Assembly: GCF_022354825.1 (NCBI RefSeq)
Contig: NZ_CP031168.1
Coordinates: 869,501-933,500 of the forward strand
DNA: 64,000 nucleotides
Source of the DNA: Paenibacillus sp. H1-7
GTDB lineage: Bacteria; Bacillota; Bacilli; Paenibacillales; NBRC-103111
Direction of reading: 5' to 3'
Numbering within the stretch: the first letter of the stretch is position 1; the number at the start of each line of letters is the position of its first letter. The translations under genes and the position numbers were made by a program. Positions 1 through 64,000 of this stretch are shown piece after piece. Under the pieces are notes generated by a model. It saw nothing but the letters and a program-made list of their open reading frames with translations. It searched no databases and had not been told where the DNA came from.

Positions 1-669
1 GAGCTGGAGCGCTTCGCCAAAGCAGCCCGCGATAACGGTCTGCAAACGATCAGCGTGACGCCTTATGTTAAGGCAGGGGATATCGAAGCTACGGAGCGGG
101 TGCTTGAAGTAGCCCAAAAGCTGGGAGCGCAAGTGATCCGTGTCGGCGTGCCGGTATATGACCGTTCCACGCATTATAACGAGCTGTTCGAGCAAGAAGT
201 CCGCTATTTGCAAGCCGTAGAGCCATTGGCGAAAAAATATGGCGTCAAATGCCTCGTAGAAACGCATCACAACACGATCATCGCCAGCGCTTCCGCGGCG
301 CTTCGACTGGTAAGCCAGTTCGATCCGAAGCACATCGGCGTGCTGTTCGATCCGGGCAACATGGTGCACGAAGGCTACGAAAACTTCCGTATGGGCTTGG
401 AAATGCTGGGACCTTACCTTGCACATGTTCATATTAAAAATACCGGCTGGAAAAAAACAGATGTCCGCGAAGACGGCTCGCAAGCATGGACTTCCTACTG
501 GGAGCCAAACCTGGGCGGCATCGTAAACTGGAAGCAAGTGCTGTCCGACCTGAAGGCTATCGGCTACGACGGCTATTTGGGAGTGGAGGATTTCAGCGGC
601 AAGTACGGCTCCAAGGAGCTGCTGAAGCAATACGGCGAGGAAGTCCGCGCTATTTTGGCAGAAATTTAA
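1..669 (+). CDS. Sugar phosphate isomerase/epimerase (5' partial)
   Basis: The reading frame is open from base 1, so the gene begins outside the window and 222 residues are visible. The protein has the pattern of the xylose-isomerase-like TIM barrel family (IolE, sugar phosphate isomerase/epimerase). Metal-site segments are visible as VETHHN, LFDPGNM, HVHIKN and GVEDFSG, which carry the expected Glu, Asp, His and Glu ligands. Members interconvert sugars or inositol derivatives in the cytoplasm. The exact substrate cannot be told from the sequence. A terminator follows 40 bases after the stop, so this is the last gene of its operon. Confidence 0.85.
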   Translation, partial: ELERFAKAARDNGLQTISVTPYVKAGDIEATERVLEVAQKLGAQVIRVGVPVYDRSTHYNELFEQEVRYLQAVEPLAKKYGVKCLVETHHNTIIASASAALRLVSQFDPKHIGVLFDPGNMVHEGYENFRMGLEMLGPYLAHVHIKNTGWKKTDVREDGSQAWTSYWEPNLGGIVNWKQVLSDLKAIGYDGYLGVEDFSGKYGSKELLKQYGEEVRAILAEI

Positions 670-711
670 TCCGTTAGGCTGCGCATTTACTGCGGAGGCT
701 CTGGCATGACT

Positions 712-749
712 AAACCCGTTCATCGGTTCACACCGGTGGCGGGTTTTTT
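712..749 (+). terminator. Intrinsic terminator of the isomerase gene
   Basis: A 7-bp stem AAACCCG/CGGGTTT encloses a smaller CACCGGTG palindrome, and the 3' arm runs into six T residues. Confidence 0.85.
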
Positions 750-803
750 GATTTGTTGCGGAAGGGATCGGTAGAGCTAGGAGAAAAATAGTTTCAGACA
801 CTC

Positions 804-832
804 TTTACAACGTAACAGTGTTATGTTACATT
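804..832 (+). promoter_or_regulatory. Candidate promoter with embedded operator
   Basis: A -35-like TTTACA (804-809) and a -10-like TACATT (827-832) are 17 bases apart. The spacer holds an odd-centred palindrome TAACA-G-TGTTA (813-823). A related copy, AACGTAACAATGTTTTGTTT, lies at 1006-1025. Both start with AACGTAACA and continue TGTT. They probably bind the same repressor, which is not encoded beside them. Transcription would start near 839 and enter the structured element at 850-941. Confidence 0.4.
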
Positions 833-849
833 ACTGGATGAAGATGCTT

Positions 850-941
850 ATGCTTATAAACGGAATGATGGTACGGCTGGATGAGGCTTGGATTCATTCC
901 GGCCGCAATATACAGCCAATCGGCTGTCGGCTTATAAGCAT
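850..941 (+). ncRNA. Candidate structured leader RNA (three-way junction)
   Basis: Three helices close on each other with one unpaired junction base (860). P1 pairs 850-859 with 932-941 (10 bp, ATGCTTATAA/TTATAAGCAT). P2 pairs 861-868 with 894-901 (8 bp, CGGAATGA/TCATTCCG). P3 pairs 902-905 with 928-931 and then 912-917 with 922-927 around an AATC loop. All 28 pairs are Watson-Crick. The element lies between a candidate promoter and the MFS gene at 1161. It matches no riboswitch class I recognise. It could equally be a DNA fold. Confidence 0.45.
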
Positions 942-1005
942 CGTATGCATTTTAATTCCGAAATAGTTCAATAAAACAAAAATCGAGACATCAAATCGTC
1001 TGGTT

Positions 1006-1025
1006 AACGTAACAATGTTTTGTTT
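1006..1025 (+). promoter_or_regulatory. Second copy of the AACGTAACA operator-like site
   Basis: The site matches the one at 809-828 in its first half and in spacing, with AACA-A-TGTT as the palindromic core. It lies 135 bases upstream of the MFS start and could serve a second promoter or a looped repressor. Confidence 0.35.
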
Positions 1026-1160
1026 AGTTGAGCTTCTATACGGAACAAACTTGTGACTAGGCCTCCGTCTCCGTTCCCACTCTTCTCATTAGAGGCAGGA
1101 TGCGAAGCGGAATACGGAAGGCGGGCCGCCGTAGTTCATTAAACAGGAGGTTGAGTAATT

Positions 1161-2437
1161 TTGGATACACCATTGGCAAATGACAAAGCTCCCGGTCTGC
1201 TGCGTAATCGTTTCATGCAGGTGATTTTGTTATCCAATTTGCTGCTGCAGCTTGGGATTTGGGTGAGGAATTTCGCCATTCTCCTCTATGTTGCCGATAC
1301 TACGAACAACGATCCGTCAGCCATTTCGTTGATCAGTGTAGCGGAATTCGCGCCCATCTTCGTCTTTTCATTCATTGGAGGCACGTTCGCCGATCGCTGG
1401 CTGCCGAAACGGACGATGATTTGGTGCGATTTCCTATCCGCCGTATCGGTGTTCGCCGTGCTGCTGACCATTCATTTCGGTTCCTGGCAGTCCGTTTACT
1501 TTGTCACCTTCATTTCGGCTGTTCTTTCGCAATTCTCGCAGCCTTCGGCGCTCGCTTGTTCAAGCAGCATGTGCCGGAAGAGCAGCTGCAGCAGGCGATG
1601 GCCTTGTTCCAGACGTTAGTAGCGATGTTCATGGTACTCGGACCGATGCTCGGAACCTTCACTTACAGCACGTTTGGTCTAGAAACGTCCATCGCGGTAA
1701 TGGGAGTCATCTTTCTGCTTTCTGCACTCGTCTTGTTTCTATTGCCCAAAGATATGCAGCAATCGCAGACAGGTGGCGTGAACGGGGAATTCCACCAGCA
1801 ATTCATGGAGGGCTTTCGTTATGTATGGCGGAGTCCAGTGCTGCGGATGCTTGGAGCCGCATTTATTGTCGCCGGTCTCGGCGTAGGCATTTCCCAAACG
1901 CTTAATTTGTTCGTTGTCACGGAGCGGCTTGGCAGAAATGAGGAATTTCTTCAATACCTGCTGATGGTGAACGGGGCCGCCATGCTGGTCGGAGGAGGGG
2001 CCGTGGCCGTTTTCGCCAAGCGCGTCACGCCGCAGCTCCTGCTTGCCATAGGCATGCTGGTCAGCGCCGTCTGCACTGTCTTTATAGGGTATTCGACCAG
2101 CGTTCCGCTGACACTATTCGTGCAATTTTTGAGCGGACTCGCGTTCCCGTGTATTCATACCGGAATCAGCACAATGATTATGAAATGGTCGGATTCCTCC
2201 ATAGTCGGCAGGGTGAACGGAGTGCTGAATCCGCTGTTCATCGGCATGATGGTCGTGTCCATGTCATTAGCCGGCGCATTGAAGGATATGTTCTCGCTTG
2301 TTTCGATCTTTATAGGTGCTGGAGTGCTGTACCTTATTGGCGCCTTGGCTATGGTGCCGATCATGAATCAACAAAAGCCGGAAAATGCGCAGGCCGCCCC
2401 GCCAGCCGCCGCCGTATTGGATATGGATAGAAGATGA
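1161..2437 (+). pseudogene. MFS transporter broken by a frameshift
   Basis: Translation from a TTG start at 1161 (AGGAGG at 1145-1150) gives a normal MFS amino terminus with two to three membrane segments and reads to SQFSQPSA near 1550. The homologous sequence continues in another frame as RLFKQHVPEEQLQQAMALFQ and runs to 2437. The two frames join at 1551-1552, where one base appears to be missing. Together they would give about 425 residues with about 12 membrane helices, typical of a macrolide/multidrug-type MFS exporter. A sequencing error is possible; otherwise the gene is inactivated. Confidence 0.8.
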
Positions 2438-2471
2438 ACAGCTTAAGTCTTGCAATAGTGCGTTATAAAGC

Positions 2472-2515
2472 AAACACGGCTTCCGATCCAGGTCGGCAGA
2501 CGTGTTTTTTTTTTT
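2472..2515 (+). terminator. Terminator after the MFS gene
   Basis: AAACACG (2472-2478) pairs with CGTGTTT (2501-2507), with an inner CCGA/TCGG pair, and is followed by a run of T. Confidence 0.85.
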
Positions 2516-2597
2516 CAAAAATTACAGACCCTTTATTTTTTTCTCGATTGAGGAGACAATAGATATAAGAGGAAATCGGAGTGAAGGAGAGTGCTTC

Positions 2598-2819
2598 ATG
2601 AATCCTGTAGCCAAAATGCTCATTATCGGAGGTATCGTGCTGATCGTGATCGGGCTGTTATGGGCGGTCGGGAGCAAATTTTTGCCGCTGGGCCGTCTGC
2701 CCGGAGATATCGTGGTGGAGAAGGAGAACTTCAAGTTCTACTTTCCTATCGTCACTTGCATTGCCGTAAGTGCAGGCTTGTCGCTCATTATGTATTTGAT
2801 CCGGCTGTTCACCAAGTAA
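2598..2819 (+). CDS. DUF2905 family small membrane protein
   Basis: This 73-residue protein has two predicted membrane helices (about 6-25 and 48-69) joined by a conserved GRLPGDIVVEKENFKFYFP loop. That pattern identifies DUF2905, a family of unknown function found across bacteria. The ATG at 2598 is preceded by GGAG at suitable spacing. It stands alone behind the terminator of the MFS gene. Confidence 0.85.
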   Translation: MNPVAKMLIIGGIVLIVIGLLWAVGSKFLPLGRLPGDIVVEKENFKFYFPIVTCIAVSAGLSLIMYLIRLFTK

Positions 2820-3110
2820 TATTGATGGTCCGGAGCAGGCGACCCATAACGAACTGCATCACGAAGTTCTAAACTGTTGGCATCCCTCTGACAAACTTAT
2901 AACAAAAACATGGGGGGAGGTGTATCTTTTTATTTTGTGAGGAGCCTCATCATAACATATCGCATTATTCGACAAGATTGAGACCAAGCTCCTCGCCAGC
3001 AGAGAGTCGAAAGGTATGCTCAAATACATCCTCCTCAAAACGGTCATTATAATGGCCAATGGGATGAAATCTACTCTCGAACGAACATGTAATGATTAGG
3101 ACTTGAAATA
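2820..3110. other. Intergenic, nothing recognised
   Basis: No supported gene, terminator for the DUF2905 gene, or clear repeat was seen here. A 66-codon frame on the minus strand has no ribosome binding site and no recognisable family. Confidence 0.5.
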
Positions 3111-3143
3111 AAAAAAGCAAAGTCCTATAAGAACTTCGCTTTT
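3111..3143 (-). terminator. Terminator of the HicA-like gene
   Basis: On the minus strand AAGCGAAGT pairs with ACTTTGCTT with one mismatch and is followed by seven T residues. It starts 13 bases after the stop codon. Confidence 0.75.
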
Positions 3144-3155
3144 AGTTAATTCCTA

Positions 3156-3401
3156 TCATCTTCTACGGTTATATTCGTCTCGGTCTATTCCAAGTTGTTT
3201 TTTGATGATTCTATCCAACAAACCTTTGCCGAGTTCGCCCGTCCCCTTGGAAACCGCAGTTCTTCGAATGGTACCGTCTGGCTCTGTCTTCTCATAAATT
3301 TTGTCTCGACCTGTGTCACGAACAAGAGTCCAACCTTTTTTATTTAACCATCGTTCGTGGTCTTTCCAACGTCCGATGTACATAGTGTACGGAATGTACA
3401 T
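3156..3401 (-). CDS. HicA-like (YcfA fold) small protein, orphan
   Basis: The 81-residue product follows the HicA mRNA-interferase outline: GWTLVRDTGRDKIYE, then a TAVSKGTGELGKGLLDRIIKKQ strand-helix, then a GIDRDEY end. In active HicA toxins a histidine sits in the GSH or GGH segment that here reads GRDK, so the catalytic His is missing. No HicB antitoxin gene is adjacent. The start is uncertain because no strong ribosome binding site precedes the ATG at 3401; a later in-frame ATG begins MYIGRWKD. It may be a non-toxic relative. The assignment rests on pattern only. Confidence 0.55.
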   Translation of the reverse strand: MYIPYTMYIGRWKDHERWLNKKGWTLVRDTGRDKIYEKTEPDGTIRRTAVSKGTGELGKGLLDRIIKKQLGIDRDEYNRRR

Positions 3402-3518
3402 TCTTAATATCTTATTTGTTTCCTTAAACGAATATGATTAAACATACGGAAGGGTGGGGAAGTAGTACTCGATTCGACACCCATTGTTAGCCGGGACAGA
3501 TGACCCGGCCTCTTTGCG

Positions 3519-3974
3519 CTATCCGATTTCAAATATGGAATCGACGATGATCGGCAAATTGTCGCGCAGCGAATTGGCGCCGAGCACGGAACGGGCGTGC
3601 AAGCCTTGGTCGCCGAATACCTCCAGCATCAAATCCGAAAAGCCGTTCAGCACTTTATGGTGCTCCTCGAACTGAGGGTCGGAGTTAACGAAGCCCTGCA
3701 CCTTGACGACACTCTTCACCAGGTCCAGCGAACCGAGCGCGGATTGCACGACGGCGAGCACTTCAAGGCCGGTCTGGCGGGCGAAACGGTAGCCTTCTTC
3801 CGTAGTAAACTGCTGCCCCAGCTTTCCTCTCGGCTTTCCGGCCGGGCCCTTGCCCGATACATACAGCAGGCCGTTCACCTTAACGAAGTTGGCGTATTTG
3901 GCTGCGGGCTCACTGGCTTCCGGAAGAATAATACCCAAAGCTTGCAAACGTTGAGTAGCGGTTTCGGCGGACAT
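3519..3974 (-). CDS. ridA: RidA/YjgF family protein
   Basis: The 151-residue protein carries the Rid family layout, including YVSGKGPAG near residue 40 and the final PIIVDSIFEI segment. Canonical RidA proteins hydrolyse reactive enamine/imine intermediates using an arginine close to the C-terminal end, here within LGANSLRDNLP. The length exceeds the usual 125-130 and fits the longer YjgH-like subgroup. The ATG at 3974 has GGAGG upstream. The same frame stays open far upstream to about 5060, but that part is antisense to the lipoprotein gene. A hairpin GCCGGG/CCCGGC lies just after the stop (3490-3509). Confidence 0.85.
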   Translation of the reverse strand: MSAETATQRLQALGIILPEASEPAAKYANFVKVNGLLYVSGKGPAGKPRGKLGQQFTTEEGYRFARQTGLEVLAVVQSALGSLDLVKSVVKVQGFVNSDPQFEEHHKVLNGFSDLMLEVFGDQGLHARSVLGANSLRDNLPIIVDSIFEIG

Positions 3975-4148
3975 AGGTCTGAACCTCCTCCAAATGGTCC
4001 TTGCCAAAAGCAAGGGGATAGCGTTACAATTTGGAAAAATTATACTCCCATGTCTGTAACGGGTCAACGTTTTCTCTGCATCGGATTCTATTTTTGCGAT
4101 TAGTAGAATATAGATTAGTAGACAACGGTTAACAGAGGTGAGTTCATA

Positions 4149-5384
4149 ATGACATTCCAATATAGTAATAGCAATAACAACAGTAATAGAAACAGCAAAA
4201 GCGAAAGAGGAAGCAATAACGAAAGCAAAAGCGGAAGTAATAGCGAAAGCAAAAGCGCAAGCAAAAGCGGAAGTAATAGCGAAAGCAAAAGCGGTAGCGC
4301 CGCTTCGTGGCGCAGCAGACTGCGGCGCGGCGGCTTGCTCGCGCTCGCGGGAGGCCTGCTGGCTGTCGCAGCAGCAGGCTGCAACGGCAACGACGCCGCT
4401 CCGTCCGGCGTCGGCGACAATGGCTCCGCCGCCACCGTGGCCCAGCCCGCAGGCGGCGGCGAGCCGAACCGCCCGGCCGCTGCCCAGCAGGCGGCCGCGT
4501 ACCGCTTCCCGCTGACCGGCGCGGTCAGCGGAGAGCCTGTCCATGACCGTCCGGTGACGGTCATGGTGGAGAATGCGCCGCAGGCCCGGCCGCAGAGCGG
4601 ACTCGATCAGGCCGATCTCGTCTACGAGATATTGGCCGAGGGCGAGATCACGCGCTTTGTGGCCGTGTACCAGGCCCAGGCGCCCAAAGTGATCGGGCCG
4701 GTGCGCAGCATCCGGCCGTACTTCGTCAAGCTCGGCGAGGCACTGGACGCCGTGATCGTGCATGCGGGCTGGAGCCAGGATGCAATGGATCTCATCGCCG
4801 CCCACAAGCTGGAGCATCTCGATGAGGTGTACGGCGACGGCGCTTATTATTGGCGGGCAAGCGACCGCAAAATGCCGCACAACCTGTACACGAGCATCGA
4901 GAAAATACGGCAGGGCGCCGAGAAGAAAAAGTTCCGCACCGAATGGAACCTGCAGGAGGCCCGGTTTGCTTTTGCCGCGGATCAACCGCCGCTTACGGAC
5001 GGCAAGCCGGTGACGAAAGCAACCGTTAATTATATTCGCGGCTATAACGTAACCTACCAATACAACCCGAACAGCGGGTTATACGACCGGTTTATGGCAG
5101 GGAAGCCCCATGTCGATAAGGAGACAGGCAAGCAGCTGACGGCCGCCAATATTCTCGTCTGCGAGAGCAAGCATCAAGTGCTGGACAGCGAAGGAAGGCG
5201 AGATGTCGATGTGGACGGACCCGGCAAAGGGTATTTGCTGCAGGGAGGACGCATGAAGGAAGTGACTTGGGAGCAGAAAAACGGCATGATCCGGGCATTC
5301 TCGGACGGCAGGGAGCTGGCGATGGTCCCCGGGCAAACGTGGATCCAGATCGTTCCCGAAGGCTGGGGAATCGACGCACAGTAG
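4149..5384 (+). CDS. yerB: DUF3048 (YerB-type) lipoprotein with a repeat-built N-terminus
   Basis: The 411-residue protein matches the two-part DUF3048 family typified by B. subtilis YerB, beginning at PLTGAVSGEPVHDRPVTVMV. A lipoprotein signal is centred on LALAGGLLAVAAAGC, with the lipid-acceptor Cys at residue 78. Ahead of it is an unusual run of about 50 residues made almost only of Ser, Asn, Lys, Glu and Gly. There is no Met between residues 1 and 78, and GAGGTGAG precedes the ATG, so the extension looks real. The role of the family is unknown. The coding sequence turns strongly GC-rich after the repeat. Confidence 0.85.
   Translation: MTFQYSNSNNNSNRNSKSERGSNNESKSGSNSESKSASKSGSNSESKSGSAASWRSRLRRGGLLALAGGLLAVAAAGCNGNDAAPSGVGDNGSAATVAQPAGGGEPNRPAAAQQAAAYRFPLTGAVSGEPVHDRPVTVMVENAPQARPQSGLDQADLVYEILAEGEITRFVAVYQAQAPKVIGPVRSIRPYFVKLGEALDAVIVHAGWSQDAMDLIAAHKLEHLDEVYGDGAYYWRASDRKMPHNLYTSIEKIRQGAEKKKFRTEWNLQEARFAFAADQPPLTDGKPVTKATVNYIRGYNVTYQYNPNSGLYDRFMAGKPHVDKETGKQLTAANILVCESKHQVLDSEGRRDVDVDGPGKGYLLQGGRMKEVTWEQKNGMIRAFSDGRELAMVPGQTWIQIVPEGWGIDAQ
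4163..4302 (+). repeat. In-frame trinucleotide and 36-bp repeats
   Basis: The DNA is a patchwork of AGC, AGT, AAC, AAA and GAA triplets. One block encoding SKSGSNSE plus SKSA/SKSG occurs twice in tandem (36-bp period). Because the units are multiples of three, slippage would change the length of the extension without shifting frame. Confidence 0.8.
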
Positions 5385-5505
5385 CGGGAGGCCGCAGGTC
5401 TCTGCGCCGATAGGTTCACCCTATGGAGTGAAGAGACGCTTCAGCCCTTGACCGGAAAAGGTATGGGCGGCTACCGTGGCAATCGGTGCCCATTTGAGAA
5501 AAGAC

Positions 5506-5556
5506 AAAAGGATCCAAGGCGCGTTTCAGGAAGAAGCGCGGTCCGGATCCTTTTTT
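5506..5556 (+). terminator. Terminator of the DUF3048 gene
   Basis: AAAAGGATCC (5506-5515) pairs perfectly with GGATCCTTTT, an inner GCGC/GCGC pair extends the stem, and T residues follow. The A-run on the other side could also stop minus-strand transcription from yisL. Confidence 0.85.
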
Positions 5557-5608
5557 ACTGCGTCTTATAAGCTTAAGGTTTGATTGCGATGGGCTAGGGC
5601 AAGCTTCG

Positions 5609-5944
5609 TTAGAAGCTGATAACCCCGTAGCCTATCAGCACGATGATGATCAAAACGATAATGAAGCCAATCCACATCGGAGCTGTCGGCTGCTTTCTGC
5701 GGCGGCGGGCAACGATCATCTCCATTAACCCTATCAGGATGATCGCCAACACCCCTTTGAGAATAAACAGAAGCGGGAAGCCGAGAATGGCCAGCATGCC
5801 GATACCCGAGACGAGCATGATCAGGTAAAACAGTCTTTGGATCATCAAGGTAACTTTTTGATTTGAGAAAATGACACTGAGGACGAACAAAATGACCGTC
5901 AACAGCCACGAACCGGCGTGGGACTGATAAAAAATGTTAAACAT
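5609..5944 (-). CDS. yisL: YisL family (UPF0344) membrane protein
   Basis: The 111-residue product starts MFNIFYQSHAGSWLLTV and has four hydrophobic helices with an RRRRK loop before the last one. This is the layout of B. subtilis YisL, whose function is unknown. The ATG at 5944 has AGGAGG upstream. The gene is transcribed divergently from a PadR regulator, and the palindromes between them could control both. Confidence 0.9.
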   Translation of the reverse strand: MFNIFYQSHAGSWLLTVILFVLSVIFSNQKVTLMIQRLFYLIMLVSGIGMLAILGFPLLFILKGVLAIILIGLMEMIVARRRRKQPTAPMWIGFIIVLIIIVLIGYGVISF

Positions 5945-5969
5945 TTCAGAACCTCCTGTGATAAGCTGT

Positions 5970-5998
5970 ATACGTAAACGTATGTGCGTTTGCACATA
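5970..5998. promoter_or_regulatory. PadR-type operator and overlapping palindrome
   Basis: ATGT-N8-ACAT (5982-5997) is the recognition pattern described for PadR-family regulators, here inside a perfect TATGTGC-GTTT-GCACATA. A second perfect palindrome ATACGT-AA-ACGTAT (5970-5983) overlaps it. The site lies between yisL and the padR-like gene and suggests autoregulation and control of yisL. Confidence 0.65.
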
Positions 5999-6105
5999 AT
6001 ATCATCCTGATTATATAGCTCGCGGCAGGCAAAAGCAATGCTTGGCCCTATTTGCAACAATTTGTTCATATAACATTCGAAGCGTGGGAAAGGAACCTTA
6101 CTACT

Positions 6106-6657
6106 ATGTCACTGCGATACGCTCTGCTTGGACTGTTAGCCAAAAAATCATCTACCGGCTATGAGCTGCACCAGCAGTTCAAAGAAAAGCTGGTCTATTT
6201 CTGGAATGTTCACCACACCCAAATTTACCGGGAGCTTAACAAAATGGAGAAGGACGAGCTGGTCACGTCCGAAACGATACAGCAAGAGACCCACCCGGAC
6301 AAAAAAATATATACGCTGACACCCGGAGGCACGAAAGATTTGATTCATTGGCTCATGCAGTCATCGATTCCCTCGGCTCATATAAAGGATGAATTTCTTG
6401 TGCGCGTGGCGGGCTTCCCGCTGATATCGGCCGATGAAGCCATCAGGCTGTTGGAGCAGGTAAAACGCCGCGAGCAGCGTCATTACGATATGACCCGGAA
6501 ATGGAGAGAGGCCCATTTTCCAAAAGAGGGACCGCCCCCTTACGAGCTGATCGGCGAATATATGACTTCCGAATACGGGCTGATCTATTCCCGAAGCTAT
6601 ATCGAGTGGTGCGATTGGGCGATCTCGGTGATGGAGACGATACGAGCTAAAGGTTGA
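6106..6657 (+). CDS. PadR family transcriptional regulator
   Basis: The 183-residue protein opens with MSLRYALLGLLAKKSSTGYELHQQF, the winged-helix signature of PadR proteins, and has the longer helical C-terminal dimerisation domain of the PadR/Vir subgroup (YIEWCDWA near the end). Such repressors usually sense phenolic or other small aromatic ligands. The ATG at 6106 is preceded by AAAGGAAC; an upstream in-frame start at 6052 is less likely. A matching ATGT-N8-ACAT site lies about 110 bases upstream. Confidence 0.9.
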   Translation: MSLRYALLGLLAKKSSTGYELHQQFKEKLVYFWNVHHTQIYRELNKMEKDELVTSETIQQETHPDKKIYTLTPGGTKDLIHWLMQSSIPSAHIKDEFLVRVAGFPLISADEAIRLLEQVKRREQRHYDMTRKWREAHFPKEGPPPYELIGEYMTSEYGLIYSRSYIEWCDWAISVMETIRAKG

Positions 6658-6679
6658 TTGAAAATTTCAAAATTTTTGA

Positions 6680-6708
6680 TTGAAACGATCATAAATCCGA
6701 GTTATCAT
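6680..6708 (+). promoter_or_regulatory. SigA-type promoter of the dehydrogenase gene
   Basis: TTGAAA (6680-6685), 17 bases and TATCAT (6703-6708) lie 48 bases ahead of the ATG at 6757, inside the short gap after the padR-like stop codon. Confidence 0.65.
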
Positions 6709-6756
6709 GTCCTCGTAACCGATGTTTTCCATAATTTTATTGAGGAGAGGATTCGG

Positions 6757-8043
6757 ATGGTTCATGCAAACTCAATGGAGCAGCCGCTCACGGCGGTACT
6801 GATCGGAGCAGGGCAGCGATGTATGATCTATGCCTCATACGCCGAGAAGCACCCGGAGCGGCTGCGCATTACAGGCGTTGTAGAACCGGACGCGGAGCGA
6901 AGACAGCTGGCTGCCGCCCGGTTTCACATCGGTCCGGACCGGTGCTTCGAGTCGGTGGAACAATTGATTGCGCTTCCGCGATGTGCCGACGCCGCTATTA
7001 ACGGAACGATGGATGAGCAGCATGTACCGACCACGCTTCCGCTGCTTGAGGCGGGCTATGATGTGCTGCTGGAGAAGCCGGCGGGCGTTACGGAGGAGGA
7101 AGTGCTGGAGCTGCAGCGTGCAGCCGATGTTCACGGCCGGACCGTGATGATCTGTCACGTCCTTAGATATGCGCCGTTCTACACGGCGATCCGCGAACGC
7201 ATCGCTGCAGGAGAAATAGGCGAAATCGTCAGCATCCAGACATCCGAGCATGTGAGCTACCACCATATGGCCGTTTCGTTCATTCGCGGCAAATGGGGCT
7301 CCCAGGAAAAATGCAAGTCTTCGATGCTGATGGCCAAGTGCTGCCACGATCTCGATCTCATTACATGGCTGAACGAGGATGCCCGTCCCGTCAAAGTGAG
7401 CAGCTTCGGAAGCCTCTCGCATTTCCGCCCGGACCAAGCTCCGGAGGGAGCGGGGACCCGCTGCTTGACGGATTGCAGCATCGAGGCATCCTGTCCTTAT
7501 TCGGCCAAGAAAAACTATATCGAACAGGGACGATGGGGCTTCTACGTATGGAACAACCACCATCTGGGCGCCAAATTAAGCCTGGAAGACAAGCTTGAAG
7601 CCTTACGCACGGACAATCCGTACGGACGCTGCGTATGGCATTGCGACAACGATGTGGTTGACCGCCAATCGGTCATTATCGAGTTCGACAACGGCAGCAC
7701 GGCATCCCACAACATGATAGGAGCCACTTCGAAGCCTTGCCGGAAGATTCATATTGTCGGGATCAAGGGCGAAATCGAAGGTGTAATGGAAGACGGCAGC
7801 TTCGTTGTCCGCCATCCCGATCCGAGACCGGGTCATGAATTTACGGAAGAGCTCGTGAAGATGGGGGTTAAGAACGACGGGCATGGAGGCGGAGATCTGC
7901 GTTTAGTGGAGGATTTCGTCAAAGCGCTTCGCGGCGATCAAACGTCCGCTATGTCGACGACGCTCGATAAATCCGTCTCGGGCCATCGTATCGGCTTTGC
8001 TGCCGAGCGCTCCCGGCTGAAAGGAACCGTCGAACTGCTGTAG
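6757..8043 (+). CDS. Gfo/Idh/MocA family NAD(P)-dependent oxidoreductase
   Basis: The 428-residue protein begins with the nucleotide-binding segment TAVLIGAGQR and contains DVLLEKPAGVT, the EKP motif of this family. The middle holds an unusual cysteine-rich stretch (CLTDCSIEASCPY). Family members oxidise or reduce sugars, inositols or related compounds in the cytoplasm. The substrate is not evident. GAGGAGAGG precedes the ATG at 6757. It has its own promoter and two hairpins follow it. Confidence 0.9.
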   Translation: MVHANSMEQPLTAVLIGAGQRCMIYASYAEKHPERLRITGVVEPDAERRQLAAARFHIGPDRCFESVEQLIALPRCADAAINGTMDEQHVPTTLPLLEAGYDVLLEKPAGVTEEEVLELQRAADVHGRTVMICHVLRYAPFYTAIRERIAAGEIGEIVSIQTSEHVSYHHMAVSFIRGKWGSQEKCKSSMLMAKCCHDLDLITWLNEDARPVKVSSFGSLSHFRPDQAPEGAGTRCLTDCSIEASCPYSAKKNYIEQGRWGFYVWNNHHLGAKLSLEDKLEALRTDNPYGRCVWHCDNDVVDRQSVIIEFDNGSTASHNMIGATSKPCRKIHIVGIKGEIEGVMEDGSFVVRHPDPRPGHEFTEELVKMGVKNDGHGGGDLRLVEDFVKALRGDQTSAMSTTLDKSVSGHRIGFAAERSRLKGTVELL

Positions 8044-8114
8044 CCGGCTGTTCCCGGTGTACATGGATAACTGCAATTATGGTTAGCTTTATTGCATCAA
8101 GCATTAATTATTAC

Positions 8115-8148
8115 GACCCTTAACGCTTAACGCCGTTAAGGGTCTTTC
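8115..8148 (+). terminator. Terminator of the dehydrogenase gene
   Basis: A perfect 11-bp stem GACCCTTAACG/CGTTAAGGGTC is followed by TTTCC and more T-rich sequence. Confidence 0.75.
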
Positions 8149-8177
8149 CATTTTTGCCCGAACCGCACGGAAACTGA

Positions 8178-8208
8178 AAAAAAACGGGTGCTTATACAGC
8201 ACCCGTTT
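8178..8208 (-). terminator. Minus-strand terminator of the membrane protein gene
   Basis: AAACGGGTGC (8182-8191) pairs with GCACCCGTTT. The preceding A-run becomes a T-run on the minus strand. It lies 165 bases after the stop at 8374, so the transcript would have a long 3' end. The gap between the two genes (8044-8373) holds only these hairpins and a 13-bp direct repeat GAGGTTTTCTCAC at 8241 and 8365. Confidence 0.7.
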
Positions 8209-8373
8209 CCGCGCTTTATTTTACCACAATAGAGTTTATAGAGGTTTTCTCACCACATAGGAAAGTTTAAGTTCGGTAAAGCGATAATGCATTACGAAGA
8301 TCTTCCCTATTGGCGATAAAACTACCATTGAACGAGGTTGCTCATCCTTGAAATACTTCGATAGGAGGTTTTC

Positions 8374-8949
8374 TCACATTGCCTGAGATTTGGTCTCCTC
8401 GATGGCCGAACGGCGGTTCAGTTTATCCGCCCATATACAGTAGCCCATCCCGACATACGTCAATCCCCAGAAAAAGGCGAAGTATTTGTTATCCTCGACC
8501 GGCAAAATCATCGAGATCAGCATGAGCACGAGCAGTCCCGGGACCCAACGCGGATATACGCGAGCCCGGAAGGTCAAGAAGGTGAATACCAGCGTGCCTC
8601 CCGTCATTCCAATCAACGATACAAAACGGGAAACGGTGAACAGCAGGCTGTCGGGATTGATCAGCGGCTGCACCGAGGCGAAAGACGACCACAGCATCGC
8701 CGTCGTTATAATATTGCCGATCGTAATGGCGATGGCAGTAATAAACCCTGTCACTCCGGTTTCCTTCGCTTGTACGGTGAAGGTAACAAGGGTCGTAAAC
8801 GACATCAAGATGCAGGCGATCAGGCCGCATAGAAGCTCCGGTGTGCTATCGCTTCCCCACAGGATAGAGCTTGGCGTCATCCCTATTCGTGTTACTCCCG
8901 CAATGATACATAGCATACCCAGCCACTTAGTAACTTGTTTTTCCGTCAT
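8374..8949 (-). CDS. Integral membrane protein of unknown function
   Basis: The 191-residue protein is almost entirely hydrophobic, with about six predicted membrane helices and a short charged tail (LNRRSAIEETKSQAM). No enzymatic motif or named family was recognised. The ATG follows GGAGGGTGAAAAGAA. A TATAAT-like sequence lies upstream on the minus strand near 8993. It appears monocistronic. Confidence 0.75.
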   Translation of the reverse strand: MTEKQVTKWLGMLCIIAGVTRIGMTPSSILWGSDSTPELLCGLIACILMSFTTLVTFTVQAKETGVTGFITAIAITIGNIITTAMLWSSFASVQPLINPDSLLFTVSRFVSLIGMTGGTLVFTFLTFRARVYPRWVPGLLVLMLISMILPVEDNKYFAFFWGLTYVGMGYCIWADKLNRRSAIEETKSQAM

Positions 8950-9132
8950 TTCTTTTCACCCTCCATTGGTTTGCATGTTCTCTTGAATTCGATTATACGA
9001 GCAGGAGCATCATGGAAAACAGAGTAGGACCCTCACCTGTTATGGGAAGTCGAGCCGTGATCATTTCGGGAAGAAAGGAGGAAGGGGTCGGGAAATTCCG
9101 AACCAACCGTATTCAAGCTTGATGACGCCGAT

Positions 9133-9189
9133 TATAATGAAGGAAAACGGGGAATTTTTCCTCGGTATCGGTTTTCTTTTGCAAAAGAA
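9133..9189 (+). promoter_or_regulatory. Promoter box and 16-bp palindrome ahead of the kinase gene
   Basis: TATAAT lies at 9133-9138 with a TATTCA 17 bases upstream. A perfect palindrome TTCTTTTG|CAAAAGAA (9174-9189) sits between the presumed start of transcription and the ATG at 9231. It could be an operator of the adjacent LuxR-type regulator. Confidence 0.4.
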
Positions 9190-9230
9190 GCTAGCCAGGT
9201 ACCATGCAAAATCAAGGAAGGCGGATCGCA

Positions 9231-11396
9231 ATGACCCTAGAAACCAAGGGCCGTTTGACAAAAGAGACGGATCTATTACCGCGAAACCACGGATTGATCA
9301 GGCTGCTGAGGCTGGCTGTTGTCTTTTTCAGCGCCGTCACGGTGATTATGTATGCCGGAAGTATTCCCGGTTATTACAATGAGCTGGTGTCCCGCTGTAT
9401 TGTTCAAGGCTGCGGGCTGTGGATTCCGTCTATGCCATTGTCCAATGCCATGAATATTGATCTGTCGCTCGAAACGTATGGCGTGCTGTTCGTGTTGATC
9501 GACAGTTTGTTTACATTGCTATTTTACGGGGCTGCCTTCGTAATCTTTTGGAAGGGCAAGCGAGAGCCTATGGGATTGCTCGCCGTTCTTGCCATGGTTG
9601 CCTTCGGGACGTCGTTCCCGTCACTCATATGGGTTGCTTCCCAGGAATCCATATGGCATCAAAACTGGTTTATGATCGTTGCAACACTGGGCTGGGTCAG
9701 CTTGTCGCTTTTGTTCTTACTGTTTCCGAACGGATCGTTCGTGCCCAAATGGACGGGCTTCGCTTTTATATTTATCGCCGCCTTCGATGCTACGAATTTG
9801 TTTTATGGCGGAAGCATATGGACGGCGCTGGATATTCCCCCATACTTTCAATTACTCTGGTATACATCCTCTACCTTGATTCTGATTTACTCGCAAGTAT
9901 ACCGTTTCCGCAAAGTATCGTCGCCGGCGCAGCGGCAGCAGACCAAGTGGGTCGTGTTCGGGGTGTCGGTAGGCGTGGTCGGATTTATCGTGCTGAGCAT
10001 CATGTTCGATCCAAACCATAACGACGGTACCGCGCTGACCTATGTCTTTTTGAATGCACTGCTCAATATGTCCTTGACGGCCATTCCGTTAACGTTAACT
10101 TTGGCGGTTCTGAGGCACCGGCTGTGGGATATCGACCCGCTGGTCAAGCGGACGCTCGTTTATTTGGCGCTTTCCGTCAGTGTGATAGCTCTCTATACGT
10201 TTGCCGTTCTGTATTTAAGCCGTTTGTTCCAGACCAAAGATAACTTCGTCGTCTCGCTTCTTGCCACGGCTGTCGTAGCGGTAGCGTTTGCTCCGCTCAA
10301 GGAATGGCTGCAGCGCTTCGTCAACCGATTGATGAAGGGGCGCCATGACGACCCTTACGCCGTACTGCTCGAGCTGGGCAGTCAGCTCGTTCAGCCTTTG
10401 GCGCCGGATGCAATGCTCGATGCGGTGGCCAAAACGGTCAAGGATGCGCTGAGGCTGCCGTACACGGGTATAGCGATTGGCGTAGGCGGCCAGGATACGC
10501 TGGTTGCAGCGGCAGGAGAGCCTGTCAATGAAATCATGCCATTCTCCATTATTCATCGCGGCAAAGAAATTGGAACCTTGCATTTGGCCAGCCGGTCGCC
10601 GGGCGAAGCTTTCTCGTCGGAGGACCTCAAATTTCTGGATGTGCTGCTGCACCAGGCCGGTCCGATTGTGGAAAATGTCAATATGACGCTTGGTATGAAG
10701 CTGCTGGCGCAGGATTTGCAGGAGTCGCGCGAACAGCTTGTGCTGGCGCGGGAGGAGGAACGCCGGCAAATCCGCAAAAACTTGCACGACGGCCTCGCCC
10801 CGAAGCTTGCTGCGCTTGCCCTGAATGCCGCAACGGCACAAAAGTATGTTGAGAAGGAGCCGGAGACGGCCATAGAAATGCTTACGGACCTGCGCAAGGT
10901 GATCCGCTCGACGGTAGATGAGATCCGGACGATGGTCCACGATTTGCGTCCGCCTACCTTGGATGAGCTCGGATTGATCAATGCGATCCAGGAAAGGATC
11001 GAGGAATTGACGAAGCCGGCCCGTCTGTTGGCCGATCAGGGAACAGCTGCGCTGCATGTGAAGCTGCTCGCCCCGCAGCCGCTGCCCGAGCTTCCGGCCG
11101 CCGTCGAAGTAGCTGCTTACCGGATCGTGACGGAGTCGCTGGTCAACGTCATCAAGCATGCCGAGGCGACATCCTGCACGGTTCGGCTCGACATCACGCC
11201 GTCCAGCCAGCTGATCGCCGAAGTGACGGACAACGGGTCGGGGCTGCATCCCCGGCCCCATCTCCAGCAAGCTTCAAACAAGGGCGGCATCGGCCTTGTA
11301 TCGATCAAGGAGCGGGCCGCCGAGCTTGGGGGGCAGTGCACGATCGAGCGGATGGAGCAGGGGGGGACGCGGGTTTTGGCCATTATACCGCTGTAA
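9231..11396 (+). CDS. Sensor histidine kinase, NarL/ComP type
   Basis: The 721-residue protein has an amino-terminal sensor of about eight membrane helices, a GAF-like cytoplasmic region, and a HisKA_3 dimerisation domain with the phospho-acceptor in RKNLHDGLAPKLAAL (His519). An HATPase domain follows with VTDNGSGLHP and GGIGLVSIKERA. The architecture resembles ComP-like kinases. The ATG at 9231 has AAGGAAGGCGG upstream. It is 58 bases ahead of its response regulator and surely pairs with it. The signal is not known. Confidence 0.9.
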   Translation: MTLETKGRLTKETDLLPRNHGLIRLLRLAVVFFSAVTVIMYAGSIPGYYNELVSRCIVQGCGLWIPSMPLSNAMNIDLSLETYGVLFVLIDSLFTLLFYGAAFVIFWKGKREPMGLLAVLAMVAFGTSFPSLIWVASQESIWHQNWFMIVATLGWVSLSLLFLLFPNGSFVPKWTGFAFIFIAAFDATNLFYGGSIWTALDIPPYFQLLWYTSSTLILIYSQVYRFRKVSSPAQRQQTKWVVFGVSVGVVGFIVLSIMFDPNHNDGTALTYVFLNALLNMSLTAIPLTLTLAVLRHRLWDIDPLVKRTLVYLALSVSVIALYTFAVLYLSRLFQTKDNFVVSLLATAVVAVAFAPLKEWLQRFVNRLMKGRHDDPYAVLLELGSQLVQPLAPDAMLDAVAKTVKDALRLPYTGIAIGVGGQDTLVAAAGEPVNEIMPFSIIHRGKEIGTLHLASRSPGEAFSSEDLKFLDVLLHQAGPIVENVNMTLGMKLLAQDLQESREQLVLAREEERRQIRKNLHDGLAPKLAALALNAATAQKYVEKEPETAIEMLTDLRKVIRSTVDEIRTMVHDLRPPTLDELGLINAIQERIEELTKPARLLADQGTAALHVKLLAPQPLPELPAAVEVAAYRIVTESLVNVIKHAEATSCTVRLDITPSSQLIAEVTDNGSGLHPRPHLQQASNKGGIGLVSIKERAAELGGQCTIERMEQGGTRVLAIIPL

Positions 11397-11454
11397 CAAG
11401 ATAACGACAGCAGAAGCTGCTGTAGCTGCAGGAAAAAGGAAAGGGGACATTCAT

Positions 11455-12093
11455 TTGAACATATTAATAGCCGACGATCACCCTCTGTTCCGCAACGGGG
11501 TGCGGAATTTGCTCAAGACGACGGACGATCTTCACGTCGTGGGCGAAGCTTCTACGGGAGATGAAGCTTTGGAGCTGGCCGGAACGCTGCGTCCGGATTT
11601 GATTCTGATGGACATCCGGATGCCGGGGTTGAACGGGATTGAGGCCACCCGCCTGATCAAAGCGCAATATCCTCAGATCGAAGTGATCATTCTGACGATG
11701 TTCCGCGAGGACCAATCGGTGTTTACCGCCTTGCGGGCGGGCGCCAAAGGCTACGTGCTCAAGGATGCCGATGAAACGGAGCTGCTGCAGTCGATCCGGA
11801 TGGTCGGCAGCGGCGGAGCGGTGTTCGGATCGGATATTGCTGAGCGGATGATGCACTACTTCTCCACGTCCAGAACGGTGATGGCCGATGACGATACCTT
11901 TTCCGAGCTAACGCGGAGGGAAATGGAAATATTGGAGCGGATCGCCGAAGGCGACAGCAACGCGCAAATCGCCGCCCGGCTGCATATTAGCGCCAAGACC
12001 GTAGCCAACTATGTATCGAATCTGTTGAACAAGCTTCAGGTGGAGGACCGCAATGCCGCCAAGCGGCTGCTGCAAAAATCGCGGGACGTGTAG
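11455..12093 (+). CDS. NarL/LuxR family response regulator
   Basis: The 212-residue regulator has a receiver domain (acidic pair ADD at 6-8, phospho-acceptor Asp53 in [10 protein letters not shown], Lys in GYVLKDA) and a C-terminal LuxR helix-turn-helix starting at [16 protein letters not shown]. The TTG start at 11455 is preceded by AAAGGGG. It is the partner of the kinase upstream. Targets may include its own operon through the palindrome at 9174-9189. Confidence 0.93.
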
Positions 12094-12240
12094 AGAAGAC
12101 TGTGCCTGAATGCTGTATGGCTTGTCGAAAGGCTGCGGGATTGAGAATACTGCAGATTTCGGAGGAGCTCCTTAGTGGTTGTTCGAATCCCTTGGTGCAA
12201 GGGTGCGGAAATAAGCAGCTCATGTGAGCGGATGCGATTC

Positions 12241-12422
12241 ATCGGACAGGAAATCCGCTATTTCCTGGATTATTCCTGCGTTTGGAGTGCGATCGGACAT
12301 AGAGGTCGTTATTTGCTTATTTACCGGTGAACACAGTGTGTTTTGGCTAAATAGAGGATCTGTAGTCCGATCACTCTGCAAATGGAGCGATGTTTGGTGA
12401 AATAACGGAACCACGGTCCGCA
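12241..12422. repeat. Tetrad element, copy A
   Basis: Four 23-bp units lie at 12241-12263 and 12292-12314 (forward) and 12349-12371 and 12400-12422 (reverse). The forward unit reads ATCGGAC, six variable bases, then (A/G)TCCG(C/T)TATTT in consensus. The starts of units in each arm are 51 bp apart and the centre is 34 bp. It lies between the convergent regulator gene (ends 12093) and the YciI-like gene (ends 12558). The rest of this 464-bp gap shows no gene. Confidence 0.85.
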
Positions 12423-12557
12423 TCGGATCCGCATGGATCTCATACGAACGCGGCAGGCGCGTTACTGAACCGGATTGGCTTGCTCGTGAGCCGATGCGAT
12501 GACTTACAAAGCCGATATTCTCCAAAAGGGAATGATCGGCTTTATCATTAAAATAGG

Positions 12558-12881
12558 TTATTTCGGCAATGTTGCCAGCATGGGGTGAAATTCCGTTGTC
12601 ATTATACCTGCAATAACAGCAGGGTCTTCAGCGATGAGCTGCGGGACTTGAGCCTCATTCTCAACTTCAATGATGGCAAGTCCATGCGGAGAGGCCGGAT
12701 TTCGAACCGGTCCGAACACCAGAGCAATTCCCTGATTCTGCTTATCCGTCCAATAAGCGATGTGCTGCATCATGATGCTTCGTTCTTCATTGGTCATGTC
12801 CTGAGGAAAAGTTGTTCTTGGTGGTGTGGACCATAACATAAAGTGCATTTTTCCCGAAGGGTTAGAGATTCTTTCTGACAC
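12558..12881 (-). CDS. YciI-like (YCII-related) protein
   Basis: The 107-residue protein fits the small YCII-related alpha+beta family: HFMLWSTPPRT at the start, a central helix, GPVRNPASPHGLAIIEV and a terminal EFHPM. Members bind small molecules at a conserved His-Asp or His site and are mostly uncharacterised. The start is GTG at 12881 with GGAGGAG upstream. It lies 47 bases downstream of the histidine kinase gene on the same strand and might share its transcript. Confidence 0.75.
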   Translation of the reverse strand: MSERISNPSGKMHFMLWSTPPRTTFPQDMTNEERSIMMQHIAYWTDKQNQGIALVFGPVRNPASPHGLAIIEVENEAQVPQLIAEDPAVIAGIMTTEFHPMLATLPK

Positions 12882-12928
12882 GGTGACTCCTCCATATTGT
12901 TAATTTGGTTTTTCCAACTTCACTTATT

Positions 12929-14320
12929 TCATAAATCCGACGGAGCCATCGAATCGAGATTGAGAGGAAGCCGCACCGTAACCTGGGTTCCTTCACCGGG
13001 AGTGCTTGTAATGCTGATCGTGCCCTTATGCGATTGCGCGATACGGCGAGCGATGGCGAGTCCGAGACCGCTGCCGCCCGAAGTGCGGCTTCGCGCCTGA
13101 TCCACGCGGTAAAACCGGTCAAACAGACGCGGGATTTCCGATTTTTCGATGCCGATCCCCTGATCGATAACCTGCAGCTCCACAATTTCCGGATCGCGGG
13201 GATCGTGCTTAAGCGTAATGAGCACCGGCTTGTGGCTGTATTTGATGGCATTGTCCAGCAAGATGATGAGCAGCTGCTTTACTTTTTCCGGATCTCCGAA
13301 CATCCGGTTGATCTCGAGCTGGTTGTCCAGCTGGATGTCCCGGTGAAACGTTCGCTTCAAGGAAGCGGCGGTTGTCCTGACGACGTCGCCAAGCTCGAAA
13401 TGGATCCAGCCCTTGTTCGCCTCCGCCTCCAGATTGGCGACCGTGAGCAGGGACTGGGTCAAATTGCGAAGACGCGCCGCTTCGGATTGGATAGCCTCAA
13501 TCGCCTCCTCGCGCAGAGCCGCATCGTTGCCTCCCCAACGCTGCAGCAAATTCGCATAGCTTTCGATCACGGTAAGCGGCGTTTTCAATTCATGGGAAGC
13601 GTCGGCAATGAACTGCTGCTGCCGGGTGAAGTTGTTCTCCAGCTTGCCGATCATTGTGTTGAACGTATGCGTCAGCCTCCACAGCTCGTCCTGATGTTTG
13701 GTAGGGGTGAGAACGAGCCGTTTGAAAATCCCGTTGCGCTCGATCGACTCCATAATTTGTACCAGCTCATGGATCGGACGGAGAATCACCTTAGCGAAAT
13801 ACATGCCTCCGATCACGGAAAGGAACGCGGCACAGGCGGTGGTGAACATCAGAACGGTTGTCAGGATCGTCAAATATTCGTTCAGCGTATCCAGCTTGCG
13901 GCCGATCTGCAGAACGCCGAGCGTTTCGTCCTCGGCGCCCATTACCGGCATTTGGATATACACGATGAGCGCCTCGCGCGTCCATAACGTTTTGGAGAAG
14001 GTGCGGGTATCGAATACGGCGGGCAAGCTGTCCAGCTGTCCGGTGGAGTCAAGCTGAACGATGATATTGGACTTCGTATCGATCAGCCTTATAATCTCTT
14101 GGGGCAGCAGGAGAGGGCGAAGCCAGCTATCCCGGCCCCATAGCTCGGGACGAACAATATTCGGCTGGGACACTATCGTTTGGGCTGCATTCCATAAGAG
14201 CGTAATCTCGCTCTTGGTCGTTATTTTTACAACCATGTAATAGGTCAAAATGTTAAATAAAAAGAGCACCATCAAGATGGAGGAGGCGATCAGAAGCGAT
14301 ATTTTGGTCCGCAGCCTCAT
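12929..14320 (-). CDS. Sensor histidine kinase, HAMP/HisKA type
   Basis: The 463-residue kinase has two membrane helices (about 9-31 and 155-178) around an extracellular sensor of about 120 residues. A HAMP domain follows, then HisKA with FIADASHELKTPL (His243), and an HATPase domain with DNAIKY, DQGIGI and GGSGLGLAIA. The layout resembles ArlS/YkoH. It overlaps the upstream regulator gene by 4 bases (ATGA), so the two are translationally coupled. Confidence 0.92.
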   Translation of the reverse strand: MRLRTKISLLIASSILMVLFLFNILTYYMVVKITTKSEITLLWNAAQTIVSQPNIVRPELWGRDSWLRPLLLPQEIIRLIDTKSNIIVQLDSTGQLDSLPAVFDTRTFSKTLWTREALIVYIQMPVMGAEDETLGVLQIGRKLDTLNEYLTILTTVLMFTTACAAFLSVIGGMYFAKVILRPIHELVQIMESIERNGIFKRLVLTPTKHQDELWRLTHTFNTMIGKLENNFTRQQQFIADASHELKTPLTVIESYANLLQRWGGNDAALREEAIEAIQSEAARLRNLTQSLLTVANLEAEANKGWIHFELGDVVRTTAASLKRTFHRDIQLDNQLEINRMFGDPEKVKQLLIILLDNAIKYSHKPVLITLKHDPRDPEIVELQVIDQGIGIEKSEIPRLFDRFYRVDQARSRTSGGSGLGLAIARRIAQSHKGTISITSTPGEGTQVTVRLPLNLDSMAPSDL

Positions 14321-15024
14321 GTCTTCTGTTCGCTATCCTTGACGAGGTAGCCGACTCCCCGGAGCGTGTGGATCAGCTTGCTGGAGAAGCCTTTATCCAT
14401 CTTTTGCCGCAGGTTCCGGATGTAGACATCCACGACGTTCGTATCCCCAATGAAATCGTAGCCCCACACCTCGGAAACGATTTGCTCGCGGGAAAGCACT
14501 TCGCCCTGATGGCTGATCAAATAGAGCAGCAGATCGAACTCCTTCGGCGTGATGTCGATTTGCTGTCCTTCGCGCATCACTTGGCGGGTGCGAATGTTCA
14601 TGGTCAAATCGTCGACGCGCACCTCTTCGTCCGACGAAGCGGCCACAGCTGCAGGCTGCTGGGCCATGCGCAGCAAATTGCGGATGCGTGCCAGCAGCTC
14701 CTCTATAGCAAAGGGCTTCGTAACGTAGTCGTTGGCTCCCAGATCGAGCCCGCTGACGCGGTCGGGCACGGCGTCTCGGGCCGTCAGCAGGATGACGGGC
14801 AGCATGATTCCGTGCTCACGCACCCGCCGCAGCACCTCCAGACCGCTCAATTCAGGGAGCATAATATCAAGCAGCATCAGATCCCATCCGCCGGCAATAG
14901 CCATTTCGAACGCTTCCCTGCCATTGCCTGCGTGCATTACGCCATATCCGTCATGCTCCAGCTCCAGCTGAAGAATACGTGCGATTTTGTCCTCGTCTTC
15001 CACTACAAAAATGGTGTGTTTCAT
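14317..15024 (-). CDS. OmpR/PhoB family response regulator
   Basis: The 235-residue regulator has a receiver domain (EDED at the start, Asp53 in LMLLDIMLPEL, Lys in DYVTKPF) and a winged-helix output domain ending with HTLRGVGYLVKD. It is the partner of the overlapping kinase and resembles ArlR/YkoG. The regulated genes cannot be identified from this window. Confidence 0.93.
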   Translation of the reverse strand: MKHTIFVVEDEDKIARILQLELEHDGYGVMHAGNGREAFEMAIAGGWDLMLLDIMLPELSGLEVLRRVREHGIMLPVILLTARDAVPDRVSGLDLGANDYVTKPFAIEELLARIRNLLRMAQQPAAVAASSDEEVRVDDLTMNIRTRQVMREGQQIDITPKEFDLLLYLISHQGEVLSREQIVSEVWGYDFIGDTNVVDVYIRNLRQKMDKGFSSKLIHTLRGVGYLVKDSEQKT

Positions 15025-15201
15025 GAAAACCCCCGGCTTATCATCGATAGCTTTAGTATGCGATGGCTGATCTGGAACTATGTGCCCTTAATGCCTTAAC
15101 CGACCGTCCGGTTTGGTGCGACCCCAACGGCTGTAACAGAGCTTAGTCCAATTGTAATGAAATTGAAATCTGTTTTTCATCTGGGTTTAATGAAAGGTGC
15201 C

Positions 15202-15281
15202 TATAATAAACAGTGACCCCCTTTTCATATATATACATTTTAGACCCGAAACCACCGTTTGGTTTGCGGGTCTCTTTTTTT
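15202..15281 (+). ncRNA. Possible short RNA or attenuator ending in an orphan terminator
   Basis: A TATAAT (15202-15207) is followed after about 35 bases by a T-tailed hairpin, AGACCCG (15242-15248) with CGGGTCT (15267-15273), with an inner AAACCA/TGGTTT stem and a run of T. No plus-strand gene precedes this terminator, so it would end a transcript of about 70 bases. No convincing -35 was seen. The GH43 promoter lies just downstream. Confidence 0.35.
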
Positions 15282-15289
15282 GCATCAGC

Positions 15290-15318
15290 TTCACTTCCGG
15301 TGGGGTTGTCAGTATAAT
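15290..15318 (+). promoter_or_regulatory. Candidate promoter of the GH43 gene
   Basis: A perfect TATAAT (15313-15318) stands 17 bases from a weak TTCACT, 37 bases ahead of the ATG at 15355. Confidence 0.5.
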
Positions 15319-15354
15319 CAGAGGGAAGAAAAGGAAAAGAAAGGGAGTACGCAG

Positions 15355-16236
15355 ATGAAGACGCTGAACGATATCCATATTCGCGACCCGTTTATTGTTC
15401 CGGTTGAAATAGAGCGCAAATATTACTTATACGGGACGCCGGGGGCAACGGCCTGGTCGGGGCGGCCGGACGGCTTTGACGTCTATATTAGCGACGATTT
15501 AACGCAATGGGACGGACCTTATCCGGCTTTTCGCCCGGATACCGGCTTCTGGGCGGACCGCCATTATTGGGCGCCCGAGGTACACGAGTGGAGAGGGCGA
15601 TACTATATGTTCGCCAGCTTCAAGTCGGAATCGCAATGCCGCGCAACGCAAATCTTGGTCTCGGACCGTCCTGCGGGCCCGTTCGAGCCGCATGGCGCCG
15701 GACCCGTGACGCCTCCCGAATGGGAGTGCCTGGACGGGACGCTGTACATAGATCGCGCCGGCGACCCATGGATCGTATTTTGCCGTGAGTGGCTGCAGGT
15801 GAAGGACGGGGAAATATGCGCTATGAGGCTATCCCCGGATTTGAAGGAGGCGGCGAGCGAGCCGTTTACGCTGTTCCGCGCTTCGCAAGCGCCATGGGTA
15901 CGGCCGGCTAGGGGAGACGATACTTACGTGACGGACGGGCCTTATCTTTACACGTCCAAAACGGGCGATTTGCTGCTGCTGTGGTCGAGCTACGGGGAAG
16001 AAGGCTATGCCATGGGCATTGCAAGGTCGTTGAACGGCGACATTGAGGGGCCGTGGGTGCATGAGCAGGAGCCGGTGTACCGCAAGGATGGAGGCCACGG
16101 CATGCTGTTCCACGGGTTTCTTGGCGGCTTGCTCATGACGATTCATCAGCCTAATAAAAACCCGAACGAACGGCCGCATATTTTGGCTGTAGAGGATCGG
16201 GGAACGACGATAGCGATTGCCGCTCCCGCTGATTAG
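15355..16236 (+). CDS. Glycoside hydrolase family 43-like enzyme
   Basis: The 293-residue protein follows the five-bladed beta-propeller pattern of GH43: HIRDPFIV near the start with the likely base Asp, YYLYGT, HYWAPEVHEWRGRYYMFAS, GTLYIDRAGDPWIVF and a late VTDGPYLYTSKTG. Such enzymes cleave arabinose or xylose side chains from plant polysaccharides. No signal peptide is present, so it would act inside the cell on imported oligosaccharides. AAGGGAG precedes the ATG. Its last four bases overlap the end of the convergent response regulator gene. Confidence 0.85.
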   Translation: MKTLNDIHIRDPFIVPVEIERKYYLYGTPGATAWSGRPDGFDVYISDDLTQWDGPYPAFRPDTGFWADRHYWAPEVHEWRGRYYMFASFKSESQCRATQILVSDRPAGPFEPHGAGPVTPPEWECLDGTLYIDRAGDPWIVFCREWLQVKDGEICAMRLSPDLKEAASEPFTLFRASQAPWVRPARGDDTYVTDGPYLYTSKTGDLLLLWSSYGEEGYAMGIARSLNGDIEGPWVHEQEPVYRKDGGHGMLFHGFLGGLLMTIHQPNKNPNERPHILAVEDRGTTIAIAAPAD

Positions 16237-17162
16237 ACTTGTCCCATCAGCCTTCTCGATTCCAGATACAGCACTTGAATGAATTTTTTCGCATTGATGC
16301 GAACGGCGCTAGGGGAAGCTTCCTCGTGGTCCTCGATGTCGCGCATTTTTTTGCGGATTTCGGCCAAATCGAAAAACTTCGTTGCATACTGCTCGAATTT
16401 CGGGTTGGCGTAATCGATCAGGCCGAGCGTCGCCAAATGAATCAGCGACTGGTTAATAGCCCGTCGCACCCTTTGCTCGGAGGCTTTGATCTCTTTCTTC
16501 AAGTCAGCGGAAGCCGCGGCGGGTCCCAGCTTGGCTGCGGCCGCCCGATGGAATATTTCATTGAGCGGCGGGAAGCCTTGCTCGAGCCCGTTCTGCTGCT
16601 CATATTGGTATACGGATTCGAGGATATCAAGCAAATCCTTGCTGCCGCTTTCGCCGATCATGCCAAGCTCGGACAGCAAATAATTGCCCGCGGTCGAAAT
16701 ATCGTTCTTCCGGGGCGCCGGCTCCTTGCCGCCGCCAGGCTGCGGCATGCCGATGGAATTCAATGTCTGCTGGATGTTGCGGATCGATCGCTGCAGCATC
16801 ATCCGTTCGGCAACCTTTTGCATGACAGCAATGACCTCCAGCCGGTTGACCGGCTTCGTTATGTAGTATTCGATCCCGAGCGAGTACGCCTCGCCGATCA
16901 TCTCTTTGGATTCGACCTGGGAAATCATGATGATTTTCCCGTCGAAAGAGGGAGCCACGGCACGCACCGTCTCGATGCCGTCCCGGACGGGCATCAGCAA
17001 GTCGATCAGCAAAATATCCACCTGCTTGACGGCAAGCAGTGTAGGATCCACCTTACTGCCGTCATCCGCTTCTCCCACGACCTCGCCTATATCCGCGTCT
17101 TCGATAATTTGACCGAGCATCGAGCGAACCGCCGGATCGTCATCCGTAATAAAGCATCGCAT
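16233..17162 (-). CDS. glnL: GlnL (YcbB)-type response regulator
   Basis: The 309-residue protein has a receiver domain (TDDDP at 6-10, Asp54 in LLIDLLMP, Lys in YYITKPV) joined to an uncommon output domain of about 150 residues. The sequence ISTAGNYLLSELGMIGESGSKD and the following helices match the YcbB domain of B. subtilis GlnL, which controls glutamine use together with GlnK. It lies 6 bases after the kinase gene. A dicarboxylate/glutamate symporter starts divergently on the other side of the kinase. Confidence 0.85.
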   Translation of the reverse strand: MRCFITDDDPAVRSMLGQIIEDADIGEVVGEADDGSKVDPTLLAVKQVDILLIDLLMPVRDGIETVRAVAPSFDGKIIMISQVESKEMIGEAYSLGIEYYITKPVNRLEVIAVMQKVAERMMLQRSIRNIQQTLNSIGMPQPGGGKEPAPRKNDISTAGNYLLSELGMIGESGSKDLLDILESVYQYEQQNGLEQGFPPLNEIFHRAAAAKLGPAAASADLKKEIKASEQRVRRAINQSLIHLATLGLIDYANPKFEQYATKFFDLAEIRKKMRDIEDHEEASPSAVRINAKKFIQVLYLESRRLMGQV

Positions 17163-17168
17163 GGATCG

Positions 17169-18449
17169 TTAATCTGCCTCCTTGGTTAAACTATGTATTG
17201 GGATATGCAGCGTGAATATCGTCCCTCGATCATCCTCCCCTGTTCGCAAATCTATCGTTCCCCCGAGCTGTTCCACCGCTTCTTTTACATAATAGAGACC
17301 GATCCCTGTAGACGGGTTGCCGGATGCGTCATATTTGGTCGTATAGCCGGGCTTGAATACAAGCTCACGCGCTTTCATCGGAATCCCCGGACCGCTGTCC
17401 TCAATCCGGAAGCCTACCCCATCCTTGGCCGGATAAACAAACAAGTCGATTTGTCCGGCGGAATCAATGGCTTCGACCGCATTGGCTACCAGATTATTAA
17501 GCAGCGACAGTGTGGTGTAAACGTGACAAGGAGGATACCTTCCTTGCATATGAAGCCCAAACTGTATGTCTTTGCCAAGCGACCGCGCATATTTACGGTT
17601 CGTCGCCACAATCAGCTCCGCGAGAGCCTCCATCGGCATATAATCCGATAGCGTTTCATCCGTCATGAGATCGGACAATCCGGCGTAGATGCGCTGGTTG
17701 TCCTTTTTGATTTCGTGGACTTGTCCCGCGATGGAGAGCGCCTTTTGAGCATAGCTCCCATCGAGCGGAGGATGATGATTCTTTAACGATTGATACAGTT
17801 CATACGATTCCCGGGTAATCGATTCGGCGTTTTGCAGCGTTTTCTTCAGATGAATCGATTCCTCGTGCAGATGGGAAATAAGCAGAAGCATCTCTTCATT
17901 GCGCTGCCGCTGCAAGGCTTCGGAGGCCTGAGATTGGCGAAGCTCCAGCAGATTAATAAAGCCTACCACAACAAAGCTGCGAAAAAAAGCAATGATCAGG
18001 ATCTGATTCAATATCGTCAGCGTAATCAGCCTGTCGGTCAGAGAGTAGCGGAAGAACAATTCCGTACACGAAGCGGCCATTTCCAGCACTACGCCGAGCA
18101 GTCCGACCTGGATAGGCCGGCTCTTGAATTTATGGATTTGCGTTAGCGCAAACGTGGCTGCATAGGCGACATAGTAGAAGAAAACAGGGCCGTGGTGCTG
18201 CAGCGAAGCGTACCAATCGAAGGATTCCTCCCACATCCAGTCGAGCGCAATTCGAAATACAACTACCGACAGGCCGGCCAGGAAGCCGGGGATCCATGGA
18301 GAAGGGCGGCGCATCCACAGCAAAAAGAAGAAGAAAACGGGCGGGCCGAGACTGAATCGGAAATCGTCGTAAAACGGGCGGAATTTCAACTCCCCTGCCA
18401 GCGGGATGACGATGATGATAAGAAGCAGAATGAACCGGTATTCTTTCAA
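17169..18449 (-). CDS. glnK: GlnK (YcbA)-type sensor histidine kinase
   Basis: The 426-residue kinase has about six membrane helices in its first 190 residues, a coiled segment, an H-box QVHEIKKDNQRI (His245) and an HATPase domain with NNLVANAVEAI, EDSGPGIP and STGIGLYYVKEAV. This fits the YcbA/GlnK class. The TTG start at 18449 has GAGGTG upstream; an earlier ATG at 18503 lacks one. Together with the regulator downstream it probably senses an amino or dicarboxylic acid and controls the symporter gene. Confidence 0.85.
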   Translation of the reverse strand: MKEYRFILLLIIIVIPLAGELKFRPFYDDFRFSLGPPVFFFFLLWMRRPSPWIPGFLAGLSVVVFRIALDWMWEESFDWYASLQHHGPVFFYYVAYAATFALTQIHKFKSRPIQVGLLGVVLEMAASCTELFFRYSLTDRLITLTILNQILIIAFFRSFVVVGFINLLELRQSQASEALQRQRNEEMLLLISHLHEESIHLKKTLQNAESITRESYELYQSLKNHHPPLDGSYAQKALSIAGQVHEIKKDNQRIYAGLSDLMTDETLSDYMPMEALAELIVATNRKYARSLGKDIQFGLHMQGRYPPCHVYTTLSLLNNLVANAVEAIDSAGQIDLFVYPAKDGVGFRIEDSGPGIPMKARELVFKPGYTTKYDASGNPSTGIGLYYVKEAVEQLGGTIDLRTGEDDRGTIFTLHIPIHSLTKEAD

Positions 18450-18570
18450 AATGGATGCACCTCGCGTTTGACAATCTGTTGAGCAAAGGCCGTCTGCCGC
18501 CAACTTGTATTATCTCCATAATAGAACTTTCGCTATGTGTGACCCAAATCATTTACAAAAAGATAAAAGC

Positions 18571-18622
18571 GTTTTGTAGATTTTCGTAGAGTTTTGTAGG
18601 TCGCCATTTACAATGCTTTATA
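18571..18622 (+). promoter_or_regulatory. Three tandem 10-bp repeats overlapping the symporter promoter
   Basis: GTTTTGTAGA, TTTTCGTAGA and GTTTTGTAGG follow one another at 18571-18600 with an exact 10-bp period, so they lie on one face of the helix. B. subtilis GlnL is reported to bind direct repeats of TTTTGT type. A possible -35 TTGTAG (18594-18599) overlaps the third repeat and TTTATA (18617-18622) is 17 bases further. This arrangement suits activation by the adjacent GlnL-like regulator. Confidence 0.65.
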
Positions 18623-18704
18623 CAAGTCATTCATCACTTATGCCGCTGGACATCCGGACCAAAAAGAAAGCGTTTTTACAAAATGAACCAAGGTGGGATG
18701 ATAC

Positions 18705-19997
18705 ATGAAAAAGTTTGGACTCGCAATACAAATTGTTATCGGTCTTATTCTCGGTATTATAGTCGGCGCCATCTTTTATGGCAACCCGATGATCGGAACG
18801 TATTTGCAGCCGATCGGGGATATTTTCATCCGTTTGATCAAAATGATCGTAGTGCCTATCGTCATCGCTTCGCTGATCATTGGTGTCGCCGGGGTCGGGG
18901 ACATCAAGAAGCTGGGCAAGCTGGGCGGCAAATCGATTTTGTATTTTGAGATTATTACAACCGTGGCTATTCTTCTCGGGCTCTTGGTCGCGAATATCGT
19001 TCACCCGGGCAAAGGTGTAGATATGACGCATCTGGTGAAATCGGACATCCAGCAATATGTCGATGCTGCCGATAAAGCTTCGCATTCCCACAGCTTTACC
19101 GACACGATCGTCAATATCGTTCCGAAAAATATTTTCGATGCATTCGCTAGAGGCGATATGCTCGCCGTGATTTTCTTCTCCGTCATGTTCGGCCTCGGGA
19201 TTGCGGCCATCGGCGAGAAGGGCAAGCCTGTCCTGGCGTTTTTCCAAGGGACGGCGGACGCCATGTTCTGGGTTACGAATCAGATTATGAAATTCGCGCC
19301 GCTTGGCGTATTTGCTCTCATCGGGATTACGGTTTCGAAGTTTGGCGTAAGCTCCTTGATTCCGCTAGGAAAGCTGGTCGTTTCGGTGTACGGTGCCATG
19401 TTCGTGTTCGTGCTCGTCGTTCTCGGGTTCGTGGCCCGTATGTGTGGAACGCGTATCACGTCGATTATCTCGATTCTGAAGGATGAAATCATTCTTGCGT
19501 ACTCCACAGCCAGCTCGGAGACGGTGCTGCCGAAAATTATGGAGAAAATGGAGAAGTTCGGCGTTCCTAAGGCGATTACTTCCTTTGTCATTCCTACGGG
19601 GTACTCGTTCAATCTGGACGGCTCCACGCTGTACCAGGCTATTGCGGCATTGTTCATCGCGCAAATGTACGGCATTGATATGCCGATCAGCGCTCAAATT
19701 ACGCTTGTTCTCGTCTTGATGGTCACTTCGAAAGGTATCGCGGGCGTGCCTGGAGTATCGTTCGTCGTGCTGCTGGCGACACTCGGCTCCGTCGGGATTC
19801 CGGTGGAAGGTCTTGCCTTCATTGCCGGTATCGACCGCATTCTGGATATGGCGCGCACGGTGGTGAACGTCATCGGCAACTCTCTTGCTGCCGTTGTTAT
19901 GGCGAAGTGGGAAGGCCAATACGATAAAAAAGAAGGCGAAGCCTACTTGCTTACGATCAAGCAAGCGAAGCAGGGTAGTAAAGTGGAAGCGGCGTAA
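18705..19997 (+). CDS. Dicarboxylate/amino acid:cation symporter (DAACS family)
   Basis: The 430-residue membrane protein belongs to the GltP/GltT/DctA family. It shows FIRLIKMIVVPIV, the hairpin region around STASSETVLPKIMEK, and FVIPTGYSFNLDGSTLYQ, which contains the conserved substrate- and cation-binding segment. These proteins import glutamate, aspartate or C4-dicarboxylates with sodium or protons. AGGTGGG precedes the ATG. It is divergent from the GlnK/GlnL-like genes and probably their target. Confidence 0.93.
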   Translation: MKKFGLAIQIVIGLILGIIVGAIFYGNPMIGTYLQPIGDIFIRLIKMIVVPIVIASLIIGVAGVGDIKKLGKLGGKSILYFEIITTVAILLGLLVANIVHPGKGVDMTHLVKSDIQQYVDAADKASHSHSFTDTIVNIVPKNIFDAFARGDMLAVIFFSVMFGLGIAAIGEKGKPVLAFFQGTADAMFWVTNQIMKFAPLGVFALIGITVSKFGVSSLIPLGKLVVSVYGAMFVFVLVVLGFVARMCGTRITSIISILKDEIILAYSTASSETVLPKIMEKMEKFGVPKAITSFVIPTGYSFNLDGSTLYQAIAALFIAQMYGIDMPISAQITLVLVLMVTSKGIAGVPGVSFVVLLATLGSVGIPVEGLAFIAGIDRILDMARTVVNVIGNSLAAVVMAKWEGQYDKKEGEAYLLTIKQAKQGSKVEAA

Positions 19998-20034
19998 AGC
20001 TTGCTGCATCCATCGGTTTGAGATTCATATTGAA

Positions 20035-20067
20035 AAAAAGCTGCCGGATCGATCCGCAGCTTTTTTT
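20035..20067. terminator. Bidirectional terminator
   Basis: AAAGCTGC and GCAGCTTT enclose a CGGATCGATCC loop, with A residues before and T residues after. It serves the symporter gene and the convergent PstS-like gene. Confidence 0.85.
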
Positions 20068-20096
20068 GTCGTTGAAGGGAGAAGGCTCGCGGGTGG

Positions 20097-21260
20097 TTAC
20101 AATGGCGTATAGCCGGTCTTTTCGACAAGCGATTGACCTTGCGGAGATAAAATCCATTGCAGCAGTGGGGCGACATTCGGGTTGCTGCTGCTAGTAGTAA
20201 TTGCATAAAATTCCGCGGCAAGAGGATAATGTCCGTTTTGAATCGTGCTCCGATTCGGAGCGATCCCGTCAACCTCCAGCAGCCGTATTTCCCCTTGCTG
20301 AATCATTTGCGTAGCAAAGAACAGAAAGGAATACCCGATCGCCTGCTCGTAATTTCGGTAAACGGCAGTGTGATCGATAATTTCCCCCATCCCGGCTGCA
20401 ATATCTTCTTTCGGAGGCGTCATCAGCGGCTTGTCCTCCATCCATCGCTGCAGCATCGATTGGCTGCCGCTATTTTCCGGACGCTGGAACGCACGGATTC
20501 GGCCGGGGCTGCCGCCAACCTCGCTCCAGTCCCGAATGTCCCCTGTATAGATGCCCTGCAGCTGGGCTTTGGACAGCCCCTGCACCGTATTGCGGGAATT
20601 GACGAAAAAGACGAACGCTTCGCGGCCGATAGGGGTCAGCTTCAGTTCGATGCCTTTGCTTCGCGCCGCTTCCAGCTGCTGCTTGGACGGCGCTGCGGCA
20701 AAAATCATATCGGCCTTTCCTTCCAGCAGATTGGAATAAGCGTCGGCCGTGGTGGTGCACATGACTTCGCTGTTCCGGAAATCGTATTCTTTTTCAGGGT
20801 ATACGGCTCGTGCAAACGCAGCATAAAGGGGATACAGGGCGGTTGCGCCGTCCAGTCTAGGCATGTCGGCTGCTAGCTTTAAGGTCGAGGGCTCATCCAA
20901 GGAGACGGCCTTCGTGTTGCTCCCGAAAGGCTGATAGACGCGAAGATCTACGCCTTGCTCGTTCACGGTTGCCAGGCTGTCGCGAGCATGCCGGTTATAT
21001 TCATATACCGAAACCGCCGATAAACCGGCGATAAGGCAGGTGACGAACAGGAGATTCGTCACTTTGGCTCTTACAAATGCAAACACCCACAGCACAATAA
21101 ATACCGCCAGCGTACAAGCGGCTGCATCGGCAAACCGCAGGTAAAATCGTTGTCCAACCATCAGCAAAATAATAAAGCGGGCAAACACCCAACCGATAAA
21201 CAAAAAGAAAAGCAGCAGTAAGCAGATCAACGACTTTTCCAGCACTGACTTCCAGTTCAT
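20097..21260 (-). CDS. Membrane-anchored PstS-like substrate-binding protein
   Basis: The 387-residue protein has three hydrophobic helices in its first 90 residues, followed by a periplasmic-binding-protein-like domain of the PstS type (SEVMCTTTADAYSNLLEGKADMIF, then NSRNTVQGLSKAQLQGIYTGDIRDWSEVGG and RPENSGSQSMLQRWM). The triple-helix anchor in place of a lipoprotein signal is unusual. No pst transporter genes are adjacent, so it may act as a sensor or a capture protein. GGAGGATAGGGA precedes the ATG. Confidence 0.8.
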   Translation of the reverse strand: MNWKSVLEKSLICLLLLFFLFIGWVFARFIILLMVGQRFYLRFADAAACTLAVFIVLWVFAFVRAKVTNLLFVTCLIAGLSAVSVYEYNRHARDSLATVNEQGVDLRVYQPFGSNTKAVSLDEPSTLKLAADMPRLDGATALYPLYAAFARAVYPEKEYDFRNSEVMCTTTADAYSNLLEGKADMIFAAAPSKQQLEAARSKGIELKLTPIGREAFVFFVNSRNTVQGLSKAQLQGIYTGDIRDWSEVGGSPGRIRAFQRPENSGSQSMLQRWMEDKPLMTPPKEDIAAGMGEIIDHTAVYRNYEQAIGYSFLFFATQMIQQGEIRLLEVDGIAPNRSTIQNGHYPLAAEFYAITTSSSNPNVAPLLQWILSPQGQSLVEKTGYTPL

Positions 21261-21398
21261 TCCCTATCCTCCCGAATCAAGCAGGCATTCAGCGGTTAAG
21301 CGCCATAACATCAGTGTAATTCAGGATGGATTTTCCATATAGTACTAATTTTTAATAGTACTGCTGGTTACTGAAAATATTTTTACGAAAAAGTTTTA

Positions 21399-21436
21399 AA
21401 TATTCCTTTACAGGAATATTCCCTTTGAGGTATATT
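21399..21436 (+). promoter_or_regulatory. Promoter with palindrome around the -35
   Basis: A perfect inverted repeat AATATTCC/GGAATATT (21399-21420) encloses TTTACA, which can serve as -35. TATATT lies 18 bases further (21431-21436). A repressor bound here would cover the promoter of the SRPBCC-DoxX pair. Confidence 0.55.
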
Positions 21437-21471
21437 ATAAACATGAAAACGAAAACGGAGGAATGAATGAT

Positions 21472-21966
21472 ATGGCAGAGAGCAGCAATGCACTGAATGG
21501 CACGGTAGCGTCGGTACAGGATAGGGAGATTATCGTCAAGCGGCAGTTTCGTGCGCCTCGCGAGCTTGTATTTTCCGCTTGGACGGATCCGCAGCAAGTC
21601 CCGCATTGGTGGGGGCCGCAAGGGTTCACGATCACGATAAGTCACATGGACGTAAGACCGGGCGGCGTATGGAGCTATGTGATGCATGGTCCGGACGGAG
21701 TCGATTACGACAATAAAATCGTCTACATTGAAGTCGTAAGACCCGAACGGTTGGTATACTCCCATGGCGATAATGAAGTAGAAGAACAATTCCGCGTGAC
21801 GGTAACGTTCGAAGAGATGGGGAGCCAGACCGAGATCACGATGCGATCTCTGTTCAAATCGGCCGAGGAGCTGGAGAAGGTCGTCAGAGAGTATGGAGCG
21901 GTAGAGGGAGCGAAGCAAACGATGGAACGCCTTGCAGAACGTGTAGCTGTCATGGTTGGGCAGTAA
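21472..21966 (+). CDS. SRPBCC (AHSA1-like) domain protein
   Basis: The 164-residue protein has the activator-of-Hsp90-ATPase-like START fold: VKRQFRAPRELVFSAWTDPQQVPHWWGP followed by a hydrophobic cavity pattern and a terminal helix GAVEGAKQTMERLAE. Such proteins bind hydrophobic ligands. They usually sit beside an ArsR regulator; here the only ArsR gene is 2.5 kb away. ATG 21472 is well spaced from CGGAGGA; ATG 21463 is too close. Confidence 0.85.
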   Translation: MAESSNALNGTVASVQDREIIVKRQFRAPRELVFSAWTDPQQVPHWWGPQGFTITISHMDVRPGGVWSYVMHGPDGVDYDNKIVYIEVVRPERLVYSHGDNEVEEQFRVTVTFEEMGSQTEITMRSLFKSAEELEKVVREYGAVEGAKQTMERLAERVAVMVGQ

Positions 21967-22002
21967 GAAGACATTTAAACTATAAGGAGCGTGTGATTAA
22001 TT

Positions 22003-22431
22003 ATGAAAAAAACCGTTGTGTTCTACTATGTTTGTACCGTGTTGCTGTCGCTTGTTATGGGAGTCGGTTCCATTCCTAACATTATGTCCGCACCTGAAGC
22101 CGTTGTTTTATTCGAGCATCTTGGCTATCCTGCCTATCTTCTGCCCTTCTTGGGAGTCGCCAAATTGCTGGGTGTCATAGCCATTTGGATCCCAGGCTTT
22201 CCGCGGATTAAAGAATGGGCGTATGCCGGCCTGGCCTTTGATATGGCAGGTGCTATGTATTCAATTATCGCTGTAGGAGATCCAGCCAGCGGATATCTGA
22301 CGTTTATTATCTTCTTCGCTATATTGGCAGGCTCTTACATTTGTCATCACCGGCTGGCTGCATTTAAAAGTCAAGCGAAGAAGCATTCAGAAGGAAACCG
22401 GATGAACGCGGAGTCGATTCAATCCGTATAA
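22003..22431 (+). CDS. DoxX-like membrane protein
   Basis: The 142-residue protein has four membrane helices and the DoxX-like family pattern (LGYPAYLLPFLGVAKLLGVIAI, then AYAGLAFDMAGA). Function is unknown; relatives are often co-transcribed with SRPBCC proteins, as here. AAGGAG lies rather far (about 13 bases) from the ATG. It probably shares the promoter of the SRPBCC gene. Confidence 0.85.
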   Translation: MKKTVVFYYVCTVLLSLVMGVGSIPNIMSAPEAVVLFEHLGYPAYLLPFLGVAKLLGVIAIWIPGFPRIKEWAYAGLAFDMAGAMYSIIAVGDPASGYLTFIIFFAILAGSYICHHRLAAFKSQAKKHSEGNRMNAESIQSV

Positions 22432-22464
22432 TCGGATTCAGGATGCTATCTGGCATCTGCCGAT

Positions 22465-22507
22465 AAAAAAGCCGCTTACTTCCATTGAGGGAGGTAAGCG
22501 GCTTTCT
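22465..22507. terminator. Shared terminator between convergent genes
   Basis: AAAGCCGCTTACTTCC pairs with GGAGGTAAGCGGCTTT with one wobble pair. The A-run on the left makes it a strong minus-strand terminator for the esterase gene. Confidence 0.8.
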
Positions 22508-22547
22508 GCTTCGGTTATATAGTCGCCTAGAGTGCGTCTGCGCTTTC

Positions 22548-23486
22548 CTAGAGCCAAGCATTGGCCAGAGCCACGGCGCCTCTCGCTGCGGCGGTCCCGG
22601 CCAGTGCATTCAGCATGACAAAGTCATGGATGATGCCCTGGAACCGGACCGCCGTCACTCTCACGCCGGCTTCGCGAAGCTTGTTGGCGTAAGCCTCCCC
22701 CTCATCGCGCAGAACATCGGCTTCCGCCGTAATGATTAGCGCCGGGGGGAGTCCGGCGAGCTGCTCTACGGAAGCGCGGAGAGGGGACGCTGTAATGTGT
22801 GACCGCTCCGCCGGATCGGTCGTGTACTGGTCCCAGAACCACTGCATGCCTTCGCGGCTCAGAAAGTATCCTTCTGCGAACTGCTTGTAAGATCCGGTAT
22901 CGAACGAGGCGTCCGTTACCGGATAAAACAGCAATTGCTTATGGATCGCAGGCCCTCCGCGCTCCTTGGCCATCAGTGTGACGGCGGCGGTCATGTTGCC
23001 GCCTACGCTGTCACCGGCGACCGTCAGTCTGGAAGGGTCTGCGCCGATTACCGGGCCGCGCTCGGCCACCCATTGGACGACGGCGTAAATCTCCTCGATA
23101 GCCGTCGGATACTTGCTCTCCGGAGATAGGCTGTAATTCGGGAAGACGACGGCGGACTGCGATCCGACGGCCAGCTCGCGGATCAGCCGGTCGTGCGTGT
23201 GCGCGTTGCCGAATACCCAGCCTGCCCCATGGATGTAGACGATAACAGGCAGCGGGGCTGAGGCGTTTTTCGGTTTTACCATCGTTACCGGCACCTTCCC
23301 GCCAGGGCCTCCGGGTATCGTGAGCTCGGTTATTTCCGCATCCGGCTTCGTAACCGGATCGGATTGCACTTCGTCTACCTTTTTGCGGCCTTTCTCGGGG
23401 CCGAGATCATACAGGTACGGGGGATTGGCCGCAGCCTCCACGAAGGCTTGCGCTTCCGGCTCCAGCCGGACTTTTTCATGGGACAT
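22548..23486 (-). CDS. Alpha/beta hydrolase, hormone-sensitive lipase family
   Basis: The 312-residue esterase has the HSL family motifs: oxyanion-hole HGAGWVFGN (one residue changed from HGGG), nucleophile elbow GDSVGGN with the catalytic Ser, an acid Asp in TAEADVLRDEG and the catalytic His in GIIHDF. No signal peptide is seen, so it is cytoplasmic. Substrates are probably short-chain esters. The ATG at 23486 has AAGGAG 8 bases upstream; the GTG at 23495 is too close to it. Confidence 0.9.
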   Translation of the reverse strand: MSHEKVRLEPEAQAFVEAAANPPYLYDLGPEKGRKKVDEVQSDPVTKPDAEITELTIPGGPGGKVPVTMVKPKNASAPLPVIVYIHGAGWVFGNAHTHDRLIRELAVGSQSAVVFPNYSLSPESKYPTAIEEIYAVVQWVAERGPVIGADPSRLTVAGDSVGGNMTAAVTLMAKERGGPAIHKQLLFYPVTDASFDTGSYKQFAEGYFLSREGMQWFWDQYTTDPAERSHITASPLRASVEQLAGLPPALIITAEADVLRDEGEAYANKLREAGVRVTAVRFQGIIHDFVMLNALAGTAAARGAVALANAWL

Positions 23487-23595
23487 CGGTATCACTCCTT
23501 TCGGGTTTGGGCTGTACTATGGTTTACCCGAAAGCTGAAGAAATATAACTCTGTTTCATGATTCGCATCTAACAACTGCTTATATCGTTATGCGT

Positions 23596-23885
23596 TTATC
23601 CTTCCACAGGCATAGCAGGACCCTTCAAATCCAATTGATAAAAAGCAAGATCAAGCCATTGATCAAATTTGTATCCTGCTTTTTTATGACTCCGGAATAT
23701 TCAAAGCCCAATTTTTCATGAAGCTTAATACTTTTCCCATTTGCAGCGTCGATTCCGGCAACTAATGTAGCGTATTCTCTGTCGGTAGCTATATGGATTA
23801 GCTCTTTTAGTAGCTTGGTTGCAATACCTTCATTTCTAATGGAGAAAGCTAAACCGAAGAGTCTATAAAACCGGATTCTAAATTT
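23596..23885 (-). pseudogene. GNAT acetyltransferase remnant with a frameshift
   Basis: Reading the minus strand gives the C-terminal half of a phosphinothricin-acetyltransferase-like GNAT: RNEGIATKLLKELIHIA, then AANGKSIKLHEKLGFEYSG. In the same frame it soon hits a stop. Adding one A to the run of six after GTCAT restores KKAGYKFDQWLDLAFYQLDL and a normal stop at 23596. The N-terminal half and start are missing. It is therefore a decayed gene with a homopolymer deletion. Confidence 0.75.
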
Positions 23886-23990
23886 CCGCTTTTGAAATAG
23901 TTTCTAGTTGTTAGACAGCATGTCATTTAGTACAAGCACGAGCATTCATTGGTTCATAAGATATCCTATCTTATTTTTAGGAGGAATCTT

Positions 23991-24296
23991 ATGGCGGCCA
24001 CAGTCAGGCAAGTATTATTTGAAATTGCTAGATTAAATACGAAATTGGCGGATGACGTACAGTTCAGAAAGAAATTTGAAGATATTATTGGCGATACGCA
24101 AACAGGCACCAACAAAAGAGTCCTGCAAATGAGAGCTCTGTTAAGATCAGCCGGCTTCAGATCACCGACTCGGGTACGGATATTTAATGATTTGGGAGAG
24201 ACGCCAAGGGTTATCATTTCTTATGATGCCACCGACGTCCAATTACAAACAGCCGTAACCCTTTCCTTTACGTTTCAATTGAACCCAGGACCATAA
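23991..24296 (+). CDS. Hypothetical protein, 101 residues
   Basis: I do not recognise this protein. It begins MAATVRQVLFEIARLN with an amphipathic helix, has a basic middle (MRALLRSAGFRSPTRVRIF) and ends in strand-like sequence and LNPGP. There is no signal peptide or membrane segment. AGGAGGAATC precedes the ATG at 23991, and a terminator follows at 24320, so it appears to be a genuine single-gene unit. The region is more AT-rich than its surroundings and lies beside an acetyltransferase relic, which suggests acquired DNA. Confidence 0.65.
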   Translation: MAATVRQVLFEIARLNTKLADDVQFRKKFEDIIGDTQTGTNKRVLQMRALLRSAGFRSPTRVRIFNDLGETPRVIISYDATDVQLQTAVTLSFTFQLNPGP

Positions 24297-24319
24297 GGAA
24301 GATAGCGATAACGATGAAC

Positions 24320-24346
24320 AAGGACGCCTAAAGGGTGTCCTTTTTG
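24320..24346 (+). terminator. Terminator of the 101-residue protein gene
   Basis: AAGGACGCC pairs with GGTGTCCTT around a short loop with a wobble pair, and T residues follow. Confidence 0.7.
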
Positions 24347-24394
24347 TTTTGAAAATTTCCATAAGAATCACATCCATCCGTATCCTGTAATGCG

Positions 24395-24423
24395 TTGACA
24401 GGACACTTCTTAGTGTCAATAAT
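24395..24423 (+). promoter_or_regulatory. Promoter and palindromic operator of the arsR-like gene
   Basis: A perfect TTGACA (24395-24400) and AATAAT (24418-24423) are 17 bases apart. GACACT/AGTGTC fills the spacer and TTGACA/TGTCAA extends the symmetry, which fits autoregulation by the ArsR protein. Confidence 0.6.
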
Positions 24424-24471
24424 ATGAGTAGGACGACATGCACTACATTGAGGATGATTGGAGAGGGTGGT

Positions 24472-24798
24472 ATGGAGGACGATCAATCACAAGATATTTA
24501 CGCCGCCGTCGCAGATCCAACTCGGCGTAAGCTGCTGCGTTTGCTGGCAGATGCGGGAGAGCTGCCTCTCAATGCATTAACGGTACATTTTCAGATGGGT
24601 CGTACTGCAGTTTCTAAGCATTTGACTATTCTTAAGGATGCCGGTCTCGTAACCAGCCAAAAGGTGGGAAGGGAAACGAGATATCGGCTGAATGCCGCTC
24701 CATTGAGAGAAATTGAGGATTGGTTATCGTTTTACAGGAAGTTTTGGATGGAAAGAATGCAACTTTTAAACCAGCTGTTACTGGAGGAGCAAGAATGA
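24472..24798 (+). CDS. ArsR family transcriptional regulator
   Basis: The 108-residue protein has the winged-helix pattern of the ArsR subgroup that controls SRPBCC genes: AVADPTRRKLLRLLADAGEL, then RTAVSKHLTILKDAGLV and GRETRYRLN. No metal-binding Cys is visible. The ATG at 24472 follows GAGAGGGTGG. The expected SRPBCC partner is not downstream; a T-poor hairpin (24819-24844) ends the unit directly after the stop. Confidence 0.88.
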   Translation: MEDDQSQDIYAAVADPTRRKLLRLLADAGELPLNALTVHFQMGRTAVSKHLTILKDAGLVTSQKVGRETRYRLNAAPLREIEDWLSFYRKFWMERMQLLNQLLLEEQE

Positions 24799-24818
24799 AT
24801 CCGACCGTTCGGCATAAC

Positions 24819-24850
24819 GCGGCTGCTGATTTGCCGGCAGCCGCTTCCTT
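24819..24850 (+). terminator. Hairpin after the arsR-like gene
   Basis: A perfect 8-bp GC-rich stem GCGGCTGC/GCAGCCGC is followed by TTCCTTATG. The T-run is weak. Confidence 0.5.
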
Positions 24851-24861
24851 ATGATTTGCCG

Positions 24862-25512
24862 CTATCGAAGAATAGAGCCCAGCTGCTCCACCTCATGAAC
24901 GATAAAAGTCGGATTCGCCTTATGCAGCTCGTCGAAGCTCCCATATCCGTAAGCGACTCCTATGGAGTCGATCCCCATATTTTTCGCCCCGATGATGTCA
25001 TGCTTTCTATCGCCTATCATAATAAAATCCTGCTTCTTATAGGAGCTCAGCTCATCCAGAATGTATTGAATGATTTCGGTCTTGGAGATTCTCGTACCAT
25101 CGAGATGGCTGCCGACAACAAAATCAAAATAAGAATTGATACGGAAATATTGCAAAATACGCTCAGCAAACACGGTAGGCTTCGAGGTGGCGACCGCGAG
25201 CCGCTTGCCCTCTGCCTTCAGCTGTGCCAACAGGGGTTCGATACCGGGGTACAGCTCGTTCTCAAACATGCCGGTTTCTTTGAATCGCTCTCTGTAATAA
25301 TCAATGGCGAGCTTTGTCTTCTCATCATCAAATGCATAGACGGCCGAGAATGATTCCTGCAGCGGCGGGCCGATAAAGGGCTCAAGCCGATCCAGATCGG
25401 GCTCGACAACCCCTAGCTTTTCGAGGGCGTATTGAACGCTCCGGGTAATTCCTTCTTTGGGATCGGATAAGGTTCCGTCCAAGTCAAAGAGAATGATTTT
25501 GTACTTGTTCAT
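24862..25512 (-). CDS. HAD superfamily phosphatase (Gph-like)
   Basis: The 216-residue protein has the HAD motifs in order: FDLDGTLSD with nucleophile Asp10, VATSKP, and IGDRKHDIIGAKN. The four-helix cap and length fit the phosphoglycolate phosphatase-like subfamily. The natural substrate cannot be assigned. It overlaps the upstream acetyltransferase gene by 4 bases (ATGA). Confidence 0.88.
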   Translation of the reverse strand: MNKYKIILFDLDGTLSDPKEGITRSVQYALEKLGVVEPDLDRLEPFIGPPLQESFSAVYAFDDEKTKLAIDYYRERFKETGMFENELYPGIEPLLAQLKAEGKRLAVATSKPTVFAERILQYFRINSYFDFVVGSHLDGTRISKTEIIQYILDELSSYKKQDFIMIGDRKHDIIGAKNMGIDSIGVAYGYGSFDELHKANPTFIVHEVEQLGSILR

Positions 25513-25922
25513 TCGGCTTCCTCCACATTTCCTTGCTCCTTCATGCCGACAGCAAAGGTCTCAAAGCCTAAATGTCGGTAATAATCGGCTTTATCCTCCG
25601 TGCAAAACAGCTGAATATGAAGACGCGATTCCCGGCACTTGCTCACCAGTCCGCGAACGATGTCCGAGCCGATGCCCTGCCTCCGGTAATCGGGATGCAC
25701 GGCGATCCCGCATAGTACGGCATTGATGACTCCATCTGAAATGACGCGCCCTGTCCCAATCAGCTTTTCATCGTCGTAAACATGGATCGCATACCAGCTT
25801 TGTTCTATGGCTTGGAACAGACGCTCTTTGGACAGCTGTAAAAATTCGTTCCACTGTACGGAATCATACAAATCGAACAAGGCTTGCGGCTCCGGGGCTA
25901 GCTCACTGAAGCGGTAATTCAA
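25509..25922 (-). CDS. GNAT family N-acetyltransferase
   Basis: The 137-residue protein shows the acetyl-CoA loop VHPDYRRQGIGSDIV and a C-terminal YRHLGFETFA, typical of small GNAT enzymes. The TTG start at 25922 has AGGAGG 8 bases upstream; an earlier ATG at 25982 has none. It is translationally coupled to the HAD phosphatase. The acceptor is unknown. Confidence 0.85.
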   Translation of the reverse strand: MNYRFSELAPEPQALFDLYDSVQWNEFLQLSKERLFQAIEQSWYAIHVYDDEKLIGTGRVISDGVINAVLCGIAVHPDYRRQGIGSDIVRGLVSKCRESRLHIQLFCTEDKADYYRHLGFETFAVGMKEQGNVEEAE

Positions 25923-26014
25923 ACGCGTCGCCTCCTGTTGGATTTTTCTTACAAGCATAGCAGTCCAAGGATTCTTGTACAACCGAAAATTATAATGAAT
26001 TGTTCAAATGGGTA

Positions 26015-26043
26015 TTGAATCATCATATGTTTTGTACTATATT
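26015..26043 (+). promoter_or_regulatory. SigA-type promoter of the gntR-dgoD pair
   Basis: TTGAAT (26015-26020), 17 bases and TATATT (26038-26043) lie about 48 bases ahead of the GntR start. Confidence 0.6.
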
Positions 26044-26090
26044 GAAAATAGATATGATGAATTTATTATTTATGCATCGAAAATTGATTT

Positions 26091-26795
26091 GTGAAGAAGA
26101 GTTTGCAGGTGATGAAGCTGAGTAAAAAACTGACTTATGAAACCGTTTACGACCAAATCAAGCAAAACATCAAAGAAGGCGTTTGGAAGCAGGGAGAGCA
26201 GCTTCCGCCGTTGGAGCAGCTCTCCGCCGAGCTCGGTGTCGGCATTTCGTCCGTTCGCGAAGCGGTGCGAATTCTCGGCAAGCAAAAAATATTGCGCATC
26301 GAGCAGGGCAGAGGAACGTATGTGGACAACGAATTGTCCGATGCGCCGGCCAACCGGCTCGATTTCCTGGAGCGGGCAACGATGCTGCAGCTCACGGAAG
26401 CCCGGCTGATCGTCGAGCCGGAGCTAGCTGCGCTTGCCGCGGAGAAGGCTTCGGCCGAGGAGGCGCAAGCGATTCTGGAGGCGGCCGAGGCGATGAAGCG
26501 GAAAATCGAGAAGAAGCGCGATTTTCTGAAGGAAGATATGCTGTTTCACGAGCTTATCGCCAAAGCTTCTCACAACGAGATCATGTATCACATGCTTGAC
26601 CGGATTGGCGATCTGCTGATAGACAGCAGACGGCAATCGATGAAGTGGGAGGGGATGGACGAGAAAGCGTCGTCCTACCATTTCCTGATCGCTAAGGCCA
26701 TCATCGAGCGAAATCCGACGCAAGCGCGGACGCTGATGAAGTGTCATCTCGAAGATATGCTCACTGAATTCCGCAAAGGAGAGGATCATTCATGA
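26091..26795 (+). CDS. GntR family regulator, FadR subfamily
   Basis: The 234-residue protein has an N-terminal winged helix ([24 protein letters not shown], then [15 protein letters not shown] and [10 protein letters not shown]) and a helical FCD ligand domain with [17 protein letters not shown] and [12 protein letters not shown]. FadR-type regulators of sugar-acid pathways bind their substrate or product. The start may be GTG 26091 or ATG 26112; neither has a clear ribosome binding site. It overlaps dgoD by 4 bases, so galactonate or a related acid is the likely effector. Confidence 0.9.
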
Positions 26796-27940
26796 AGATC
26801 AGATCAATGGAGTTGTTCAAGGTACCGCCGCGATGGCTGTTTCTGAAGGTGACGACGGACGACGGCATCGTCGGCTGGGGGGAGCCGATCGTCGAAGGGA
26901 AAGCCGATACGGTGCGTGCCGCCGTGGAGGAGATGAGCGAGTTTCTGATCGGCAGGGATCCGGGCCACATCGAAGACTTGTGGCAGGTGCTGTATCGCGG
27001 CGGCTTTTACCGCGGCGGGCCGATTTTGACCAGCGCCATATCGGGAATCGAGCAGGCGCTGTGGGACATCAAGGGCAAGAGCCTCGGCGTGCCTGTGTAC
27101 GATTTGTTAGGCGGACCGGTGCGCGACAAGATGCGCGTCTACGCCTGGATCGGCGGAGACAAGCCATCTGATGTGGCTGAGTCCGCCAAGGAGAAGATCG
27201 CGCAGGGCTATACTGCGATCAAGATGAACGGCACCGCCGAGATGGAGTGGATCGACTCTTTCCAGAAGGTGGAGGAAGCGGTCGAGCGTTTGGCGGCGGT
27301 GCGCGAGGCGATCGGCAGCGGGCACGGCATCGGCGTCGATCTGCACGGCCGCGTCCATAAGACGATGGCCAAGGTGCTGATCAAGGAGATGGAGCCGTTC
27401 AAGCCGATGTTCATCGAAGAGCCGGTGCTCTCCGAGAACAATGAAGCGCTGCTCGAAATCACCAAGGGTTCGAGCGTACCTATAGCCACCGGCGAGCGGA
27501 TGTATACGCGGTGGGACTTCAAGCGCCTCCTTACGCAGGGCGGCGTCGATATTATCCAGCCGGACTTAAGCCACGCCGGCGGCATCTGGGAAGTGCGCAA
27601 AATCGCCGCAATGGCTGAGGCGTTCGACGTAGCTGTAGCCCCGCATTGCCCGCTCGGCCCGATCGCACTCGCCTCGTCGCTGCAGCTCGATTTCTGCACG
27701 CCGAACGCGTTTATCCAGGAGCAGAGCCTCGGCATCCATTATAATCAAGGCTCCGACCTGCTCGATTATTTGGCCGATCCTTCCGTGTTCGAATACGAGG
27801 CAGGCTTCGTTAAACGGCTGACCAAGCCTGGGCTGGGCATTGAGATCAATGAAGAGAAAGTGCGCGAGATGGCCGCTATAGGCCACCAATGGCGCAATCC
27901 GGTATGGCGTACGGTGGACGGCACCGTAACCGAATGGTAA
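26792..27940 (+). CDS. dgoD: D-galactonate dehydratase
   Basis: The 382-residue enolase-superfamily protein matches DgoD closely: [18 protein letters not shown] at the start, [30 protein letters not shown] and the catalytic His in [12 protein letters not shown]. The enzyme converts D-galactonate to 2-keto-3-deoxygalactonate. Other galactonate genes are not in the window, so the pathway would be completed elsewhere. It is coupled to the GntR regulator by an ATGA overlap. Confidence 0.93.
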
Positions 27941-28500
27941 TAGGAAGCTCAATGGTAGTAGAGCAGCACGGTGGTAGAAACAGTGTTTAGTGGAGATAGA
28001 ACAATAGTTGGTTATGCGGTCAGGATGTAGATGGTGTTGAGTGACATTAGGGCTTGGAGCGATACGTTGAGGTAGTGGAGTAGTAAGATAACAGAGTAAC
28101 AGGGCATGAGGCAATAGTATGGTAATGAGTAGCACATTCGTGTGGAGAATCAGGTATATGTAATAGTATCCGGTAGGTTAAGACGCTTTACGTTAAGTTA
28201 ATAGAGTAACATTAGGGAATTTAGAGTAACACATAGTAGGATGCAGCACGTAATGAGTTAGCAGATTGGTAAGGAGATACATGAAAAATTAATAGAGTAA
28301 CAGGATGTACGGAGAGATACGTCTGGTAGAAGAGTAACGTAAGGCTATGAAGTAATTCGTAATGATAGTGGAGTAACATAAGGACATAGATGCAATACGT
28401 ATATGGTTACGGAGTAGCACAAGGTATGGAGCAAATAATGATAGTAGATTAACATCAGGAGTTGTTGGGTAACACAGAGTATGAGGCAGCATGTAGGTAT
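27941..28500. repeat. C-poor degenerate repeat tract
   Basis: About 560 bases on the plus strand have few C residues. A degenerate core GAGTAACA followed by AGG recurs at about 28094, 28204, 28224, 28295, 28332, 28371, 28412 and 28447, with 35-41-base spacing in the right half. Intervening words such as ATGCAATACGTA and GGTATGGAG also recur. Six-frame reading gives no credible gene. It looks like an old tandem repeat that has drifted. Confidence 0.6.
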
Positions 28501-28518
28501 GGAGAGACCCACTTCTAA

Positions 28519-28546
28519 CGCGCACTGGATTCCAGTGCGCGGTTTT
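28519..28546 (+). terminator. Strong hairpin, probable terminator
   Basis: CGCGCACTG (28519-28527) pairs perfectly with CAGTGCGCG (28533-28541) and is followed by GTTTT. It is 580 bases after dgoD, at the edge of the repeat tract. Confidence 0.5.
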
Positions 28547-28565
28547 AGGTTGGTGATCATGACAC

Positions 28566-28749
28566 ATCGGACATGGGTTCCGCTATTTTGCCAAAATCAC
28601 CACATTTGCCTACACGATCGGACAGGAAATCCGCTATTTTGCAAAATCTCCTCTGAATTTGCCCATTTTAGGGGCAAATAACGGATCCTGAGTCCGATCC
28701 CCCATGCTTTTGGGGCTCAAAACGCTAAATAACGGATCTACGGTCCGCA
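28566..28749. repeat. Tetrad element, copy B
   Basis: Forward units lie at 28566-28588 and 28617-28639, reverse units at 28676-28698 and 28727-28749. Unit starts in each arm are 51 bp apart and the centre is 36 bp. Units keep CGGAC and TCCG(C/T)TATTT with a variable middle. The element is between the convergent dgoD and ger operons. Confidence 0.88.
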
Positions 28750-28844
28750 AAGTTTCCCGTGAGGAAATCTACCCGCGAAGCAGCATGCTCGGAGCTATGC
28801 GCAAAGGCGGATCTCCTCTCGTGCCCGCCATCCCGCATTTCCGC

Positions 28845-28885
28845 CCACGCCCGCACCCGCACCCGCACCCCCGCACCCGCGCTAC
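28845..28885. repeat. GCACCC simple repeat
   Basis: A short run of degenerate CGCACC/CCCGCA hexamers directly follows the end of the ger operon. It is a slippage-type low-complexity tract. Confidence 0.7.
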
Positions 28886-30021
28886 CGCAGCATCCCCGAA
28901 TGGATGAGATCGATATTCACATCGATCTCTGCCAACGAATCCTTTTCCAGCGTGAGCTGCTTTGCTCCGGTAAGCCTTTTCCAATCCTTGTAATGATCCA
29001 GGTACAGGGCATATTCCAATTGGAGCACGTCGGCGCCCAAAGCAAGGCTTTTTTCGAAGGTGGTGCGGACTTCCTTCTTGACCGTCTCCTCGGCGAGCCG
29101 CTTTAGCATGGCTTCGTCGTTGAAGTTACCGACCATTTCGACGATGTTGCCTTTCATCGAAATCTGGAGCGTATACCGCGGATGGCTGGAAGGATCGCTT
29201 ACTCTGACCTGAACTGACGGGTTCTCCAGCGAAACGACGCCCAGCTTCTTATTCCGGTCTGTTACGAGCAGCGGAGAGCGGTTGGTTTGTCTTGTAACCC
29301 AACGCAGACCGTCGAGCTCGCCCATACTTAAATGACCCTTGTATTTCTGCTCGCTCAGAAGGAGAGCTCCGTCGATCTCCATTTTGCCATGAGGTGACTT
29401 CAACTTGTACCACTGGTCCGGATTGATGGTTAACATCGGAAGGATCGCGGTCTTGGCAGGCTCCTTCAGGTCGGCCAGAAACGTCATATACTTAATCGGC
29501 GTAATAAACGATTTTTGCTTATAGCTGGCTTCGGGGGAATGAGATATGGTCTCGAGCGGCGACAGGTTGAAAAAAGCCTCCGATGTCAAAATATCCGGTA
29601 TCGGCATCCGTGTTCCAAAAACCCACGGCGTTAAGCGGACTTCCCGGAAGCGGACAATGGCATCAACAAACGTGGAAAAGCCGTGCCGGATGGCCTCCTC
29701 ACTAGTCAGGATCGTCGTGACATGACTCCAGATGATTTTTCGCTGAGCCGTGCTGTACAGCTCGTTCATGGCGATATTGAGCGTATCGCCTTCGCCCTTG
29801 CCGACCCAGACGGTCGCCGGAGTACGGGCTTGGGTTCCTTCTTGTTTTGCAATGGAGCCGAAGCTCATCATTTGCCCGTAGACGATAAATTTCGATTTTT
29901 GGTAATCGATACCGAGGGCGGTAATATAGTTGATTTTCTCCACACTGGTGGAATCCCAGCATCCGGTTGTAATCGTGATGATGCCAAGGAGGGCGATGCC
30001 CAGCTTGCATGCTGCTTTCAT
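28882..30021 (-). CDS. Spore germination lipoprotein, GerAC/GerKC family
   Basis: The 379-residue protein has a lipoprotein signal ending in ITTGC (Cys21) followed by WDSTSVEKINYITALGID, the start of the Ger(x)C family. The C-terminal domain ends with the family segment around LGADVLQLEYALYLDHYKDWKRL. It is the outer-face lipoprotein C subunit of a spore inner-membrane germinant receptor. It starts directly after the A-subunit stop and is the last gene of the operon. Confidence 0.92.
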   Translation of the reverse strand: MKAACKLGIALLGIITITTGCWDSTSVEKINYITALGIDYQKSKFIVYGQMMSFGSIAKQEGTQARTPATVWVGKGEGDTLNIAMNELYSTAQRKIIWSHVTTILTSEEAIRHGFSTFVDAIVRFREVRLTPWVFGTRMPIPDILTSEAFFNLSPLETISHSPEASYKQKSFITPIKYMTFLADLKEPAKTAILPMLTINPDQWYKLKSPHGKMEIDGALLLSEQKYKGHLSMGELDGLRWVTRQTNRSPLLVTDRNKKLGVVSLENPSVQVRVSDPSSHPRYTLQISMKGNIVEMVGNFNDEAMLKRLAEETVKKEVRTTFEKSLALGADVLQLEYALYLDHYKDWKRLTGAKQLTLEKDSLAEIDVNIDLIHSGMLR

Positions 30022-31551
30022 CTACGAATCTTTTCCTTCCCGCGTAGTATCTGTCGTATCGAGGATGGAGGGACGGCGTGTATCTTCCGACCGTGGTCTC
30101 GATGCAACGGCTGCGACGATTTCTTTGAGCGAACCGGGGGGCGATAACGGAGCCAGATACGGAACCCCGAACGATCGCAAGCCGGATAGGTAAACGACCG
30201 TAAAGAACATAGATAAGAAGTACCCGTACAAGCCAAGGACGGAGGAACACAGCAGAATGATCAGTCTCAAAATACTGACCGTTCCGCTGAGCGATTGGTT
30301 CACAAGCGTAAAGGTAGCTACGGCCGTCACGGATGACATAATGAGCATGGTAGGGGAAGCAAGTCCCGCACGGATGGCCGCATCGCCGATAATGAGTCCA
30401 CCCACTACGGCTATCGTTTGTCCTACGGCTTTGGGAAGGCGGACGCCCGCTTCCCGGAATATTTCAAACAAGAACAGCATCAGCACGGCTTCCAACGGAG
30501 CGGAAGTAGGAAGACCGATGCGGGAGGTCGCGACGGTAGCGAGCAAAGGAAACGGTAGCTGCTCCATATTGTAGGTGCTGAGAGCGACCCAGAAGCCGGG
30601 TGTGAAGATGGCCACAAACAATCCGACCAGCCTTATCATTCTCTCAAAGCCAACGAAATAAAAGGTAAAGTGCAGGTCTTCCGGTGATTTGATTTGTTCC
30701 GTTAGATTGGATGGAGCAATGAGCGCCATCGGAGAACCGTCCACCAGGATGGCGAACCGGCCCCGAATCAAGCTTTCCGCTACAAAATCCGGCCGGCCGA
30801 TATAGTCGATGAGCGGGAACATGCTGAACGAGGAGTCGGATATGCCTTCCTCCAGCTCGGCACTGCTTAGCAGCGCGTCGATATGTATGCCGTTAAGCCG
30901 TTTCCTTGCTTCCTGAATCGTATCCGGATTCGCGATATCGTTGATATACAGCAGGGAAACCCGCGTCCGGCTTCTCTTGCCGATCTCGAACATTTCATTG
31001 CACAGGGAAGGGGTGCGCAGCCGTTTGCGGATTAGCGCGATATTCGTCGACAGCTCTTCGGTAAAGGCGTCGCGCGGACCCTTCACCGAAATTTCCGTTG
31101 TCGATTCTTCAGGTGTCCGCTGCGGAATTTGCGGGATGTTAACCGAGTACATCAAGGAAAGCGACTCGAAGAACACAATAAGCTGACCGCTGAATAAACA
31201 GCTGTACAGACACGTATCAGTTCGGACGGACTGCATCTGAAGCGTAGCGGTTAATTCCGCGATATTTTCCTGCCAATCGTCCGACCGGTTCATATGATGG
31301 TCCAGAATCGGCAAAGCCCACTCCATAAATTGTCTCGAGTCGATCATGCCGGTGCAGTAAATCAGCACAAGCTTCGGACACGATTCGTTCGCATACCGGT
31401 GCTCCACAATTTGAACGTCTCCGGATTTATCGAAAAAAGAACGCAGCATCTCCTCGTTCCAGTCGGACATGACCTGAGAAGGCTGCTTATCGTCAAAAGG
31501 CGTTCTGGTTTGCTGGTTTAGCCGATTGCGCATCCAACGGATAAGATTCAT
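30022..31551 (-). CDS. Spore germinant receptor A subunit (GerA/GerKA family)
   Basis: The 509-residue protein has a hydrophilic N-terminal domain, the conserved VKGPRDAFTEELSTNIALIRKRL and RTRVSLLYINDIANP segments, and about five membrane helices between residues 290 and 470, with PFPLLATVATSRIGLPTSAPLEA. It forms the receptor together with the B and C products. Its start overlaps the B-subunit gene by 4 bases. Confidence 0.93.
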   Translation of the reverse strand: MNLIRWMRNRLNQQTRTPFDDKQPSQVMSDWNEEMLRSFFDKSGDVQIVEHRYANESCPKLVLIYCTGMIDSRQFMEWALPILDHHMNRSDDWQENIAELTATLQMQSVRTDTCLYSCLFSGQLIVFFESLSLMYSVNIPQIPQRTPEESTTEISVKGPRDAFTEELSTNIALIRKRLRTPSLCNEMFEIGKRSRTRVSLLYINDIANPDTIQEARKRLNGIHIDALLSSAELEEGISDSSFSMFPLIDYIGRPDFVAESLIRGRFAILVDGSPMALIAPSNLTEQIKSPEDLHFTFYFVGFERMIRLVGLFVAIFTPGFWVALSTYNMEQLPFPLLATVATSRIGLPTSAPLEAVLMLFLFEIFREAGVRLPKAVGQTIAVVGGLIIGDAAIRAGLASPTMLIMSSVTAVATFTLVNQSLSGTVSILRLIILLCSSVLGLYGYFLSMFFTVVYLSGLRSFGVPYLAPLSPPGSLKEIVAAVASRPRSEDTRRPSILDTTDTTREGKDS

Positions 31552-32636
31552 AGATTGTTCCCTTTCGATTTGCTTTTTATGGATACTACGGCAAACAAGA
31601 GCAGCGAGCCGAGCAGCACGGCAATGAAAGTGGCGGCGTAATAGTGAGGAACGACGGTAAGATACTCCATGTCGTTAAAAGGCAGCATCCCGGCAATAAA
31701 CAGGGCGGCACAAAGCAGATTGATGGTCAGAAAGCGTCTTTGCTTCGCCTCTATTTTCAGTACGTCCACAATTAAAAAAATCGACAAAGACACGCGCAGA
31801 AAGCTTCCGGACAACCACTGATAGATCGAAAAGAAATCGACATGCGCCACATAATCGCCGATTTGCACCAATCTCCACTGCTCATAAGCCGGATAGCGCA
31901 GCATGGCTGCTTGTTCCGGACCGAAGGAAGCGATAGACCCGATCAACGGGCCCATAGTCAGGCCGACCATTATCGCGAGCAGAATGAAATAGTGGATCCA
32001 GCGGACGCGCTGCTTCAGATGATGCTGCATAAACAAAATCATGATCAGCTCAATTAACCCTCCGCCCACATACAGCGCGCTTCTAACAATGGCGGACGGA
32101 TCGTTCGTAAACAGCGGAAACAGCAGCACATACCGCTTATATTGAAAGTTGGCACCCATAACGAAGTAACCGAGCGCTATAACGAACGGCAGCAGCAGGC
32201 CAGCGGTAATGGCGATCGATTGGATGCCCTTGCGGGCTGTATAGCTGCATAGCAGCAGAAACCCTGCCACAATGACCAGCAGGGGGGTGTGAGGCAGATA
32301 GGTGACCTTGGTCCAGACGGTCGTTTCCTTCAAGGCGACGATAGCGATGGAAAATAAATATAGCGATACGCCGCATTGCATAACAAGGGAAAACCACCGG
32401 CCGACATGGACCGTCAGCCAGTCGGCAAGATGCATTTGATTGGTCCTTTTGCCAATGGCGTACGGAATCCAGATCCAGGCGGTGAAGATGAGGAAGGCGG
32501 CGGCGACGCCAAGCCATGAGTCTCTTTTTGCCGTTTGCAGCAGCAAGGGAATCATGGTGACATGATTGGCCAGTCCGACCGTCATCATAAGGATGCAGGA
32601 CATCTGAAGCACGGATATTTTATTGGAAAAGTTCAT
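31548..32636 (-). CDS. Spore germinant receptor B subunit (GerAB/GerKB family)
   Basis: The 362-residue protein has ten membrane helices and belongs to the GerAB branch of the amino acid-polyamine-organocation transporters; it is expected to bind the germinant. The operon order is B-A-C, whereas the classic order is A-B-C. No clear SigG promoter was seen upstream. An inverted repeat TGTAC-GGGA-GTACA lies at 32732-32745, between this gene and the MocR gene. Confidence 0.9.
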   Translation of the reverse strand: MNFSNKISVLQMSCILMMTVGLANHVTMIPLLLQTAKRDSWLGVAAAFLIFTAWIWIPYAIGKRTNQMHLADWLTVHVGRWFSLVMQCGVSLYLFSIAIVALKETTVWTKVTYLPHTPLLVIVAGFLLLCSYTARKGIQSIAITAGLLLPFVIALGYFVMGANFQYKRYVLLFPLFTNDPSAIVRSALYVGGGLIELIMILFMQHHLKQRVRWIHYFILLAIMVGLTMGPLIGSIASFGPEQAAMLRYPAYEQWRLVQIGDYVAHVDFFSIYQWLSGSFLRVSLSIFLIVDVLKIEAKQRRFLTINLLCAALFIAGMLPFNDMEYLTVVPHYYAATFIAVLLGSLLLFAVVSIKSKSKGNNL

Positions 32637-32762
32637 AATGGCAGGTCATCCCCCCGAATCCGACCTTATCAGTCATGTCCAAAAGGGGATGGTTTTAGAC
32701 GGAGTATCTGCGTAAAGCGCGAAAGCGAAAGTGTACGGGAGTACAGCCTTCTGAGGGGAGTA

Positions 32763-34109
32763 TCAACGGTTCATTAAGCGCCGGATTTCGTTCAGAATCG
32801 TGCGGACCCCTTGCTCGATATCCTCTTTATTGACATTGCTAATATTCAGCCGGATTAAGCTTTCTGCAGGAACGCCGTCTAAGTAATAACCGTCAATCGA
32901 TTCGATCCGAATACGCTGCTTCCTTAAGCGCTCCTTCAATGTGCTCATGGCAATAGGCGACTTCAGGACGATATGTGTATGCGCGCCTGTCGTAACCGGG
33001 GCGAACTCCATCGTGTCTGCGGACGCATGCTGGTGCAGCGCTTCGTTAAGCGTCAAGACCCGCTCTTTGTAAGTCGATTTGATCCTTTCCTTATGACGGT
33101 CGAACATCCCGCTCTTCAAATAAATTTCCAGCGCTGCCTGCGACAGCATGGAGCTGTCGATGTCGAGCAGCTTTTTGTGCTTGTTGAACGTCTCTTCCAG
33201 AATAGCAGGGATGACGGCAACGCCGACGCGCAGTCCGGGAAATAAAATTTTGGAGTAGCTCTTGAGATAGATGACGTGAGCCGAACGGTCATACGCGTAG
33301 ATCGGGTCCGCTTTGGAATCATCCTCCAGATCGGCCAAATAATCATCCTCGACGATGAACACATCGTAGGCTTCCGCCAAGGCGGCGATCGTTTTTTTCT
33401 CATCGGCGGAATACGACGTTCCGAGCGGGTTATGAAATCGCGGAACCGTATAGAAAAGCTTGATGGTGCCGGATTGGAACAGCCGCTCCAGCTCCGCCAA
33501 ATCGATGCCTCGGGACGTTCTGCGGATGCCCACGGCAGGGATTCCGTAGGTCGTAAGAAGCTGGTTGAGCAAATGATATCCGGGCTGCTCGACGAGAACG
33601 GCGCTGCGTCCGTTAGGGAACGGCATGGACGCCAAAATCGCCAGCGCCTGCTGCACGCCGGATGTAATGCAAATGCGGTTCGTGCCGGGAAATACTTGAT
33701 AATCGGCCAAATACTTCGGCAGCATGCGAATGAGGGAGGGAAGGCCTCTCGGAGTTCCGTACTGGAATAGATCGTCTTTGTACATGTCGATGGCTTTATT
33801 GATGCAATGCTGAAAATCGATATAAGGAAACACGTTCGGATCGGGGGCGACCGATGCGAAATCAAGCATTGCTTCCGTCCCTTTGTCGTCCGCATGGCGG
33901 TCCTGCTTGACGACATAATAGCCGCTCTTAGGAATCGCGTAGATGATATGCTTGCGCTCCAGCTCGGCGTAGGCGCTAATGACGGTGCTTTTGCTGCAGC
34001 CGTACTGCTCCGCCAGTTCACGAATGGCCGGCAGCTTTTGGCCGTCTTTGAGCTCCCCGCGCCAGATACGCAATTCGATATCATGGATAAGCTGCGAATA
34101 TTTATGCAT
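32763..34109 (-). CDS. MocR-type regulator (GntR helix-turn-helix fused to aminotransferase)
   Basis: The 448-residue protein joins an N-terminal GntR winged helix (ELKDGQKLPAIRELAEQYGCSKSTV) to a fold-type I aminotransferase domain. The likely PLP lysine lies in YLKSYSKILFPGLRVGV. Such proteins use PLP or a PLP adduct as effector. It is divergent from an EamA transporter, a common arrangement for MocR regulators that control export of an amine or amino acid. Confidence 0.92.
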   Translation of the reverse strand: MHKYSQLIHDIELRIWRGELKDGQKLPAIRELAEQYGCSKSTVISAYAELERKHIIYAIPKSGYYVVKQDRHADDKGTEAMLDFASVAPDPNVFPYIDFQHCINKAIDMYKDDLFQYGTPRGLPSLIRMLPKYLADYQVFPGTNRICITSGVQQALAILASMPFPNGRSAVLVEQPGYHLLNQLLTTYGIPAVGIRRTSRGIDLAELERLFQSGTIKLFYTVPRFHNPLGTSYSADEKKTIAALAEAYDVFIVEDDYLADLEDDSKADPIYAYDRSAHVIYLKSYSKILFPGLRVGVAVIPAILEETFNKHKKLLDIDSSMLSQAALEIYLKSGMFDRHKERIKSTYKERVLTLNEALHQHASADTMEFAPVTTGAHTHIVLKSPIAMSTLKERLRKQRIRIESIDGYYLDGVPAESLIRLNISNVNKEDIEQGVRTILNEIRRLMNR

Positions 34110-34127
34110 ACATGGCCTCCAGTCGCC

Positions 34128-34204
34128 TCTGTACCGGTACAGATCGCTTTAATTCCGATTGTTCGTAAGCCGCTCCTGACCTATAGTTAAGCTACCGGCC
34201 GGTA
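34128..34204. promoter_or_regulatory. MocR operators and EamA promoter
   Basis: A perfect 16-bp palindrome TCTGTACCGGTACAGA (34128-34143) and a perfect 12-bp palindrome TACCGGCCGGTA (34193-34204) share the TACCGG half. Between them is TTGTTC (34159-34164), 17 bases and TATAGT (34182-34187), the likely EamA promoter. One site flanks the -35 and the other covers the start of transcription. Confidence 0.65.
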
Positions 34205-34245
34205 AATCTTAGCAGCTATCCGAATAGCGTTCAGGAGTGATTCGA

Positions 34246-35202
34246 ATGAATAGTGAATCCAAAGGAAAAGCGTATGCAGCCGCTGTGCTGTACGCCCTCA
34301 TTATAAGTTTCTCTTTTCTGTTTGTAAAACTGGCTTTGACCGTTTCCGAGCCTATGGATGCCATAGCGCACCGCTTTACCGTATCGTTCGTTGCCATTGG
34401 TATTCCTGTGCTGCTGGGATGGATCAAACTAAACATCGGTTGGAAGGACATCCTGCGCATTTTGCCGCTTTCTCTGCTCTATCCGGCGATGTTCTTCAGC
34501 CTTCAGGTGTTTGGGCTTCGCTACAGCTCCTCGTCAGAGGGCGGGATCATTCAAGCTACGGTGCCGATTTTCACCATGGTGCTGGCTTCTCTCTTCTTGA
34601 AGGAACGGTCCAATGGCTGGCAAAAGCTGTCCGTCGTCCTGTCCGTAGGAGGCGTGATGTACATCTTCCTGATGCAGGGAGCGTCGTTAGAGGGAAGCCA
34701 CGTACAGGGCATCTCCCTGCTGCTGCTGTCGTGCGTGTCCTTTGCGGGCTATAGTGTGCTGGCCCGGCCTTTGAGCCGGCAATACAAGCCGATGGATTTG
34801 TCCTTTATTATGCTGACCATAGGTTTTCTGTTCTTCAACGGGGTTTCGCTCGTCAAGCACGGTCTGGAAGGCAGTATGGACAAATTCGTGGAGCCGCTCT
34901 CGAGCCCGCTGTTTATCGTTTCGGTGTTGTACCTGGGCATCTTCGCGGCACTGTTTACGACTTTGCTGCTGTCCTACGCGGTATCCAAGCTGGAGGCTTC
35001 CAAATTGAGCGTGTTCGGCAATCTGTCGACGCTGATCTCGATGGCAGCGGGAGTGGTCTTTTTGGATGAAACGCTGCACTATTATCATTGGATCGGTGCG
35101 GTAATGATCGTGGCAGGCGTACTGGGGGTCAACTTCCTGGATAATGCCGGTCAGAGAACGGAAATGAGCGTAAAGACCCGTAACAAGCCGCTGTCTTCGT
35201 AA
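34246..35202 (+). CDS. EamA (DMT) family transporter
   Basis: The 318-residue protein has ten membrane helices in two EamA repeats; the first contains [24 protein letters not shown] and the second [27 protein letters not shown]. Members export amino acids, nucleobases or other metabolites. The ATG at 34246 has AGGAGTG 7 bases upstream. It is divergent from the MocR regulator that probably controls it. Confidence 0.9.
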
Positions 35203-35275
35203 ATCATTCAATCATACGCCTTTTGCGGCTCACATATATTTATCTCATCTGAATTTACGTGGTGAGGTGAAAAGT

Positions 35276-36469
35276 ATGGAAAAACCGCCCCGTGGTCCGC
35301 TTCCCTCCAGCTCGATACCGCAGCCTATTCGCAGCGACGGAGCAGGCTGGGTGGATAAAGGCCCGAGAGATATCATGAGGGATATGGAGAATCCCGACAT
35401 GCTCGTCCCCCCGGCGACCGATGCGGGACTCATTCCGAACTTGCGATTCTCTTTTTCCGATACTCATATGACGCTGAATCAAGGCGGCTGGTCTCGAGAG
35501 GTTACCATCCGTGAAATGCCGATTGCAACTACGATGGCTGGCGTCAACATGGCCCTGACTCCCGGGGGAGTCCGCGAGCTGCATTGGCATCAGCAAGCGG
35601 AGTGGTCGTACATGCTCCTCGGTCATGCGAGAATAACCGCGGTCGATCAAAACGGGAAAAACTTCATTGCCGATGTCGGACCCGGCGATTTATGGTATTT
35701 CCCTCCCGGGATTCCCCATTCTATACAGGGGCTGGAGGATGGCTGTGAATTTTTGCTCGTGTTTGACGACGGACATTTCTCGGATTTGAATACGTTGTCG
35801 ATATCGGATTGGTTTGCCCATACCCCCAAAGAAGTGTTGTCGGCGAATTTCGGCGTTCCTATTGACGCGTTTGCCGGGATTCCGTCACAACAGGTTTATA
35901 TTTATCAAGATAAAGTACCGGGTCCCATTGACACGCAAAAGGTGCAATCCCCCTACGGACCCATCCCGCTGAGCTTCAAACATCAATTGCTTGCCCAAAC
36001 CCCTATCAAAACGCCTGGCGGCAGTGTACGGATTGTCGACTCCGCCAATTTCCCGATTTCCAAGACCATAGCCGCCGCACTCGTTGAGATTGAACCCGGG
36101 GCCATGCGGGAGCTGCATTGGCATCCCAACAATGACGAATGGCAGTATTACCTTAGCGGGCAAGGCCGAATGACGGTCTTCTCGGGTAACGGCGCGGCAA
36201 GAACCTTCGATTACCGGGCGGGAGACGTGGGCTATGTCCCGTTTGCGTTCGGTCATTACATTCAGAATACCGGAACGGAGACGCTGTGGTTTCTCGAAAT
36301 GTTCAAGAGCGACAGGTTCCAGGATGTATCGCTGAATCAATGGATGGCGCTCACTCCAACCGAGCTGGTACAGAGCAATTTGAATGTCGGGCCGGAGCTG
36401 CTTCATGCGTTGAGGAAGGAAAAATGGCCGGTCGTCAAATATCCCGGGTTCTCTTATTATCCCAAGTAA
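35276..36469 (+). CDS. oxdC: Bicupin oxalate decarboxylase
   Basis: The 397-residue protein aligns along its length with B. subtilis OxdC/OxdD. Both cupins keep the manganese ligands: [11 protein letters not shown] with IPHSI, and [12 protein letters not shown] with FGHYIQN. The enzyme splits oxalate to formate and carbon dioxide. The active-site lid, SENST in OxdC with catalytic Glu162, reads SDLNT here (Asp170, Leu171, Asn172), which could change the balance of decarboxylase and oxidase activity. No signal peptide is present. GAGGTG precedes the ATG at 35276. Confidence 0.92.
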
Positions 36470-36495
36470 CGGACTCCATGCTGGTAAAAATACCC

Positions 36496-36543
36496 TTGAC
36501 ATAAAAGTTAACTTCAGTTAATTTATTAATTGAAGTTAACTTT
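36496..36543 (+). promoter_or_regulatory. Promoter and long palindromic operator of the tetR-like gene
   Basis: TTGACA (36496-36501), 17 bases and TAATTT (36519-36524) form the promoter. A perfect 13-bp inverted repeat AAAGTTAACTTCA/TGAAGTTAACTTT (36504-36516 and 36531-36543) covers it. Each arm also contains the self-palindrome AGTTAACT, so two dimers could bind. Confidence 0.75.
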
Positions 36544-36564
36544 TTATTTTTCCACGAAAGGGTT

Positions 36565-37209
36565 TTGTCCGAATTGGAAGAACAACCGATTGCTTTGCGG
36601 GAGCTGAAGAAAGCCCGCGCCAAGCTTGCCCTCTATGAAGCCAGCCTTGAATTGATCGGGGAGAAGTCGTTTCGCGACGTGTACCTGGATGATATATGCC
36701 GGAAGGCGGAAGTGTCCAAGGTGACGTTTTTCAAGTTTTTCCGGCAGAAGGAGGATGTGCTCGTCTATTACATGAGAGTATGGCTTACGCTCCGGATCAT
36801 CGAGCTGTCCGAGGAGCCGAAGCGGGGAATCGCGGCCGTAAGGCACTTGCTGCTTGCCGTAGCGGCAGAGGCGAAGAGGCGGCCCGGCTTGATGCTCAGC
36901 CTGATCAGCTTTTTGTCGGAAATGAGAATGCATCCGTGCATGCCGGAATTGAGCGAGGCGGAGATTTCTCTGCTGTTTCCCGAGCACAGACGGATCGGCC
37001 GTGAAGAGCCGAATTTGTTTCTGCTGTTTCAGCAGCTGGCGGAAGAAGCGGAAGCGGACGGGGAGCTGAGGGAAGGGATTACCTCCGAGACCGGAGCACA
37101 GCTGCTGCTCACGATTTTTTACGGCGGCTTTCTCACGGCTCATCTATACCAGTCGCAGGATGTGATGGAAGTGTACGAAGCCCACTTGCGTTTGTTGAGG
37201 CGGGACTAA
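36565..37209 (+). CDS. TetR family regulator
   Basis: The 214-residue protein has a TetR helix-turn-helix (ELIGEKSFRDVYLDDICRKAEVSKVTFFKFF) and a helical ligand domain. The start is TTG 36565 or, with better spacing from AAAGGG, TTG 36574. The operator directly upstream indicates autoregulation, and the DUF4188 gene 59 bases downstream is the likely co-regulated partner. Confidence 0.88.
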   Translation: MSELEEQPIALRELKKARAKLALYEASLELIGEKSFRDVYLDDICRKAEVSKVTFFKFFRQKEDVLVYYMRVWLTLRIIELSEEPKRGIAAVRHLLLAVAAEAKRRPGLMLSLISFLSEMRMHPCMPELSEAEISLLFPEHRRIGREEPNLFLLFQQLAEEAEADGELREGITSETGAQLLLTIFYGGFLTAHLYQSQDVMEVYEAHLRLLRRD

Positions 37210-37268
37210 GGCGGAGCTGCAGAGGAGTTTGTAGACAAGCATTAGACGATAAAGGAGCGGGAAGACGT

Positions 37269-37793
37269 ATGCCCGAGGTGATTCCTGGACGTTACATGGC
37301 CCAAAAGGATGGTTCGTTCGTCGTATTTATGATCGGGATGCGCATCAATAAGCTGTGGGCGGTTCACAAATGGCTGCCGGTCATGCAGGCGATGCCCAAG
37401 ATGCTGAAGGAGCTGTACCAAAATCCCGATCTCGGTTTTTTATCGGCAAGCTATTTTATTTCATGGCGCGGTATTACAATCGTGCAGTACTGGAACTCCT
37501 TCGAGCAATTGGAGCATTACGCAAGAAAGGGTGCCATCCATATGAAGGCATGGCGGGAGTTTAACCAGAAGGTCGGCACGAGCGGCACGGTCGGCATTTA
37601 CCACGAAACGTATATGATCGACGAAGGCAAGTACGAGTGCTTCTATAATAACATGCCCGTATTCGGACTGGCTCAGGCGGGCCGGCACGTTCCGGTAACC
37701 AAGAGGGCGGAGAGCGCGCGCGAGCGGCTTACCCATTCCCGGTCCGGATCCGGAACTGAATCCGGAGCCGAAGCGGAGATGACATCAAAATAA
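37269..37793 (+). CDS. DUF4188 (monooxygenase-like) protein
   Basis: The 174-residue protein starts with VIPGRYMAQKDGSFVVFMIGMRINKLWAVHKW and contains WRGITIVQYWNSFEQLEHYA, the pattern of DUF4188. The fold resembles heme-dependent or dimeric ferredoxin-like monooxygenases, and the reaction is unknown. A Ser/Gly/Glu-rich tail follows. AAAGGAG precedes the ATG. It is probably repressed by the TetR protein upstream. Confidence 0.85.
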   Translation: MPEVIPGRYMAQKDGSFVVFMIGMRINKLWAVHKWLPVMQAMPKMLKELYQNPDLGFLSASYFISWRGITIVQYWNSFEQLEHYARKGAIHMKAWREFNQKVGTSGTVGIYHETYMIDEGKYECFYNNMPVFGLAQAGRHVPVTKRAESARERLTHSRSGSGTESGAEAEMTSK

Positions 37794-37854
37794 AACACGC
37801 TCGAATAAAACCATTGACAACAAGATTCCGGCGTCCAGCTCCGTATCCATCAAG

Positions 37855-37901
37855 AAAGAGCCGCTTCTTCAGGGAACATCCCTTAAGGAGCGGCTCTTTG
37901 T
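37855..37901 (+). terminator. Terminator of the DUF4188 gene
   Basis: AAAGAGCCGCT (37855-37865) pairs perfectly with AGCGGCTCTTT (37889-37899), with a smaller GGGA..TCCC inside. Confidence 0.8.
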
Positions 37902-37943
37902 CCTGTCCGGACACTGATGCGAAAAGCTATGCCGGATAGGATA

Positions 37944-38108
37944 TCAAGCTGACGGCCTGCGGCCTAACAGCAGGGTCACGACAAACAAGATCAGGAACAG
38001 CACGAACAGCACTTTGGCAATGCCCGCGGCTGCGGACGCGATTCCCAGGAATCCGAAGACCCCGGCGATGATCGCGATGACCAGAAACAACAGTGCCCAG
38101 CTTAACAT
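37944..38108 (-). CDS. DUF1328 small membrane protein (YtjA-like)
   Basis: The 54-residue protein [20 protein letters not shown] and following is a clear DUF1328/UPF0391 member with two membrane helices and a GRRPSA end. GGAGGTGAGG precedes the ATG at 38108. The family is often stress-induced. It lies downstream of yflT on the same strand. Confidence 0.9.
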
Positions 38109-38182
38109 ACGCCTCACCTCCCGGATTGGACCAATCGGTTTCACGTAAATTTAGCGATACGGTTTCAAGCTCCAGCGTCAGC

Positions 38183-38626
38183 TTACCAAATGCCTCCGGC
38201 AGGTCCGGAACGGTCGGACATGTACATCGGCGGCACGACGGTTTCATCGTTTCTTCGGAGATTTCTGCGGTAAGCTTCCTCGCGATCGTAGCGATCCGTG
38301 TCGTCATACCACGCCATCACGAGAATTTTACCCATGTCGAGCTCTTTCTCGAAATGATTGGACTCCGCTTCACTTAACCCAAGCGACTGCATTTTGGACC
38401 TTAGCTGGTCGCCCTTGGAACGGAACAAATTGGCAAAAGAGTTGGCGATACCTTCCTCATACAAGCCGACTTTGTTCGTGTTCATCAGGTCGGCGAGACC
38501 TTCTGTCGTCTTGTCGTCATGGGCAAGCACGTAAATTTCCTCCAGCGCGTACCCTTCCCTTCGAAAGGCTCTGATTTCCTCAATCGCCTGCTCCTCTGTC
38601 ATTACCAGTTTTACTTTGTTATCCAT
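38183..38626 (-). CDS. yflT: General stress protein of the YflT/GS17M family
   Basis: The 147-residue protein has the YflT-type domain, VKLVMTEEQAIEEIRAFRREGYALEEIYVLAHD, followed by a helical region and an acidic/Arg-rich tail. B. subtilis relatives belong to the SigB general stress regulon. GAGGAGGG precedes the ATG. A SigB-like promoter (GTTTCA, 14 bases, GGTTAA) lies about 140 bases upstream on the minus strand. Confidence 0.85.
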   Translation of the reverse strand: MDNKVKLVMTEEQAIEEIRAFRREGYALEEIYVLAHDDKTTEGLADLMNTNKVGLYEEGIANSFANLFRSKGDQLRSKMQSLGLSEAESNHFEKELDMGKILVMAWYDDTDRYDREEAYRRNLRRNDETVVPPMYMSDRSGPAGGIW

Positions 38627-38766
38627 GGTAATCCCTCCTCAGAGTTATCGCGAGACGGCTTATCTCAATCGGTAAGCCCCCCGCTGATTTTGCGATGTTC
38701 CGCAAGCCGGATCGCCCCGGTGCTTGCTTAGAGTTCATCCAGTTGCTGGGACTGGCATGCTTCTTT

Positions 38767-38792
38767 TTAACCGTAACGGCGGGAGTTGAAAC
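38767..38792 (-). promoter_or_regulatory. SigB-like promoter ahead of yflT
   Basis: On the minus strand GTTTCA (38792-38787), 14 bases and GGTTAA (38772-38767) match the window's SigB signature except for one base in the -10. Confidence 0.5.
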
Positions 38793-38803
38793 AAATCGCG
38801 GCT

Positions 38804-38854
38804 GTTTCAAACGGCCGGCCCAAGGTTACATAATTAAAGAATTACATTTATAAT
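38804..38854 (+). promoter_or_regulatory. SigB-like and SigA-like promoters ahead of rsbY
   Basis: GTTTCA (38804-38809), 14 bases and GGTTAC (38824-38829) point towards rsbY, back-to-back with the yflT promoter. TTACAT (38826-38831), 17 bases and a perfect TATAAT (38849-38854) give a stronger housekeeping promoter 39 bases before the ATG. Confidence 0.5.
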
Positions 38855-38892
38855 AGAGGATGGACACGCTTAAACATTAAGGGGATAAAGCC

Positions 38893-40038
38893 ATGAACAT
38901 TGTGATTGTGGACGACAATCCCGTCAATTTGATGGTGATTGAAAAAATATTGAAAAGCGTCGGCTATACGCATTTTATTAAGCTTCCCTCCGGACTGGAG
39001 CTGCTCGAGCTGCTGCATGCAGGAAGCGATGCGGTGCCTGAGGCGCCGATCGATCTCATTTTGCTCGATATGATGATGCCGGAGATGGACGGGCTGGAAA
39101 CGTGCCGCCGCATTCAGGAGCACGAAAACTTAAGAGACATCCCGATTATCGTCGTTACGGCGATGGGCGATTCGAATTTGCTGGCGGAAGTGCTGGAAGC
39201 CGGAGCGAGCGACTACGTGATGAAGCCGGTCAATAAGGTCGAGCTGGTTGCGCGGATCCGCGTCGCCCTGCGCCTGAAATACGAAAAGGACTGGCACAAG
39301 GAGAACGAAGCCCGCATCAAGAGCGAGCTGGAGCTGGCCAAACAGGTGCAGAGCAGTGTACTGAGCCAGCCTATTGCCATGGATCGGCTGGATATTTGCG
39401 CTTCCTATCACCCTTCGTTCGAGCTTGCAGGCGATTTGTACTCATGGTACCGGATCGACGATCACCGTTACGGAATTATTTTGCTCGATATGATGGGACA
39501 CGGTATTTCCTCCTCGCTTGTATGTATGTTCATCTCCTCGGTCATGCAGGACACCATCACCCGCTTCGTGTCGCCCGAGCTTGTCATTGCTGAGCTGAAC
39601 CGCTATATGAATCAGCTGAACAACCGCAAGGACAACCCGATCAATTATTATTTCACGGCGATTTACCTGCTCATGGATACGTCGAACAGCACTATCGAGT
39701 ATGTCAATGCCGGGCACCCTCCCGGATTGCTGTTTGAAGAAGGGAAGCCTGTCAAGCTGCTGGAAACCGGGAGCTGTGCCGTAGGCTTTTTCGAGCAGAT
39801 GCATATTGAAAAAGAGCTGATCCAATATGAGCGCCCGCTCCGGCTGTTTATGTTCACCGACGGTCTTCTGGAAGCGTTGGAGGAAGAGGGGCGCTGCGAG
39901 ATGGACAAGCTGACGGGCTTTCTCAGAGCATCCCGTTCGGAGGAAAAGCTGGAAGCAATCGTAGAGCGGATCGTCCCGCCGGAGGTTTGGGACATGCAGG
40001 AAGACGATATTTGCATGGTCAGAGTGCAAGCAAGATAG
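38893..40038 (+). CDS. rsbY: RsbY-like response regulator with PP2C (SpoIIE) phosphatase
   Basis: The 381-residue protein joins a receiver domain (DDN at 7-9, Asp59 in LILLDMMMPEMDG, Lys in YVMKPV), a short helical linker and a PP2C/SpoIIE phosphatase domain with AGDLYSW, LLDMMGHGISSSLV, NAGHPPG and FTDGLLE. In B. cereus such a protein, RsbY, dephosphorylates RsbV and frees SigB. AAGGGG precedes the ATG. It is the first gene of a four-gene operon whose next gene encodes a matching hybrid kinase. Confidence 0.9.
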   Translation: MNIVIVDDNPVNLMVIEKILKSVGYTHFIKLPSGLELLELLHAGSDAVPEAPIDLILLDMMMPEMDGLETCRRIQEHENLRDIPIIVVTAMGDSNLLAEVLEAGASDYVMKPVNKVELVARIRVALRLKYEKDWHKENEARIKSELELAKQVQSSVLSQPIAMDRLDICASYHPSFELAGDLYSWYRIDDHRYGIILLDMMGHGISSSLVCMFISSVMQDTITRFVSPELVIAELNRYMNQLNNRKDNPINYYFTAIYLLMDTSNSTIEYVNAGHPPGLLFEEGKPVKLLETGSCAVGFFEQMHIEKELIQYERPLRLFMFTDGLLEALEEEGRCEMDKLTGFLRASRSEEKLEAIVERIVPPEVWDMQEDDICMVRVQAR

Positions 40039-40062
40039 AAGCAGGCGGGAGGAGACAAGAAG

Positions 40063-43000
40063 ATGAAGATCAGAACCAAGCTGTTTCTTGGCTTCGGGAC
40101 GCTGATGCTGTTAATGTTTATGCTGGCCGGCATCGGCATCAACCGGCTGGCGACGATAGATAAGAGCATGAAGGAAATATTCGACAACCGCTACATGAAA
40201 GTACAGCTCGCTTCGGAGCTGCGCAACAACATGACGGATTTGGCCAAGGTGATGGCCAATTTGCTGCTGAACGACAATCCTTCGGAAGTCGCCAAGCGAA
40301 TGGAAGCGGTAAGGGCGACAAGCAGCAAGGTTACCAAGTCTTTGGAACAGATCCAAACCGAATTTAAAGGGATCAACGAGCAGCCGATCGTTGCGGATAT
40401 AACCAATAAGGGCAGGAAATTTCTGGAGTACAAGGACGAAGTGACGAAGCTGTACGGAGCCGCCAAGCAAAATGATGCGTCGGAGCTTCGAAGCTCCGTA
40501 GGCGTGGCTGCGCAGGACGATTTCATGAATAGTATTAACGCCATGACCGACTATCAGGACAAGGCCATGAAGGAGGCGCTGCAGCAAGCTGAGGAAGAAA
40601 ACTCGCGAACTTATGCGTATACAGCGGCATTGACGATCATAAGCCTCCTCCTAGGCATCGCGATTATGTTCTGGATTGTGCTGGGAGTGACCCGCGGGCT
40701 CGGGATGCTGTCGGGGATCATTGCGAATTTTGGGGCCGAGAAGGAGAATGGGAGCTGGCACGGCTCCTACCGGATCGATATTAAGACAACGGACGAGTTT
40801 GCCGACATCGCCCATATTTTCAACGAAATCGCGGAGGATCTGGAGGAATCGACGGCGAACGAGCGATCGTTAAGCAAGATGAATGCAGATCAGGCATGGA
40901 TCGAGTCGAACATTTCGCACATTTCTACCGTCATGCAAGGGGCTCAACGGTACGACGAAATGGCGCAGGCCTTTATCGGGGAATTGTGCCGGATCGTCGG
41001 GGCCCAGAACGGAGCGGTATACGTTGCCGAATCGGATATGGAAGGCAAAACCGCAGTCAAGCAGCAGTACAAACTTAAAGGCGCCTATGCCCATGCCGGA
41101 ATGGCGGAATCGGCTCCGGCCGTTACGTTGGGTGAAGGGCTGATCGGCCAGTGCGCATTGGACGGCCAGCCTATCGACGTCAGGCAGGTGCCGGCTGATT
41201 ATATCAAAATCAGCTCGGCTTTCGGCGAAATCGCTCCGCTGACATTAGCCATTCGCCCGGCGATTTCTTACGAAGAGGTGGTGGCGGTATTCGAAGTGGC
41301 TTCGCTCAAGCCATTCTCCGAATTAGAGCTGCAGCTGCTTGACCGCTTGAGCGATATCCTGGCGGTGACGATCCACCGCATCCGTGCCATGCTGCGGGTA
41401 GAGGAGCTGCTGCGCATTTCGCAGATGCTGACCGACGAGCTGCAAAGCCAGTCCGAGGAGCTGCTGACGCAGCAGGACGAGCTGAGAGCTTCCAACGAGA
41501 AGCTCGAGGAGCAGACCAAAGCGCTGCAGGTATCCGAAGAACTGCTGCAGCGCCAGCAGGAGGATTTGGAGCAGACCAACGAAGAGCTGCTGCGCAAAAC
41601 GAGCCTGCTCGAGGAGCAGATCAAGGAGACCGAGGAGGTCAACCGGCAAATCGAGCAGGCTAAGGAAGCCCTTGAGAAGCAGGCGCTGGAGCTTGCTTTC
41701 GCTTCCAAATACAAGTCGGAGTTTTTGGCTAATATGTCGCATGAGCTGCGTACGCCTCTTAACAGCCTGCTCATATTGTCGCAGCTGCTGAAGGAGAACC
41801 GGGAAGGGAACTTGACCGCCAAGCAGGTGGAATATGCCGAGACGATATTTACTTCCGGTACCGATTTGCTGAAGCTGATCGACGATGTCCTCGATCTGGC
41901 CAAGGTCGAATCGGGGCGGATGGAGCTCCATACCGAGCATGTGCTGGTCCGAGACATTATCGATTCGCTGCAAAAGTCGTTCATGCCGCTGGCGCGCAAG
42001 AAGCGGCTTGGTTTCGACATTCATATGGATGAAGCTGCGCCTTCGGAGCTGGTTACCGATAGCTTGCGGCTGCAGCAAATATTGAAAAACCTGCTCTCGA
42101 ATGCGTTCAAATTTACCGCCCGAGGCAAGGTGGCGATACACGTCCGCCCTATGGCGGAAGACCCGTCGATGCTAAGCATTGCCATCGAGGATACGGGCAT
42201 CGGCATTCCACAGGACAAGCAGGCGATGATATTCGAGGCGTTCCAGCAAGCGGATGGTACGACAAGCCGCAATTATGGCGGAACCGGACTGGGGCTGTCG
42301 ATCAGCCGACAGCTGGCCGGACTGCTTGGCGGCTGCATCGAGCTGGAGAGCGCGGAAGGAGAGGGCAGCCGTTTTACGCTGTATTTGCCGATGACGCCGG
42401 ACGCCTCATTGTATGGGGCGGCAAGACGGGAAGCGGCTCCGACAGTGGAAGCAATGGCGGAGACCATGATCCGTCAGCTGCAGCCGGAGAAGCCTGTGCC
42501 GGTCGAGTCACCGCAAACGCCATCGTGGACGGAGGAATCGCCGCAGCTGGCGGATGACCGCGATTCCATAGCCGAGAGCGATCGGGTGCTGCTGATCATT
42601 GAGGATGATGTCCATTTTGCGCAAATATTGATCGATACCGCGCGGGAACGGGGCTTTAAGACGATTGCCGCGCTTCAGGGCGATACGGGACTGCAGCTTG
42701 CGAAGGAATATAAGCCGGACGCCATCCTGCTCGATATTCAGCTGCCCGTTATCGATGGCTGGTCGATTCTTGTTCACTTGAAAAACGACTCTAGCACGCG
42801 GCATATTCCAATCCACATCGTGTCGGTCGTCGATGAAATTCAGCAAGGCTTGTCGCTCGGGGCGATGGCGTATTTGCAGAAGCCTTCGAGCAAGGAAAGC
42901 CTCGAGCAGGCTTTTGTCCAGATCGAAGCGTTCCTGGATAAAGACTTCCGTAGGCTGCTGCTGGTCGGCAAGGACGAGCTGCAGCGCAACCGTCTGATAG

Positions 43001-43752
43001 AGCTGATAGGGCACGACGATGTCCTGATCGTAAGCGCGGCGGACGGTCAGCAGGCTTGGAAGGAGCTGCAGGAGCAGCCTTTTGACTGTATGGTTATCGA
43101 TATGGGGCCGACGGATTTGGCCGAATTCGAGCTGCTCGACCGGATTAAATCGGAGGAACGTCTGCGCCGGCTGCCGATCGTCATCTATACTGAGCACAAG
43201 TGGGAGCACAAAGAGAAGCTGCGGCTGAAGAAGTACGCGGAATCTATCATTATAAAAGATGTGAAATCGAAGGAGCGTCTGCTGGACGAGACGGCCATGT
43301 TCCTGCACAGAGTCGAAGAACATTTGCCGGAGGAAAAGCGCCGCATCCTTCAGAAGCTGCACAGCAAGGAAGAGGTGTTCGCCGGGAAACAGGTGCTCGT
43401 CGTCGACGATGACATCCGCAACGTCTTCGCCCTGTCGAATTTGCTGGAAAGCTACGACATGAAGGTTACGTTCGCGGAGACCGGCAAGCAGGCTATGGAA
43501 CGCTTGGAGGGGAATCCGGACTTTGACCTTGTCCTTATGGATATTATGATGCCGGAAATGGACGGCTATGAAGCGATGCGCGCCATCCGCGGCAAGCCGG
43601 AGTTCGACCGGCTGCCGATCATCGCGTTGACGGCCAAAGCGATGAAGGACGACCGGGACAAATGCGTGCAGGCGGGGGCGTCCGATTATATAACGAAGCC
43701 GATCCATACGGAGCAGCTGTTATCGCTAATCCGCGTGTGGCTGTGTAAATAG
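40063..43752 (+). CDS. rsbK: RsbK-like multi-domain hybrid histidine kinase
   Basis: The 1229-residue protein has membrane helices at about 9-29 and 186-208 around a helical extracellular sensor (CHASE3 or four-helix-bundle type). HAMP (about 210-265), GAF (about 290-440) and a long Glu/Gln-rich coiled coil (about 445-545) follow. HisKA has ANMSHELRTPLNS (His560), and the HATPase has EDTGIGIP and GGTGLGLS. Three receiver domains carry Asp891, Asp1013 and Asp1160. The second lacks the acidic pair (LLLVGKDE) and is probably not phosphorylated. B. cereus RsbK has a similar but shorter plan. It should phosphorylate RsbY. Confidence 0.9.
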   Translation: MKIRTKLFLGFGTLMLLMFMLAGIGINRLATIDKSMKEIFDNRYMKVQLASELRNNMTDLAKVMANLLLNDNPSEVAKRMEAVRATSSKVTKSLEQIQTEFKGINEQPIVADITNKGRKFLEYKDEVTKLYGAAKQNDASELRSSVGVAAQDDFMNSINAMTDYQDKAMKEALQQAEEENSRTYAYTAALTIISLLLGIAIMFWIVLGVTRGLGMLSGIIANFGAEKENGSWHGSYRIDIKTTDEFADIAHIFNEIAEDLEESTANERSLSKMNADQAWIESNISHISTVMQGAQRYDEMAQAFIGELCRIVGAQNGAVYVAESDMEGKTAVKQQYKLKGAYAHAGMAESAPAVTLGEGLIGQCALDGQPIDVRQVPADYIKISSAFGEIAPLTLAIRPAISYEEVVAVFEVASLKPFSELELQLLDRLSDILAVTIHRIRAMLRVEELLRISQMLTDELQSQSEELLTQQDELRASNEKLEEQTKALQVSEELLQRQQEDLEQTNEELLRKTSLLEEQIKETEEVNRQIEQAKEALEKQALELAFASKYKSEFLANMSHELRTPLNSLLILSQLLKENREGNLTAKQVEYAETIFTSGTDLLKLIDDVLDLAKVESGRMELHTEHVLVRDIIDSLQKSFMPLARKKRLGFDIHMDEAAPSELVTDSLRLQQILKNLLSNAFKFTARGKVAIHVRPMAEDPSMLSIAIEDTGIGIPQDKQAMIFEAFQQADGTTSRNYGGTGLGLSISRQLAGLLGGCIELESAEGEGSRFTLYLPMTPDASLYGAARREAAPTVEAMAETMIRQLQPEKPVPVESPQTPSWTEESPQLADDRDSIAESDRVLLIIEDDVHFAQILIDTARERGFKTIAALQGDTGLQLAKEYKPDAILLDIQLPVIDGWSILVHLKNDSSTRHIPIHIVSVVDEIQQGLSLGAMAYLQKPSSKESLEQAFVQIEAFLDKDFRRLLLVGKDELQRNRLIELIGHDDVLIVSAADGQQAWKELQEQPFDCMVIDMGPTDLAEFELLDRIKSEERLRRLPIVIYTEHKWEHKEKLRLKKYAESIIIKDVKSKERLLDETAMFLHRVEEHLPEEKRRILQKLHSKEEVFAGKQVLVVDDDIRNVFALSNLLESYDMKVTFAETGKQAMERLEGNPDFDLVLMDIMMPEMDGYEAMRAIRGKPEFDRLPIIALTAKAMKDDRDKCVQAGASDYITKPIHTEQLLSLIRVWLCK

Positions 43753-43791
43753 CAGGTCAAGACGGTGTTGCAGGCAGAGAGGGGAATACAT

Positions 43792-44670
43792 GTGGATTTT
43801 GACTTAGGAGTACCTGACATCAGAAGGCTTGGAGTCGGGTATTCCGATGATGAAACCGAGCGGGAACAAATCGAAATCGAGCTGCTGCTGGAGGGAATGT
43901 ATCGTCTATACGGCTACGATTTCCGCCATTACGCTTATCCGACGCTCCGCCGGCGCATATGGCACCGTATTTACGGGGAGCGGCTTGAGACCGTGTCCGA
44001 GCTCCAATCAAGAGTGCTTCATGACCGCAGCTGCATGGAGCGTCTCGTGTCCGACCTGGTCATCCATGTGACCGAAATGTTTCGCGATCCGGGGCTGTTC
44101 GCCTCATTCCGTAAGCACGTGGTGCCGGTGCTGCGGAATCTGCCTGCGATTCGCATATGGCATGCGGGGTGCTCGACGGGGGAGGAAGTGTACTCCATGG
44201 CGATCCTGCTGCATGAGGAGGGCTTGTACGAGCGGACAACCTTGTACGCTACCGATATGAACGAAGATGTGCTGGCCCGCGCGGAGCAGGGAATCTATCC
44301 GCTCACAAAAATGCGCGACTATACGAAGAACTATATACAAGCCGGCGGAACCGACGCCTTTTCCCGCTATTATACGACCAGCGAGGATGCGGCGGCGCTT
44401 CACCCGTTTTTACGCAAGAATATCGTATTTGCTCAGCACAATTTGGTAACGGATCGCTCGTTTAACCAGTTTCATATTATTTTGTGCCGCAACGTTCTGA
44501 TTTACTTTAATTCCGAGCTGCAAAGCCGGGTGCACGATCTGATGTACGAGAGCTTGTACAAATCCGGGATTCTTGTGCTGGGCGACAAAGAGACGATTAC
44601 TTTTACCAAGCATGCGCCGGAGTATGAAGCCGTGATCCCGCATGAGAAAATGTACCGAAAGATCAAATAG
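43792..44670 (+). CDS. rsbM: RsbM-like CheR-type methyltransferase
   Basis: The 292-residue protein has the CheR N-terminal helical domain and a SAM-dependent methyltransferase domain with IWHAGCSTGEEVYSMAI, LYATDMNEDVL and ILCRNVLIYF. No chemotaxis genes are near. Directly after a hybrid kinase with a Glu/Gln-rich coiled coil, it fits RsbM of B. cereus, which methylates RsbK to dampen SigB activation. The GTG start at 43792 has GAGAGGGG 7 bases upstream. Confidence 0.88.
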   Translation: MDFDLGVPDIRRLGVGYSDDETEREQIEIELLLEGMYRLYGYDFRHYAYPTLRRRIWHRIYGERLETVSELQSRVLHDRSCMERLVSDLVIHVTEMFRDPGLFASFRKHVVPVLRNLPAIRIWHAGCSTGEEVYSMAILLHEEGLYERTTLYATDMNEDVLARAEQGIYPLTKMRDYTKNYIQAGGTDAFSRYYTTSEDAAALHPFLRKNIVFAQHNLVTDRSFNQFHIILCRNVLIYFNSELQSRVHDLMYESLYKSGILVLGDKETITFTKHAPEYEAVIPHEKMYRKIK

Positions 44671-44715
44671 CAAGGATTCCATTCTGAACCAAAGGAGCAC
44701 CGATAACAAGATGAA

Positions 44716-45915
44716 ATGGAGAAACGTGTTATGAACGAAGCTGAAGCGATTCATATCATGCTTGTGGACGATCAGCCGGAAAATTTGTTGGCGCTCGAAG
44801 CGATGCTGGGCGATGAGCCTTACCGACTGGTCAAGGCGAATTCGGGGGAGGAAGCGCTGCGGTGCCTGTTGACGCATGACTTCGCCGTTATCGTTATGGA
44901 CGTGCAAATGCCAGGCATGGACGGGTTCGAAACCGCGCGTTGGATCAAGTCGCGAGAGAAGTCCAAGGCGGTCCCCATCATCTTTGTTACAGCGGCTTAT
45001 CATGAGCAGGATCAATCGTTCACCGCCTACGAGGTCGGGGCTATCGATTATATGGTCAAGCCGGTGGTTCCGCATGTGTTCAAATCGAAGATCGCAGGGT
45101 TCGTCCATATTTATTTGACGCAGCAAAAGCTTCAGCAAAAATCGGCGCTGCTACAGGAGCGGACCCGCGAGCTGCAGCTTGCCAAGGAGGAGGCGGAGCA
45201 GGCGGCTAGAGCCAAATCGGAATTTTTGGCCGTCATGAGCCACGAAATACGGACTCCGCTCAACGGCGTGCTGGCAATGGCCGATTTGCTTCTCGATACG
45301 GAGCTGGGAGCCGAGCAGCGAGAGTTTGCGGAGACGATCCGCAAGAGCGGGGCGTCCTTGATGATGGTTTTGAACGCGGTGCTCGATTTGTCCAAGATCG
45401 AATCGGGCAAAATGGCCATAGCCAAGGAGCTGTTCCATCTTCGCTCCTGTCTTGAGGAGTCCATTCACCTGTTCCAGCTGGAGAGCAGAAGCAAGTCTCT
45501 GGGTATCACCTGCGAGATTGATCCCGCGTTGCCCGAGCTGCTTATAGGGGATGAAGGGCGATTGCGGCAAATTATTAATAATTTGCTGAACAACGCGCTG
45601 AAGTTCACCGAGCAGGGAGGCATCCATGTAGCGGCCCGCAAGCTGGCGCAGCTGGAGGACCATGAGCTGATGATCGAGTTCGCCGTGCAGGATACCGGCA
45701 TCGGCATTCCGTCAGCGAAGCGCGACGTTCTGTTCAAGCCGTTCTCGCAGCTGGATTCTTCGACGACGCGCAAATACGGCGGGACCGGGCTCGGCCTGGC
45801 CATTTGCAAGAACATGACCGAGCTGCTCGGCGGCTCCATACGCTTGGACGAGGAATACACCGGCGGCGCCCGTTTCGTGTTCACGATCAAGAGTAGGGCC
45901 GGGGCGTTGGAGTAG
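44716..45915 (+). CDS. Receiver-histidine kinase (hybrid without sensor)
   Basis: The 399-residue soluble protein has an N-terminal receiver (VDDQ at 17-20, Asp62 in [13 protein letters not shown], Lys in YMVKPV), a coiled linker, HisKA with [15 protein letters not shown] (His176), and an HATPase domain with QDTGIGIP and [10 protein letters not shown]. It may relay signals between RsbK and other regulators or be phosphorylated by RsbK. Either ATG 44716 or ATG 44731 may be used. Its stop codon lies inside the first unit of a 79-bp tandem repeat. Confidence 0.88.
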
Positions 45916-46305
45916 TGACGGGGAGAGGATGAGTGGAATGTTTGAAATTGAGGTGGGGATAGCTCGGAGAAATGGATTGTCTGAGCTAGAGTAGTGACGG
46001 GGAGAGTATGAGTGGAAGGCTTGAAATTGAGGCGGGGATAGCTCGGAGTAGTGGATTGTCTGAGCTGGAGTAGTGACGGGGAGAGTATGAGTGGAAGGCT
46101 TGGAATTGAGGTGGGGATAGCTCGGAATAATGGATTGTCTGGGCTGGAGTAGTGACGGGGAGAGGATGAGTGGAATGTTTGAAATTGAGGTGGGGATAGC
46201 TCGGAGAAATGGATTGTCTGAGCTGGAGTAGTGACGGGGAGAGTATGAGTGGAAGGCTTGAAATTGAGGCGGGGATAGCTCGGAATAATGGATTGTCTGG
46301 GCATC
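45911..46305 (+). repeat. Five 79-bp tandem repeats (minisatellite)
   Basis: Units begin AGTAGTGACGGGGAGAG at 45911, 45990, 46069, 46148 and 46227. Units 1 and 4 are almost identical, as are units 2 and 5, so a three-unit block (237 bp) was duplicated. The first unit overlaps the stop codon of the kinase gene. As 79 is not a multiple of three, no long frame is kept, and the tract is non-coding. Confidence 0.95.
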
Positions 46306-46717
46306 AGAACATATAGCAGAGGGTAGAACATATTATGAAGTTTTTCCGAAGCACAAGTACAGGAGTCGACGGGTAAAACGGGTCATGGTGTGAAGCGGTT
46401 CAGACTTACGGTGCATTAAAGTAGCAATAAAAGGAACAGAGTTTCGTTGTATAAAACTATCGCGTATCCAGAGTACAGACCACCGTGCATCCCAGCACTA
46501 GAAGGAACGGAGAATCGGAACATGAGATCCTCTGAGCTCCGAAGCATTCGAACACAATGTATAGGAGCAACGAGGTTACGAAGTAAGAAGCTACGGGTCA
46601 TCGGAACTGAGTTTGGCAGCGCGCACCAATCATCTTAAACAGCTCGCTGCAGCTCTGACCTGCATGAAGTTGTCAAAAAAAGCTCCAGATTCCGGGAGTC
46701 AACGATTCCGGCAGGCT
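46306..46717. other. Intergenic, nothing recognised
   Basis: This 412-base stretch between the minisatellite and the tetrad element is C-poor at first and contains no supported gene, terminator or promoter. Confidence 0.5.
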
Positions 46718-46900
46718 TGCGGACCGTAGATCCGTTATTGCTCGAAATAAGGGGCAAAATGAGAGCCTTGCGGACACAGGGTACGTTATTGTCCCTCTTT
46801 GCCTCATTTTCTCGCCTGATTTCGGCGAATAAGGGCTCCTGAGTCCGATACCATGCCGGAAACGGCGGTTTTTGGCGGAATAACGGATCTGGTGTCCGAT
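46718..46900. repeat. Tetrad element, copy C
   Basis: Forward units lie at 46718-46740 and 46769-46791, reverse units at 46827-46849 and 46878-46900. Starts in each arm are 51 bp apart and the centre is 35 bp. Copy C has diverged most in unit ends (TTATTG in place of TATTT). It lies between the convergent kinase gene and uppP. Confidence 0.85.
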
Positions 46901-46957
46901 CCCTGAACCCGACGCTCGGTCCGCGATGCCCTGATCCCGACCTATGGAACCAGACCA

Positions 46958-47207
46958 GTAACGACGACCCATGAATCCGGAACCGCGAATTCGAACCGGA
47001 CCCGGCTGGACACGAACCTGGCTGGACACGAACCCGAACCCGACCCGAACCCGACCCGAACCCGACCCGAACCCGACCTGAACCCGGCTGGACCCGAACC
47101 CGAACCGAACCCGACCTGGACCCGAACCCGCCCCCGGACCCGACCCGTAACGACGACCCGTGAATCCGGACCCGCGAATTCGAACCGTACCCGGCTAGAA
47201 TCGAACC
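46958..47207. repeat. CCCGAA-rich simple repeat flanked by 61-bp direct copies
   Basis: A tract of degenerate GAACCCGACCC words (about 47019-47146) is flanked by two near-identical 61-bp copies at 46958-47018 and 47147-47207, each starting GTAACGACGACCC. No gene is seen. Confidence 0.85.
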
Positions 47208-47314
47208 CGCCCCGCCCCCGAACCAAACCGATCCCGAACTCCGGTAGCGCCTCTCTGGGCACGAATTAAGACAATTCACGGCGGTCGATCCGACCGTAAT
47301 AATCAAGTACAAGC

Positions 47315-47416
47315 AAAGGGCTGCTCCTGAGCGGACGAGCCCCTCCCAGCTCCACCAGGATGCAACCTGTCTGGAGCAAGGAGGAGCCGTCCTATTCAGG
47401 AGACAGCCCTTTTTGT
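47315..47416. terminator. Very long hairpin downstream of uppP
   Basis: Arms of about 49 bases pair in blocks: AAAGGGCTG/CAGCCCTTT, TCCTGA/TCAGGA, GGACG/CGTCC, CCTCC/GGAGG, GCTCCA/TGGAGC and CAGG/CCTG. Five T residues follow on the plus strand. It starts 7 bases after the uppP stop, so it may end uppP transcription, or it may be a plus-strand RNA. Confidence 0.6.
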
Positions 47417-47417
47417 T

Positions 47418-48254
47418 TTAGAAGAAAATAATATAGATGACCAGTGCGAGAACAATACGGTAAATAGCGAATGGTATGAGCTTGATTCTATTAATGAGCT
47501 TAAGGAAGAAACGAATGGAAATCAGGGCGAATATGAAGGAGCTGATAAAGCCGGCGATAAAAAACGGCAGCGCATCGAGCGTGAAATACTCCCAGTTCTT
47601 GAGCAGCGACAGGGCGCTCGCTCCGAACATGATCGGAACCGCCATGATGAACGTGAAATCGGCTGCGGCACGGTGGCTCAAGCCTAGCAGCACCCCGCCT
47701 GAGATCGTCGAGCCGGAACGGGAAAATCCAGGCCACAAGGAAAGGCATTGAAACAGGCCGATCGCCAGCGCTTGCTTGTACGTAATCTGGTCCGCCGTCT
47801 CCACCGTCGGCCGCTTCGGTCCGAATTTATCGGCCACAATCATCAGGATGGCGCCGATCACGAGGCCAATCAGTACCGTGGCTGACGAGAACAGGTGGTC
47901 GTCGATATAATCGTCGAACAGTACGCCGAGCACGCCCGCAGGGATTAATCCGACAATCACCTGCGACAGCTTCAACCGCTGCGTTCTCCGGCCTGCTCCG
48001 CTAGCATTTTGCATGCGTTTCAATCCTAACAGGTCCAGGAAACGGTCTTTAAAAATAATAATAACGGCCAGTATCGAGCCAAGCTGGATGACGATTTTGA
48101 ATGTATTGGCAACATATTTGGTCAAAAATTGCTCCGACTGCAGCCACATGTCGTCGACGATAACCATGTGACCGGTAGACGAGACGGGAGCGAACTCGGT
48201 GAGTCCTTCTACGATACCTAAAATAATGGCTTTTAAAATTGTTAGAAAATCCAT
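47418..48254 (-). CDS. uppP: Undecaprenyl-diphosphatase (BacA/UppP)
   Basis: The 278-residue protein has about eight membrane helices and both catalytic motifs: IVEGLTEFAPVSSTGHM (usual FLPVSSTGH, here FAPVSSTGH) and WPGFSRSGSTI. It recycles undecaprenyl diphosphate for cell-wall synthesis at the outer face of the membrane and confers bacitracin tolerance. The ATG at 48254 has AAGGAGAG about 13 bases upstream. Confidence 0.93.
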   Translation of the reverse strand: MDFLTILKAIILGIVEGLTEFAPVSSTGHMVIVDDMWLQSEQFLTKYVANTFKIVIQLGSILAVIIIFKDRFLDLLGLKRMQNASGAGRRTQRLKLSQVIVGLIPAGVLGVLFDDYIDDHLFSSATVLIGLVIGAILMIVADKFGPKRPTVETADQITYKQALAIGLFQCLSLWPGFSRSGSTISGGVLLGLSHRAAADFTFIMAVPIMFGASALSLLKNWEYFTLDALPFFIAGFISSFIFALISIRFFLKLINRIKLIPFAIYRIVLALVIYIIFF

Positions 48255-48532
48255 CTTGGTTAAGTTTCTCTCCTTATTTTCTATGGTATGTGAAACAACA
48301 GGTGCTAGGGCCGCAGGATGCCGCAGACACCCATACACATTGTAATCACTATTGGCGCGTCATACAAGCATCAAGATTCGATTGGCAATCATCTCCGAGC
48401 ATGGGACGGCCTTAAGCAAGCCGCTCTACTGCTTACGCAGTCCTACAATAGACGAATCCTCATTCCGAAAACCCTCGCTGTCGGTTACCCCTCCTCCACG
48501 TATACAAAAGCTTCCAATGTGCAATATAACGT

Positions 48533-48545
48533 ATAGTTCGGCAAT
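48533..48545 (-). promoter_or_regulatory. PurBox-like site ahead of the purine permease
   Basis: The minus-strand sequence ATTGCCGAACTAT matches the PurR box AWWWCCGAACWWT at 12 of 13 positions. A correctly spaced inverted partner was not found. The rest of the 344-base gap (48255-48598) shows no purine riboswitch and no gene. Confidence 0.3.
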
Positions 48546-48598
48546 AGGAGCGAGCCATAGCCTGCCTGCAGTCCGTTTCTAGGAAAGAAGGTACGAGA

Positions 48599-49891
48599 AT
48601 GAGTGATCAACCTGATGGGATGAAAGAAGGCTCACTGACGGTTACCGTCAAAAAAGAGATTTTAGCCGGCGCGGTCTCCTTTTTTACGATTGTCTATATT
48701 ATTGCGGTCAATGCTTCGATATTGGAGGACGCCGGTATTCCGCTGGAAGCCGGCATTATGGCAACGGTGCTGACTTCTTTCGCGGGCTGCCTGCTCATGG
48801 GGCTGTGGGCCGACGCACCGATTATTCTCGTACCCGGAATGGGAATCAACGCGCTGTTCACTTTTACGATCGTTCAGACGATGGGGCTGACTTGGCAGGA
48901 GGCGCTGGGGGCCGTTTTCGTGTCCGGGCTGCTGTTCGCGCTGGTAGCCTTTACTTCACTTGCTCATACGATTACCGTTTCCATCCCCGACTCGCTGAAG
49001 GAAGCGACAACGGTGGGGATCGGGCTGTTTCTTACTTTTATCGGCTTGCAAAAAGGCGGAATTGTCGTCGGAAGCGAGACAACGTTCGTAGCGATTGGAA
49101 GCCTGGGGTCGCCCCACACGCTGCTTACTCTTGTAACGCTGGTTATCGCACTCGTCCTGTTTATACGGAACGTTACCGGCAACTTTCTTATCACGATTGC
49201 GGCGGGCACCTTGTTAGCGATCGGTTTTGGACAGGCGGACATCAGCTCTTTGGCAGGCGCAAAGTTCACATTGCAGCCTTATTTGTCCGTGGTGGGAGGA
49301 TTGTCGTTCGGCAAAATAACTACGATCAGCTTCTGGATCGCTTCCTTTACGTTGGCGCTGGTTATCGTATTTGAAAATATCGGCATGGTTCACAGCCATT
49401 TGCGAATGGTCGGCGAGCCTGACAAATTCCGGCGCGCGCTGCAGGCCAACGCGATTTCCGTCATAACCGCCGGTATATTCGGTACGAGCCCCACGGTCTC
49501 TACGGTAGAAAGCGCGGCGGGCATTACGGCAGGAGGAAGAACCGGACTTACCGCGGTGACGACCGGGATGCTGTTTCTCGTTGCGATGTTCTGCATTCCC
49601 GTTATCAAGCTTATCCCGGACAGTGCGGTGGCGCCGGTGCTGATCATTGTCGGCGGGCTCATGATCGCAGGCATCCAGCGGATCAACTTCAAGCAGTTTT
49701 CCGAGGGCTTTCCGGCGTTCCTCATCGTGGCGTTAATTCCGCTAACCTACAGTATTGTCGACGGCATGGCATTCGGTTTTATCGCCTATGTCATTTTGCG
49801 GATCGCGCTCGGCAAGGCAAAGCAGGTATCGCTGCCGCTGTATTTGATTGCGGCGCTGTTTCTTGTTAATTTTATTTTCCATGCCGTGTAG
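48599..49891 (+). CDS. NCS2/AzgA-type purine permease (PbuG/PbuO-like)
   Basis: The 430-residue protein has 12 to 14 membrane helices and AzgA-family motifs, including VPGMGINALFTFTIV, FENIGMVHSHL and FGTSPTVSTVESAAGI. Such permeases import guanine, hypoxanthine or adenine with protons. The ATG follows AAAGAAGG. A terminator at 49944 shows that it is transcribed alone. Confidence 0.9.
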   Translation: MSDQPDGMKEGSLTVTVKKEILAGAVSFFTIVYIIAVNASILEDAGIPLEAGIMATVLTSFAGCLLMGLWADAPIILVPGMGINALFTFTIVQTMGLTWQEALGAVFVSGLLFALVAFTSLAHTITVSIPDSLKEATTVGIGLFLTFIGLQKGGIVVGSETTFVAIGSLGSPHTLLTLVTLVIALVLFIRNVTGNFLITIAAGTLLAIGFGQADISSLAGAKFTLQPYLSVVGGLSFGKITTISFWIASFTLALVIVFENIGMVHSHLRMVGEPDKFRRALQANAISVITAGIFGTSPTVSTVESAAGITAGGRTGLTAVTTGMLFLVAMFCIPVIKLIPDSAVAPVLIIVGGLMIAGIQRINFKQFSEGFPAFLIVALIPLTYSIVDGMAFGFIAYVILRIALGKAKQVSLPLYLIAALFLVNFIFHAV

Positions 49892-49943
49892 AAGTAAGGG
49901 TGCAGCAGCGATGAGCCCACTCCTGCTTGCCGGATGGAGGCGT

Positions 49944-49966
49944 GCCCGGCCGATCCGGGCTTTTTT
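49944..49966 (+). terminator. Terminator of the purine permease gene
   Basis: GCCCGG (49944-49949) pairs with CCGGGC (49955-49960), followed by six T residues. Confidence 0.85.
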
Positions 49967-50073
49967 CGAATTCATAGATTCCAAGGCTCATTCCGCAACC
50001 AAACCGGCCGTTCCTTCGTTTAAACCCTTAGGCAAATGGAAAAAGATAGGGAAACAAGGGAGGAGCCATACTT

Positions 50074-50511
50074 ATGCTAGTAGCGACACATATGCTCGCC
50101 GCATCGGCGATTTATAAATTGTCCTCCGTCCGGCAATTACCCGGCAAAACCGCTATTGCGGCCGTACCCGCCGTACTCGCATTATCTTTCGCCTCTCACT
50201 TCGCATTGGATGCGGTGCCTCACCACGAAATGCAGATGACGGGCAATGTGCTGGTCGGGCTCGCGGTGATCGTTTTTTTGTGCCGGGTCGCGTGGCGGGA
50301 TAAGGACCTTCTGCTGCTGGCAGCGGCCTTCCTGGGCGCGCTGCCCGACGCGATGTGGGTGCTGAAGATCAGTCCGGCGTACGACGCCATCCATTCCGCG
50401 CTTCATTTCAGCGGAGTCCGCGTACCGTTCTATGCGCTGATCATAGAGTTCATAGGTATGGCCGTGCTGCTCGTCATCAACAGCAAGCGCCCGGGAAGCA
50501 GAACGGCCTGA
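50074..50511 (+). CDS. Small membrane protein with His/Asp motifs (YdjM/DUF457-like)
   Basis: The 145-residue protein has about four hydrophobic helices and conserved-looking polar motifs next to them: ATHMLAASA, SHFALDAVPHHE, LGALPDAMWV and IHSALHF. This resembles membrane-bound metal-dependent hydrolases of the YdjM type, but the match is by eye only. GGGAGG precedes the ATG. GTTTAA at about 50019 followed by GGAAAA is a poor SigB-like match. Confidence 0.65.
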   Translation: MLVATHMLAASAIYKLSSVRQLPGKTAIAAVPAVLALSFASHFALDAVPHHEMQMTGNVLVGLAVIVFLCRVAWRDKDLLLLAAAFLGALPDAMWVLKISPAYDAIHSALHFSGVRVPFYALIIEFIGMAVLLVINSKRPGSRTA

Positions 50512-50644
50512 ACCTACCGGGCCATCAGCATGTTTAAGCTTGTCCCGGCTGCGCTGCCTGTCGACGCCGCTGCAGATCGGCGAAGCGCGTTCGTCGAGTC
50601 GAGCTCGACCCAGGGCGAGAGCGCAAATTAACACAACAGAAGAG

Positions 50645-50681
50645 CCTTCCAATCGTGAATCGCGAATTGGGAGGTTTTTTT
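50645..50681 (+). terminator. Terminator upstream of glgC
   Basis: CCTTCCAAT pairs with ATTGGGAGG around an inner TCG/CGA pair, then seven T residues. It ends transcription from the 50074 gene. The remainder of the gap to glgC holds only the promoter candidate below. Confidence 0.8.
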
Positions 50682-50788
50682 GCATGTCCAAAAACATGTT
50701 AAGCCTGTGCTCGATTTCACATGCATATCCAGAGTGAAATCAATTTTACTGACCATACTAATCGAGGGATCTGTGATCGAAATGCTTT

Positions 50789-50814
50789 GTTTCAACAACA
50801 ACCCCTTCGTGTAA
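50789..50814 (+). promoter_or_regulatory. SigB-like promoter ahead of glgC
   Basis: GTTTCA (50789-50794), 14 bases and GTGTAA (50809-50814) match the window's SigB signature with one -10 mismatch, 58 bases before the ATG. Confidence 0.35.
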
Positions 50815-50871
50815 TCAATAGTATGAGGTCGTTAGCCTACATAACAAAAAGAAAGGTTTGGTGATGACGGG

Positions 50872-52071
50872 ATGACACAAAAGCAATGTGTAGCTATGCT
50901 GCTCGCCGGAGGGGAAGGGCGCAGGCTCGGAATTTTGACGCATAACAAAGCAAAGCCGGCCGTTCATTTTGGAGGCTCGGCCCGCATGATCGATTTTGCG
51001 CTCAGCAACTGCCGCCATTCCTGCCTGGATACGATCGGGGTAGTGACACAGTACCGGCCGGAAGCGCTGCACCATCACATCGGACTCGGCTCTGCATGGC
51101 TGGAGCACGCCGGGCGGGGAGAGGTTGCACTGCTGTCATCCCGCCAAGCACATGTCGGGGCATCGGGGTACGCCGGAACGGCCGACGCCATTTTCCGCAA
51201 TCGGCCTTTTATCGAGAAGCATCATCCGGAGACCGTGCTTATTCTTTCCGGAGATCATATATATCATATGGATTACCGCAAGCTGGTGGAGAGCCATTTG
51301 CAGTCGGGAGCCGACGCAACGATCGCCGTCACTCCGGTGCCTATGTCGGAAGCGAGCCGTTTTGGCATCATGAAGACGGATGGCGGAGGACGGATTACCG
51401 AATTTACGGAAAAGCCCGAGGTTCCTGCCAGCAACTTGGCTTCGATGGGCATTTATATATTCAATACGGCGTATTTATTAAAGCAGCTGGAGCAGGATGC
51501 GGAGGACGAGACATCGTGCCATGATTTCGGCAAAAATGTGATTCCGTCCATGCTGGCCCAAGGTGCGAACCTGCACGCCTATGAGTTTGCGGGGTACTGG
51601 AAGGATGTCGGGACGATTGACAGCTTGTGGGAGGCGCATATGGATTTGCTGGGAGACGAGCCGCAGTTTGCGCTGAGCCCTTCCGCTTGGCCTCTTCTTA
51701 GCTCCAGAGGGGCTGCCGGGGCAAAATATATCGATGGCGCCGAGCGCCTGCGCAGCTCCATCGTTGGCGATGACTGCCTGCTCCATGGACAGGTAGAGCG
51801 TTCCGTCATTTCTTCGGGAGTGACCGTCGGCAAAGGAAGCCGGGTCACCGACAGCATCGTCATGCCCGGAGCGCAGATCGGAGACGGAGTGACCCTCCAT
51901 CGCGCGATCATCGGCGAAGGGGCGATCGTACGAGACGGCTTCACGCTCGGATCGCTAAGCGGAGGGCCGATTGCGGTCGTCGGGGACCGGGAGGTCGTAG
52001 GCATGAAAAGCGAGAAAATGCCCAAAATTTTCATCCCCGCCAAGCAGCTGCAGGCGGAGCTTATCGGGTAA
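50872..52071 (+). CDS. glgC: Glucose-1-phosphate adenylyltransferase
   Basis: The 399-residue protein has the nucleotidyltransferase start MLLAGGEGRRLGILTHNKAKPAV, LSGDHIYHMDY, EFTEKPEVP and a left-handed beta-helix C-terminal domain with hexapeptide repeats (VERSVISSGVTVGKGSRV). It makes ADP-glucose for glycogen. The usual partners glgD, glgA, glgB and glgP are absent, so it stands alone here. GGTGATGACGG precedes the ATG. Confidence 0.92.
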   Translation: MTQKQCVAMLLAGGEGRRLGILTHNKAKPAVHFGGSARMIDFALSNCRHSCLDTIGVVTQYRPEALHHHIGLGSAWLEHAGRGEVALLSSRQAHVGASGYAGTADAIFRNRPFIEKHHPETVLILSGDHIYHMDYRKLVESHLQSGADATIAVTPVPMSEASRFGIMKTDGGGRITEFTEKPEVPASNLASMGIYIFNTAYLLKQLEQDAEDETSCHDFGKNVIPSMLAQGANLHAYEFAGYWKDVGTIDSLWEAHMDLLGDEPQFALSPSAWPLLSSRGAAGAKYIDGAERLRSSIVGDDCLLHGQVERSVISSGVTVGKGSRVTDSIVMPGAQIGDGVTLHRAIIGEGAIVRDGFTLGSLSGGPIAVVGDREVVGMKSEKMPKIFIPAKQLQAELIG

Positions 52072-52127
52072 CGGAAGCATGAGCGTGTTTTTGGATCCTA
52101 ACACCATCTTATGGAGGGGGAAGGAGC

Positions 52128-52778
52128 ATGAACAAAGAATCATGGATGTTATCGATAGGAGTTGTTATTTTATGGGCTGGCATCGGGGTTGTTCATACGG
52201 CACAGGAAGAAACCGTCTTGGCGATGAATTTGCCGGTGGAATCGTATGAGACTAGTGCTTTGGTGAGTAGCGAAGAGCCGGGGGAGCGAGCCGTCGCAAT
52301 AGCTGCGGAAGCACCCTCTTCATTGTCTGCTGCCGGACTTGTGGATCGTGAGTCGGATTCGGACGCGGGCGCCGATACCGATGCATTGATGCCGCCGCTA
52401 TTGTTTCACACCGTGAACGGTGTTGCCTTAACGGACGATTTGAAGACGGTGTACGAGATGAAGGGACAGCCCTCGGCAATTGTACAGGATGAGATCATTA
52501 AGAACATCAAAACCTATCAATTTGACGATTGCAGCATTACGATGATCGACGGAGCGATCGAATACGTTGTCGTTCCCGGTACGGCGAGTCGGATCGATAT
52601 TGACGGGCAGCTCATTCCGCTAAACCTTGCCAGCATCAAGAAAAAGCTTGGAACGCCCTACTTCGTCAGCGAGGACGGAATCGTCTACCGAAACGGGACC
52701 AATGCGTTGAAAATTTATATCGATCCGGCCAGTAATAAACTGATGTCGGTGCATTATTTTCACACCACTTCGCAATAA
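52128..52778 (+). CDS. Membrane-anchored hypothetical protein with two similar C-terminal repeats
   Basis: The 216-residue protein has one N-terminal membrane helix (about 6-24), an acidic low-complexity linker (DRESDSDAGADTD) and two related blocks. The first is GVALTDDLKTVYEMKGQPSAIV; the second is LIPLNLASIKKKLGTPYFVSED. Each pairs a helix with strands, in the manner of small SmpA/BLIP-type folds. It would lie on the outer face of the membrane. No family was recognised with certainty. A strong GGAGGGGGAAGGAG precedes the ATG. Confidence 0.75.
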   Translation: MNKESWMLSIGVVILWAGIGVVHTAQEETVLAMNLPVESYETSALVSSEEPGERAVAIAAEAPSSLSAAGLVDRESDSDAGADTDALMPPLLFHTVNGVALTDDLKTVYEMKGQPSAIVQDEIIKNIKTYQFDDCSITMIDGAIEYVVVPGTASRIDIDGQLIPLNLASIKKKLGTPYFVSEDGIVYRNGTNALKIYIDPASNKLMSVHYFHTTSQ

Positions 52779-52784
52779 GAGCAG

Positions 52785-52817
52785 ACTCGGTTTCTGATGA
52801 CGGGGGACCGGGTTTTT
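52785..52817 (+). terminator. Weak terminator of the hypothetical gene
   Basis: ACTCGGT pairs with ACCGGGT through one wobble pair and five T residues follow. Confidence 0.5.
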
Positions 52818-52876
52818 CTTCGTTCTCAGGACGCTGCTGCTGAAAAAAGATATCCTAGAGGCTTATCTTATGTCAC

Positions 52877-52937
52877 TTGATAAAAAGGGAGTGCTCGGTT
52901 TATACTTTGAATAGGTATTGGTAATTGATCGATCAAT
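52877..52937 (+). promoter_or_regulatory. Promoter and palindromic operator of the second tetR-like gene
   Basis: TTGATA (52877-52882), 18 bases and TATACT (52901-52906) form the promoter. A perfect 14-bp palindrome ATTGATCGATCAAT (52924-52937) lies just downstream of the expected start of transcription. Confidence 0.65.
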
Positions 52938-52993
52938 AAAATCACGTGTAGATTCCGGGAAGTTTTCAACGATAGGAAGGAGAATGAATCGCT

Positions 52994-53554
52994 ATGGCCA
53001 GACCACCCGTACAAAAAAAAAGCAAGCCAGATAGTCCGCTGCTAGCTTCCCGCAGGGAGGAAATATTGGAAGCGGCGGTCCAGGTTTTTGCGGACTACGG
53101 TTATTACAGTACAACGACTGCGCAAATCGCCGAAAAGGTCGGCATCTCTCAGCCTTATGTATTCAAGCTGTTCAAGAATAAGGAGGAGCTGTTCATCGTC
53201 GCGCTTGACCGTGCGTTCGAACGGACGCTTGCCAGCTTTACACAGGTGCATGCTCCTCCCGATCGGCTTGTGTTAGAGATGATCCGCGTCTATGAGCAGC
53301 TGATGGAGACGCACCATCACGAGATCGTCCTGCAGGTGCAGGCGCAGGGGATCCGGGACGAGCCGATCCGCCAGGCGACTCGCGAAGGGCTGAGCAAAGT
53401 TCGCAACATGGTGTTGGAGCGGTTTCGGGAAGCGGGCGTTTCTGATCCGGAGGTAGAGGTTAGCACGTTTTTGGCCAACGGGATGCTCTGCCATGTCGCC
53501 GCGGTCATGGATATGCCGGAATTGAAGCCTAAGCATAAAAAGCCGTTGGGCTGA
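52994..53554 (+). CDS. TetR family regulator
   Basis: The 186-residue protein has a typical TetR helix-turn-helix (REEILEAAVQVFADYGYYSTTTAQIAEKVGISQPYVFKLF) and a helical ligand domain. No gene follows on the same strand for 850 bases, so it may regulate only itself and a distant target. AAGGAG precedes the ATG by about 12 bases. Confidence 0.9.
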   Translation: MARPPVQKKSKPDSPLLASRREEILEAAVQVFADYGYYSTTTAQIAEKVGISQPYVFKLFKNKEELFIVALDRAFERTLASFTQVHAPPDRLVLEMIRVYEQLMETHHHEIVLQVQAQGIRDEPIRQATREGLSKVRNMVLERFREAGVSDPEVEVSTFLANGMLCHVAAVMDMPELKPKHKKPLG

Positions 53555-53578
53555 TTGCGGGGCAGAAGCGCAGCGCCC

Positions 53579-53735
53579 TTGACATAATCGACAGCCATGC
53601 GGAGGCCTAAAGGCGCTCGATGCATAGGGCGACAGCTGAGCAGAGTGGATGCGCGCTCATGACATAGTCGACTTCCGAGCGGAGGCATATAGCGCCAGAG
53701 GCATGGCATCGACGACGGGCAAGCAGAGTCATAGG
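53579..53735. repeat. Degenerate direct repeat of about 80 bp
   Basis: TGACATAATCGAC (53580) and TGACATAGTCGAC (53660) start two related blocks that both continue GCGGAGGC, then TA(A)AGGCGC or TATAGCGCC, and end with AGCAGAGT. No gene is present from 53555 to 54402; after this repeat the region holds only the terminator and leader listed below. Confidence 0.5.
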
Positions 53736-54014
53736 TCACCTGAAGCAGAGCGACGGCTGTGTAAAGTTGTAGAGTGCCCGAGGTGTTCGTGCGATTGCAA
53801 TGGGAGCTGCTGTAGGAGCGAGGATTTTGTATGCGCCTGGCCGCGTTATTAACGCGGGCGGGAATCAATGTCACCCTGGCCGTCGGAGTTGAAAGGCCTT
53901 GATGGCGCCTTTGCCACGCTACAGGGGAGTCTCTACGATACGCTTAGCCGGATTTACGAAGAAGCCGACCGGCACAGTTTCTCCCGGTGCATAGCTCAAA
54001 AATAGAGAATATCG

Positions 54015-54057
54015 AACAATGATTCGGATTAGTCCGATCATTGTTTGTTTTTTTGCC
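54015..54057 (+). terminator. Intrinsic terminator
   Basis: AACAATGAT(T)CGGA pairs with TCCG(A)TCATTGTT and is followed by GTTTGTTTTTTT. It isolates the yjlC-ndh promoter region. Confidence 0.8.
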
Positions 54058-54172
54058 TAGAAAGCCGCTTGAATTTGGAAGCAATTCGGTCCTACTCTAA
54101 GAAAAGCTGTCCTAAAAACGGTAAATCAACCAAAAACGTTCTCAGATTGTTCACAATTGTCGAAAATTGCTT

Positions 54173-54201
54173 TTTTCTAATTGGTGAAGGAGGAGTATAA
54201 T
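54173..54201 (+). promoter_or_regulatory. Promoter of the yjlC-ndh operon
   Basis: A perfect TATAAT (54196-54201) stands 17 bases from a weak TTTTCT. Upstream, ATTGT-TC-ACAAT (54146-54157) contains a TTCACAA half-site as used by Rex, but the other half is poor. Confidence 0.5.
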
Positions 54202-54228
54202 AGAAGCTACATAGGATTCCGTTTGTCA

Positions 54229-54351
54229 CCTGTTCTATGCGCAAGGATATGTGGGATACTCTTTCCCGCACTTGTGAAAAAAGTTACATTTGGGCTGATA
54301 CCCAATGATTCATAAATCTCTTTGGGACGGAAAAGCTAAACATGGAACAGG
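54229..54351 (+). ncRNA. Structured 5' leader of yjlC-ndh
   Basis: CCTGTTCTATG (54229-54239) pairs with CATGGAACAGG (54341-54351) and closes a 123-base domain. Inside are a GTGGGA..TCCCGCAC hairpin (54251-54272) and CATTTGGG-CTGATA-CCCAATG (54287-54307). The late GGGACGGAAAAGC resembles part of the c-di-GMP-I riboswitch, but the other hallmarks are missing. The domain lies 20-140 bases into the expected transcript. Confidence 0.45.
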
Positions 54352-54402
54352 TAAACAGACACTGGCGGTTTTCTATCTCAAAGTAAAGGAGGACGTTTTC
54401 TT

Positions 54403-54834
54403 ATGTCAGAAGCAACACAAACGATCACTCGGGAAACACGGGAAACCATCGATGTACTCGACCAACTGATGAAGCCTGAGGTACAGCAATCGCTCACGAT
54501 TCTGGTTGAAAACCTGCCTAAATTAGCGGAGCTGGTTACGATTCTTACCAAAACCTATGATGTCGTCCAAAATGTGGTGACGGACCAAGTACTGATCGAC
54601 GATATCAAAGGCGGTATGGAAGAATTCGTTAAGCCGATTTCGGATAGTGCCAAAGGCATCGCTTCGGCAGCTATCGAGGCTAACGACCGTGTTCAAACGG
54701 CTCAAACGACTTCGATCGGATTGTTCGGTATTCTTAGAATGCTGAAAGACCCTCAGGTTCAAAAGATGCTTCAGGTATCCCAAGCGTTCCTGGATGTTAT
54801 GGCTGAGCGTCGCGAACAAAAAGAACAGCACTAA
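54403..54834 (+). CDS. yjlC: DUF1641 protein, YjlC-like
   Basis: The 143-residue protein is helical and soluble and matches the DUF1641 pattern: QLMKPEVQQSLTILVENLPKLAELV and LRMLKDPQVQKMLQVSQAFLDVM. B. subtilis yjlC precedes ndh in one operon, and the same order is found here with a 31-base gap. AAAGGAGG precedes the ATG. Its role beside the NADH dehydrogenase is not established. Confidence 0.88.
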   Translation: MSEATQTITRETRETIDVLDQLMKPEVQQSLTILVENLPKLAELVTILTKTYDVVQNVVTDQVLIDDIKGGMEEFVKPISDSAKGIASAAIEANDRVQTAQTTSIGLFGILRMLKDPQVQKMLQVSQAFLDVMAERREQKEQH

Positions 54835-54865
54835 TTAGCGGATCGACATAGAACGGAGGATTACA

Positions 54866-56044
54866 ATGTCCAAGCAAATATTAATTCTAGGCGGCGGCTA
54901 CGGCGGATTGTTGACTGCTTTGACGGCGCGTAAATACATGAACGCGGAAGAAGCGACGATTACGGTTGTCAACCGCTTCCCTACGCATCAAATCATTACA
55001 GAGCTTCACCGTCTGGCTGCAGGCAATTTGGCTGAGAAAGCGGTAGCTCTTCCTTTGGAAAAGCTGCTTCGCGGCAAAGACGTGAACCTGGTTATCGATA
55101 CAGTAGAAACGATTCGTCCGGACCAAAAAAACGTGCTGCTGAAAAGCGGCAAAACGTTCGAATACGACGTGCTTGTCGTTGCTCTCGGCAGCGAAACGGC
55201 ATTCTTCGGCATTCCTGGCTTGCAGGAAAACAGCTTCATTCTGAAATCTGCGGATGATGCGAACCGTCTGCGCGCTCATGTAGAAGCTCGTATCGACGCG
55301 TACAGCAAAACCAAAGACAAAGCCGATGCAACCTTCGTTGTAGGCGGCGGCGGTTTGACAGGTATCGAGCTCGTGGGCGAATTCGCCGATATGCTTCCTG
55401 GCCTGTGCCGCAGCAAAGGGATCGATTTCAACGAAATTTCCCTGTACTGTGTAGAAGCAGGTCCTTCCATCCTGGCTGGCTTTGCTCCAGAATTGGTTGA
55501 GCGTGCTCAAACGAGCCTTGAAAAACGCGGCGTCAAATTCCTGACCGGCGTAGCGATTACAGAAATGTCGGAAACTACGGTTTCCTTGAAAGACGGCAGT
55601 GCCATCGATACGAACACACTGGTTTGGACAGGCGGAGTTCAAGGCAACTCGGTTGTTGCGAACTGTGGTATCGAAGTCAACCGCGGCCGTGCAACGGTTA
55701 CGGAATTCATGCAATCGACATCGCATCCGGATGTGTTCCTTGCCGGCGACAGCGCGGTAGTTATGGGCAAAGAAGGCCGTCCATATCCTCCAACCGCACA
55801 ATTGGCTTGGCAAATGGGCGAAACGGTCGGCTACAACATCTTCGCTTATTTCAACAACGGACCTAAGCAAGAGTTCACTCCTGTGTTCTCCGGTACGCTT
55901 GCGAGCCTTGGCCGCAAAGACGGGATCGGAACGATCGGTGCGAACCAAACCCGCTTGAAAGGCTTGCCTGCGACTTTGATGAAAGAAGCGAGCAACATGC
56001 GTTACCTGTCTCACATCAACGGTCTTTTCACATTGGCTTACTAA
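54866..56044 (+). CDS. ndh: Type II NADH dehydrogenase (YjlD/Ndh)
   Basis: The 392-residue flavoprotein has an FAD-binding ILILGGGYGGLLTAL (about 5-19), a second nucleotide site TFVVGGGGLTGIELVGEFAD, and PDVFLAGDSAVV near residue 290. It oxidises NADH and reduces menaquinone at the inner face of the membrane without pumping protons. The codon use favours high expression. CGGAGG precedes the ATG. Confidence 0.93.
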   Translation: MSKQILILGGGYGGLLTALTARKYMNAEEATITVVNRFPTHQIITELHRLAAGNLAEKAVALPLEKLLRGKDVNLVIDTVETIRPDQKNVLLKSGKTFEYDVLVVALGSETAFFGIPGLQENSFILKSADDANRLRAHVEARIDAYSKTKDKADATFVVGGGGLTGIELVGEFADMLPGLCRSKGIDFNEISLYCVEAGPSILAGFAPELVERAQTSLEKRGVKFLTGVAITEMSETTVSLKDGSAIDTNTLVWTGGVQGNSVVANCGIEVNRGRATVTEFMQSTSHPDVFLAGDSAVVMGKEGRPYPPTAQLAWQMGETVGYNIFAYFNNGPKQEFTPVFSGTLASLGRKDGIGTIGANQTRLKGLPATLMKEASNMRYLSHINGLFTLAY

Positions 56045-56051
56045 AAAATCC

Positions 56052-56088
56052 AGTCTTGCTTCGATATTCGGAGCAAGGCTTTTTTTTT
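56052..56088 (+). terminator. Terminator of yjlC-ndh
   Basis: AGTCTTGCTTCG pairs with CGGAGCAAGGCT (two wobble pairs), followed by eight T residues. Confidence 0.85.
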
Positions 56089-56122
56089 CAAATTGGTGTG
56101 GAAACTTATTTTTGATAACCTG

Positions 56123-56166
56123 TTGACACGAGTCACTATCGTCGGATATATTAGTTGTACATACAA
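56123..56166 (+). promoter_or_regulatory. Promoter and operator of the marR-like gene
   Basis: TTGACA (56123-56128), 18 bases and TATATT (56147-56152) are followed at once by the palindrome TTGTA-CA-TACAA (56155-56166). Confidence 0.7.
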
Positions 56167-56191
56167 AATAAGAGAAAAGGAGGTTCCGGAC

Positions 56192-56617
56192 ATGAACGAT
56201 AGCTTCCTTCACGATTGTTTGTTTTTCACTGCCAACCGGCTGGGGCGGGCCATTACGAAGATGGCGGAAGAGGAATTCGCACCTACCGGATTAACGCCTA
56301 TGTACGGCTATCTTATCCGTCTCGTCAACGGGGCGCCGGGTATTTCGCAGAAAGAGCTGTCCAAGAAGCTGTCGATTACACCTTCAACCTTGACCCGATT
56401 TATCGACAAACTGGAAGGTAAGCAGCTCGTGGAACGGAAAGGGCAGGGGAAAACCGTGCACGTCTATCCGACGCCTAAGGGAGAACAATTGGAAGAGACA
56501 ATCCGGGCGGCATCGAAACGGCTGCATCAGCGATATGAGACGATATTGGGATCGGACTTCGCCAAGCAGCTGGGGATTAACATCGAGTCGGCAAGCGAGC
56601 AGCTGGAGAAGAATTAA
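56192..56617 (+). CDS. MarR family transcriptional regulator
   Basis: The 141-residue protein has the MarR winged helix: PGISQKELSKKLSITPSTLTRFIDKLEGKQLVERKGQGKTVHVYPTPKG. AAAAGGAGG precedes the ATG at 56192. The same TTGTA-NN-TACAA palindrome lies ahead of this gene and of the MFS gene downstream, so it very likely represses both. Confidence 0.92.
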   Translation: MNDSFLHDCLFFTANRLGRAITKMAEEEFAPTGLTPMYGYLIRLVNGAPGISQKELSKKLSITPSTLTRFIDKLEGKQLVERKGQGKTVHVYPTPKGEQLEETIRAASKRLHQRYETILGSDFAKQLGINIESASEQLEKN

Positions 56618-56639
56618 TGCTGTTCTTCTTTCATAACTA

Positions 56640-56663
56640 TTGTATGTACAAACAAAATATAAT
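56640..56663 (+). promoter_or_regulatory. Operator and -10 of the MFS transporter gene
   Basis: TTGTA-TG-TACAA (56640-56651) repeats the marR operator and is followed by TATAAT (56658-56663). The -35 is poor. Confidence 0.65.
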
Positions 56664-56687
56664 GGTGGAAAGTGGAGTGATCAGGTT

Positions 56688-57962
56688 ATGAATGCACAAG
56701 GTGCAAAGTCGAAATTGTATTACGGATGGATTGTCGTCCTTATTACCTTTGTCACTCTGCTCGTTTCCGCAGGGATTCGTTCCATGCCGAGCATTTTGAT
56801 GCTGCCATTTGAAAAAGAATTCGGATGGAACCGCGGAGGCATATCCGCCGTCATTTCGGTCGGTATTTTTTTATACGGGCTCACGGGGCCTTTCTCGGCG
56901 GCGCTGCTGGAGAAATTCGGGATTCGAAGGATCGTGGCCGCATCCTTGTTCGTCCTTGCTGCAAGTCTGGCACTAACTCCGATGATGACCTCTTTATGGC
57001 AGTTCGAGCTTTTGTGGGGCGTCGTTTCGGGGCTGGCCACAGGGATGATGGCGAACGTACTGGGCGTTACGGTGACGAATCACTGGTTCGTTCAGCGGAG
57101 AGGTCTGGTAGTGGGGCTGCTTACCGCCAGTGCCGCGACCGGCCAATTGCTGTTCTTGCCGCTGCTAGCCAAAATTATGGTGGAAGCGGGTTGGAGATTT
57201 TCCATTTATACCGCCGTTGCCGTCCTGCTCGTTATGTTTGTCGTGGTCTTGCTATGGATGCGGGATCATCCGTATGACGTGGGGCTGGCGCCGTACGGAA
57301 CGGAGGAGATAGTGGAGCCGAAGAAGTTCCAGGGGAGCATTTTTTTGACACCTCTTCAAGCTCTGCGCAGCGCACTAAGTAACAAGACGTTTTGGCTGCT
57401 GGCGGGCACGTTCTTCTTTTGCGGCTTCTCCACCAATGGCCTGATCGGCACTCACCTGATACCGGCCTGTGGCGACTTCGGAATACCGGAAGTGATGGCA
57501 GCCGGCCTGCTGGCGCTCATGGGGCTGTTCGATCTCGTCGGCACGACCATGTCCGGCTGGCTGAGCGACCGGTTCGATAGCCGCAAGCTGCTGTTCTGGT
57601 ATTACGGACTGCGCGGCGTTTCGCTGCTGTTCCTGCCGTATGCTTTGTCCGCAGGGCCGACGGAGCTGCTTGTTTTCAGCATCTTCTATGGCTTGGACTG
57701 GATTGCGACGGTGCCTCCGACCGTGAAGCTGGCTTCGCTGGAATTCGGCAAAGAGAAAGCGGGCATGATCTTCGGCTGGGTTGTCGTAGCTCACCAGATC
57801 GGAGCTTCGGCTGCGGCGTACGGTGCAGGCATGATGAGAGAATGGTTCGGCTCATACAGCATTCCGTTTATCGGAGCGGGCTTCGTCTGCTTCTTTGCCG
57901 CCCTCATGGCATTGAGCATCGTCAAAAAGACAGGTCAAGGCGCCCAGCCTGCCCAAGCTTGA
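56688..57962 (+). CDS. MFS transporter, OFA (oxalate/formate antiporter)-like
   Basis: The 424-residue protein has 12 membrane helices and the start YYGWIVVLITFVTLLVSAGIR with a following PFEKEFGWNR, typical of the OFA and monocarboxylate-type MFS proteins. Export or import of an organic acid is likely, but the substrate is unknown. GGAG precedes the ATG at 56688. It appears to be under the MarR regulator. Confidence 0.85.
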   Translation: MNAQGAKSKLYYGWIVVLITFVTLLVSAGIRSMPSILMLPFEKEFGWNRGGISAVISVGIFLYGLTGPFSAALLEKFGIRRIVAASLFVLAASLALTPMMTSLWQFELLWGVVSGLATGMMANVLGVTVTNHWFVQRRGLVVGLLTASAATGQLLFLPLLAKIMVEAGWRFSIYTAVAVLLVMFVVVLLWMRDHPYDVGLAPYGTEEIVEPKKFQGSIFLTPLQALRSALSNKTFWLLAGTFFFCGFSTNGLIGTHLIPACGDFGIPEVMAAGLLALMGLFDLVGTTMSGWLSDRFDSRKLLFWYYGLRGVSLLFLPYALSAGPTELLVFSIFYGLDWIATVPPTVKLASLEFGKEKAGMIFGWVVVAHQIGASAAAYGAGMMREWFGSYSIPFIGAGFVCFFAALMALSIVKKTGQGAQPAQA

Positions 57963-58135
57963 TGAGTGCTTTACACAGACGATGGCGTCTGCGGTTTGCA
58001 GCTGGCCGTTGATGGTGCGCGGAAGATAACCGTCCCTTTCAATGTTCGATTATAAACGAAAGTTTCCCTTAACGGCCTCGTGCTTTTCGAGTTATGATGA
58101 GTACAAATGGCTCGACTAAAAGGGAGGACGTCACA

Positions 58136-58636
58136 ATGATTGAAATCAGGCGGATGACTTCTGACGATATCGACATGGTGTATCGAGTGTTTAACGAATT
58201 TGAAATTCGCAAACCGAGGGACTATGTGGCAAGATGCTGGGATGAAAACGAGCGCGATATTAGAACGACGCTGCTTGCTTTTTATGACGGGGCTTTTGCG
58301 GGGAGTCTGCACTTGCTTGTCACCTCGCATTACCCTCCCTTTACGGAGCAGGGCATCCCTGAAATCAACGATTTCAATGTGATCCCGCCTTTGCGGAAAA
58401 AGGGGATCGGCAGCACCCTGATGGAAGCTGTGGAGCAGCTGGCCTTGGACCGTTACGGGATCGTAGGCATAGGAGTCGGCCTGTATGACAGCTACGGCAG
58501 CGCGCAGCGAATGTATGTCAAACGGGGCTATATTCCGGACGGTCGTGGCGTGATGTACAATCAGCAGCCTGTTGTGCCGGGAAGCGAAGTGCGCGCGGAC
58601 GACGATTTGAATTTATATTTTACGAAGCAATCATAA
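58136..58636 (+). CDS. GNAT family N-acetyltransferase
   Basis: The 166-residue protein has VIPPLRKKGIGSTLMEAVEQLA, the acetyl-CoA loop, and GLYDSYGSAQRMYVKRGYIPDG. Longer variants of this kind act on small amines or antibiotics; the acceptor is unknown. The ATG at 58136 follows AGGGAGGACG. Confidence 0.9.
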   Translation: MIEIRRMTSDDIDMVYRVFNEFEIRKPRDYVARCWDENERDIRTTLLAFYDGAFAGSLHLLVTSHYPPFTEQGIPEINDFNVIPPLRKKGIGSTLMEAVEQLALDRYGIVGIGVGLYDSYGSAQRMYVKRGYIPDGRGVMYNQQPVVPGSEVRADDDLNLYFTKQS

Positions 58637-58652
58637 GCTTCATGATGAAAGG

Positions 58653-58686
58653 GCCGCAAATTCTTAATGGGATTTGCGGCTTTTTT
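58653..58686 (+). terminator. Terminator of the acetyltransferase gene
   Basis: GCCGCAAAT pairs perfectly with ATTTGCGGC and six T residues follow. Confidence 0.85.
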
Positions 58687-58831
58687 GCGTGGATGGGGGA
58701 ACGTGGCGTTGGGTGATGCATGATCAGGGGCCGCAAGTGAGTACTCAATGCTCGATAGACTATAGTTAAGCATGTTGCCGTATGAAGTAATGTGGGACGG
58801 CGTTGTCTCGTAGTTCGCCATTTGGAGGGTA

Positions 58832-59014
58832 AGCGGACCGTAGATCCGCTATTTTGCATTATTGTGCCCAAAATCATCGATGATCGGACACAGGATCCGT
58901 TATATGCCTCTCGGAGGGCAATTTCCTGGCGAATTTCACCAAATAGCGGATTCTCTGTCCGATGGCATCAAGAAATGAGGTTATTTTGGCAAAATAGCGG
59001 AACCAGTGTCCGAT
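58832..59014. repeat. Tetrad element, copy D
   Basis: Forward units lie at 58832-58854 and 58883-58905, reverse units at 58941-58963 and 58992-59014. Starts in each arm are 51 bp apart and the centre is 35 bp. The element lies between the convergent acetyltransferase and tmrB genes. Confidence 0.88.
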
Positions 59015-59068
59015 AGGCGCGTCCCCCAACCCCTTGCAGCACGGATAACCCGTGTCTCAAAAAAAGCT

Positions 59069-59662
59069 CTAAAAACGGATATGCCGGAGCTGCGTTTTTA
59101 CGCGGTCATACGCTTTTCTCATACGGCCCCGGGTATCCGGCTGCAGCTGCACTCCTGCCAAAGAGGCGATAGCGGCGGCATTGTCTTCCACTGACAGATT
59201 CTCCGTATCGAGATGATGGCGGAACACTTCGCTGGATAAACCGTCGAGGCACCGGTCAATCTGCTGTGCAGCCCAGGATTGCGGGCCTTCTCCTCTGCTG
59301 CGGAGCCTTTTTAATATCGTCTCCTTGGAAGCGCACAGCGCAAAATGGTGCACAACGACTCCGTCATTCCTCAAGGTGCCGACGATCTCCTCGAAATAAA
59401 CCGGATTGACAACGGTCATAGGAACGATGACGGTCCCTTGATATTCCCGATGAATATAGGCCAGCATGGTGTAATTGATCTCGCGCCACATCGGGTAATT
59501 TTGAAAATCATTCTGGAGCATGGCTTCTTTGGGAAGATTTTTACGAATATAGTAGCCCGCGTGCTCCGGATCAAATACATAGGAATCGGGCAATCTTCGG
59601 TGCAGCTCGTGTGCGGTTTGCGTCTTGCCGGAGCCAAACGAACCGTTAATCCATAGGATCAT
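59069..59662 (-). CDS. tmrB: TmrB-like tunicamycin resistance ATP-binding protein
   Basis: The 197-residue protein closely resembles B. subtilis TmrB: MILWINGSFGSGKTQTAHEL with the P-loop at residues 7-14, then FDPEHAGYYIRKNLP, VPMTVVNP, HHFALCASKETILKRLRSRGEG and QIDRCLDGLSS. TmrB binds ATP and tunicamycin at the membrane and protects the cell. GGAGG precedes the ATG at 59662. The gene seems to be monocistronic. Confidence 0.92.
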   Translation of the reverse strand: MILWINGSFGSGKTQTAHELHRRLPDSYVFDPEHAGYYIRKNLPKEAMLQNDFQNYPMWREINYTMLAYIHREYQGTVIVPMTVVNPVYFEEIVGTLRNDGVVVHHFALCASKETILKRLRSRGEGPQSWAAQQIDRCLDGLSSEVFRHHLDTENLSVEDNAAAIASLAGVQLQPDTRGRMRKAYDRVKTQLRHIRF

Positions 59663-59854
59663 AACCAAACCTCCGTCCAGCGGTTTCATATTATGCCTAT
59701 CTTCCGGTATTTTTCCAATGATTTCAATACTTTCCCGCTGATAAAACGCTAATGAAAGACCGCAGCTTTTCCTCCACTAATGTATTGCTTCCTTCCTGCT
59801 ATGACCGCTTTCGAAATTCGTTTCTCCTTCTCTCTACGATAATGATTCTTTACG

Positions 59855-59913
59855 CAAAAAAAGACCCCGTCCCGGAGGCCATCCGTCTTCGGAAAGCCGA
59901 GGAACAAGGGTCT
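59855..59913 (-). terminator. Terminator of the 52-residue protein gene
   Basis: On the minus strand AGACCC (59913-59908) pairs with GGGTCT and the stem is followed by seven T residues; a CTCGG/CCGAG pair lies inside. Confidence 0.7.
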
Positions 59914-59950
59914 GTATCAAGCAGGACAAGTCAGCCCGCCGGTCCGGCGA

Positions 59951-60109
59951 TTAAAATTTCGGGAACACATATTTCACAATGAAGTATAGAAAGCCGAAGA
60001 AGATAACAATATATGCCGTGTATTTGATGAAAGTCGAGGCGACGAGTCCTTGATCGTACTTTTTCTCGATATTTTTTTTCTCGATGTCCACACTCTTTAA
60101 CGGTTCCAT
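59951..60109 (-). CDS. Small single-helix membrane protein, 52 residues
   Basis: The product has a charged N-terminal part (MEPLKSVDIEKKNIEKKYDQG) and one C-terminal membrane helix (about 28-48) ending VFPKF. No family is recognised. AAAGGAG precedes the ATG at 60109, and a SigB-like promoter lies about 57 bases upstream, so it is probably a small general stress protein. Confidence 0.8.
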   Translation of the reverse strand: MEPLKSVDIEKKNIEKKYDQGLVASTFIKYTAYIVIFFGFLYFIVKYVFPKF

Positions 60110-60166
60110 AACGCATCGCTCCTTTACATCACAGATTGGATTGGGTGAAGCGCCGATGCCAACCAT

Positions 60167-60193
60167 TACCCCCTCTGATATCGTGCTGAAACA
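60167..60193 (-). promoter_or_regulatory. SigB-type promoter of the 52-residue protein gene
   Basis: On the minus strand GTTTCA (60193-60188), 15 bases and GGGTAA (60172-60167) match the signature found ahead of rsbV. Confidence 0.6.
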
Positions 60194-60196
60194 TGG

Positions 60197-60222
60197 TTTC
60201 ACCCCCTCGCTTCGAGGGTAAT
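60197..60222 (+). promoter_or_regulatory. SigB-type promoter directed at the ytxG-rsbV-rsbW-sigB region
   Basis: GTTTCA (60197-60202), 14 bases and GGGTAA (60217-60222) stand back-to-back with the minus-strand promoter; only three bases separate the two -35 boxes. Transcription would cross about 520 bases of repeats before the ytxG-like gene. Confidence 0.6.
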
Positions 60223-60320
60223 AGCCCTTCAAGGAAGCAGCAAGACGGGATTTCGAATAATAAGCTTAAGTAAATGTTGATGTCACTAAATTTTAGTAAC
60301 ATGTATAGCTTGCTTTGCCA

Positions 60321-60378
60321 ATGCTTAATGGGAGTAAGTTTTTTCTTTGAAAAACTTAGCCAAGCTTACGAAGTAAGT
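60321..60378 (+). repeat. Outlying paired-hairpin repeat units
   Basis: A divergent unit starts GCTTAATGGGAGTAAG (60321) and continues TTTTTTC..GAAAAAC; a second unit start GCTTACGAAGTAAGT follows at 60364. They are separated from the main array by the fold-back element. Confidence 0.7.
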
Positions 60379-60384
60379 CAGGCT

Positions 60385-60585
60385 GTTGAGAAACCTGATT
60401 TCTCAGAAAATACTAAGGGGGTAAGTGGGGTATCTCCTGGAAGAGTGTTAGCGACCGCCTTTGTTTTCAGAAAATGCACCACTAGAATGCGATAAATTAA
60501 AGATTTTCTGAAAAACAACAGCGGCTGAGGAAGGTACCCCACCGGGATACCCTTACAGCTTTTTCCGTTCTACGGGTTTCTCAAC
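60385..60585. mobile_element. Candidate fold-back (MITE-like) element, 201 bp
   Basis: Perfect 11-bp terminal inverted repeats GTTGAGAAACC (60385-60395) and GGTTTCTCAAC (60575-60585) bound the segment. Within it GTAAG..GGTATC pairs with GATACC..CTTAC, and CAGAAAAT (60468-60475) pairs with ATTTTCTG (60503-60510). It separates units of a tandem array, as an insertion would. It encodes nothing. A stable structured RNA of about 200 bases is the alternative. Confidence 0.5.
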
Positions 60586-60591
60586 AAGCTC

Positions 60592-60736
60592 GCTTACGAA
60601 GTAAGTTTTTCTACGAAAACCAGCTAATGCTTACGAAGTAAGTTTTTCTACGAAAAACTCAGCCAATGCTTACGAAGTAAGTTTTTTCGAAAACCAGCTA
60701 ATGCTTACGAAGTAAGTTTTTCTACGAAAAACTCTT
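60592..60736 (+). repeat. Array of four paired-hairpin units
   Basis: Units start GCTTACGAAGTAAG at 60592, 60629, 60668 and 60703 (spacing 37, 39 and 35). Each has two small hairpins: CTTAC-GAA-GTAAG and TTTTTC-TAC-GAAAAA. The array ends 15 bases before the ytxG-like ATG, next to its ribosome binding site. Confidence 0.85.
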
Positions 60737-60750
60737 AGGAGGTAAAAACT

Positions 60751-61206
60751 ATGATCATTGAAATTAGCGTAGCGGTAATAGCCTTAGCTTTCGTCGTGTT
60801 GGTAGCCTTCCTTATCGTCACTTTGCGCTCGATGTCGGCGCTGCTTGGCCAAACGAACAATACGATCCGGGAGCTGCAGTATGATTTGAAGGATTTGTCC
60901 AAGCAAGCGACGGATTTGCTGCAGCATACGAATGAGGTGACGGTCGACGTGCTGCATAAGCTGCAGTCTCTGGAGCCGACTTTTGACTCGGTGAAGCAGG
61001 TAGGGGAAGCGGTGGAGGAAATTACCTCCTCGGTGAAGCAGGCGTCGACGACCGTGGCGCACACGATCAAGACGAAAGTAACTGAAGAAGCCCGCAAGCC
61101 GCTCAACCAAAAAATAGCCGCAGCCCTGCAGCTGACGCCGATTGTAATGGATTTATGGCAGCAGCTCAAGCAGCGGCAGCAGCATGCAGCACCAACGGTC
61201 AAATAA
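60751..61206 (+). CDS. ytxG: DUF948 protein, YtxG-like
   Basis: The 151-residue protein has one N-terminal membrane helix (about 5-25) followed by a long amphipathic helical region (MSALLGQTNNTIRELQYDLKDLSKQATDLLQHTNEV), the DUF948 pattern. B. subtilis YtxG is a general stress protein. AGGAGG precedes the ATG. The gene lies 92 bases upstream of rsbV. Confidence 0.85.
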   Translation: MIIEISVAVIALAFVVLVAFLIVTLRSMSALLGQTNNTIRELQYDLKDLSKQATDLLQHTNEVTVDVLHKLQSLEPTFDSVKQVGEAVEEITSSVKQASTTVAHTIKTKVTEEARKPLNQKIAAALQLTPIVMDLWQQLKQRQQHAAPTVK

Positions 61207-61215
61207 TCAAGGGCT

Positions 61216-61241
61216 GTTTCAGTTGCCGGGCAGCAGGGTAA
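61216..61241 (+). promoter_or_regulatory. SigB-type promoter of rsbV-rsbW-sigB
   Basis: GTTTCA (61216-61221), 14 bases and GGGTAA (61236-61241) lie 58 bases ahead of rsbV. The known SigB consensus is GTTTAA, 12-15 bases, GGGTAT. This would give the autoregulation usual for sigB operons. Confidence 0.75.
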
Positions 61242-61298
61242 TGATACAATAAGGTTGTAATTAGGACATGGGAATGGTTGAAGGAGGAGTTAGTAAGG

Positions 61299-61634
61299 AT
61301 GAATCGTCAGCATACGTTTGAGATAGAGAAACAGGTAACTTCTGATAGCAATATATTTTATCTGAAGGGTGAGCTCGATCTTTCCAAAGCGGCGGAGTTC
61401 CGCTCTGCGGCCGACCCGCTCGTAGCGGATACGCAACGGCAATTGGTGCTCAATTTGCGCGAGCTTGGATATATTGACAGTACGGGGATCGGCGTGATTT
61501 TGTCGCTGCTCAAAGCACGGCATGTACTGAAAGCGCCTATGCTCGTCGAAGAAGTGCCGGCCAAAATTAAACGATTGTTTGATATGACGGGCCTGACGCG
61601 CTTTATTGATGAAACAAAGAATATGGTGAACTAG
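61299..61634 (+). CDS. rsbV: Anti-anti-sigma factor RsbV
   Basis: The 111-residue STAS-domain protein has the phospho-site segment LGYIDSTGIGVIL, with the likely acceptor Ser61. When dephosphorylated by an RsbY-type phosphatase it binds RsbW and releases SigB. The ATG at 61299 is preceded by GGAGGAG. It is followed 19 bases later by rsbW. Confidence 0.92.
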   Translation: MNRQHTFEIEKQVTSDSNIFYLKGELDLSKAAEFRSAADPLVADTQRQLVLNLRELGYIDSTGIGVILSLLKARHVLKAPMLVEEVPAKIKRLFDMTGLTRFIDETKNMVN

Positions 61635-61653
61635 AAAGGAAAGAAGAGAAGAT

Positions 61654-62103
61654 ATGAACTGGGAGAATCGTACAGTAAGTATGACGTTGCCTGCAGAAGC
61701 CGAATTTATCGATTTGGTACGGTTGACCCTCTACGGGATTTGTACGAAAATCGGTTTTACTTACGAGGAGATTGAGGATATGAAGGTCGCTGTGGCGGAA
61801 GCATGCAACAACGCTGTCGTCCACGCTTACGAGCCCGGGAATACAGGCACTATGGATATCCGCTTCGACATGCTCGATAACGGAATTCGCATTACGGTGA
61901 AGGACGAAGGAGCAAGCTTCGATTACGAAGAAAAAGCACAGCAGGCGAGCTCTCTCCACCAAAAGTCGCTGGAAGAAGCGAATATCGGAGGGCTGGGCAT
62001 TTATTTGATGCAAGCGCTGATGGACGAAGTGGATGTGATGAGCGGGAGGGGAACCGAGGTCGTATTGACCAAACGTTTAAGTAAAAGCGAGGAAATGGTA
62101 TGA
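61654..62103 (+). CDS. rsbW: Anti-sigma factor and serine kinase RsbW
   Basis: The 149-residue protein has the GHKL ATPase motifs of anti-sigma kinases: AVAEACNNAVVHAYEP (N-box), VKDEGASFDYE and GGLGIYLMQALMDEV. It binds SigB and phosphorylates RsbV. Its end overlaps the sigB start by 4 bases. Confidence 0.93.
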   Translation: MNWENRTVSMTLPAEAEFIDLVRLTLYGICTKIGFTYEEIEDMKVAVAEACNNAVVHAYEPGNTGTMDIRFDMLDNGIRITVKDEGASFDYEEKAQQASSLHQKSLEEANIGGLGIYLMQALMDEVDVMSGRGTEVVLTKRLSKSEEMV

Positions 62104-62876
62104 AATTAAATTCAGAGAGACCGGCGTCCAATATCCACGCACTGATAGCTGAATATCAGGAAACGGGTTGTAACGAGGTGGCTACCACTTTGCTGCTGCA
62201 ATTTGAACCGATGGTCAAGATGGCTGCGGGCAAAATGTCGCGCAACCGTCCGGACCTCTATGAAGATTTATACCAAGTGGGACAAATGTCCATGCTGAGG
62301 CTGTTCAAGCAATTCGATACGGAGCAGGGCGTCCAATTCGAAGCCTATATGATGAAGAGCATTATCGGCCATATGAAAAATTATTTGCGGGACAAGTCCT
62401 GGTATGTCCAGGTGCCGCGTCGGGTCAAGGAGAAAAGCGGCCGTATTCAAGGAGCGATCGACATGCTTACGGTTAAGCTGGAGCGATCCCCCAATGTGGA
62501 GGAGATTGCCGCGGAGGTGGAGTTGTCCGTAGAAGAAACGATCGAAATATTGGCAGGCCGCGAGTATTATCATTACGTTTCTTTGGACACGCCTTTGTCC
62601 ACCGAGGAGAATGGGGCTACGATAGGCGATTTGCTCAGCGAGGATAAGGATGATTTCCAGCAGCTGGAGCGCAAGCTCGATTTGGAGGATGCATTGTCTC
62701 ATCTGAAAACTCAAGAACAGCAGGTGCTGCACCTTGCCTATGTCGAAGGCCAGTCCCAGCGCACGATAGCGGAGCAGCTGAACGTTTCGCAGATGAGCGT
62801 ATCGAGGATTCAGAAGCGGGCTATCGATAAGCTAAAAGTATATTTCACGGAGTCCAGGGAAATTTCGGATGCCTAG
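62100..62876 (+). CDS. sigB: General stress sigma factor SigB
   Basis: The 258-residue protein has the sigma regions in order: 2 (DLYEDLYQVGQMSMLRLFKQFD, then FEAYMMKSIIGHMKNYLRDKSW), 3 (VPRRVKEKSGRIQGAIDMLT) and 4 (QRTIAEQLNVSQMSVSRIQKRAIDKL). This is the SigB/SigF/SigG group, and the rsbV-rsbW context makes it SigB. It should recognise the GTTTCA/GGGTAA promoters seen in this window. Confidence 0.93.
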   Translation: MKLNSERPASNIHALIAEYQETGCNEVATTLLLQFEPMVKMAAGKMSRNRPDLYEDLYQVGQMSMLRLFKQFDTEQGVQFEAYMMKSIIGHMKNYLRDKSWYVQVPRRVKEKSGRIQGAIDMLTVKLERSPNVEEIAAEVELSVEETIEILAGREYYHYVSLDTPLSTEENGATIGDLLSEDKDDFQQLERKLDLEDALSHLKTQEQQVLHLAYVEGQSQRTIAEQLNVSQMSVSRIQKRAIDKLKVYFTESREISDA

Positions 62877-62893
62877 ATGAGTGATGCCAAATG

Positions 62894-62916
62894 CACGTCC
62901 GAAAGGGCGTGTTTTT
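62894..62916 (+). terminator. Terminator of the sigB operon
   Basis: CACGTCC (62894-62900) and GGGCGTG (62905-62911) enclose a GAAA tetraloop, and five T residues follow. Confidence 0.85.
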
Positions 62917-62992
62917 GTTGTTTGGCGGCGAGTGTATGGCGGATTTCAGAGTCCGATAAATACGGAAGCGGTAGCGGTAGGGAGGGATATCC

Positions 62993-63946
62993 ATGACGAT
63001 TCGACAGATCAGCATGCCTCAAGGCTGGACATGGCACGTTTGCGGCGAGCTGACGCCGATGGAGCGGGAGGAGCTGCGCGTCGATCATCCGCATTTTGTA
63101 TACTGCCTGCAGCAGGACGACCTGCAGCGTCAGCAAAGCCCGCGCATCCGATCGCAGGAGGAAGGAAACGGCGCTCTGTACGGATCGCTGCTGTACGGCG
63201 GCATCCCGAGCCGGAAGGAGACCCGGGACGACCGGTTGTTTTTCTACGTGAACGGCGGGCATTTGTTCACCTCCCGGCTGCACTACGAGAAGATGGACGG
63301 GCTGGAGGAGAGCGAGCTGATCAAGAGGCTGCAGCGGTGCAATACGGCGGTGGAAGGGCTGTTCGCTCTTCTCGGCGAGCTTGCGATCGTATGCTTGAAC
63401 GGGCTGGATCTCTTTGCGGAGCAGCTGACGGGGCTGGAGCAAGAAATGCGCGAATTCAACAATTCGCAGCTGCTCGACCAGCTGATAGAGCGGCAGTACG
63501 ATCTCGTTCATTGGCAGCATCGGATCGTTCCGTTGGAGGAGCTGCTGATTGCAGCCAAGGAAGCTTTTTTACGGGAGCAGCTGGAGCAAATGGATGGCTA
63601 CGTCACGACCGCCTTGCGCGTAGAACGGCTGATGATGCGGCTTGACCGTTATAACGATGAGGTCAGGTCGCTCTTGGCCATGGATGAAAATATCGCGTCG
63701 TACCGCGGCAATGAGATCATGAAGACGCTAACGGTTTTTACCGTTATTTGTACGCCTGCCACTGTCTTCGCCGCCTTGTGGGGAATGAACTTCGAGAATT
63801 TGCCGGGTGTCAAAAATCCCGTCGGCTACATTGTCTTAGGGATTCTCATTATATTGCTATCGGGTCTCATGTACGGATGGCTGCGATGGAAAGGGTGGAC
63901 GGGCGATTTGATCCGGGGCAAGAAGAAAAACTCCAATATTGTGTGA
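62993..63946 (+). CDS. corA: CorA family magnesium transporter
   Basis: The 317-residue protein has a long cytoplasmic domain with helices and two C-terminal membrane helices (about 250-270 and 285-303). The CorA signature GMNFE follows the first helix (in place of the more common GMN-F/P). It forms a pentameric channel for magnesium or related cations. GGGAGGG precedes the ATG. It lies behind the terminator of sigB. Confidence 0.9.
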   Translation: MTIRQISMPQGWTWHVCGELTPMEREELRVDHPHFVYCLQQDDLQRQQSPRIRSQEEGNGALYGSLLYGGIPSRKETRDDRLFFYVNGGHLFTSRLHYEKMDGLEESELIKRLQRCNTAVEGLFALLGELAIVCLNGLDLFAEQLTGLEQEMREFNNSQLLDQLIERQYDLVHWQHRIVPLEELLIAAKEAFLREQLEQMDGYVTTALRVERLMMRLDRYNDEVRSLLAMDENIASYRGNEIMKTLTVFTVICTPATVFAALWGMNFENLPGVKNPVGYIVLGILIILLSGLMYGWLRWKGWTGDLIRGKKKNSNIV

Positions 63947-63965
63947 CGGACGGCATCTCCCGCTT

Positions 63966-63991
63966 GTTTCAAGCCCGGCTCCCGCGGGTAA
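63966..63991 (+). promoter_or_regulatory. SigB-type promoter at the window edge
   Basis: GTTTCA (63966-63971), 14 bases and GGGTAA (63986-63991) point out of the window, so the next gene to the right is probably SigB-dependent. Confidence 0.6.
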
Positions 63992-64000
63992 TCAACAGTA

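Follow-up and report, generated by a model that had tools for sequence, protein, structure and literature searches.

We found that the repeat array in front of the ytxG-like gene probably belongs to a family of RNA hairpins that act in cis and directly abut the Shine-Dalgarno (SD) sequence, and that the fold-back segment splitting the array is probably a MITE-like element favouring hairpins, inserted in unit 2; we give this combined reading a probability of roughly 60%. The array and the fold-back segment are two unrelated things. The window, meaning the whole stretch of 64,000 nucleotides analysed, covers positions 869501-933500 of an 8.38-Mb genome (hereafter the home genome), and the nearest named relatives at the ytxG locus are Paenibacillus. 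The features of the locus, in window coordinates, are the following.

60166-60192, minus strand: divergent SigB-like promoter (GTTTCA, 15-nt spacer, GGGTAA) for a small membrane protein gene; the divergent pair also occurs in relatives.
60196-60221, plus strand: SigB-like promoter (GTTTCA at 60196-60201, 14-nt spacer, GGGTAA at 60216-60221), read from the sequence; same arrangement upstream of ytxG in related Paenibacillus, by inspection.
60323-60357 (genome 929823-929857), plus strand: array unit 1, degenerate; sequence and covariance-model match, E 0.2.
60364-60379, plus strand: array unit 2, 5' half only, cut by the insert; repeat family and partial model match.
About 60380-60590, no strand assigned: MITE-like fold-back element, 211 bp; 27 genome matches including itself, fold z = -5.3, absent at ytxG in relatives.
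60384-60395, plus strand: left terminal inverted repeat, TGTTGAGAAACC, from sequence.
60575-60586, minus strand: right terminal inverted repeat, perfect complement, 12 bp, from sequence.
60592-60620, plus strand: array unit 3; repeat family and covariance-model match.
60629-60660, plus strand: array unit 4; repeat family and covariance-model match, E 1.1e-11.
60668-60696, plus strand: array unit 5; repeat family and covariance-model match.
60703-60734, plus strand: array unit 6, ending directly at the SD; repeat family and covariance-model match, E 1.1e-11.
60735-60742, plus strand: TTAGGAGG, SD of ytxG, from sequence; a like junction occurs at dozens of other genes.
60751-61206, plus strand: ytxG-like gene, 151 aa; open reading frame with relatives at the same locus in Paenibacillus.
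61299-61634, plus strand: rsbV-like anti-sigma factor antagonist; TIGR00377 above cut-off.
61654-62103, plus strand: rsbW; RsbW equivalog models above cut-off.
62100-62876, plus strand: SigB/SigF/SigG-family sigma factor, sigB by context; best match TIGR02980, E 1e-59, below its cut-off.

The sequence-only reading had described six related units within about 415 bases, split by a fold-back segment, and this description was borne out: five whole units and one truncated unit, spaced 35-39 nt, occupy 60323-60734, with the fold-back element between units 2 and 3. The unit core had four matches in the window and none in shuffles. Folding of the four-unit downstream stretch (60596-60770) as a whole was no better than that of shuffles (z = 0.03), and a strong cooperative fold of the downstream array was rejected. 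What distinguishes the array is the direct contact of its last unit with the SD, a point not made in the sequence-only reading.

The hexamers and the 14-nt spacer, within the 12-15 nt typical of SigB promoters, fit a SigB promoter by sequence, and by inspection the promoter lies at the same place in relatives. It is plausible that the array is part of a ytxG leader made from this conserved promoter; if the promoter is used, array and insert would together form a leader of about 525 nt. The name ytxG rests on the sequence-only reading and on gene order, and an NCBIfam search of the ytxG-like protein returned no match. Promoter conservation, together with an insert that would be transcribed and has a strong fold, agrees with the idea that fold-back and array jointly regulate ytxG-rsbVW-sigB as a sigB-specific stress leader or a separate stress RNA. 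We regard this idea as very improbable, because the unit family is genome-wide and is not tied to sigB or stress genes, and because the relatives examined lack the insert at ytxG. The supposed special tie of the array to sigB or stress was therefore abandoned: the locus is one of dozens of sites, and the same unit stands before unrelated genes. At the same locus, the related genome of Paenibacillus sp. RC67 (hereafter RC67) carries an array without the insert, with two modelled units ending in TTAGGAGG right after the promoter, and the stem of its unit differs from that in the home genome, yet is intact. UNC451MF has the promoter and SD at ytxG, and neither array nor insert, and more distant species have no array there, indicating that the array is not essential at this gene.

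Each unit is about 37-42 nt long (consensus GCTTACGAAGNNAGTTTTNCTTCGNAAAACTC) and has the conserved box GCTTWCGAWG ahead of a covarying hairpin; NNAGGAGG comes immediately after the last unit. Two small hairpins per unit had been proposed, of which the downstream one stood and the upstream one did not. For the downstream hairpin (AGTTTTNC..GNAAAACT), 99.2% of cells were paired on 125 distinct units, seven of eight pairs changed on both sides, doubly changed cells numbered 151 against 47 in shuffles, and slid versions of the pairing collapsed, although these figures lean towards structure because the matches had been aligned to a covariance model. An independent swap test agreed with them: 89 of 91 downstream stems were fully paired, and exchanging arms between units lowered the mean number of pairs, out of 7, from 6.98 to 6.03. 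The most variable pair of the upstream hairpin (CTTAC..GTAAG) was paired in 32 of 91 units against a shuffled-letter mean of 31.0. The upstream hairpin is thus unsupported as a selected stem, and this part of the unit is better described as a conserved sequence box.

The extent of the family was measured with a covariance model that spans a single unit and excludes the SD. In the home genome it gave 140 matches at E <= 10, of which 131 were used, in 80 clusters, and in RC67 137 matches in 84 clusters; these counts are lower bounds, as they come from candidate-limited genome searches. An SD and an open reading frame follow the unit directly in 41 of the 80 home-genome clusters, and 65 of the 84 clusters in RC67 end directly before an SD. 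The distance from unit end to start codon was 13-21 nt in 101 of 106 cases from both genomes and 14-16 nt in 73 of them. All gene-associated units are sense-oriented and keep a single set spacing from the start codon. In 91 of the 106 cases a reading frame on the same strand terminates no more than 300 nt upstream of the unit (no more than 60 nt in 48), so that many unit sites are intercistronic. The longest tandem run among the matches listed has 11 units (G026:C1:1735598-1736050). Both genomes have a conserved open frame of 33 codons (MKMLISFTAALAT...) after ACTCTTAGGAGG, at L041 in the home genome and at L295 in RC67, with array units in RC67.

The genes that follow the unit are diverse, often core and often essential. 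Judged by their Pfam families, they include rpoC, rplJ, rplX, nusB, disA, remA, sepF, panD, argR, cysC, argH and tatA, together with genes for a Fur-family regulator, aspartokinase, biotin carboxylase, NAD kinase, an NADH-dehydrogenase-like subunit and ABC permeases; rpmJ was identified by sequence. At 24 orthologous genes (>=60% identity) the unit is present in both the home genome and RC67. Both stems are fully paired at 21 of these sites, and 12 show compensated changes, several of which are inflated by shifted register; clear same-register compensated stems were found at L087, L097 (ytxG), L120, L135, L136 and L146. Unit number varies between orthologous sites, and the sets of unit-bearing genes overlap between genomes only in part.

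The unit also stands 4 nt before 5S rRNA, whose identity at these sites was confirmed by Rfam, in four clusters of the home genome and eight of RC67. Units lie in the 23S-5S rRNA spacer at L085, L086, L092 and L094 in the home genome, at L240, L248, L305, L309, L311, L315, L316 and L318 in RC67, and at L206 and L322 in genome G036. The stems of these spacer units differ by compensated changes between genomes and between the rRNA operons of RC67.

Location, sense orientation, covariation and conservation at orthologous genes are established for the unit. We infer that the transcribed unit works in cis, either as leader sequence or between cistrons. A local hairpin beside the SD would leave the SD unpaired and may provide the cistron with a protected 5' end at a defined position, as a block to 5' exonucleases or as a processing site; tandem copies could serve as extra buffer. 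The predicted unpaired probability of the SD was 0.39 in native leaders and 0.33 in shuffled ones (103 loci, p = 1e-4). This predicted gain in accessibility is small and agrees with insulation of the SD by a local hairpin. A purely translational role would not account for the 5S rRNA sites, which suggest an additional or alternative role in protection or processing at RNA 5' boundaries.

Placement before SDs and 5S rRNA alike could also be explained if the unit were a binding or cleavage site for a dedicated trans-acting RNA-binding protein or RNase, linking the genes in one regulon or processing pathway. The box GCTTWCGAWG is nearly invariant without behaving as a stem, and tandem copies resemble arrays of binding sites, both of which favour such a factor. 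However, no candidate factor was identified, the downstream genes are functionally diverse, and the gene sets overlap only in part from genome to genome; we hold this explanation to be possible, though doubtful. A form of it, in which an order-specific RNA element delimits many cistrons and 5S rRNA at their 5' ends and is read by one dedicated protein or RNase, is likewise put forward tentatively, as an idea with the odds against it. Base pairing of the box with rRNA was rejected as a further candidate, the runs being at chance level: against 16S rRNA the box did no better than shuffled queries, and against 23S rRNA two longer query forms reached runs that 6 and 8 of 60 shuffles equalled and that were judged to be chance.

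Most of the remaining home-genome clusters, about 30 in all, lie inside other dispersed elements and not before genes, which suggests that spread by mobility is part of the history of the family. One such element consists of TACCACAATAGAATTT...GGCGATAAAAAC, a unit-like hairpin and TTTAAGGTCGCTC...CCTCGATAGAGGTTTTTCTCA, carries a unit-like core, is not located before genes and often begins immediately behind the T run of a terminator (home-genome loci L083, L095, L096, L099, L103, L107, L108, L111, L121, L122, L126, L129, L139, L148 and L158). Another contains a unit-like hairpin, and several of its copies are bounded by GTTCAAAAAGTCG and ACTTTTTGAAC (L119, L137, L138, L142 and L154, home genome). 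A further dispersed repeat, with GATCGGACAGGAGATCCGTTATTT-like text, lies in the window at 58830-59015, has similar text in L028, L110, L113 and L359, and is also found near several fold-back copies.

Unit-like cores inside at least three other dispersed elements, variable unit number between orthologous sites, and presence or absence at ytxG are what would be expected if the units were a selfish interspersed repeat of the BOX or REP kind, tolerated just upstream of the SD and keeping its hairpin for its own propagation. Such a repeat would not explain why the gene-associated cases are all in sense at one fixed distance from the start codon, or why the same position has been retained, with compensated stems, at 24 orthologous genes and, in more than one family, at rpmJ; and the genome has no Y1/RAYT transposase. 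We consider a purely selfish repeat unlikely and favour the cis-acting, SD-abutting hairpin.

The unit was present in all 12 other genomes of the genus searched, in most of the family and in some other families of the order, with matches in 41 of 59 genomes, a range that takes in Paenibacillaceae and relatives. It was not found beyond the order, and in a 199-genome sample of the phylum only the home genome and two genomes of the same order matched. Among the 39 best matches from about 25 other genomes, 30 lie before an SD and two before 5S rRNA. At rpmJ the unit occurs in four genomes from two families, and RC67 and one genome from another family both have it at a gene related to that at L241, which we read as atpC. 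A search of 12 unit-bearing loci against Rfam 15 gave no family above the gathering score other than 23S and 5S rRNA, and the window region gave only a chance miRNA match; a known Rfam RNA was therefore rejected. Searches of the open-access literature turned up nothing relevant on Paenibacillus repeats like the unit, which is apparently an undescribed family of small RNA hairpins.

The insert is short, has no coding capacity, and has terminal inverted repeats and dispersed copies, the features of a MITE. It had been described as a 201-bp segment with perfect 11-bp terminal inverted repeats and nested internal stems; the repeats are indeed perfect and the stems nested, with lengths amended to 211 bp for the segment and 12 bp for the repeats. 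Its predicted fold reached -77.4 kcal/mol, compared with -54.3 +/- 4.4 for shuffles (z = -5.3). The view that the array was split by an insertion gained support from the array without insert in RC67, from the lack of both in UNC451MF and from about 26 relatives of the insert in the home genome; an insert that is unique and conserved in place was not what we found at ytxG. Of 13 genomes in the genus, four carry the insert in abundance, and the others have few copies or none.

Stem-loops of intrinsic terminators stand on both sides of insert copies L012, L013, L014 and L360, and partly L356, which is what duplication of a targeted hairpin would produce; such pairs are absent beside many copies. 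A preference of the fold-back element for hairpins, which it would duplicate, is therefore suggestive. At ytxG the array's own repetition hides any target-site duplication, and there a non-autonomous, hairpin-seeking element of 211 bp probably landed in unit 2. No matching end pair around a gene was found in the flanks examined for a parent of the insert, and the PF13751 transposase is absent from the home genome. An IS1182 parent was rejected on these grounds for the home genome, and a parent may have been lost or may reside elsewhere. Upstream of cysC, a relative of the fold-back element interrupts a second array (L123 901-1186 in the home genome; L253 in RC67). A related insertion occupies the equivalent position in RC67, so the cysC insertion looks older than the one at ytxG. 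Fold-back relatives or remnants with a unit-like hairpin in one arm occur at L093, L100, L110, L112, L113, L125 and L151 of the home genome.

Dozens of Paenibacillus genes, including rpoC, rplJ, rplX, rpmJ and nusB, thus appear to share a common structured module at the ribosome-binding site. If functional, the module would represent a genome-wide layer of expression control that is invisible in current annotation, and could provide a ready-made part for tuning expression in Paenibacillus. If a dedicated reader exists, essential genes would share one post-transcriptional control or processing step. The split array at ytxG would be an example of a hairpin-seeking mini-element striking such modules.

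Among known structured repeats, BOX elements are built as boxA-boxB(n)-boxC, with boxB modules in tandem, and REP elements are short palindromic units that occupy many intergenic sites, are often grouped and are not locked to the SD. A REP/RAYT system was rejected, since the PF01797 (RAYT, Y1) transposase is absent from the home genome. BOX elements of Streptococcus pneumoniae are lineage-specific, have extensive secondary structure, may affect co-transcribed genes and were judged probably parasitic (Croucher 2011, PMC3049150). The unit is likewise a lineage-specific, structured interspersed repeat; unlike BOX, its position is locked to the SD and is kept at orthologous genes with compensated stems. 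BOX sequences differ from the unit and are set apart by description, and Rfam gave no match. For the insert, the closest precedent in hairpin targeting is provided by the insertion sequences IS1272/IS1182, which target inverted repeats, IS1272 itself replacing its target (PMC5678879); unlike these, the insert is about 211 bp long and has no transposase gene, PF13751 being absent from the home genome. Closest to the unit in position are the TAACTGA heptamer direct repeats of marine Beggiatoaceae, 7-nt units with no predicted RNA structure and with an SD in about 10% of cases, which form many arrays per genome, in sense, shortly before the start codons of diverse genes, those for ribosomal proteins among them, and for which a post-transcriptional role was proposed (MacGregor 2015, PMC4679880). 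Unit arrays are similarly short, tandem, in sense and just upstream of the start codon. A TAACTGA-type repeat was nevertheless rejected, as the consensus GCTTACGAAGNNAGTTTTNCTTCGNAAAACTC is not the TAACTGA heptamer, and the unit differs in its length of about 37-42 nt, its covarying hairpin, its contact with a canonical SD and its occurrence before 5S rRNA. By its SD and 5S junction, the unit family is apparently new among gene-associated structured repeats.
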